Below are positions 1-32,604 of a stretch of 32,604 nt of DNA, one piece after another. Position 1 is the first letter of the stretch, and every line of letters begins with the position of its first letter. Source of the DNA: Acidobacteriota bacterium (GTDB lineage Bacteria > Acidobacteriota > Terriglobia > Terriglobales > Acidobacteriaceae); the NCBI GenBank assembly GCA_021790655.1, contig JAJYGR010000041.1:1-32604 (forward strand). Reading direction: 5' to 3'. The notes under the pieces were generated by a model. That model had not been told where the DNA came from. It worked only from the letters and a program-made list of their open reading frames with translations, and did not search any database. The position numbers and the translations under genes were made by a program.

Positions 1-245
1 TTGCCGCTGTACCCGCATTGGCACAACAAGCCGGAGGCGGCAGTCCGTGGGAGAACGCGGTCGGCGTTCTCGAACAGGCATTTACCGGGCCGATTGCCAC
101 GGGCTTGTCGCTGGTCGCCATTGTGGTGGGCGGGCTGATGTTCGCCTACGGCGAGGGCCAGTCCAAGCGCATGCTGGCCGGGATCGTCTTCGGCATCGGC
201 ATGGCGATCGGCGCGGTCAACTTCATGGCATGGCTTTTCCCGTAG
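1..245 (+). CDS. virB2: VirB2/TrbC-family T4SS pilin (5' end truncated by window edge)
   Basis: Frame 3 is open from the window start, reading AAVPALAQQAGGG (signal-peptide end), then two hydrophobic helices typical of VirB2/TrbC (GPIATGLSLVAIVVGGLMFAYGEGQSKRMLAGIVFGIGMAIGAVNFM). Position 18 is an internal TTG, so the true start is probably upstream. Confidence 0.85.
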   Translation, partial: AAVPALAQQAGGGSPWENAVGVLEQAFTGPIATGLSLVAIVVGGLMFAYGEGQSKRMLAGIVFGIGMAIGAVNFMAWLFP

Positions 246-285
246 GAACCAACAACAACAGGACGGGCGGAAAGGAGGAGGACCG

Positions 286-597
286 ATGGCAGCGGGCAGT
301 TCACGACAGAACAAAGTCCATAAGGCGATGAACCGCCCGCTGACCATTCTGGGCGCGGAACGGCGGCTGTTCTTTGTGGCGCTGATTGCAGGCGGGGCCG
401 TCTTCTCGCTGATGCATTCGCTGCTCGGAGGCATTCTGCTGTTCATTGTTGGTGTCGTGATCGCGCGCATGGCAACAAACCACGATGTGGAAATCCTGCG
501 CGTGCTCTTCAACTCCGGCAAGTTCCGCCGCCGCTACGACCCGATGCAGTGGGATGCACCGGCAATCACCGTGAGGAAACGCCATGTTCAAGATTGA
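286..597 (+). CDS. virB3: VirB3/TrbD-like T4SS inner-membrane protein
   Basis: 103 aa between virB2 and virB4. N-terminal MNRPLTILGAERRLFFVALIAGGAVFSLMHS is typical of VirB3. Strong RBS (AAGGAGGAGG). Confidence 0.85.
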   Translation: MAAGSSRQNKVHKAMNRPLTILGAERRLFFVALIAGGAVFSLMHSLLGGILLFIVGVVIARMATNHDVEILRVLFNSGKFRRRYDPMQWDAPAITVRKRHVQD

Positions 598-3058
598 CAC
601 CATCACGAAGGACTGGAAGGAAGCCGGGGCTTTTATGGCACAGGTGAACCTGTACGGTTTCTGGGACGAGCACTGCTTCCTGACGAAGTCCGGCGACCTT
701 GGATGTGCTCTGAAGATCGGCGGCATCGATGCCGAAAGTCTCGACCATGCAGGACGGGACTACGTGGTGAATCGTCTCGAAGCGGCGCTGCGCTCACTCG
801 ACGAAAAAACTAGGCTGTATCAAATTCTCTTCCGGCACAACCGACCCACCATACCGCACGCGGAGTACACAAACCCACTGGTCCGTGCTGCAGTGGAGCA
901 ACGCGCCGATTTTCTCGCGGCGAAAGCAGACCGCCTGTACTCTGTCGAGATTTTCTGGGTCGTGATGGTCGAAGGCAGCTACGCCCGAACCGGGCTGCTG
1001 CATGCGCTGGCGCAGTTGCCACAACATCCACGCTTGTCCCTGCGGGACTTGCATGCGCTTTTCTCAGGCAGCAAGGAACGCACCTTGTTGTATGAGCAGA
1101 TCGAACGCGACCGGATGCGGTTGCAGCAGAAAGTCCAGAGTTTGAGTGGGCAGCTCAACGACCTCACCACGGTCGAGCTGCTAGGGGCGGAGAAAGCCTT
1201 CCGGCTGGTCCGGCGCTTCGTCAACTTCCGCCCCTCCAAGATTGAACAGAGCAGGCTGCATGGGATGCAGCACCTCGACTGGCAGATGTGCGACTCGGAA
1301 CTGGAAGCGCATCGCGGCCATCTGCGCCTCGATGATTTCTACGTCCGTGTTCTGACGCTAAAGGAATTGCCGAGCGAAACGCGGCCCCTGCTGTTGCACG
1401 ACCTGCTCGGAGTCCCGGCCAACTTCCATGTGGTGACGGAGTGGCATCCGGTCGATAATGCGCGGGCACGGAAGGAAATCAACAAGCGCCGCCGTCATCA
1501 CCACAACTCGAAGACCAGTTTCCTATCCAACTTGCAGGAGCAGAAGCACGCTGGACCGCGCGAGGAACTGGTCGATGACTCGAAAGAAGCAGCGGTCGCG
1601 GAACTCGGCGAAGCGTTGACCGCCCTCGGCATGGAAGGAAAGTCCTTCGGCGAATTCACGCTGACGGTGGTGGTCTACGACGAAGACCGCGCCCAGGTGG
1701 AACATGCCGTGGCGGAGTTTCAGAAACTCTTCACCCAGCACGACGGACTGTTGTACGAGGAACGCTACAACCTGCTGAATGCGTTCTTTGCGGCCATCCC
1801 CGGCAACAGACAGTTCAACCTGCGCAAACAATGGGCGCTCAATTCCAACTATGCCGACCTGTCGTTTCTGTTCAGCATCGATACCGGATCGCAGTGGAAT
1901 GCGCATCTGGAACGCGAACATCTCGCGGTCCTCGAAACCGCGCACGCGACTCCCTATTATTTCAACCTGCACGCGGGCGATGTCGCGCACACATTGCTGC
2001 TCGGCGCAACGGGTTCCGGCAAAAGCTTCCTGTTGAATTTTTTACTGGAGTCGCTCCAGAAATACAGTCCGCTGACCTTCATCTTCGATCTCGGTGGAAG
2101 CTACGAGACGCTGACCCGCGTCTTCGGCGGCACATATCTCAATGTCGGACTGAAAAGCCCCGGCTTCTCAATCAATCCATTTTCGCTCGCGCCCACGCAC
2201 GAAAACCTGAACTTTCTTTATCTCTTCACACGGGTCCTGATCGAAGCCCAGGGCAAGTATGTGCTGACGCCGGAGGAGGAAAAGGCGCTCTACGCCGCCG
2301 TCGAGCGAGTGTACCAATTGCCGCTGGAGATTCGGACGCTGACCAACTTTGCTTCGATCCTGGGGCCGCTGGGGGAGCGGCTGCATCGGTGGACACAGGC
2401 GGGTCAGTTCGGCCATTTGTTCGACAACGTCGAGGACACGCTGACCTTCTCCAGATTTCAGACCTTCAACTTCGATGGCTGGAGCGACGCGCCAGATGTT
2501 TTGGAGCCGCTGTTGTTTTACGTGTTGCACCAGGCGTCGGCGGAGATCGAAAAGCCGGATAACACCGCCACCTTCAAGTGCTTCGTGATTGATGAAGCGT
2601 GGATGTTCCTGAAGAACGCCACTATCCGCGAATGGATTGTCCGGGCCGAAAAAACGTGGCGGAAGAAGAACGCCGCGATGGTTCTCGCCACGCAGTCCGT
2701 GGTGGAACTCGCAGCGTCCGAGATGCTGCACATCGTGCACGAATCCTGCCCGACGAAAATATTCCTCGCCAACCCAAACATGGACCGCAAGCTGTACGCC
2801 GAAGTCTTCCAGTTGAACGATACCGAACTCGAGTTGTTGGAGTCGCTGGTACCCAAACGCGACCTGCTCGTGAAACAACCGGGGCACACGAAGAAACTCG
2901 TGCTCGAAGTCGATGCGTTGACGTATTGGGTCGCCACGAACAACTCGCGCGACAACCTGCGCAAGCAGGAGTATTTCGCCCGCTACGGGCCGGAGGTCGC
3001 CGCGGCGACACTCCTGCATCTGGCCCATGACTATCCCAACCCAACTGCAACCCAATGA
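584..3058 (+). CDS. virB4: VirB4/TrbE-family T4SS ATPase
   Basis: 824 aa; Walker A LLLGATGSGKSFLLN, Walker B CFVIDEAWMFL, ATQSVVEL motif. Overlaps the virB3 stop by 14 nt. Confidence 0.95.
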   Translation: MFKIDTITKDWKEAGAFMAQVNLYGFWDEHCFLTKSGDLGCALKIGGIDAESLDHAGRDYVVNRLEAALRSLDEKTRLYQILFRHNRPTIPHAEYTNPLVRAAVEQRADFLAAKADRLYSVEIFWVVMVEGSYARTGLLHALAQLPQHPRLSLRDLHALFSGSKERTLLYEQIERDRMRLQQKVQSLSGQLNDLTTVELLGAEKAFRLVRRFVNFRPSKIEQSRLHGMQHLDWQMCDSELEAHRGHLRLDDFYVRVLTLKELPSETRPLLLHDLLGVPANFHVVTEWHPVDNARARKEINKRRRHHHNSKTSFLSNLQEQKHAGPREELVDDSKEAAVAELGEALTALGMEGKSFGEFTLTVVVYDEDRAQVEHAVAEFQKLFTQHDGLLYEERYNLLNAFFAAIPGNRQFNLRKQWALNSNYADLSFLFSIDTGSQWNAHLEREHLAVLETAHATPYYFNLHAGDVAHTLLLGATGSGKSFLLNFLLESLQKYSPLTFIFDLGGSYETLTRVFGGTYLNVGLKSPGFSINPFSLAPTHENLNFLYLFTRVLIEAQGKYVLTPEEEKALYAAVERVYQLPLEIRTLTNFASILGPLGERLHRWTQAGQFGHLFDNVEDTLTFSRFQTFNFDGWSDAPDVLEPLLFYVLHQASAEIEKPDNTATFKCFVIDEAWMFLKNATIREWIVRAEKTWRKKNAAMVLATQSVVELAASEMLHIVHESCPTKIFLANPNMDRKLYAEVFQLNDTELELLESLVPKRDLLVKQPGHTKKLVLEVDALTYWVATNNSRDNLRKQEYFARYGPEVAAATLLHLAHDYPNPTATQ

Positions 3059-3066
3059 GGAGCACC

Positions 3067-3819
3067 ATGCACACAAAATCCTATTTGACCGGATTGCTGG
3101 CGTTGGCGGCCCTGGCCGCGCACGCCCAGCAGACCGCCCGCATCGTGCATTATCACGCCAACGACATCGTCCCCATCCGCGCCAAGATGCACTACACCAC
3201 GCTGATTGCGCTGCCAACGAGTGAAAAGATTCTGGAGGTCGCCACCGGCGACAAGGACTTCTGGATTCTCGATGCCGTGCAGAACTACTGCTTCCTCCAT
3301 CCGGCGAAGGCGGACATTCACTCGAACCTCAACCTGATCACCGAAAAAGGCAACGTCTATTCCTTCACACTCGATGATGTCGAAACGGCAGATCCAGATC
3401 TGAAAGTCGTGATCGAACCATCCGATCCATCGACCCTGGCCAGCGTGCGCGGCCCGGAAAAGTTCGTTCCCGCGTCGGACGTAATTGCTGCACGCATTCA
3501 GGCAAAGATCGCGGAATTGGATGCACAACAGTCCGTGGAAGCGTTCCGCTCCAGCTATCCGGTCGCGCATCTGGCCTTCGATTACAAGTACAAAAACAAA
3601 CCGCCCTTCGACGTGGAAGCCATCTATCACGATGACCATTTCACCTACATCAAGTCCTCGGCCCAGGAAAAGTTCGCCGTCTATGAACTCAAAGACGGCA
3701 AACCCGATCTTGTCAGTTTCCAGCTCAAGGACAACACCTATGTGATCGCGCAGGTCGTCGACAAGGGCTACCTCCAGATCGGCAAGAAGAAGCTCGCATT
3801 TGCACGCAAGGGAAAGTAG
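3067..3819 (+). CDS. virB9: VirB9/TrbG-family T4SS outer-membrane complex protein
   Basis: Signal peptide MHTKSYLTGLLALAALAAHAQQ; VirB9-like TLIALPTSEKILEVATGDKDFW...NLNLITEKGNVYSFTL. An alternative start at 3055 overlaps the virB4 stop (ATGA). Confidence 0.85.
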   Translation: MHTKSYLTGLLALAALAAHAQQTARIVHYHANDIVPIRAKMHYTTLIALPTSEKILEVATGDKDFWILDAVQNYCFLHPAKADIHSNLNLITEKGNVYSFTLDDVETADPDLKVVIEPSDPSTLASVRGPEKFVPASDVIAARIQAKIAELDAQQSVEAFRSSYPVAHLAFDYKYKNKPPFDVEAIYHDDHFTYIKSSAQEKFAVYELKDGKPDLVSFQLKDNTYVIAQVVDKGYLQIGKKKLAFARKGK

Positions 3820-5091
3820 GTGACGCCGATGGCGGAGGAAAAGCAGGCCCAGGAAGTAGAGACGCAAAAAGTTCCGCCGAGCGCGCAAATCCCGAACGCG
3901 CAGGCCCCGAATCCGCAATTCAGGGACCAGCGCGCGCAGCCCCCCGGCGTGGTGGCGAAGCAGAGCCAGAGCTACTTGATCGTCGGGTTGTCCGTGGTGA
4001 TTCTGCTGGCCGTGTTGTTCTCGAGGAACCATGCCAAGCCATCTGCGAAACCGCTCTCGCCTGCGTCCACTGCTCCAACGACAGAAGCCAGCCAGCGCAA
4101 TATCGAACGCTTCCAGGAAGACCTGACGGCGGAACAGCGGCAGGCAGCAGCCGATAAGAATCTACTGGGCGGACAGAATGGCACAGCCAGGGCTGCCAAT
4201 ACACAAAGACCGCTCAATAACCAGCCGCCCCACGATCCCATCGCAGATGCGGAGAAGGCACTGGCGTTCAAGTCGCGCTTCGCCTCGAATCTCGTGACAC
4301 CGAATGCCGTTCCGCCACATGACAGCGTTGCACGCAGCCCGTGGGAGCAGAATCCCGGAGTAGGGTTCGGCAACGCGCTTGTGCCAGCATCCCTCCAGTC
4401 GCAACCGATGCCAGGCAGTACGTCGAATGCCGCTCCGAATACAAAGCAGAATTCAACCACCCCCAAGCATGCGCCGGAAGTGAATCTCAACTCCGCGCAC
4501 GGCCAACCCTACGTGCTGTTCGAGGGCACCATCCTCGACACAGCATTGCTGAATAGGCTGGTCGGCGATTTTTCCGGGCCAGTGAAGGTCATGGTCACGA
4601 ACCCCATCTACAGCCAGGACCGGCAGCATGTCCTGATTCCCGAAGGCACGTTTCTTCTGGGCGATGTGCAGAAGGTCTCGGGCTTCGGCCAGCGCAGGCT
4701 GGCCGTCCGCTTCCATCGCATGCTGATGCCCGATGGTTATTCCGTCGATCTCGACCAGTTCCAAGGTCTCGATCAGGCCGGGGCCACCGGCCTCTCCGAT
4801 CAGGTGAACAACCATTATTTGCAAATCTTCGGGGCCTCGATTGCCCTCGGCGTCATCTCGGGTGCTGCGGAGGCGACCATGTATGGCAGCGGCTATAACA
4901 TCAGCGGCCCGGCCATGTATGAGCAGGGCGTGGCATCGAGTTTGTCGCAGTCGGGTGCGGATGTGCTGGATCGTTTCATCAACATCCTGCCAACGATCAC
5001 GATCCGGGAAGGCCATCGCATCAAGGTGTATCTGACCCAGGACATGCTCCTGCCGGCTTACGAAAACCACACCATGCCGGGAGATTTCTGA
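3820..5091 (+). CDS. virB10: VirB10/TrbI-family T4SS protein
   Basis: Single N-terminal TM, Pro/Gln-rich periplasmic region, C-terminal VirB10 fold signatures (LFEGTILDTALLNRLVGDFSGPVKVMVTNPIYSQDRQHVLIPEGTFLLGDVQ, RIKVYLTQDMLLP). GTG 3820 or ATG 3829 start. Confidence 0.9.
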   Translation: MTPMAEEKQAQEVETQKVPPSAQIPNAQAPNPQFRDQRAQPPGVVAKQSQSYLIVGLSVVILLAVLFSRNHAKPSAKPLSPASTAPTTEASQRNIERFQEDLTAEQRQAAADKNLLGGQNGTARAANTQRPLNNQPPHDPIADAEKALAFKSRFASNLVTPNAVPPHDSVARSPWEQNPGVGFGNALVPASLQSQPMPGSTSNAAPNTKQNSTTPKHAPEVNLNSAHGQPYVLFEGTILDTALLNRLVGDFSGPVKVMVTNPIYSQDRQHVLIPEGTFLLGDVQKVSGFGQRRLAVRFHRMLMPDGYSVDLDQFQGLDQAGATGLSDQVNNHYLQIFGASIALGVISGAAEATMYGSGYNISGPAMYEQGVASSLSQSGADVLDRFINILPTITIREGHRIKVYLTQDMLLPAYENHTMPGDF

Positions 5092-5294
5092 TGCGGATAA
5101 TTGTTGTCATTCTCTGTGCATGTCTTTTCCTGGCTGGTTGCGATACAAGCACACAGCCAACGAAACCATCGCCGCTGCATTACGCGCGAGCCATTCCCAG
5201 ACAATGCGCGTTGGGCTGCTGCCGGTGCAAGCGCCGTCATATCGCCCGCGCCGTCCCTATCAGACACCCATCGCCGAAAAGGAGAATGCCGTGA
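5091..5294 (+). CDS. small lipoprotein, candidate VirB7-like T4SS lipoprotein
   Basis: MRIIVVILCACLFLAGC lipobox. Start overlaps the virB10 stop (TGATG at 5089-5093), and its stop overlaps the virB5 GTG (GTGA at 5291-5294). Confidence 0.6.
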   Translation: MRIIVVILCACLFLAGCDTSTQPTKPSPLHYARAIPRQCALGCCRCKRRHIARAVPIRHPSPKRRMP

Positions 5295-6121
5295 AATCGA
5301 TGAGAATACTTTGTCCGATCTTTCTACTTGCCACGCTGCTCGCGCCTGCGGCGCATGCGCAGTTCGCCGTCTTCGATGCCTCGAATTTCGGGGAGGCCGT
5401 CCAGGAATTCAGCCAGCTGGAGCAGATGTACACCACGGCGGTCGAGACCCGCGACCAGATCGTCGCCGCTTACAACCTCGCCTATCAAATGTCCCAGATG
5501 CCGCAAGACCTGTCCGCGCGTTATGCCACGGACTTCACACTGTGGACGAACCTGTCCGCGCCCAACACCTATGGCAATACCTCCGCGTGGGTGAATGCGC
5601 TCGATATCGGCTCGCCTGCCCAGGCAACGCAGGCATACCGCGATGCTGTAGTCCAGGTTCAAAGTTATCCGGGCGGAAGTCTGGCATCGCAAGATGCCCC
5701 TACCCAGGCCACCATCCAGAACCAATACGCGACGTCGGAACTCGCGCAAGGTACGACCACCAGCACGCTCTCGACGCTCGGCGCCATTCGGTCGAACTCG
5801 CAAGCGCTGGCGCAGAAACTCGCCAACCTCGATGCCGACACCTATTCCACCGACCCGTCGCAGCAGAGTGAAATGGCCGTGCTGGGCAAGATCAATACGG
5901 CTACGCTCCTACAAATTCACTCGCAGCAGGACACCAACCAGATACTGGCCGCTTCGGTCCAGCAGCAACTCGTCGCCCAAAAGCAGCAGATCGATGCCCA
6001 GAACCGGGCCATCAACGAAGCCATCTATTTTCAGCAGAACTTCCCCAACACCATGCAGCAGATCACCGGCGGTGTGAGCAATTCCTTGCACGCGATCTCA
6101 CTCAGCCCGAATGGACACTGA
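5291..6121 (+). CDS. virB5: VirB5/TrbJ-like T4SS minor pilin/assembly protein
   Basis: Signal peptide MKSMRILCPIFLLATLLAPAAHAQ; coiled-coil Gln-rich body. GTG at 5291 is preceded by AGGAG. The ORF track start 5120 is too far upstream. Confidence 0.75.
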   Translation: MKSMRILCPIFLLATLLAPAAHAQFAVFDASNFGEAVQEFSQLEQMYTTAVETRDQIVAAYNLAYQMSQMPQDLSARYATDFTLWTNLSAPNTYGNTSAWVNALDIGSPAQATQAYRDAVVQVQSYPGGSLASQDAPTQATIQNQYATSELAQGTTTSTLSTLGAIRSNSQALAQKLANLDADTYSTDPSQQSEMAVLGKINTATLLQIHSQQDTNQILAASVQQQLVAQKQQIDAQNRAINEAIYFQQNFPNTMQQITGGVSNSLHAISLSPNGH

Positions 6122-6947
6122 AATGGATCCGAACCCTTTCACCTTTCTCAACCAGGCAATCGGCCAATTGCTAGCGACCAACAGTCCCGCCATCCAGGCG
6201 ATGGGCCTCAATCTCTTTCGCGGTCTCGCCGTCATCATGATCGCCTGGTTCGGCATCCAGAATGCGCTCTCGACCGCGCAGGGTTTTTACGGCAGCTTTC
6301 ACTTCGGCCAGTTCGCCAACCTGCTGCTGGCGATCTCGTTTGGCCTGGGGATGCTGACTTACTATTCTTCACCCATTCCGGGAATGGGGTACAGCTTCTG
6401 CGACCTGATCACCCAGGAATCGCTGCAGCTTTCGGGTCAGATCGAATCGAAACAGACCCAGGTCATTGCCGATGCAGTCACGCATGCCGAGGAGCAACTG
6501 GGCCAGCCTCCCGGCGAGTTCGACTTCCACGAAACGCTGACGTTTCTCGTCATCGCGATTGCGCTGGCAGCGATGCAGGCCGTGGCCTTTGCGGTGATTG
6601 CCTATGGGCTGGTGGCCAGTGCCGTCTGCGTACTGATTGGGCCGATCTTCATTCCGTTCTTCATTGTGCCGAAACTGGATTTCCTGTTCTGGGGATGGTT
6701 CAAGGCGTTTCTTGGCTTCAGTTTCTATCAGGTCATCGCCAGCGCCTTCATCTTCATTTTTGCGAAAGTCCTGCTGGCGCTGCTTGGCGTCATCGGGCCG
6801 ATCTCCATCTCGAATGCATTCACCGTAATGCCCGCGCTGATCGTCACCCTGTTTGTCTGCATCTTTGGCCTGTTCAAAATACCGGAATTGACCGGGGCAA
6901 TCCTGAGCGGGCGCACCGGAACATGGGTGAACCCAATGGGGAACTAA
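6111..6947 (+). CDS. virB6: VirB6/TrbL-like polytopic T4SS membrane protein
   Basis: 278 aa, multiple TM helices, VirB6/TrbL layout between virB5 and virB8; ATG 6123 is an alternative start. Confidence 0.8.
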   Translation: MDTEMDPNPFTFLNQAIGQLLATNSPAIQAMGLNLFRGLAVIMIAWFGIQNALSTAQGFYGSFHFGQFANLLLAISFGLGMLTYYSSPIPGMGYSFCDLITQESLQLSGQIESKQTQVIADAVTHAEEQLGQPPGEFDFHETLTFLVIAIALAAMQAVAFAVIAYGLVASAVCVLIGPIFIPFFIVPKLDFLFWGWFKAFLGFSFYQVIASAFIFIFAKVLLALLGVIGPISISNAFTVMPALIVTLFVCIFGLFKIPELTGAILSGRTGTWVNPMGN

Positions 6948-6949
6948 CT

Positions 6950-7627
6950 ATGACAGAGAATGATTTTCCAATCACGGACGCCGGTCAGAAGTATCTCGAG
7001 TTGTACGCCGAGCCTGTGGTGACCAACACCTACCTCAAAGTGGCCCTGCTGGTGCTTTCGGTCGTCGCGCTCGCTCTGCTGGCGCTCTTCTACCGCACAC
7101 AAAGCGCTGCTTTGCGCCTCAAGCCGCTCATCGTCGCGGTCTCCGATTCTGGGCATGGCCAGGTAATGCAGTATGACGACTTTGCAAAGATTCCCATCGA
7201 CCGCGTCAGCAAGTATTACCTCGCGCAATGGTCGGAGTTGTACTACGGGCGCAACCACTCGACCTTGCAGCGCGATTTTGCCGAGTCGTTGAGCTTCTTC
7301 TCGAACCAGCTCCAGAGCGCCACGATCCAACGCTTTCAGAAGGCGAAGACGCTCGAATCTTTCCTGCTCGATCCCTCGCAGCCCAACGTCGACATCGAGA
7401 TCCATTCCGTGGTGCTCGAAGATCTGCGCCAGCCGCCGTATCGCGCCGAGATTGAGTTCGACAAGATCTTCCGCTCTCCCGGCAATCTCGACGAACAACG
7501 CCGCGAACAGTGGACGGCAAATGTCGTCTACAGCTTCCGCGAGGAAGTGCCGAACTCGATGCTGCTGACCAACCCGCTCGGTCTCGTCATTACCTACTGC
7601 CGCGAAGATCAGGCGTTCGGGAGATGA
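6950..7627 (+). CDS. virB8: VirB8/TrbF-like T4SS assembly protein
   Basis: Cytoplasmic N-terminus, one TM (VALLVLSVVALALLALFY), periplasmic NTF2-like domain with DFA...VVYSFREEVPNSMLLTNPLGLVITY. ATG 6950 is internal to the 6695 ORF. Confidence 0.85.
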   Translation: MTENDFPITDAGQKYLELYAEPVVTNTYLKVALLVLSVVALALLALFYRTQSAALRLKPLIVAVSDSGHGQVMQYDDFAKIPIDRVSKYYLAQWSELYYGRNHSTLQRDFAESLSFFSNQLQSATIQRFQKAKTLESFLLDPSQPNVDIEIHSVVLEDLRQPPYRAEIEFDKIFRSPGNLDEQRREQWTANVVYSFREEVPNSMLLTNPLGLVITYCREDQAFGR

Positions 7628-8022
7628 CCATGCGAGTGAGGAAACACATCCTGCTCTACTGCGCCGATCTGGAATTGCTGTCGGCGATGGCATTCGTGCT
7701 ACGCCTGCGCAATTACGATGTCGCTGCTGTCCATGCAATCCAGGACGCGATGGACTTTCCTGCGGGCCGGGACACCACTTTTCGCTGCTGTGTGTTGATG
7801 CACGCACGGCAGGCCGATCCCGCTGGACGGCTGGTACATCTTCTCCTCGCAGGTAACGCGCATCTCCCGCTGCTGCTGGTGGACCGTGCCGGGGACCTTG
7901 CGCCCGTGCGCTATGCGGACATGGTGCTGTATGGCCGCAACACCACGATGGCGCACATCCTCTCCGCGCTTCGGCTTCTGTGTAGACAGAAGCGCGGACC
8001 GAAACCACGGAACGCGGCATGA
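7624..8022 (+). CDS. receiver-like (CheY-fold) protein, apparently lacking the phospho-acceptor Asp
   Basis: 132 aa; KHILLYCADLELLSAMAFVLRLRNYDVAAVHA...CCVLMHAR...LPLLLVDRAG...ADMVLYGRNTTMAHILSALRLL follows the alternating pattern of a receiver domain. ATGA overlap with virB8. Confidence 0.5.
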   Translation: MTMRVRKHILLYCADLELLSAMAFVLRLRNYDVAAVHAIQDAMDFPAGRDTTFRCCVLMHARQADPAGRLVHLLLAGNAHLPLLLVDRAGDLAPVRYADMVLYGRNTTMAHILSALRLLCRQKRGPKPRNAA

Positions 8023-9575
8023 AATATCTCTCCGTCTGTTCGGGCATCGAGGCCGTGACCGTCGCGTGGCAGCCACTTGGCTGGACACCCGTCGCATTTG
8101 CCGAGATCGATCCATTCTGTTGCTGGCTGCTGCGCTCGCGCTATGGCGCATCGCGTCCGCTGCACATGCCGAGTCCGCATGATGTTGACACGCGCATGGA
8201 AGCAAAGCGCCGTGGAGCGGCCATTCGCAACGTCATCGCATTGCCAACGACCGGCGACAATCGCAACCTCGGCGACTTCACAAAGATTGGAGCGGACGAT
8301 GTGGGAACAATCGACCTTCTGGCCGGAGGCACACCTTGCCAGTCTTTCTCCATCGCCGGAAAGCGAACGGGACTGGATGATGCGCGTGGCAACCTCACCC
8401 TCGAGTTTGCTCGACTTGCTGATCGACTCCGGCCCCTTTGGGTGGTGTGGGAGAACGTGCCCGGTGTGCTGTCGATTGACAACGGACGGACGTTTGGAAC
8501 CTTCCTCGGAATGCTGGTCGAACTCGGGTATGGGGTCGCATGGAGAGTCCTGGATGCTCAACATTTCGGAGTACCCCAGCGACGGCGTCGCGTCTTCGTT
8601 GTCGGACATCTTGGAGACTGGCGAGCTGCCGCAGCCGTATTACTTGACGCCGCGTGCCTGTCGGGGCATCCTCCGCCGCGCCGAGAAACGCGGCAAGGAG
8701 TTGCCCTGGGCGTTGAAGTCGGCCCTGCTGGCGGTCGCTTCACAGACACCGCACCCACCATCGACGCCGGATGCAAGGACGGCTTCGTCCGCAATCAAAT
8801 CGGAGTCGGCATCCTTGCAGGCGATGGAGAGATCTCACGATGTCTGAACGCGGGCGGCATGGGGCGCCAAGATTACGAAACAGAAACGCTGATCGCACAT
8901 TCCCTCTGTGCCGGTGGATTCGATGCCAGCGAGGATGGCACCGGACGCGGAAGCCCGCTCATCCCGATTGCCATCTGTACCGCGCACACGCAGTCGAATG
9001 GACATGGATTCTCGGACGACATTGCGCACACGTTGGAGCAGACCAACAGCCAGGCCGTGGCCTTCAACCTGCGCGGACGCGAGGGCGGAGCGATCCCCGA
9101 AGCCTCGCCAATGGCCAGCGTTCGCGCCGCATCCGGTGGCAGCAGCAACAGCTATGTCGCGTTCTCCGCGAAAGATTACGGAGCGGATGTTGGCGGCATT
9201 GCGCCAACACTGCGCGGCATGGAGCATGACGCGAGTCATGCCAACGGCGGTGGACAACTCGCCATTGCCGCTCCGTTGACTGCCTCCTATGGCAAACAGG
9301 TCGATAGCTCCGACACCAGCAATGGGCCGCCGAACGTTTTGCATTCCGGGATAGCGGTACGGCGACTGACGCCGCGCGAGTGCGAACGCCTGCAGGGATT
9401 TCCCGACGATTACACGCTGGTTGAGTATCGCGGCAGGCTGGCTGCCGACGGTCCGCGCTACCGGGCGCTCGGCAATTCGATGGCGGTCCCGGTCATGCGC
9501 TGGATCGGACAGCGCATCGCGGCGGTCCACGAAATCCTGATGCATCGGAACGACGGGCCGCCATGCCAGCAGTAA
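8019..9575 (+). CDS. dcm: DNA (cytosine-5)-methyltransferase, phage/element type
   Basis: SVCSGIEAVTVAW (motif I), GGTPCQSFSIAGKRTGL (motif IV), VVWENVPGVL (motif VI), QRRRRVFVVG (motif VIII), RRLTPRECERLQGFPDDYT and GNSMAVPVMRWIG (motifs IX-X). ATGA overlap with the upstream ORF. Confidence 0.95.
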   Translation: MKYLSVCSGIEAVTVAWQPLGWTPVAFAEIDPFCCWLLRSRYGASRPLHMPSPHDVDTRMEAKRRGAAIRNVIALPTTGDNRNLGDFTKIGADDVGTIDLLAGGTPCQSFSIAGKRTGLDDARGNLTLEFARLADRLRPLWVVWENVPGVLSIDNGRTFGTFLGMLVELGYGVAWRVLDAQHFGVPQRRRRVFVVGHLGDWRAAAAVLLDAACLSGHPPPRRETRQGVALGVEVGPAGGRFTDTAPTIDAGCKDGFVRNQIGVGILAGDGEISRCLNAGGMGRQDYETETLIAHSLCAGGFDASEDGTGRGSPLIPIAICTAHTQSNGHGFSDDIAHTLEQTNSQAVAFNLRGREGGAIPEASPMASVRAASGGSSNSYVAFSAKDYGADVGGIAPTLRGMEHDASHANGGGQLAIAAPLTASYGKQVDSSDTSNGPPNVLHSGIAVRRLTPRECERLQGFPDDYTLVEYRGRLAADGPRYRALGNSMAVPVMRWIGQRIAAVHEILMHRNDGPPCQQ

Positions 9576-10164
9576 CGAGCGGGATCGGCGGTATTCCCAT
9601 GCGGCGCATTGCGGAGTTGCTTGCCATGCCGACAACGAAAGGGAGCCGCTGCGTTCCATCGCATCTGTCGCCCGTGTCTGGCCCTGTTGCGGGGCGGGCT
9701 GCAAACGAAATGCGGTTTTGTGTGCGTGCATTTCACTCGCTGGCTGCTTGTCGCTTGGACGGCGGCGAGGCAGAAGGTTCGCCGGTTGGCGGTGGCCTGC
9801 AGTGCGTCTTGAGCAGTCGCCCCAGTTTGCGGACAGTTTCGGTACGAGCGCCATTCCTCCAGTTTTTCCCCTGCTCTCCCTCGGTCACTCGCTCGGTGCT
9901 TTTCCCGCGCCCTGCGGGAACTGCGCGGCTCTGCTTCACAGACTGCGGCGCATGGGTCTCCAGAAACGGAAAGATGGTTGCGCCGCAGCCTGTGCCCTTC
10001 GGGTTTCGGTTTCCAGAAAATCTTTTGTGCAAAGAACGCAAAAAACATTTTCCAGACCCTCCGAAAAAGCGCCGCTTGCCCTTGGGAGCGGGGCACCTCG
10101 CGTCGCTTCGCGCAAGAGTGTCCCGAGTGAAATCCGGGCAAAAACCAACATGGAGGAAATCATC

Positions 10165-10569
10165 ATGGCACTCTACGAAAACTGCATCCGCTTGAAAGGG
10201 TTCGTCGGCAAAAACGCACAGGCCCAGGCCACCGCAACCGGCAAGTCCGTCATCGTCCTCTCGCTCGCCACCAAGTCCAGCTACAAGGACAAGAAGACCG
10301 GCGCGTGGGTCGCGCGCACGGAGTGGCACCGCATCGTCTGTTTCGCCAAGCCCGCCGAGTACGCGAAGAACCTGAAGAAGGGCGACTACGTCGAGGTCGA
10401 AGGCGAGTTGCGCAGCTCCGAGTTCGATGCGGAAGTCGGCAACGGCAAGCAGAAATCCACCATCAAGCGCCGCACCTGGGAAGTCCGGGCCAGCCTCGTC
10501 AAGAAGCTGGCGCGGCCCCAGCATTCCGATTCAGATTCCGAATCCATCTCCGAGGAGGACGCCGCGTAA
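10165..10569 (+). CDS. ssb: single-stranded DNA-binding protein (copy 1)
   Basis: OB-fold SSB pattern: LKGFVGKNAQ...VIVLSLATKSSYKDKKTGAWVARTEWHRIVCFAKPAEYAKNLKKGDYVEVEGELRS; RBS GGAGG at 10152-10156. Confidence 0.9.
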   Translation: MALYENCIRLKGFVGKNAQAQATATGKSVIVLSLATKSSYKDKKTGAWVARTEWHRIVCFAKPAEYAKNLKKGDYVEVEGELRSSEFDAEVGNGKQKSTIKRRTWEVRASLVKKLARPQHSDSDSESISEEDAA

Positions 10570-10576
10570 GCGGCGT

Positions 10577-10592
10577 TCCTTCTCCGGAAGGA
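10577..10592 (+). promoter_or_regulatory. UNCG-type RNA hairpin overlapping the Shine-Dalgarno of the second ssb
   Basis: TCCTTC-TCCG-GAAGGA: 6-bp stem, C(UCCG)G tetraloop; the SD AAGGAGG (10588-10594) forms most of the 3' arm. Confidence 0.5.
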
Positions 10593-10601
10593 GGCGCAAC
10601 C

Positions 10602-10997
10602 GTGAATCTTTTCCGAAACACCGTAACCCTGCGAGGTTTCCTTGCCAAGGACGCCGAAGTTCCCACCTCGGACCATATCCGGCATGATTCCTTCGCGGTA
10701 CTGGTGCTGGGCATCGCGTCCGGCACCTGGAAGAAGCAGACCTGCGAATGGATTCCGCGCACGGAGTGGCACCGCATCATTTGTCCTGGCCCGTTCCTGT
10801 GCGGATTCACGCGCGGCATGAAGCTGGGTGAGTATATCGAGGTCACGGGCGAATTGCACCGCTCAGACTACGAGCGCGCCGTCACCGTCGCTGGCGAGCG
10901 GTTCCCGGTCACGCAGTCCACCTATGAAGTCCACGCACTGGAGATACGTCGCCTGGAAGTTCCATTCATCGGCGTGGATGAGGGTGAGGACGGCTAA
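10602..10997 (+). CDS. SSB-like protein (copy 2, divergent)
   Basis: GTG start after AAGGAGG; NTVTLRGFLAKDAE...TEWHRIICPGPFLCGFTRGMKLGEYIEVTGELHRSDY is homologous to the preceding ssb. Confidence 0.8.
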   Translation: MNLFRNTVTLRGFLAKDAEVPTSDHIRHDSFAVLVLGIASGTWKKQTCEWIPRTEWHRIICPGPFLCGFTRGMKLGEYIEVTGELHRSDYERAVTVAGERFPVTQSTYEVHALEIRRLEVPFIGVDEGEDG

Positions 10998-11016
10998 GGC
11001 AGTCCGCCCTCTTTTC

Positions 11017-11040
11017 GCGGAGAGCAGAAATCCTCTCCGC
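11017..11040 (+). terminator. hairpin downstream of ssb2, possible terminator/attenuator
   Basis: GCGGAGAG-cagaaatc-CTCTCCGC, perfect 8-bp stem followed by ATTTCTCT; no strong U-tract. Confidence 0.4.
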
Positions 11041-11088
11041 ATTTCTCTGTAGTGTGCCGCGTCATGATCGCGGCGGAAAGGAACCACG

Positions 11089-11397
11089 ATGATCGCGAAT
11101 GCCGTCTTCGTCGCCACGCTGATCTTTCTCGCGCTCGGCTTCGGGCTGATGAGCCAGATGCACTTCCTCGTACCCTGGCGCAGCCTGATCGTGCATGCGT
11201 ACTTGCAGCCGATCGCCATGTACTGCGCGCTGCTCTTTGTCAACATCCTCGGCCTGACCATCTGGATTGAACGCAAGTTCTTCCTCCGCGACACGGGCCG
11301 CAAACTGAAACACCTCGACCAGGAGATACACAGTGGGAAGAGTGAACTGTCCGGTGAAATTCTCTCCCGGTTCGGCGGAGAAGAGGAGGAACAGTAG
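11089..11397 (+). CDS. small membrane protein, unknown function
   Basis: 102 aa with two hydrophobic segments and an acidic tail; upstream GGAAAGGA. Confidence 0.65.
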   Translation: MIANAVFVATLIFLALGFGLMSQMHFLVPWRSLIVHAYLQPIAMYCALLFVNILGLTIWIERKFFLRDTGRKLKHLDQEIHSGKSELSGEILSRFGGEEEEQ

Positions 11398-11399
11398 CC

Positions 11400-11693
11400 A
11401 TGCTGAGCGAGGAGCAATACATGGAACGGACGCCCGGCCTGATTGCCGAAATTCGCAAGCTGCGCGAGGCGGCAGAAAAAGAGATGAACAAATTCACCCG
11501 CGTGGCCGACTACGACCTGTGTCGTGTCGTCGGCCAGAAGCCGAAGGCATCGCAGGTTTCTGAAGAAACGCCCCTGCCTCCTCCTGCCAATGAGCGCACG
11601 AAGAGACCGGCCGCAAAGTCCGAGACTGCCCAGGCATCCATCGAATTTTTGCCCGCTCCCGCAGTGCGGAGCGATCACGGGGAGGATGCGTGA
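11400..11693 (+). CDS. hypothetical protein (charged, element-encoded)
   Basis: 97 aa; starts immediately after the previous stop and overlaps the next gene start (GTGA). Confidence 0.55.
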   Translation: MLSEEQYMERTPGLIAEIRKLREAAEKEMNKFTRVADYDLCRVVGQKPKASQVSEETPLPPPANERTKRPAAKSETAQASIEFLPAPAVRSDHGEDA

Positions 11694-12745
11694 GACTCGA
11701 TATTCCGCAAGAACTGCCTCGCCGTCGCGAGGGGAACGACACGGCCTCCGGATCTCCGGACGAGCGTACCGTCACGCGCAAACTGCCTGACAATCCTATC
11801 CGCCATCACCTGAAATCTCTGGAAGAGAGTGCAGCGGACTCTCGCTGGAACCGTCCCCAGGCAACGCGGAAGCGTGTGGAGCCACCGCGAGAGGTCCCGC
11901 GCCCGCGCCACCACCACCCTGTGCCCTCTCCCGACCCACGGCGTCCGGCTCGTCAAGCCACGAACATCGTTGGGCTGGAACTGCGCCCCGAAGAGAAAGC
12001 GCTTCTCCGCGAGGCCGGGCGCTTTCGCGTCGTCCGCACCGCGGACCTCCGCGAAGTTTTGTACAACGGCAAAGGCCGCCCGCTGGAAAATGACCTCCGT
12101 TATCTCCGCGACAAGGGACTGGTCGAGACCGCGCACATCAATCTGCGCCGCGATGGACGGCGGCGGACCATCGAGCGCGTCGAGGTCGTCACGCTGACCA
12201 AAGAGGGCCGCAGCCTGCTGGTCCATCAGGGCGACCTGCCGTGTGACCAGAAAATCTACGCGGGTCTGGTGAAGCCGCGCGAGGTGGAACACGACTCGCA
12301 GATTTACCGCGCCTACCGAAAGGAAGCGGAAAAGATCGCCGATAAAGGTGGCACAAATCTTCGCGTGCGGCTTGATTTTGAAATCAAAGCCGACGTGCAG
12401 AAGGCGATCTACGTCGAACGCAAGGCAGGTCCCCAACGCGACATGGCAGAAATCAAGGAACAGGTCGCCAAGCAGTTCGAGCTGCCATTCGTGGATGGCG
12501 GCATTCAGATCCCCGACGCGCGCATTGAATACGATCTTCCCCGCGAGTCCAGTCACGACATCGATCAGGGATCACGCACCGGCCATGAAGATATCGAAGT
12601 GCTCACCGCCGCGTATCACGCCGGTCACCTGCGCGCCAAGGCGCAGGCAGGTTTCCGCAACTATGCCTCGGCCTCCGACCGGGCCACTCTTACCGCGAAG
12701 ATCGAGGGCGATCATCGCCTGATGGAAAACATTCTGGAGTTATAA
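11690..12745 (+). CDS. winged-helix, replication-relaxation-like protein with possible nuclease-like C-terminus
   Basis: Winged-helix pattern ALLREAGRFRVVRTADLREVLYNGKGRPLENDLRYLRDKGLVE...VVTLTKEG; C-terminus IQIPDARIEYDLP...HEDIEVLTAAYHAGHLRAKAQAGFRNY. Confidence 0.6.
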   Translation: MRLDIPQELPRRREGNDTASGSPDERTVTRKLPDNPIRHHLKSLEESAADSRWNRPQATRKRVEPPREVPRPRHHHPVPSPDPRRPARQATNIVGLELRPEEKALLREAGRFRVVRTADLREVLYNGKGRPLENDLRYLRDKGLVETAHINLRRDGRRRTIERVEVVTLTKEGRSLLVHQGDLPCDQKIYAGLVKPREVEHDSQIYRAYRKEAEKIADKGGTNLRVRLDFEIKADVQKAIYVERKAGPQRDMAEIKEQVAKQFELPFVDGGIQIPDARIEYDLPRESSHDIDQGSRTGHEDIEVLTAAYHAGHLRAKAQAGFRNYASASDRATLTAKIEGDHRLMENILEL

Positions 12746-12748
12746 AAC

Positions 12749-13795
12749 ATGAACCACGATCCGATTGCATCGCTCGAAGCCATTGGCTACGTCGAACGTG
12801 AAGCCTCCTTCCTGTACCTCGTGGCCGTGCATTCCGGCTACTTTCTCCGCCGCCAGTATCACCGCTTCACCCGGCGGGAAGGCGGCAGGATGATGGCCCG
12901 CTTCCTGAAAAAGGCATATCGCCACCGGCACATCCAGGTCATCGAGTGCGGGCAGCGGCGGCACATCTATCACCTGACGGCAAAGCCGGTGTATGCAGCT
13001 CTCGGACTGTCCGGCTCGCAGCACCGCCGCATCAAGGGAGATGCGTACATCAAGTCCCGGCTTATGGTGCTCGACTTCATTCTCGACCACCTCGGTCGAA
13101 ACGTGCTCACAGAGGAAGCGAGCAAGGTCGATTTCTTCACAACGCAGTGCGGCGTTCAGATGGAACTGCTGCCCCACAGTTATGCGGGGAGGCCGCTGTA
13201 TTTCCCGGACGGTTTTCCGATCCTGGTCTCGAACATCGGCATTCCGCGCTTCACGTTTTTCGATGAAGGCCAGGTAAGCGCGTCCCGCTTCGAGCATTTC
13301 CTTGAGCAGTACCAGCCTCTGTTTACGGCGCTCGGTGCCTTCGAGTTGATCCATCTCGCCGACACGGAAAGCCATTCCACGCGGGCCAAGGCCGCGTTCC
13401 AGCGTTTCCTTCCCGCAGACCGGTTGCGCGGCGTCACGCCGCTCACGCCTCTGGGCGTCGATCACTTTCTGAATTTTCTCCGGGTCAAGCAATTCTTTGA
13501 AGCGGAAGGCGGCGGCATTCTGGCCTCCGAGCTTGAGGTGCTGCGCGAGGGCGGGTCCCTCTACACCTCGCTCGAACATCAGGCGTTGTATGCCGCGTGG
13601 AAGACCCAGGCCACCAATTCCGCGAAAATCCGCGAGCGTTTTCTTCAAGTCCCTCTGCGCGTGAACTTCACGACAACGGTGCTTCCGTACAGCTATCCGA
13701 TCTACACCCTGCGACAGGATGGCCAATCCGAGGAAGGTAACGCGACCCACCAGCAGACCCCACAGGGGACCCCTGTAATGGAGGCTGAGGGATGA
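12749..13795 (+). CDS. winged-helix, replication-relaxation-like protein
   Basis: 348 aa; N-terminal EREASFLYLVAVHSGYFLRRQYHRFTRREGGRMMARFLKKAYRHRHIQVIECGQRRHIYHLTAKPVYAALGL resembles a winged helix. Confidence 0.6.
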   Translation: MNHDPIASLEAIGYVEREASFLYLVAVHSGYFLRRQYHRFTRREGGRMMARFLKKAYRHRHIQVIECGQRRHIYHLTAKPVYAALGLSGSQHRRIKGDAYIKSRLMVLDFILDHLGRNVLTEEASKVDFFTTQCGVQMELLPHSYAGRPLYFPDGFPILVSNIGIPRFTFFDEGQVSASRFEHFLEQYQPLFTALGAFELIHLADTESHSTRAKAAFQRFLPADRLRGVTPLTPLGVDHFLNFLRVKQFFEAEGGGILASELEVLREGGSLYTSLEHQALYAAWKTQATNSAKIRERFLQVPLRVNFTTTVLPYSYPIYTLRQDGQSEEGNATHQQTPQGTPVMEAEG

Positions 13796-14043
13796 AGATA
13801 GAGCAGTTTGGACAAAGAGCCGGGGTCACGGAGAAGTATGTGCCGGGGGCGGGAGCGACCGTATCCTTACGGATTACCACGTCGGTTTGCACCGCGCTGG
13901 TCGCTCCCGCCCCCGGCATACGAGATATCCAGAAAATATCTGCCGCAGATACCGGATCGATCCGTGACGGATACAAACGAGATCGATTGCTGATCCAGTT
14001 CGTATCTGGGAACTGTCCTCGCAGCATCGCCAAAAATCTTTAG
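13792..14043 (+). CDS. possible small ORF spanning the large inverted repeat; may not be translated
   Basis: 83 aa; ATGA overlap with the upstream stop, but no recognisable domain and much of it is palindromic DNA. Confidence 0.25.
   Translation: MKIEQFGQRAGVTEKYVPGAGATVSLRITTSVCTALVAPAPGIRDIQKISAADTGSIRDGYKRDRLLIQFVSGNCPRSIAKNL
13841..13918. repeat. perfect 20-bp inverted repeat with 38-nt spacer; candidate oriT/regulatory structure
   Basis: TGCCGGGGGCGGGAGCGACC (13841-13860) and GGTCGCTCCCGCCCCCGGCA (13899-13918) are exact reverse complements. Nested CCGTA-TCCT-TACGG at 13859-13872. Confidence 0.9.
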
Positions 14044-14065
14044 TCAGATCGAGAGGAGCACGACC

Positions 14066-14383
14066 ATGAGTAGATTCAAGATCGATCACAGCGCCAGCCG
14101 AATCCGGCAAGCGAAGATTCAAGCATCCATCGACCAATCCATCGCGGACGATATCCAGTTGATGGCCGAGTGGTCGAACAACGAACCGAAATACATCATC
14201 AATCAACTCCTGCGCTTTGCTTTGGCGCAGGAAGAAGAATTCCAAAAATACAAAGCGGGTTCCACGGCCAGTGCGATCCAATCTGCCGGGAACTCGAAAG
14301 CGGCGCCCACATCGATCAAGGCCGTATCCAAACCTGCTGCGAACCCGGACGTGACAGCATCCACTACAGCAAATCGCGCATAG
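14066..14383 (+). CDS. ribbon-helix-helix-like DNA-binding protein, candidate mobilisation accessory factor
   Basis: KIQASIDQSIADDIQLMAEWSNNEPKYIINQLLRFALAQEEEF resembles an RHH strand-helix-helix; directly upstream of virD4. Confidence 0.5.
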   Translation: MSRFKIDHSASRIRQAKIQASIDQSIADDIQLMAEWSNNEPKYIINQLLRFALAQEEEFQKYKAGSTASAIQSAGNSKAAPTSIKAVSKPAANPDVTASTTANRA

Positions 14384-14399
14384 GAGAGGCATCCGCATC

Positions 14400-16436
14400 A
14401 TGCACTTCAAAATGCAACTTCAAAACATCATCCGTCCGCTGGTCGAGTACCGCCTGGCGCTGGCTCTGGGGTTGAGCGCGGCCTGCGGCATCGTACTCCA
14501 GAGCCTGTATCCGATCCATGAAGCGGACCTCTTGCTGCATCTCATCCTGCTCGAACGTCCGCGAATATTTTACGGAGTGATCGAAAGCTACAACCTGTTC
14601 CTGTACAGCACGCCGTTCCTTGTCTTCTCCATGCTCTTCTCTCTGGTCTACGTCCATCTATATAGAGCGGATATAGAGCAGATCGCCGGGTCGCTGCCGC
14701 CGTGTCCCGATCCGTTCACCCGCCAGGATCTGTCGCTGGTCGTGGGCGAGCTGCACCGGCAGCTTGTGCCCAGGTCCAGCCCGGCCCCGCAGTGGCTCAC
14801 GATTCCCGAGCGCGGCCTCTATACCGGGACCTTCATTGTCGGGGCCACCGGCTCCGGCAAAACCCTTGGCCTGATCCTGCCGGCGATGCGGCAGTTATTT
14901 GCCTACCAGGCGAATGACCCTGAGCAAAAGCTCTCTGGCATCGTGCTCGAAGTGAAAGGCGATCTCTGCGATCAGCTCAGGGAGATTCTGACGTGGTGCG
15001 GACGCGGGCCGGACTATGTCGAAGTCTCGCTCGATGGCGACATCCGCTATAACCCGTTGAACAATTCGCTCGATCCCTATGCCCAAGCATTCAATATCGC
15101 CTCCATCATCACTTCCATCTGGGGCAAGGGCAAGGAACCGTTCTGGCAACAGTCCTACACCGACCTTGTCCGGTACGTGATTCTGTTGCACCGCATCCGC
15201 GACGGATACCTCACGATGGTCGATCTCTTCCGCACTGTCATCAGCGCCGGATGTCTGGAGGACATGCTGATCGAAGTTGGGTCACGCTTCAGCCAGACAA
15301 AATATCTCGGCATCGGAAAAGATGCTTACCGAGAACACGAACCTCTGCTCTCTTCGCTGGGATTCGTGTGGCGGCAGGATGCGGATCAGTACCTTGCCGC
15401 GTGGACGAAAGAGCTGGAACAGTTGCTGCTCCAGCAGATGCATGCCGAGTTCTTTCTCTATACGCGCAAGACCTTCGCTCCCGAGCAGCAGGACTCTTTC
15501 GGCTGGGTCCAATATTGGTATTGGGAGCATTGGAAGTTCTTTCGCTCCGAGGTCAAGACCTCGATCGTGCAGGGCATCGTCGTCTTCCTCTCGCTGTTTG
15601 CAACCGATCCGCAAGTGCGCCGCGTCTTTTGCCCACCGAAGGAACTCTACGATGGAAAACCCTGCGCCAGCGATCCGAAGGGTCGAATTTTGCCGCCTTT
15701 CGATGAATTGATCGAGTCAGGCAAAGTCGTCGGTCTGAAGTTTCCCGTGGCCTTGAATCCCGCGCTGGCGAAAACCATCGGCACCATGATGAAGGTGGAC
15801 TATCAGCGGGCCGTCATGCTGCGTATTCCCCGGATGGCTGCGGAACCGAATCGCTATTTTCGCCCCACCGTATTTATTTGCGATGAGTACCAGAACTTCG
15901 CCACCGTCGGCGGAGACAATCCCACGGGCGATGAACGCTTCCTGTCCATCTCCCGCCAACCCAAATGCATTCCCATTGTGGCCACGCAGAGCATCTCCAG
16001 TCTGACGGAAGCGTTGCCCAACGAAGGGGTCAAGACCCTATTGCAGGCATTTCGCACCAAGATCTTTCTCTCGACCGCCGATCCCGACACGGCGCGATAT
16101 GCCTCGGAGCTGTGCGGCAAGGCGGACAAGACACGCATCAGTTACACGGTTTCTGAATCCAGTTCCAACGCCAATGTCGGTTGGCTCTCCGGTCGCACCG
16201 CATCGAGCAAAGGCTCGGTCTCCGCTTCCAAGCAGTATCAAAAGCGCCTGGAGCCATTATTCGAGGAAAATGTCTTCCTCCATCTCAAAAATGCGCAGGC
16301 CGTCATTCTTGCCTACGATGGCATCACCCCCTGGTCGGCAACGTATTGCTATCTGAAGCTGGACTTCCTGCCCCTCACTATGACCTGGTTCGACCAGGAA
16401 CGGATCGGCTTCGATCCAGAAAGGATATGTGCATGA
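14400..16436 (+). CDS. virD4: VirD4/TraG-family type IV coupling protein
   Basis: 678 aa; N-terminal TMs, Walker A GTFIVGATGSGKTLGLILPAM, Walker B VFICDEYQNFATVG, C-terminal TraM-recognition-like domain. Confidence 0.92.
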   Translation: MHFKMQLQNIIRPLVEYRLALALGLSAACGIVLQSLYPIHEADLLLHLILLERPRIFYGVIESYNLFLYSTPFLVFSMLFSLVYVHLYRADIEQIAGSLPPCPDPFTRQDLSLVVGELHRQLVPRSSPAPQWLTIPERGLYTGTFIVGATGSGKTLGLILPAMRQLFAYQANDPEQKLSGIVLEVKGDLCDQLREILTWCGRGPDYVEVSLDGDIRYNPLNNSLDPYAQAFNIASIITSIWGKGKEPFWQQSYTDLVRYVILLHRIRDGYLTMVDLFRTVISAGCLEDMLIEVGSRFSQTKYLGIGKDAYREHEPLLSSLGFVWRQDADQYLAAWTKELEQLLLQQMHAEFFLYTRKTFAPEQQDSFGWVQYWYWEHWKFFRSEVKTSIVQGIVVFLSLFATDPQVRRVFCPPKELYDGKPCASDPKGRILPPFDELIESGKVVGLKFPVALNPALAKTIGTMMKVDYQRAVMLRIPRMAAEPNRYFRPTVFICDEYQNFATVGGDNPTGDERFLSISRQPKCIPIVATQSISSLTEALPNEGVKTLLQAFRTKIFLSTADPDTARYASELCGKADKTRISYTVSESSSNANVGWLSGRTASSKGSVSASKQYQKRLEPLFEENVFLHLKNAQAVILAYDGITPWSATYCYLKLDFLPLTMTWFDQERIGFDPERICA

Positions 16437-17341
16437 GTTTTGCAATCATTCTGCCGTTCCTCAAACCGATTCGGCATCTTCTCGAAGCCAAGACCGTCTC
16501 GGAAATTATGGTCAATCCAGATTCGTCGATCTGGATCGAGGAGGACGGGAAAATTAAGTTGTTCTCCGGCATCCGGTTTGACGATGGAGCATTGCAAACC
16601 GGTCTGGAAGTCATTGCCAACAAGTTTGGGAAAAAACTTGATGCCGACTCGCCCATCATGAACTTGCGCCTCCCGGATGGCAGCCGCTTGGCCGCCATGA
16701 TTCCACCTGTGGTGCATCCTCGCCCTCTACTGACCATCCGGAAGTTCACCTCGCGGAACTTCAACATTCATGACCTGATCGAGCGAAAGACACTGACAGA
16801 AGCTCAGGCGGAGATGCTGGCAAACTGCATCCGGCGTGGGGACAATCTCCTCATCTCCGGCGCAACCAACTCAGGGAAGACCACGCTCGCTAACGTGCTG
16901 GCCGGTTTCATCCCGGAAAATGATCGCATTTTGGTCCTCGAAGATGTGGCCGAACTCCATATTCGGAAGCCGCATGTCGTCTCCGCCGAGGCCCAACTCG
17001 ACACGCACAAAAGTCAGATCGGGTTCAGCGATTTACTGAAAGCCGCGCTGCGACACAGACCCGACAGAATCATCGTCGGCGAGATTCGTGGCCCGGAGGC
17101 GCGGGTCTTTCTCGACGCCCTCAATACCGGCCATCGCGGATCGCTTTCGACCATCCATGCCAACGGTGCCAATGACGCGCTGCGGCGTCTGGCGCAACTT
17201 GCCATGCGCGGTTCCAGTGGCGTCCCTCTGCGCGACGTTGAGGAGGAGTGCGGGAGATCCATTGACCTGGTCGCTCATCTGATGAATCAGGATGGGTGGC
17301 GGCGCATTGTGGAAATCCGTGCCCCTGCCGAATGCACATGA
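16433..17341 (+). CDS. virB11: VirB11/TrbB-family T4SS ATPase
   Basis: LLISGATNSGKTTLANVLAGF (Walker A), ILVLEDVAELHI (Asp box), LRHRPDRIIVGEIRGPEARVFLDALNTGHRGSLSTIHAN. ATGA overlap with virD4; the ORF track start 16181 is too early. Confidence 0.95.
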   Translation: MSFAIILPFLKPIRHLLEAKTVSEIMVNPDSSIWIEEDGKIKLFSGIRFDDGALQTGLEVIANKFGKKLDADSPIMNLRLPDGSRLAAMIPPVVHPRPLLTIRKFTSRNFNIHDLIERKTLTEAQAEMLANCIRRGDNLLISGATNSGKTTLANVLAGFIPENDRILVLEDVAELHIRKPHVVSAEAQLDTHKSQIGFSDLLKAALRHRPDRIIVGEIRGPEARVFLDALNTGHRGSLSTIHANGANDALRRLAQLAMRGSSGVPLRDVEEECGRSIDLVAHLMNQDGWRRIVEIRAPAECT

Positions 17342-17347
17342 TGGTGT

Positions 17348-17977
17348 TTATTGCTCTGGAACTTCCCAGCCCTTGTTGGTCAACTGCAACCCGGCAATCC
17401 GATCTGTCTTCGATGCACCGCCGATGGTCGTTCGGATATCGGGAAAGTCGCGCTGAACGTCCGGTCTCTCAGCCCAACCCGCAACGTTCACGATCTTGTA
17501 GGTGTATGTGACCTCGGTCTCAGAATACGGCCCCGTCGTCCTTGGCTCCGTCCACTTGACAATGGAATCGACGGTCTCCTGGCCATAGCAGAAGGCACCG
17601 CTCTGTCCGAAAACACCGGGTTTTTCCTGGAAGTATTTCTTTCCGTCCACTGTCAGTTCATACTGTCTGACAGGTCGTGGCGGTGTTGGACCCAGCGCGC
17701 CCATCATGCCGTTGATGACAGCCGTCGTGTTGCTTCCATGCACCAGACCAGCCTCCTCCAAAGCAGCCATCTCCGGTGCAATTCCATACTGGTCCTTTTG
17801 CTCGAAAGCAGGGACGTCGATGGGGAACGTCTGTCCGATGGACGTACAAGCCTGGCCGCGTTTAGCAAGATACTGATTGATCGCTTCGGCGAAATTGGCA
17901 TCACTCGCCTTCTTGCTATTGTTGCAACCAGCGATTAGCAGGAAACCTGCAATCGATATCAAAACAAGTTTGCGCAT
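17348..17977 (-). CDS. putative lipoprotein of unknown function
   Basis: MRKLVLISIAGFLLIAGCN lipobox; RBS (GGAGGAGAT) just upstream of 17977. Confidence 0.75.
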   Translation of the reverse strand: MRKLVLISIAGFLLIAGCNNSKKASDANFAEAINQYLAKRGQACTSIGQTFPIDVPAFEQKDQYGIAPEMAALEEAGLVHGSNTTAVINGMMGALGPTPPRPVRQYELTVDGKKYFQEKPGVFGQSGAFCYGQETVDSIVKWTEPRTTGPYSETEVTYTYKIVNVAGWAERPDVQRDFPDIRTTIGGASKTDRIAGLQLTNKGWEVPEQ

Positions 17978-18047
17978 GAGATCTCCTCCCTGAAGTATCG
18001 ATGGATTTGCTCGCATGGTGATTTGCGGGCAGATGCACATCGCCGCA

Positions 18048-18995
18048 TCAGACATCTCCTTTGTGGGAGCCGAGAGTTACCTTCTGCCGCGCGTTCCTGA
18101 GCTTTTCTGTTCTCGCCCATAGCAAATTCTGAAAGTCGTTGACGATCGCGGTACGGTTGTCCCGCCGCACGAAGACCCCAGTCTTCATCGTCAGCAGCTT
18201 ATCCGCGAGCGGGCGAAATATAATCCCTTCCTTCGTCAAGTGAGACCAGCCGCTGCTCACCATTGCAATACCTTTGCCGCCCGAAGCCATGTGGATCGCC
18301 TCGTAGAAGGTGAAGGGCTGCGCGATCACGTTCAGATCGATTCGGAGAACCTCAAAATAGGCAAGGATCTCTTTGCAAACTTCCGGAAGCGCATGTTCCG
18401 ATACAGCAATCAGCGGTTCTCTTTCGAGGTCCTGCGGCGCAATGGAGTCGAGATGAAAGAGCCTGTGCCGTGCCGGGATGCAGAGCATCAGGTCCTCGTC
18501 GAGAAGTTCTCGCGCTTCGAGTTCCGAATAGCTGTTCGGCAGGTAGCCGATCCCGGCCTGATATTGTCCCTCCAGCACGCCTCGGATCATTCCCATCGTA
18601 TGCAGGCTGGTGTGCTTCATGACTGGATCTCCCGGTCGCTCGAAATGAAGGTCGGAGATGATCGCCAGCAGTTCAGGGCTGAGAAATGATGAGTAGGCGA
18701 CCTGAAATGGGCCATCCCGATGCTGCGCCGCATTGCGCGCACGTTGTGCTGCACGCTCCCAATGATCGACTGACTTCAAAATCTCTTCGATGAAGACTTT
18801 GCCGGATTCTGTCAATTGCACCCCTCCGTACCAGCTATAGAAGAGCCTCACGCCGACTTCGGCCTCGACATGATGGATTCTGCGGCCCAGCGCGGGCTGC
18901 GTTGTATGCAGGCGTAGCGCCGCACGCGACAGACTCCCTAACTGCGCTACCACAATGACGCACTTCAAGTCGTGAATCGTAACGTCACTCTGCAT
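18048..18995 (-). CDS. LysR-family transcriptional regulator
   Basis: N-terminal HTH LKCVIVVAQLGSLSRAALRLHTTQPALGRRIHHVEAEVGVRLFYSWYGGVQLTESG, then a LysR-substrate-like domain. Upstream start 19031 also possible. Confidence 0.92.
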   Translation of the reverse strand: MQSDVTIHDLKCVIVVAQLGSLSRAALRLHTTQPALGRRIHHVEAEVGVRLFYSWYGGVQLTESGKVFIEEILKSVDHWERAAQRARNAAQHRDGPFQVAYSSFLSPELLAIISDLHFERPGDPVMKHTSLHTMGMIRGVLEGQYQAGIGYLPNSYSELEARELLDEDLMLCIPARHRLFHLDSIAPQDLEREPLIAVSEHALPEVCKEILAYFEVLRIDLNVIAQPFTFYEAIHMASGGKGIAMVSSGWSHLTKEGIIFRPLADKLLTMKTGVFVRRDNRTAIVNDFQNLLWARTEKLRNARQKVTLGSHKGDV

Positions 18996-19369
18996 GTTGA
19001 ACCTCGGCAATAAAAAAGAGGAGTGAAACATGGTGGCGCCACGCCATCCTAAAAAAACTGTCGCAGCCGTGGTTATTTTCGGCCAACAGGCTTCTGTGTT
19101 TTAACGCCTGCAGACACTTCAAACAAGATCTTCTGTCCGCTTACATTCGCATGCGAGTTCCCCTTTCGGTCTGTTACGAGTACCGTCGCGATGTTCACGT
19201 CCATGAACGCAACACCAAAGTTCCTGGCAGACATAGACCTGCGCCAATATACCCTACCGAGCGGGGACGACCATGTTTCACAGCCCAACTAACGTGCCCT
19301 GCCCACCAAGATATTTGTTCCGCTTGTGGTGATGTAGGTTTGTATAGATAGTCGTCCGCTCCTATCGCC

Positions 19370-19666
19370 TCAGAACGGAAGTAATAGGAACGTCCGCAGG
19401 TGCGCTGCCCAGCTACGCAGACCGCTGCTGCAACTGCGGCGAGTTATCGTGTAGTCTGGCGGGGCGTCCACTGTCCGTGACGTCATTACAGTTACCGGTG
19501 TGCGCGCCTTGACATTAACCCAGCATCTCCACGATGGTTTGGTGTCCTGCAGCATCAAAGACAGCAGGTAAATCCATATCACTGCCGAGAATAATAAGAG
19601 GGCAATGCAAACGCCATTGACGACATCCAGCAGGTACAGTAGATCGTTGACCGAGACCTGATTCAT
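19370..19666 (-). CDS. small hypothetical protein with one TM segment
   Basis: MNQVSVNDLLYLLDVVNGVCIALLLFSAVIWIYLLSLMLQ plus a basic tail; GGAGGAGAAT RBS. The C-terminal part is not convincing. Confidence 0.4.
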   Translation of the reverse strand: MNQVSVNDLLYLLDVVNGVCIALLLFSAVIWIYLLSLMLQDTKPSWRCWVNVKARTPVTVMTSRTVDAPPDYTITRRSCSSGLRSWAAHLRTFLLLPF

Positions 19667-19721
19667 AATGATTCTCCTCCAATCAACGAGCGGTCTCCAC
19701 TGTCGTTAGGTGACCAACACA

Positions 19722-19758
19722 GGGTATTTTCTTGAATACCCATCGCTCGTCACGAGCG
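19722..19758. repeat. two adjacent perfect inverted repeats
   Basis: GGGTATT-TTCTTG-AATACCC (19722-19741) and CGCTCGT-C-ACGAGCG (19744-19758). Confidence 0.8.
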
Positions 19759-19777
19759 GTAAGTGAACAGGAATGCA

Positions 19778-20233
19778 TTACTCCTGCTGACGAGTAGCCG
19801 TCCAGGGATGGCCTTCTCGCGTAGTGCCATTCATTGTGCCGCCATCCACCGTGCCGGTGAAGATGCCTGACTTGTTGTTCTCCTGTGATTGCACAGTGAA
19901 TGAGACATTGTTGCCTTGCACGCTACCGGTCAGGGCAAGCGAGCCGCTAAGCCCGCCGCGGCCCTCTCCTTCGAACGTACCGGTCAGCTTTGTGCCATCT
20001 TGCTGAATTTCGAGAGCAGCTTGATGAGGCTTCCTCTTTTTCCCCTTCCACGATAAGTTCCACTTGCCTGCGACATTGGCTGATTCAGGATTGCTCTGTG
20101 CGGCGTCCTGCACGGCCCGGCTAACCGGAGTTCCGGGTACTTCTTCGGCGGCGACTTTCCAAAAACCGTTGGCGCCCGCAGTGATCGCGAACCAAGCGAA
20201 TACCAGCATTGAGAGAATTCTGAGACATTTCAT
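19778..20233 (-). CDS. small secreted beta-rich protein
   Basis: Signal peptide MKCLRILSMLVFAWFAITAGANG; body AGKWNLSWKGKKRKPHQAALEIQQDGTKLTGTFEGEGRGGLSGSLALTGSVQGNNVSFTV. Confidence 0.7.
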   Translation of the reverse strand: MKCLRILSMLVFAWFAITAGANGFWKVAAEEVPGTPVSRAVQDAAQSNPESANVAGKWNLSWKGKKRKPHQAALEIQQDGTKLTGTFEGEGRGGLSGSLALTGSVQGNNVSFTVQSQENNKSGIFTGTVDGGTMNGTTREGHPWTATRQQE

Positions 20234-20355
20234 ACAACCTCCTGTTTTGCGCATATCGCACTTGGTTTTATTTAATGCTTATTGTGGCGCTCGATTTGTC
20301 GTTTTTTGTATTGCAACAGTGCCCTCCACTCCACGGAACCGAGGATGTTAACCGG

Positions 20356-21456
20356 CTAAGGCTGGCCCGGCTGGGGAGAGGAGGCATGGGGTGTCAGCTT
20401 GCGGGCAAGGAATTCCTGGAATAGGTTCGTTATGCCTGAGGATCCCATAGTGATCAGCGCGTTCTCGAACGTCACAGTCGCTATATTGCTGTTGCTCGCC
20501 GGATAGTATAGGTTGGAAATTCCGCCAGCAGCAAGGTTTCCCAGAATGCCAGAATAGTTCGCCTGCCAGTGACCATTGTCGCCCTTGCAGATGAACACAT
20601 TCGCCAGCGCATACAAGACTCGTGATCGCGTGCTCCCGGTCCCCTTGTAGAAATAACGCGGATCTTGTTTGAGCAGCGACGGCAGAATCGCGCCACCAAT
20701 CATCGTGCCGATAAAGCCATCGCCATACGAGGCGCCATAGCGCTTTGCGTATCCCTGTGCGCCTTGTCCATACCCGCTATACGCATTTGTTGCCTGCTCA
20801 ACCCCGGCAACCCCTCCGCTTATCACAAACGTGATCGGATCCACATTGGTCTTCCATGCCAGCTCAAACTTCTGTTTGGGGCTAAGAGAAGGTGCGTGGG
20901 GATCGTAGGTGACATAGAAGTTAGGAATAAAGCCAAGCACACGCTGTTTCTCTTCAATCTTGACCTGCTCCTCCGCCAGTTCATATTTGGTGATGCTGAC
21001 CCGCACCTCGGTCGTGGCGATACCCACCGGTAACGAGATATCCGGCATCTCCAGGGTTTCACCGGCATTCAGAATTCCGGACCTTGTCTGAGTTGCAAAG
21101 CCCTCCGCAGTGATCGTGAGTTCAAAGGGACCGGCAGCGACACCCGTAAACTGAAAACGCCCCTGCCCATCGGACAGCACTTCCTGCTTCTTCGCAGGGT
21201 CCTGAGATGCGAGGCTCACCCGCGCGGCGACAACGAAGTTCCCATTCTGGTCGACAACCATGCCGCTGACACTTCCCAAAGATTGCCCTTCAACCGGATC
21301 CTGGCCGGACAGGATACCGAATCCCGGCGCATCGGGTAAGGCAGTCCCGATCGACCCTGTTTGGTGAGATTGCGCAAAGCAAGGAAGGCGGCAGAACAAG
21401 ATATACAGCAAGATGCCCCAACGAAGGTCTCTTGTTCGCGGACCGTAGACACGCAT
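20356..21456 (-). CDS. secreted protein with carboxypeptidase-regulatory-like domain and acidobacterial-type C-terminal domain
   Basis: SGMVVDQNGNFVVAARVSLAS...GQGRFQFTGVAAGPFELTITAEGF repeat; C-terminus RVLGFIPNFYVTY...DPRYFYKGTGSTRSRVLYALA is paralogous to 24555-25616. Confidence 0.75.
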   Translation of the reverse strand: MRVYGPRTRDLRWGILLYILFCRLPCFAQSHQTGSIGTALPDAPGFGILSGQDPVEGQSLGSVSGMVVDQNGNFVVAARVSLASQDPAKKQEVLSDGQGRFQFTGVAAGPFELTITAEGFATQTRSGILNAGETLEMPDISLPVGIATTEVRVSITKYELAEEQVKIEEKQRVLGFIPNFYVTYDPHAPSLSPKQKFELAWKTNVDPITFVISGGVAGVEQATNAYSGYGQGAQGYAKRYGASYGDGFIGTMIGGAILPSLLKQDPRYFYKGTGSTRSRVLYALANVFICKGDNGHWQANYSGILGNLAAGGISNLYYPASNSNIATVTFENALITMGSSGITNLFQEFLARKLTPHASSPQPGQP

Positions 21457-21540
21457 AACTCTTCCTCTCCTGAGGCGCGCGTAATCAGGTGCGTGGGAAC
21501 AGATTTTTGCTGGATCGCCACGAGCTGCCCTGAGAGTCCC

Positions 21541-24500
21541 TCAAAAGCTGAAGGAGCTTTGCAGGAAAATGCTGCGATTGCCAGCCGATGGAGGGCCAAA
21601 AAAACCTCCTGCCAAGGACTGGGATTTTGCAAAGAACTTCGAAGTCAATGTGCCGTTCGGAACTCCGAGATTTTGGGTATTGAACACATTGGTGACATAC
21701 GCAGATAGCGTCAGACCATATCGATGGTTGCTCGTTCCATACATTTGCCCCATCCCGCCCCCCTTTCCCTGACCCTCCGCTCCTGAACCGTTGCCGTCGT
21801 TCCTATCACCATTTCCACCGCTTCCGGGACCGTTCCTTTTGGGTCCGAAGCCAATTGTCTTGCTGACATGCATATTCAGGCTTGTGTTAGAAGGACCTGT
21901 CCCGAGACCATATGGGATGATCTGTTCATTGGTGCCGATGGGATTAGGATTCAGACAACCATAGGGCGTGGAGATGACACCCGTCTCACCGCAGCTTGAG
22001 GCAAATGTTGGCCGAGCATTGAACTGATTGTTTGCCGTAAGGTCGTTACCAATCTTTATGTTGTACGGAGTGCCGGAGTTATACACAAAGTATGGCGCTA
22101 AAACCACTCCGTATGGCGCCGTGTAAGTTGCCATCAGGACAAACCGATCCTGAATATCAAAAGGGGTACGCCCGTAATCGGAGGCAGGATTGTGGGCATT
22201 GGACGGGAAGTGATCAACACCTGTCGTATCTCCGTTAGCATTTGTGTATGTATAAGTACTATTGACACTTAGGCGCCTCATTCGCGTCGTAAGGGTGGCA
22301 GCGATCTGGTTCTCGCGGTACACGCCCCCAGATTGGTATTGGTAAATGTTCGTGCTGGGAGGAGTCGGCGGCGTATCTGGATACTCGTTGGACGAGCTGT
22401 CGAAGAGGGGTGCGGTAACGTTATTCGACAGAAACTGGTGAATACCGCGACTAAAGAGGTACGTTACATTTAAGGTTATATTCTTGACAATCTGCCGGTC
22501 TACCCCGACAGAACCCTGCATATCGAGGGCAGCATGAAAATTCGGATCTGTGGTCGAAAAGGTCAGAGCTGCATTCGTGCCTATCGGAGTGGGCGGTTTG
22601 ACTGCATTCCCTGGGCTGGTTTCGGTATACGCAGGGTGAGTTTCAATGTAGATCTGCTGGTTCGAAGGAACGGATGGATTCGATGGTAAATTGTTGTGGA
22701 TAGTTTGAATCACATAAGGCGTTCCGGCCAGTGAGGTAGAACTCATGGGCACGGTAAAACGCTGATAGAACCAACCATAGCCTGCACGAACCACTGTTCG
22801 CGGATTTTGGCCGTGGTCACCGTCTAGCGCATATGCCAGATAAATGCGCGGCGCCCAATCGCTTTTGTCGCTGATGTAATTTTGTGTTTCCCAGCGCATC
22901 CCGTAACTGAAGGTCAAACGCGGCCTGATCTTCCAGTCGTCCTGATAAAACAGTGCGCCATCGAATACAGTTGCACGCGCCGTGTACTGGTTGTTGTTGA
23001 CGACGGTCACCTTGTATTGCCGGGGCGCACGGCTCAGATACGATTGCGCATTGGAAAAGATATAAGAGCCGTTGGTGCCCCCGGTGGTGAAATTCGCATC
23101 GCGATACACACGGAAGCGGGTGCCGAAATTGAGTGAATGGTCACCCTTGGATCCGGTAAAATAGTTCTGAATTTCATAGTCGTCCTGATTGTCCCGCAAG
23201 GTCCCCGCATTGCTCCCACCAGCGGTAAACTCGCCTTGGAGGGTCACGGTGGGCGAAGTAAATTGGGCAATCTGCGAGCTGCGGATGCGCCGGTATTGAA
23301 AGCGTATGTCATCCACAAAATTCTTGCTCAGCACCAGGTTGTCGCTCGCCTGTAGTGTGTTTTCGTCGTTCTCGATATTGGAGGCCTGCGTGCCAAGACT
23401 GATCTGACCAGGACCCGTGTCGGTATTGAGGAAGCGGAAGAATGCATACCGCAAGGTGATTACGTTCGACGCGCCCAACTGGTAATCGAATCGCGTGCTG
23501 GCATCTAGGCGTGAACTTGGGTTGCCGAGAGGCTGATTGAACACAAGACCATTGGGGGTGGAAGCAGTAATGCTGGCCGGATCCACGGCGTCCACTATGT
23601 TCACGTTTTGAACATTGCGGCTGAACACACTTACGAAGTAAGAGGATGACTTGCTCAACGGGCCGCCGATATTGCCATTGAGGAAATACGAATAGTAGCT
23701 CGGCTCCTGCAGCGGCGCCGATCCCGCAGGCAAGTTTGCGTTCAGGATTGGGTTCTGCGCATTGAATGCCGAATAATTCCCGCGAGAAAAGATGTTGCCA
23801 TGCAATTTAGCCGTACCTGGTTTGGTAAGGATTTCGATGCGGCCGTAACCCAGTCGATCAAAGGCCGCGGAAAACGGGTTTTGATTCACCCGGATTTCTC
23901 GAATGGACGATTTTGGTGGAATCTGGCCGCCAGTAAAGCCGTCGATATAAATCTGCGATCCGCCCGGTCCGGCAGAGGGCCCGGCAAGCACTTGCAATTC
24001 AGTCTGTAGCTCATCGGGATCATCTGAAAGCGCGTCGAGGGCTTTGCCTTTAAGTATGATCGCGCTTGCATTGGTGTCCGGAGTGGTATCGATATTTGTG
24101 GTTTTTTGATTTGCACGGACAGACACCTGTTGCTTTGCGGCCTTGATCCCCAATTCAGCATTCAATTGCACCACCTTACCGGAAGAAATAACTACAGCCT
24201 TGTTTGCGAAGACCGAGAACCCTCTCGCGGCAACTGTAACGGTGTAGGTCCCAGGGGCGAGTCCACGCGCTTGATATATGCCCAACTCATTCGATGTGGA
24301 AGTTGCGACAATATTCCCCGCCTGGCTCGCAATGGTCACAGTGGCCTGCGGAATAATCGCACCCGACTGATCGGATACTTGTCCCTGCAAAATGCCAGGT
24401 TTGCTCGGCGCGTTCTGGGCGAATAGAGGAGTTACGCCAATGATCAACGCAACAGCGAGGCATGTCATGAGCCTTCGGTTCCGGCCCAACCTTACTAACA

Positions 24501-24558
24501 CATAGTTAGTTGTCGACAGGTGCATAGCTCTAATGTCTGTCATGACGATTCCCTTCAT
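21541..24558 (-). CDS. Oar/TonB-dependent-receptor-like outer-membrane protein with N-terminal carboxypeptidase-regulatory-like domain
   Basis: ILQGQVSDQSGAIIPQATVTIASQAGN...YTVTVAARGFSVFA, plug-like IYIDGFTGGQIPPKSSIREIRVNQNPFSAAFDRLGYGRIEILTKPGT, long beta-barrel ending in IFLQSSFSF. ATG 24558 overlaps the upstream stop (ATGA). Confidence 0.9.
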   Translation of the reverse strand: MKGIVMTDIRAMHLSTTNYVLVRLGRNRRLMTCLAVALIIGVTPLFAQNAPSKPGILQGQVSDQSGAIIPQATVTIASQAGNIVATSTSNELGIYQARGLAPGTYTVTVAARGFSVFANKAVVISSGKVVQLNAELGIKAAKQQVSVRANQKTTNIDTTPDTNASAIILKGKALDALSDDPDELQTELQVLAGPSAGPGGSQIYIDGFTGGQIPPKSSIREIRVNQNPFSAAFDRLGYGRIEILTKPGTAKLHGNIFSRGNYSAFNAQNPILNANLPAGSAPLQEPSYYSYFLNGNIGGPLSKSSSYFVSVFSRNVQNVNIVDAVDPASITASTPNGLVFNQPLGNPSSRLDASTRFDYQLGASNVITLRYAFFRFLNTDTGPGQISLGTQASNIENDENTLQASDNLVLSKNFVDDIRFQYRRIRSSQIAQFTSPTVTLQGEFTAGGSNAGTLRDNQDDYEIQNYFTGSKGDHSLNFGTRFRVYRDANFTTGGTNGSYIFSNAQSYLSRAPRQYKVTVVNNNQYTARATVFDGALFYQDDWKIRPRLTFSYGMRWETQNYISDKSDWAPRIYLAYALDGDHGQNPRTVVRAGYGWFYQRFTVPMSSTSLAGTPYVIQTIHNNLPSNPSVPSNQQIYIETHPAYTETSPGNAVKPPTPIGTNAALTFSTTDPNFHAALDMQGSVGVDRQIVKNITLNVTYLFSRGIHQFLSNNVTAPLFDSSSNEYPDTPPTPPSTNIYQYQSGGVYRENQIAATLTTRMRRLSVNSTYTYTNANGDTTGVDHFPSNAHNPASDYGRTPFDIQDRFVLMATYTAPYGVVLAPYFVYNSGTPYNIKIGNDLTANNQFNARPTFASSCGETGVISTPYGCLNPNPIGTNEQIIPYGLGTGPSNTSLNMHVSKTIGFGPKRNGPGSGGNGDRNDGNGSGAEGQGKGGGMGQMYGTSNHRYGLTLSAYVTNVFNTQNLGVPNGTLTSKFFAKSQSLAGGFFGPPSAGNRSIFLQSSFSF

Positions 24559-25616
24559 GGATTTGGAGGCTTCATATGAAGTACATGTGTGGTGATGTCT
24601 GGCCAGAACTCGCGGAAGATATTGGTCAGGCCATCGCGTCCGAGTTGTTCGAGCCAACGTTGCTCTGTCATGGTCCAAGCGCCGGAGGTGGCGGTCGAAG
24701 GATAGTAGAAATTTCCAAGTCCGGCCTGTGCCCCCTTGCCGACAATTTCAGACAGATTCAGGGTGTTGTAGCCTTCATCGTTCGGCGTAATCAGAAGCCG
24801 CGAAATGGCATAGTAGGCGCGATACAACTTACGCCCCTTGCCCAAGGTAAAGTAACGCGAGTCCTCATGCGTGATCGTCGGAATCAGGAAGTCGGTCATG
24901 TAATTACCTACAGCCTTGTCTGTAAACGAACGCCAGTAGTACTGGCTATAGCCGGACCATCCATTGCCCAAGGTGGGATAGCTCTTCGCTATGTAAAGCG
25001 GTTCTGCGTCAATCCCAGCGAAGATGAATGCCGAATAATCAAAGCTGTTTTGCGTTGCAATCTTGAACTTTTCTCCGACAGTTGGTGGCGCGGGGCGAAC
25101 GTTCGCGCTGACTGCGCGATAGTTCGGCATGATGCCAAGGATGCGCTTGGGCTGCTGGCCGAAGTCTGGCGGAGGAGTGTTTGGCTGTGTTCCTCCGGGC
25201 GTGGCATATTGAACCCGGTCGCCGCTCGCTCCGGGAGTATTTTGCAGCTTTAACTTTTGATCCTGGGTCGATCCAGCCTTTCTCTGCTCATCGGATGAGG
25301 TGGCCTGCGGCGCAGACGGCGTTTGATGCGCCGAATCAGCAGCAGAAGACACCGAAGAGGAACTGCTCTCATTATGTGAGCCGCTTTGTGGGGCACCTTG
25401 CGGGTCCTGTGATCTTCGTAATGTCGCGTATAGGTAGGCGTCTGGTGCATCCGGCAGAGAAGAATCATCCTGCTGCCCTGAGAGACCGGCCGCGCTGATA
25501 ATGAAAATAAATAGAACTCCGAAGCCGAGTGCATGGCGCAAGGCCGTACTCCTTATCGGGAATACAGGAGTCCCAAGGGAACTGCACTTGTTGATCCACA
25601 TCTGTATCTGTGCCAA
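24555..25616 (-). CDS. secreted protein of unknown function, paralogous domain to 20356-21456
   Basis: Signal peptide, LPDAP motif, low-complexity Ser/Gln-rich linker, then RILGIMPNYRAV...YGNGWSGYSQYYW-type block...EDSRYFTLGKGRKLYRAYYAISRLL. Exact N-terminus uncertain. Confidence 0.75.
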   Translation of the reverse strand: MAQIQMWINKCSSLGTPVFPIRSTALRHALGFGVLFIFIISAAGLSGQQDDSSLPDAPDAYLYATLRRSQDPQGAPQSGSHNESSSSSVSSAADSAHQTPSAPQATSSDEQRKAGSTQDQKLKLQNTPGASGDRVQYATPGGTQPNTPPPDFGQQPKRILGIMPNYRAVSANVRPAPPTVGEKFKIATQNSFDYSAFIFAGIDAEPLYIAKSYPTLGNGWSGYSQYYWRSFTDKAVGNYMTDFLIPTITHEDSRYFTLGKGRKLYRAYYAISRLLITPNDEGYNTLNLSEIVGKGAQAGLGNFYYPSTATSGAWTMTEQRWLEQLGRDGLTNIFREFWPDITTHVLHMKPPNP

Positions 25617-26285
25617 CTTGCCTCGCTAGACATATGATTACCCGCGTTGGAGCTGGCGAATGTCGAAAAATGTCTTGTGATGTGATGTGTCGAAGAACAA
25701 TATTAAGGTTGCCCGCTATGGAGATAAACAAAGAATGCGCAGCGTTTCTATCAGTAAAGATGCCCACTCTCCCTACCGCGCATCCAACCCAGCATGACTG
25801 ATTCGTGCGATAGGAACGCCCCGACAAGGCGCCACAGATCATGTCCTGAACCATTCGGAAACGTCGCAAGGTCGCCAACCGGAACCACGATATGACGCGC
25901 CTCTTCGATTGTGAGTGAGATATTAATCTATCCCAGCGATCAATCCTCAGTTCATCGAAAGGAGGGTTGAGGTGAACCGATGAGCACAGGGTGCCTCGTT
26001 CGCTGGCCACGATTCGCATACAAGGGTTCTCCACGCTGCTCGTAGTCAGGGTTCTCATGGACTTCCACTCTCCCGATTACCGGGACACACCCCTTAACCC
26101 CTTAATGACCCACATCGCTGCGAGATGCCGCACTGGTTAAGTGGTCCGTCCCGGTCGAATCCTTAACAACTAGTTCTCTATTGTGTTCAGTCCTGTATCG
26201 GCCACCTCCGTCATAAAAATGTCACCTGCAAAAGAACCGGGACGAGCCACTGCACTTAACTTTACTCAGTTACGAGGGGAACAAA

Positions 26286-26367
26286 TGTCGAGAATTGTCA
26301 TGCGAAGCAGTTGCTTGCGGAGAGCGACTGACACCAATCCGGTGTTGAACGGCGCTTTTTGAGAAAC
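26286..26367. repeat. degenerate intergenic repeat, copy A
   Basis: TGTCGAGAATTGTCATGCGA...GGAGAGCG...CCGGTGTTGAA...TTTTTGAGAAAC aligns by eye with 28512-28597. Confidence 0.55.
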
Positions 26368-26640
26368 TTCTGGTAACTGTGACGTCACAAGGCTAGCACA
26401 AGGCGGGCATCGACCAGAATTAAGGAAGACCTGCGCCCGCGATTTCGGTATCGGTAGCCCGCAAGGTCGTTGCTCTTAAATGCGAGCCGAGCTCCGCGCC
26501 GACGAAGCAGGCTCCGCATGCTCTTCCGCTTACCAGAAAATGGCCTCTATCAGGTCGAAGCGATTTTAGTTCCAGTTTCCAGGTCTAAACCCACCGGCTT
26601 TCAGCCGGTGAGCTTTCAGCATCCGTGCTAGATTTGGCCT

Positions 26641-27087
26641 GTGATGGTGGAGTACAGGACGAGCGCGCGCGCGATGTGGGACGTGAAGTACCACGTGGTG
26701 TGGATAACGAAGTACCGGTATAAGGTGCTGCGAGGGGAAGTGGCGGAGCGGGCGCGCGATCTGATACGGCAGATATGCGCGGCCCGAGAGGTAACGATTG
26801 TGCGGGGAGCGGTGTCGCCGGATCACATTCATCTGCTGGTGGCAGCGCCGCCGCAGTTGGCGCCCGCCAAGCTGGTGCAGTATTTGAAGGGACGATCCAG
26901 CCGGATGTTGCAGGAAGAGTTTCCGCACCTGCGCAAGCGGTATTGGGGGCAGCATTTGTGGGCACGAGGGTACTTCTGCGCGACGGTGGGCGCGGTGGAC
27001 GAGAAGACGATACGCGAGTACATCGAGAATCAAAAGTGGGATGAGGATGCGGAGAGCTTTAAGATTACAGCGCCCACGGAGCCTTAA
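26641..27087 (+). CDS. tnpA: IS200-like Y1/HUH transposase (TnpA)
   Basis: DVKYHVVWITKYRYKVLRGEVAERARDLIRQICAAREVTIVRGAVSPDHIHLLVAAPP (HUH = HIH) ... KRYWGQHLWARGYFCATVGAVDEKTIREYIENQ. Confidence 0.93.
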   Translation: MMVEYRTSARAMWDVKYHVVWITKYRYKVLRGEVAERARDLIRQICAAREVTIVRGAVSPDHIHLLVAAPPQLAPAKLVQYLKGRSSRMLQEEFPHLRKRYWGQHLWARGYFCATVGAVDEKTIREYIENQKWDEDAESFKITAPTEP

Positions 27088-27088
27088 G

Positions 27089-27176
27089 CCGGCTTCAGCC
27101 GGGAGCGCTTCAGGCTGCTTCAGCAGCGACCCGCGACTTTCAGTCGCAATCCAACCCACCGGCTTTTAGCCGGTGG
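27089..27176. repeat. array of four hairpins downstream of tnpA with different stems and a shared CT(T)TCAG/CTTTTAG core
   Basis: CCGGCT-TC-AGCCGG (27089-27102), GCTGCT-TC-AGCAGC (27114-27127), GCGACT-TTC-AGTCGC (27133-27147), CCACCGGCT-TTT-AGCCGGTGG (27156-27176). Confidence 0.85.
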
Positions 27177-27292
27177 TCGTTTAGGTTTCCGCAGCATGGC
27201 ATCATGCGCGCGGCGCTTTCGGAAAGCATGGGGAAGTTGCTGTGTGGCTGCCGCCGCAGCAGATCGACTAGTCTAATGCCTCGCGCTCACGG

Positions 27293-28426
27293 TCAGTCGA
27301 GATTCAGAAGCCGCGACGCGGCTTTTCGGAAGAAATGGCCGCCGTTCGCGGCGTGGGAAGGCGCGAAAGCCGCGGTCAGAACTCGCACGGGAAACGGAGG
27401 ACGTGCCTCGTGTCCATCCCCATCCTGGGCCGGGAATAACTGCACCAGCGCCTGCTTCGGATTTTCCCGCAAGGTGTCGAGCAGCGCCACCCGATGCACG
27501 CAGAAAATCGTGCAGTACGGTGCGCAGAGCTTGGGTGTTTTGGACTCCCGCTCGATATCCTCCTGCGTGTATTGCGCAAGCGGGATGGCGGGATATCCGC
27601 GCTGGGCCATGCAGTAGTGCACCAGCCCGTTCTCGCAAATATAAAGGTGGCGACCGCCAGCGGGGCAGTGCCACTCGTTGGGCAGCCCACGCAGTAGATT
27701 CCTGCGCCATGGATTGTGGCGGGCAAAAGAGAACAGCGGTTTCGAGAGGCGCTCTATCTCATCGATTACCTTCTGCGATTCCGCACTCAGCGGCTGAATC
27801 CGTCCGGTCTCATCGTGGACAATGCCTGCGCTGCTGCCCAGGCCCAGTTCGATTGCCCTCCGGGCGATCACCAGGGCGTCTCTGGGTCGATCGGTTCCGG
27901 CCCCGACCACCGAGTGAATATGCACCTGAAATTCAGCGTACTCTGCCAGCCAGCGCAGCTTCTGATCAAGAACCTTCAGGCTTTTCTTCGAGACTTTGTC
28001 CGGCAGCACGTTATCGATGCTGATTTGCATGCGGTCGAGTCCAGCGCGGTTCAGTTTCCGGATGCGGTCGACAGAAAGCAGGTAGCCATTCGTGACCATG
28101 ACGACGAGCATGCCGTGATGGCGTATCCGCCGGATAATTTCCTCCAATTCGGGATGGAGGAGCGTCTCTCCGCCGGTCAGCGTGATGGCGGTGGTGCCGA
28201 GCGCCGCCAGACGATCAATGCGGAGCAGCATCTCCTTCGTCGGAACCGGTTTGGAGAAGTCGTCGAACTCGTTACAGTAGGTACAAGCCAGGTTGCAGCG
28301 GCGAGTCACCACAACATGCGCGAAAACCGGATGGCGGGGTGACTTGAGCGCCATCGCAACCAGCCGGATTTCCCGGTACACGCGATGCCATCGTTTGGCA
28401 CCACGACGAACGGTAATCATTCCCAT
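27293..28426 (-). CDS. radical SAM protein with Cys-rich C-terminal (SPASM-like) region
   Basis: VVVTRRCNLACTYCNEFDDF (CxxxCxxC), TLTGGETLLHPEL, and later Cys CPAGG...CENGLVHYC...CAPYCTIFC. ATG 28426 preferred over 28792. Confidence 0.9.
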   Translation of the reverse strand: MGMITVRRGAKRWHRVYREIRLVAMALKSPRHPVFAHVVVTRRCNLACTYCNEFDDFSKPVPTKEMLLRIDRLAALGTTAITLTGGETLLHPELEEIIRRIRHHGMLVVMVTNGYLLSVDRIRKLNRAGLDRMQISIDNVLPDKVSKKSLKVLDQKLRWLAEYAEFQVHIHSVVGAGTDRPRDALVIARRAIELGLGSSAGIVHDETGRIQPLSAESQKVIDEIERLSKPLFSFARHNPWRRNLLRGLPNEWHCPAGGRHLYICENGLVHYCMAQRGYPAIPLAQYTQEDIERESKTPKLCAPYCTIFCVHRVALLDTLRENPKQALVQLFPAQDGDGHEARPPFPVRVLTAAFAPSHAANGGHFFRKAASRLLNLD

Positions 28427-28511
28427 CAGACCAGTCCTCAGTAGGGGTTGCGGAAACCTTGTCGGCAATCCGATGCACGAGAACAATATATTCCTCAAGT
28501 AGCGAAGCGAG

Positions 28512-28605
28512 TGTCGAGAAATGTCGTGCGCAACCGGATGCTCTACGGAGGGCGTGTGGGGCGGGCTCGGTATTGAAGATTGTTTTGTTGAGAAATGTCG
28601 AGACG
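28512..28605. repeat. degenerate intergenic repeat, copy B plus a second core motif
   Basis: TGTCGAGAAATGTCGTGCGC...ACGGAGGGCG...CTCGGTATTGAA...GTTGAGAAATGTCGAGACG; matches copy A at 26286. Confidence 0.55.
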
Positions 28606-28779
28606 CATCATCCCCTGCGACGGAACTCCGTCTATTAAGACATTGGATGTTATTCGCCCTAAACATTGTAGTAGCGTACTGAAGCTTTTCAAGATACTGT
28701 CGATCCACTGCAGATGGCGGTCGCCGAACGGCGTCAGAATATCTTCGTTCAATTTGCCGGTCGGAAGGAAATATGACGA

Positions 28780-29916
28780 ATGCGAATTGCAATTTTCACC
28801 GAGACGTTTCTGCCCAAGGTCGATGGCATTGTCACCACACTCTGCCAAACTATCCGACAGCTCAAGAAACTAGGCAACGAGGTGCTAATTTTCGCGCCTG
28901 AAGCGGGCGTCAAGGAATATGAGCAGTCACGAGTCGTCGGCATAAGCGGATGCTCGTTTCCTTTCTATCCTGAACTGACGTTATCGCTTCCACGCGCCTC
29001 GATGCGCGAAGCGTTGACGGCGTTCCATCCTGATATCATTCATGTCGCTGACCCCGCTCTCCTGGGTCTGGCTGCGCTCTATTACGGGGGAGGCGCTCGG
29101 GGTGGCGCTTTGGGCTTGCCCTTGGTTGTCTCGTACCATACCGATCTTCCTCAATATCTGCATCACTACGGAATGGGGATGCTGGAAGGGCTGATTTGGC
29201 CCCTTCTGCGCATTCGGCATAAGCGGGCCACGCTGAACCTATGTACCTCGGGTGTCATATTGGAGCAACTCCGTGAACACAGAATTGAGCGGACAGCGCT
29301 TTGGCCGGGCGGCGTCGATTCAGACCTCTATAGAGCCAGTCAACGCTCGGAACAGATGCGCCTGCGCCTGACCCAAGGCCACGCGGCGAGTCCGTTACTG
29401 CTCTATGTTGGACGGCTCTCGGCGGAGAAAGAGATTGAAAGGATTAAGCCGATTCTTGAAGGCATTCCAGGTGCATGCCTCGCATTAGTTGGTGATGGGC
29501 CTCACAGGAAAAAACTACAGCGACACTTCTCGGAGAGCCCTGTTTTCATGTCCGGCTTTCTGCATGGTGATGAATTGGCCAGCGCTTTCGCATCGAGCGA
29601 TATCTTTGTGATGCCCTCTCGCACCGAGACATTGGGGCTCGTCGTTCTGGAAGCAATGAGTTCGGGTCTCCCAGTGGTCGCTGCACGAGCAGGAGGCATT
29701 CCGGAGCTCATAGAAAACCACGTAAGCGGCTATCTGTTTGACGATGAGGGCGAAGCGATTGCAGCCGTACAGCAGCTATTGCGTAATCCCGATCACATGG
29801 CTACCGTCCAGGAAAACGCCAGAAAGAGGGCGCTCGCGCATAGCTGGGAGGCGGCCACCCAGAGGCTGGTAGAACACTATCAATACGCTCGTGAGTGCTT
29901 TCCTGCCGTGAAGTAG
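28780..29916 (+). CDS. GT4-family glycosyltransferase, SqdX-like
   Basis: MRIAIFTETFLPKVDGIVTTLCQTIRQLKKLGNEVLIFAPE...LLYVGRLSAEKEIERIKPILEGIPGACLALVGDGPHRKKL...PSRTETLGLVVLEAMSSGLPVVAARAGGIPELI. Confidence 0.85.
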   Translation: MRIAIFTETFLPKVDGIVTTLCQTIRQLKKLGNEVLIFAPEAGVKEYEQSRVVGISGCSFPFYPELTLSLPRASMREALTAFHPDIIHVADPALLGLAALYYGGGARGGALGLPLVVSYHTDLPQYLHHYGMGMLEGLIWPLLRIRHKRATLNLCTSGVILEQLREHRIERTALWPGGVDSDLYRASQRSEQMRLRLTQGHAASPLLLYVGRLSAEKEIERIKPILEGIPGACLALVGDGPHRKKLQRHFSESPVFMSGFLHGDELASAFASSDIFVMPSRTETLGLVVLEAMSSGLPVVAARAGGIPELIENHVSGYLFDDEGEAIAAVQQLLRNPDHMATVQENARKRALAHSWEAATQRLVEHYQYARECFPAVK

Positions 29917-29973
29917 GTTCGTTGTGGGTTGTGTTTAAAACGCCGTCTATTTTCGCATTTGCGCTCCCAATAT

Positions 29974-30975
29974 TTATGATTCGGTCGCAGCCAGCAGTGC
30001 TCGGAACTTAAATCCCGATGCGACAACTGCGATGCCGCCTCCAATTAGAAGTGGCGCGGTGAAGATGCCGAAAGTCAGCAGTGAGAAGGCAGCAGCAACC
30101 GATTTGTCGACCCCGAACAAGCCCATCCCGAGCACGCAAAAGAACTGATAAGAGCCAAGGTTGCCCGGAGCATTGGGAATAACTGTCCCAACCCTGATGA
30201 TCAAAAAAACCGCCGCCGCTGCTGCCACCGGCAAATCGAACCCACTCCCCTTCATCAAGAACCACATGGCCAAGATGAGGCAGACAATCGACAGGCAACT
30301 GACAGCCCCTGCCGCTATAATCACTCGCGGGTGCCCCATCAGCACGAGCGCATCCAAGAACCCTGCTTTGATCGCCTCCGGGTCCTGTGCTGTCAGGTTT
30401 CGGCGGCCTCGTCCTCGAAACAACACCAGTACGATCCAGACACTCATGATGATGGCGATACACACGGCCAAGATCAGGGCCCCCGATACAAGCGATCCAG
30501 GAAGCCGGACCACCAGGGCGACGGCAAAGAAGCCAGCCAGCATCCAAAGGCCGTCGAGCATGCGTTCGAGAACGGCTGAGGCGAACGTGTTCGAGAGCGC
30601 GAGCCTGCTCCATCGTGAAAGCAGGTAACACCGGATAAGTTCGCCGGGGCGCAGCGGCAGGACTTCATTGAAGAACAGTCCTATATAGACTGCCTGAACG
30701 GTCCTCCAGAATCTCACTTCGGCCAACGGCTTGAGTAATATTGCCCAGCGCCAGGCGTTCACGAAATATACCGCCACGCTGAAAACGATGGCAAGGGCCA
30801 GGTAGCCGGGGCTGAGAACTTCAAACTGATGAATGAAGCTGTGGAGATCAATCCCCCAAAATACCCATAGGAGGCAGAGCGCAGCTACAGCATACGCCAG
30901 ACCTGCGAGCAGTCGCCTTTGTTTAGGCCGTTTCGTCCATCTGCGGGGTAACTGCAATCTTGGCCTGACGCGCAC
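29974..30975 (-). CDS. lysylphosphatidylglycerol synthase TM-like/flippase-type membrane protein
   Basis: Polytopic; WRWAILLKPL...YIGLFFNEVLPLRPGELIRCYLLSRW...VLERMLDGLW and VIPNAPGNLGSYQFF signatures. GTG 30975 lies just after the upstream stop; ATG 31017 is the alternative. Confidence 0.75.
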   Translation of the reverse strand: MRVRPRLQLPRRWTKRPKQRRLLAGLAYAVAALCLLWVFWGIDLHSFIHQFEVLSPGYLALAIVFSVAVYFVNAWRWAILLKPLAEVRFWRTVQAVYIGLFFNEVLPLRPGELIRCYLLSRWSRLALSNTFASAVLERMLDGLWMLAGFFAVALVVRLPGSLVSGALILAVCIAIIMSVWIVLVLFRGRGRRNLTAQDPEAIKAGFLDALVLMGHPRVIIAAGAVSCLSIVCLILAMWFLMKGSGFDLPVAAAAAVFLIIRVGTVIPNAPGNLGSYQFFCVLGMGLFGVDKSVAAAFSLLTFGIFTAPLLIGGGIAVVASGFKFRALLAATES

Positions 30976-30979
30976 CGAG

Positions 30980-32185
30980 CTACCGCAACACTCTGCGGAT
31001 GACTCCCATCGTAGCAAGTTTGGCCAGACGCTTCACAGGGGAATTTTTGGGAGCGAGGTTTCCGGAGTCTTTGCCAGCCGCAGTCGCTAACACCTGTCTG
31101 TAGAACATCCGCAACTGATCGGTGGATGCGGTCCAACTCCACCTTTCTGCTTCTCGTCGCGCATGGCGCCGGACACACTCTCGTTTCGCCGGGTCCTGAA
31201 GCAGGAGTCGCACCGCCTGGATCGCCTCCTGTTCCTCCTCAAAGAGAAAGCCGCTCACCCCATCCTCGACCAAATCGGGAATGCCTCCGGCCCGCGCCGC
31301 GATCACCGGGCAACCGGCAGCCATGGCTTCGAGCAGCACTAGACCGAGAGTCTCGGTACGGGAAGGAAGTACGAACATATCGGCTGAGGCGAAGGCGCAA
31401 GCCAACCGTTGCCCCTCCATATACCCAGGAAAGAAGGTGGGAGTGCCATGGAAGTGTTTTTCAAGTATGTTCCGATGCGGGCCTCCACCGACGAGAGCTA
31501 GACGCGCCTCGGGCATTGCACTGAGAATCCGTTTCAGTTGCTCTATGTTTTTCTCGGCTGAGAGTCGTCCCACATAGAGGAGCAAGGGTGAGTCGAGATG
31601 CCCTTGGCTAAGATAGGCGCGCATCCCGCGTGAAGCTCTCTCCTGGCAAAACAAGTCCGTATCGATGCCGCGCTGCCAGAGCACCACGCGAGCGATACCA
31701 TGACGGGTGAGATCATCCACCATCGCCGACGACGTACATAGATTGAGGGCGGCGCCGTTGTGCCGCGTCCTCAGCAGCTTCCAGACCAGACCTTCGATGG
31801 AGCCAAGCCGATAATAGTGCAGATATTTAGGCAGTTGCGTGTGATACGAGACGACCAGTGGGATTCGCAGGGTTGACGCATAGTAAATGCCTGCGACGCC
31901 CAACAGGACAGGATCAACAGCATGAATAACATCCGGCTGAAAGTCCAACAGCGTTTTGCGCATTGAACTGCGTGGCAGGGCGAGCCTGAGTTCTGGATAC
32001 AACGGAAATGGAACCGCCGGCATGCCGACTACCCGCGCGCCCTCGAAGTCCACGATGCCACCTTCAGGAGCAAAAATCAGAACTTCGTCGCCCGCCCTTC
32101 GCAACTGCGAAATCGTATTGCGGAGCCGCGTGACGATTCCATCTACCTTTGGAATGAAAGTTTCCGAGAAAAACGCGATCCGCAT
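30980..32185 (-). CDS. sqdX: GT4 glycosyltransferase, SqdX-like (sulfoquinovosyltransferase candidate)
   Basis: MRIAFFSETFIPKVDGIVTRLRNTISQLRRAGDEVLIFAPEGGIVDFEGARVVG...PLYPELRLALPRSSM...LNLCTSSAMVDDLTRHGIARVVLWQRGIDTDLF; adjacent to an sqdB-like gene. Confidence 0.85.
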   Translation of the reverse strand: MRIAFFSETFIPKVDGIVTRLRNTISQLRRAGDEVLIFAPEGGIVDFEGARVVGMPAVPFPLYPELRLALPRSSMRKTLLDFQPDVIHAVDPVLLGVAGIYYASTLRIPLVVSYHTQLPKYLHYYRLGSIEGLVWKLLRTRHNGAALNLCTSSAMVDDLTRHGIARVVLWQRGIDTDLFCQERASRGMRAYLSQGHLDSPLLLYVGRLSAEKNIEQLKRILSAMPEARLALVGGGPHRNILEKHFHGTPTFFPGYMEGQRLACAFASADMFVLPSRTETLGLVLLEAMAAGCPVIAARAGGIPDLVEDGVSGFLFEEEQEAIQAVRLLLQDPAKRECVRRHARREAERWSWTASTDQLRMFYRQVLATAAGKDSGNLAPKNSPVKRLAKLATMGVIRRVLR

Positions 32186-32200
32186 GCCGTCCCCTTTCCG

Positions 32201-32604
<404 letters not shown>

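Follow-up and report, generated by a model that had tools for sequence, protein, structure and literature searches.

The window, by which we mean the entire 32,604-nucleotide stretch of acidobacterial DNA that was analyzed, contains a type IV secretion cluster (584–17341) with genes for VirB4-like, CagX, TrbI, TrbL/VirB6 and VirB8 proteins, a C5-cytosine DNA methyltransferase (dcm), a single-strand-binding protein (SSB), and VirD4-like and VirB11-like proteins. Because dcm sits within this cluster, between VirB8 and SSB, we infer that the element that carries it is conjugative. The closest relatives of the source genome among public contigs, within the matches listed, are Acidobacteriaceae. 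The product of dcm matches PF00145 (Pfam, E=1.5e-55) and PHROG 116 (E=3e-87), and its frame contains PCQ, ENV, motif VIII and the C-terminal sequences ERLQGFPDDYT and GNSMAVPV, as required of a C5-methyltransferase. The gene is also intact in relatives, at 55–87% identity. Judged by its sequence, dcm is an intact C5-cytosine methyltransferase gene.

Two single-strand-binding-protein genes follow in succession 3′ of dcm (9718–10569 and 10305–10997), the second of which is divergent, with a Pfam SSB match (E=0.003) below the cut-off. The source genome has nine PF00145 matches, several in pieces at contig ends, and only the dcm of the window contains the nested peptide described below.

The catalytic half of dcm is overlapped by an open frame in the +1 phase. 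The original prediction placed this frame at 8077–8847 and singled out a peptide at 8503–8742; both translations read as it gave them and the frame is open throughout, but the start was misplaced. Position 8077 is merely the first TTG after a stop codon, and the conserved start is ATG 8299, so that the predicted gene occupies 8299–8847. The features of the locus are as follows.

8019..9575, + strand: dcm, C5-cytosine DNA methyltransferase, 518 amino acids (PF00145, PHROG 116; all motifs in a single frame)
8289..8292, + strand: Shine-Dalgarno (SD) sequence GGAG, 6 nt 5′ of the nested start (read directly)
8299..8847, + strand: predicted nested gene in the +1 frame of dcm, 182 amino acids, 19.9 kDa (ATG 8299, TGA 8845–8847)
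8299..8595, + strand: N-terminal part of the nested gene, overlapping dcm from motif IV (PCQ, 8334–8342) to motif VIII
8559..8607, + strand: dcm motif VIII (QHFGVPQRRRRVFVVG) over nested SEYPSDGVASSLSDIL, both frames constrained (column entropies)
8596..8742, + strand: conserved C-terminal domain of the nested protein, SLSDILETGELPQPYYLTPRACRGILRRAEKRGKELPWALKSALLAVAS, with predicted helices at 118–131 and 137–147 (codon entropy, codon-position pattern, pLDDT)
8743..8847, + strand: unconserved tail of the nested gene (third-position differences rise again, to 0.498; the ORFs of relatives are shorter)

ATG 8299 is kept in 18 of 18 acidobacterial relatives, and in nearly all of them it is preceded by a GGAG- or AGGA-like sequence. 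In most homologues an ATG or TTG lies 67–69 codons 5′ of the position equivalent to 8503 in the window, often after a AAGGAGTGG-like sequence, and in 136 of 204 a start codon (ATG, TTG or GTG) with an SD is found at this fixed distance from the anchor. SD matches of at least 5 nt with the right spacing precede 112 of 204 nested starts, compared with 40 of 1681 control start codons in other frames, a figure that is somewhat inflated because the start was picked by the best SD among the candidates. With a conserved ATG, an SD-like sequence and SD enrichment, the nested gene has translation start signals of its own. At the other end, the conserved core of ~148 amino acids finishes near 8742. Most members of the family, whose proteins are about 150–180 residues, stop soon after the conserved domain, and the ORFs of several close relatives end near 8742–8760.

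Selection on the two frames of dcm

Overlapping frames that are open by chance are frequent in GC-rich genes. We therefore compared the observed frames with a permutation in which each homologue's dcm protein and codon usage were held fixed while synonymous codons were shuffled. The +1 frame was open across the nested span in 257 of 279 distinct homologues, against 25.3 expected, and the +2 frame was open in none of the 279 (4.0 expected).

Third-position differences in dcm between close relatives are 0.42 ahead of the nested gene, fall within it to 0.173, 0.147 and 0.156 (the first being the value for the N-terminal part, 8299–8595) and stand at 0.498 directly after it. Taken per 12 codons, the values are 0.45 at 8271, 0.08 at 8307, 0.22 at 8703 and 0.49 at 8739, such that the edges of the synonymous constraint are sharp, at 8299 and about 8742, and the reduced variation is confined to the overlap. 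Among 284 diverse sequences, the codon-entropy ratio is ~0.97 upstream, drops from 8295, reaches 0.13 at 8667 and exceeds 0.9 by 8763.

Between 8656 and 8742, there is hardly any variation at nested codon positions 1 and 2, position 3 is hypervariable, and the dcm residues vary. Amino acid differences over this interval are 0.198 for the nested protein and 0.322 for dcm; controls show the opposite order. Because the first two nested positions hardly change while dcm residues do, we infer that selection here acts mainly on the nested protein. The nested-frame dNN/dNS is 0.32 for the N-terminal part, 0.55 at 8596–8655 and 0.35 at 8656–8742, in each case below 1 and below the controls (0.66–0.90), as expected for purifying selection. 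These selection counts were made without correction for phylogeny.

Could dcm nonetheless encode a single protein, with the openness and similarity of the +1 frame merely reflecting conservation of that protein and codon bias? Upstream of 8595, much of the nested-frame similarity does derive from conserved dcm motifs. This explanation is nevertheless hardly tenable, since it leaves an open frame in 257 of 279 homologues where fixed dcm protein and codon usage predict 25, a nearly invariant nested protein over a varying dcm protein at 8656–8742, and constraint that begins and ends at the ends of the nested gene.

It is also very improbable that programmed frameshifting fuses the N terminus of dcm to the nested C terminus with no internal initiation. 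Frames can switch after motif VIII, and SD-like sites can stimulate frameshifts, yet constraint would then be expected to start at the site of the shift. Instead it runs from ATG 8299, about 100 codons ahead of the C-terminal domain, where a late shift needs none. The fixed start codon and SD of the 136 homologues, and the three phage records in which the gene call begins at the ORF's own start (see below), likewise speak against such a fusion, which we disfavor.

Synonymous-site conservation by itself cannot separate constraint on RNA from constraint on protein, and a regulatory RNA structure or a protein-binding site inside dcm could in principle account for it. Variation in the nested frame, however, has three-base periodicity, its replacements are conservative (K/R, F/Y, S/T, I/L/V), the frame stays intact, and indels within the nested core preserve the +1 phase. 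We consider an origin of the constraint at the level of DNA or RNA alone to be barely credible.

At the level of sequence comparison, these data demonstrate a second coding sequence that extends from ATG 8299 across the catalytic half of dcm to just past motif VIII, with both frames under purifying selection. We are highly confident that dcm (8019–9575) holds a translated, selected, out-of-frame nested gene, though direct evidence of translation is lacking. The proposal of true dual coding, or of a nested gene, is upheld by the selection on both frames, the conserved start with its SD, and the excess of open frames. Stops in homologues, or an absence of purifying selection, would have refuted it; both were looked for and neither applies. 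By inference, ribosomes would initiate internally on dcm mRNA and make a 15–20 kDa protein alongside the methyltransferase.

Distribution and annotation of the nested gene

Translated searches with the +1 peptide matched 151 phage records and at least 584 viral contigs, and there were matches in 528 plasmids, mostly P1-like, and at least 562 places in genomes. This conservation across phages, plasmids and genomes, far above chance, bears out the original prediction that both frames look like real protein families. The gene is carried by phages, P1-like plasmids and conjugative elements, whose hosts belong to at least six bacterial phyla. In the sampled loci, the peptide match lies in the same +1 phase within a C5 methyltransferase gene whose main frame is open, save for three exceptions with one stop (L273), a frameshift (L266) and an insert (L292). 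The last of these, an acidobacterial dcm copy (2643–5933), is interrupted near motif VIII by an in-frame insert of ~550 amino acids, which splits the nested gene, and it no longer has the PCQ motif; it is probably a broken copy. An intein is disfavored, as there is no Pfam intein or Rfam support and the PCQ motif is lost.

Since these loci were found with the nested peptide, we also collected homologues with the N- or C-terminal part of dcm. Among those covering the region, 79 of 80 and 78 of 78, respectively, carry the +1 domain (157 of 158 combined), which rules out ascertainment by the nested peptide as the explanation. Homologues of the peptide outside dcm loci, for which the original prediction had proposed a search, did not emerge: there is no copy of the nested gene away from a methyltransferase gene among the best 80 of at least 562 genome matches, a negative result limited by a ranking that favors copies overlapping dcm.

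The signature of a nested gene, as predicted from their sequences, arises independently in the Streptococcus-phage and P1-like data sets. In Streptococcus-phage methyltransferases the nested ORF is open in 28 of 28 distinct sequences (main-frame codons 48–190 in phage IPP11), and third-position differences are 0.40 before it, 0.14–0.20 inside and 0.50 after. Among P1-like dmt genes, 18 of 18 have the ORF, and toward its 3′ end variation is lower in the nested protein than in Dmt (0.364 versus 0.609). In phage P1 (AF234172) it spans 66728–67201 within dmt (157 amino acids, GGAG 7 nt upstream) and is without annotation. Thus, as in the window, the C5 half of a bifunctional methyltransferase, P1 Dmt (AAQ14041.1), holds a homologous nested ORF, with the difference that dmt is known solely as a methyltransferase gene.

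The C5 methyltransferase gene of Streptococcus phage SpSL1 (locus L389) also contains the nested ORF. This enzyme is active and methylates RCGRC, and one site that remains unmethylated lies in an inverted repeat, which overlaps what may be a promoter of the methyltransferase gene (PMC6755750). The unmethylated site is compatible with a regulator bound there.

A second class of +1 nested ORF, of 200–350 amino acids, occurs in a different group of C5 methyltransferases (L437–L477 and, in Paenibacillus phage Pagassa, L419, where it occupies 1685–2389 inside 1483–2553). Its sequence includes 'TP..D' repeats as well as a motif-IX-like 'LNPDWVECLMGFPIGWT', the latter missing from the main frame. Third-position differences are 0.43–0.49 over main-frame codons 67–175 and 0.62–0.66 outside, a constraint that is weaker, though present.

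Existing annotation of the nested ORF is sporadic, and the records that include it are labeled methyltransferase. It is listed as a gene from its own start as MM1 ORF14 and P0092 gp45 and, for the second class, as Pagassa gp60. ORF14 of Streptococcus phage MM1 (CAC48080.1) and gp45 of S. thermophilus phage P0092 (ARU13047.1) are, like the window's ORF, +1 ORFs in a C5 methyltransferase gene; unlike it, they are named methyltransferases, have a shorter C terminus and lack the ILRRAEKRGK hairpin. We found no remark on either overlap in searchable texts. The original prediction had likened the peptide to hypothetical phage proteins. Such a family exists, as PHROG phrog_16143 (139 positions), which 86 of 95 members match, but it is labeled 'DNA methyltransferase'. 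Its best member is from Streptococcus phage IPP11 (E=2.6e-48); the model centers on Streptococcus, and its coverage of the window's protein is partial (E=2.6e-4). Neither a Pfam match to a PF00145 domain nor a catalytic PCQ is present in the nested protein, whose only likeness to the enzyme is a short segment (see the next section); it does not meet the methyltransferase label, which appears to have been transferred from the overlapping gene. Pfam and NCBIfam gave nothing credible for the nested protein, and PADLOC gave weak matches only, to methyltransferase models (MTase_II; best E=9e-4).

Out-of-frame nested, or overprinted, genes are known in phages, with lambda Rz/Rz1 as an example. Such genes have been reviewed for viruses (PMC8227390). 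Like them, the window's ORF would encode a complete second protein in another frame, translated from start signals of its own, and both frames are under purifying selection. The present family differs in that the host gene is a DNA methyltransferase, that it is spread over mobile elements of at least six phyla and is largely unannotated, and that its C terminus is similar to a stretch in the main frame of other members of the host gene family. In open-access full texts, the only papers that could be searched, no account was found of any gene nested within that of a DNA methyltransferase.

Proposed origin by a change of frame

Where might the nested C terminus have come from? The methyltransferase gene of Staphylococcus phage SpP lacks a nested ORF, and its main frame reads 'LVDVLEDEVDEKFYLPKEKIEKLVMNL' after motif VIII. 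An HMM of Firmicutes nested C termini (CSLSDILEENVPEEFFLSAEK...) scores 30.6 bits on the SpP protein and 36.8 bits, the best score, on a relative of it. The 'L.DILEDEVDEKFYLS' segment of such phage C5 methyltransferases resembles the nested C terminus over ~26 residues and lies, as the nested domain does, downstream of motif VIII; unlike in the window, it is encoded by the methyltransferase frame, in genes that lack the nested ORF. None of 312 methyltransferases that bear the nested gene has the post-motif-VIII segment in the main frame. Methyltransferases with a recognizable main-frame segment have short +1 ORFs, of 26–82 codons, and in two relatives without the segment the +1 ORFs reach 146 and 156 codons. 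Homology to the main-frame segment was found only in some phage methyltransferases: 29 other PF00145 loci of relatives and the methyltransferases in the PDB do not show it, and neither the segment nor the nested ORF occurs in typical methyltransferases of the same genomes.

Because the two arrangements are mutually exclusive in our sample, we favor an origin by frame change. The comparison gives moderate support to the idea that the nested C terminus descends from, or was exchanged with, the main-frame segment after motif VIII, although the homology covers only ~26 residues in a small set of proteins, and that segment was itself part of the patterns used to gather the relatives. The suggestion in the original prediction that the overlap is a fossil of a frameshift is thus supported in part, by the HMM match and the absence of both arrangements together in any of the 312 nested-gene-bearing methyltransferases; the direction of the change is unproven. 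A change of frame would have relocated a piece of the methyltransferase into a separate overlapping gene. The same segment in the main or the nested frame, in complementary placement, may represent a traceable case of overlapping-gene birth.

Possible functions and significance of the nested protein

As no copy was found apart from a methyltransferase gene, the function of the nested protein cannot be read from its context. In AlphaFold2 models only the C-terminal helical hairpin is confident (helix pLDDT about 95); elsewhere prediction is poor, with mean pLDDT of 68.6 and 58.0 for the two models. The C-terminal part has a net positive charge (median +5). Searches of the PDB by sequence and with Foldseek by fold returned nothing.

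Given that the gene is real, several possibilities can be considered. Our leading guess, which is tentative and falls short of even confidence, is that the protein serves the methyltransferase as a partner or regulator, a function that is unproven. It may act with its methyltransferase through the basic C-terminal helical hairpin, and together they would aid survival of mobile DNA against host restriction; both inferences are weak. Another possibility, rather unlikely in our estimation, is that the nested gene is real yet independent of the methyltransferase, encoding an anti-defense or regulatory protein that shares the locus. The overlap alone enforces co-occurrence, so the association with dcm is no proof of joint function, and phages, P1-like plasmids and conjugative elements all face host defense. 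However, the nested C terminus resembles a methyltransferase segment with a complementary distribution, which hints at a link to the enzyme, and there is no match to a PADLOC or other defense family. An independent role specifically in anti-defense is a minority expectation to much the same degree; a DNA- or RNA-binding regulator of the element is less probable again, and we give little weight to some other activity.

A broader proposal, speculative and in our view doubtful, builds on a role with the methyltransferase: an ancient methyltransferase segment, moved by a change of frame into an overlapping gene, would serve in trans as a dedicated subunit, and such "frame-partitioned" methyltransferases would be common in phages and mobile elements. 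If this is true, the Paenibacillus-phage class, with its motif-IX-like sequence in the +1 frame, would be a second frame-partitioned class.

If it is translated, the nested gene is an unusually widespread conserved out-of-frame gene of bacteria and phages, one that has been missed because gene callers suppress overlapping ORFs and that has been mislabeled where it was called. Since phage P1 and many Streptococcus phages carry the gene, its function should be testable in laboratory systems. Any earlier knockout of these phage dcm or dmt genes would have eliminated the nested gene as well, so that phenotypes ascribed to methylation may need to be re-read.
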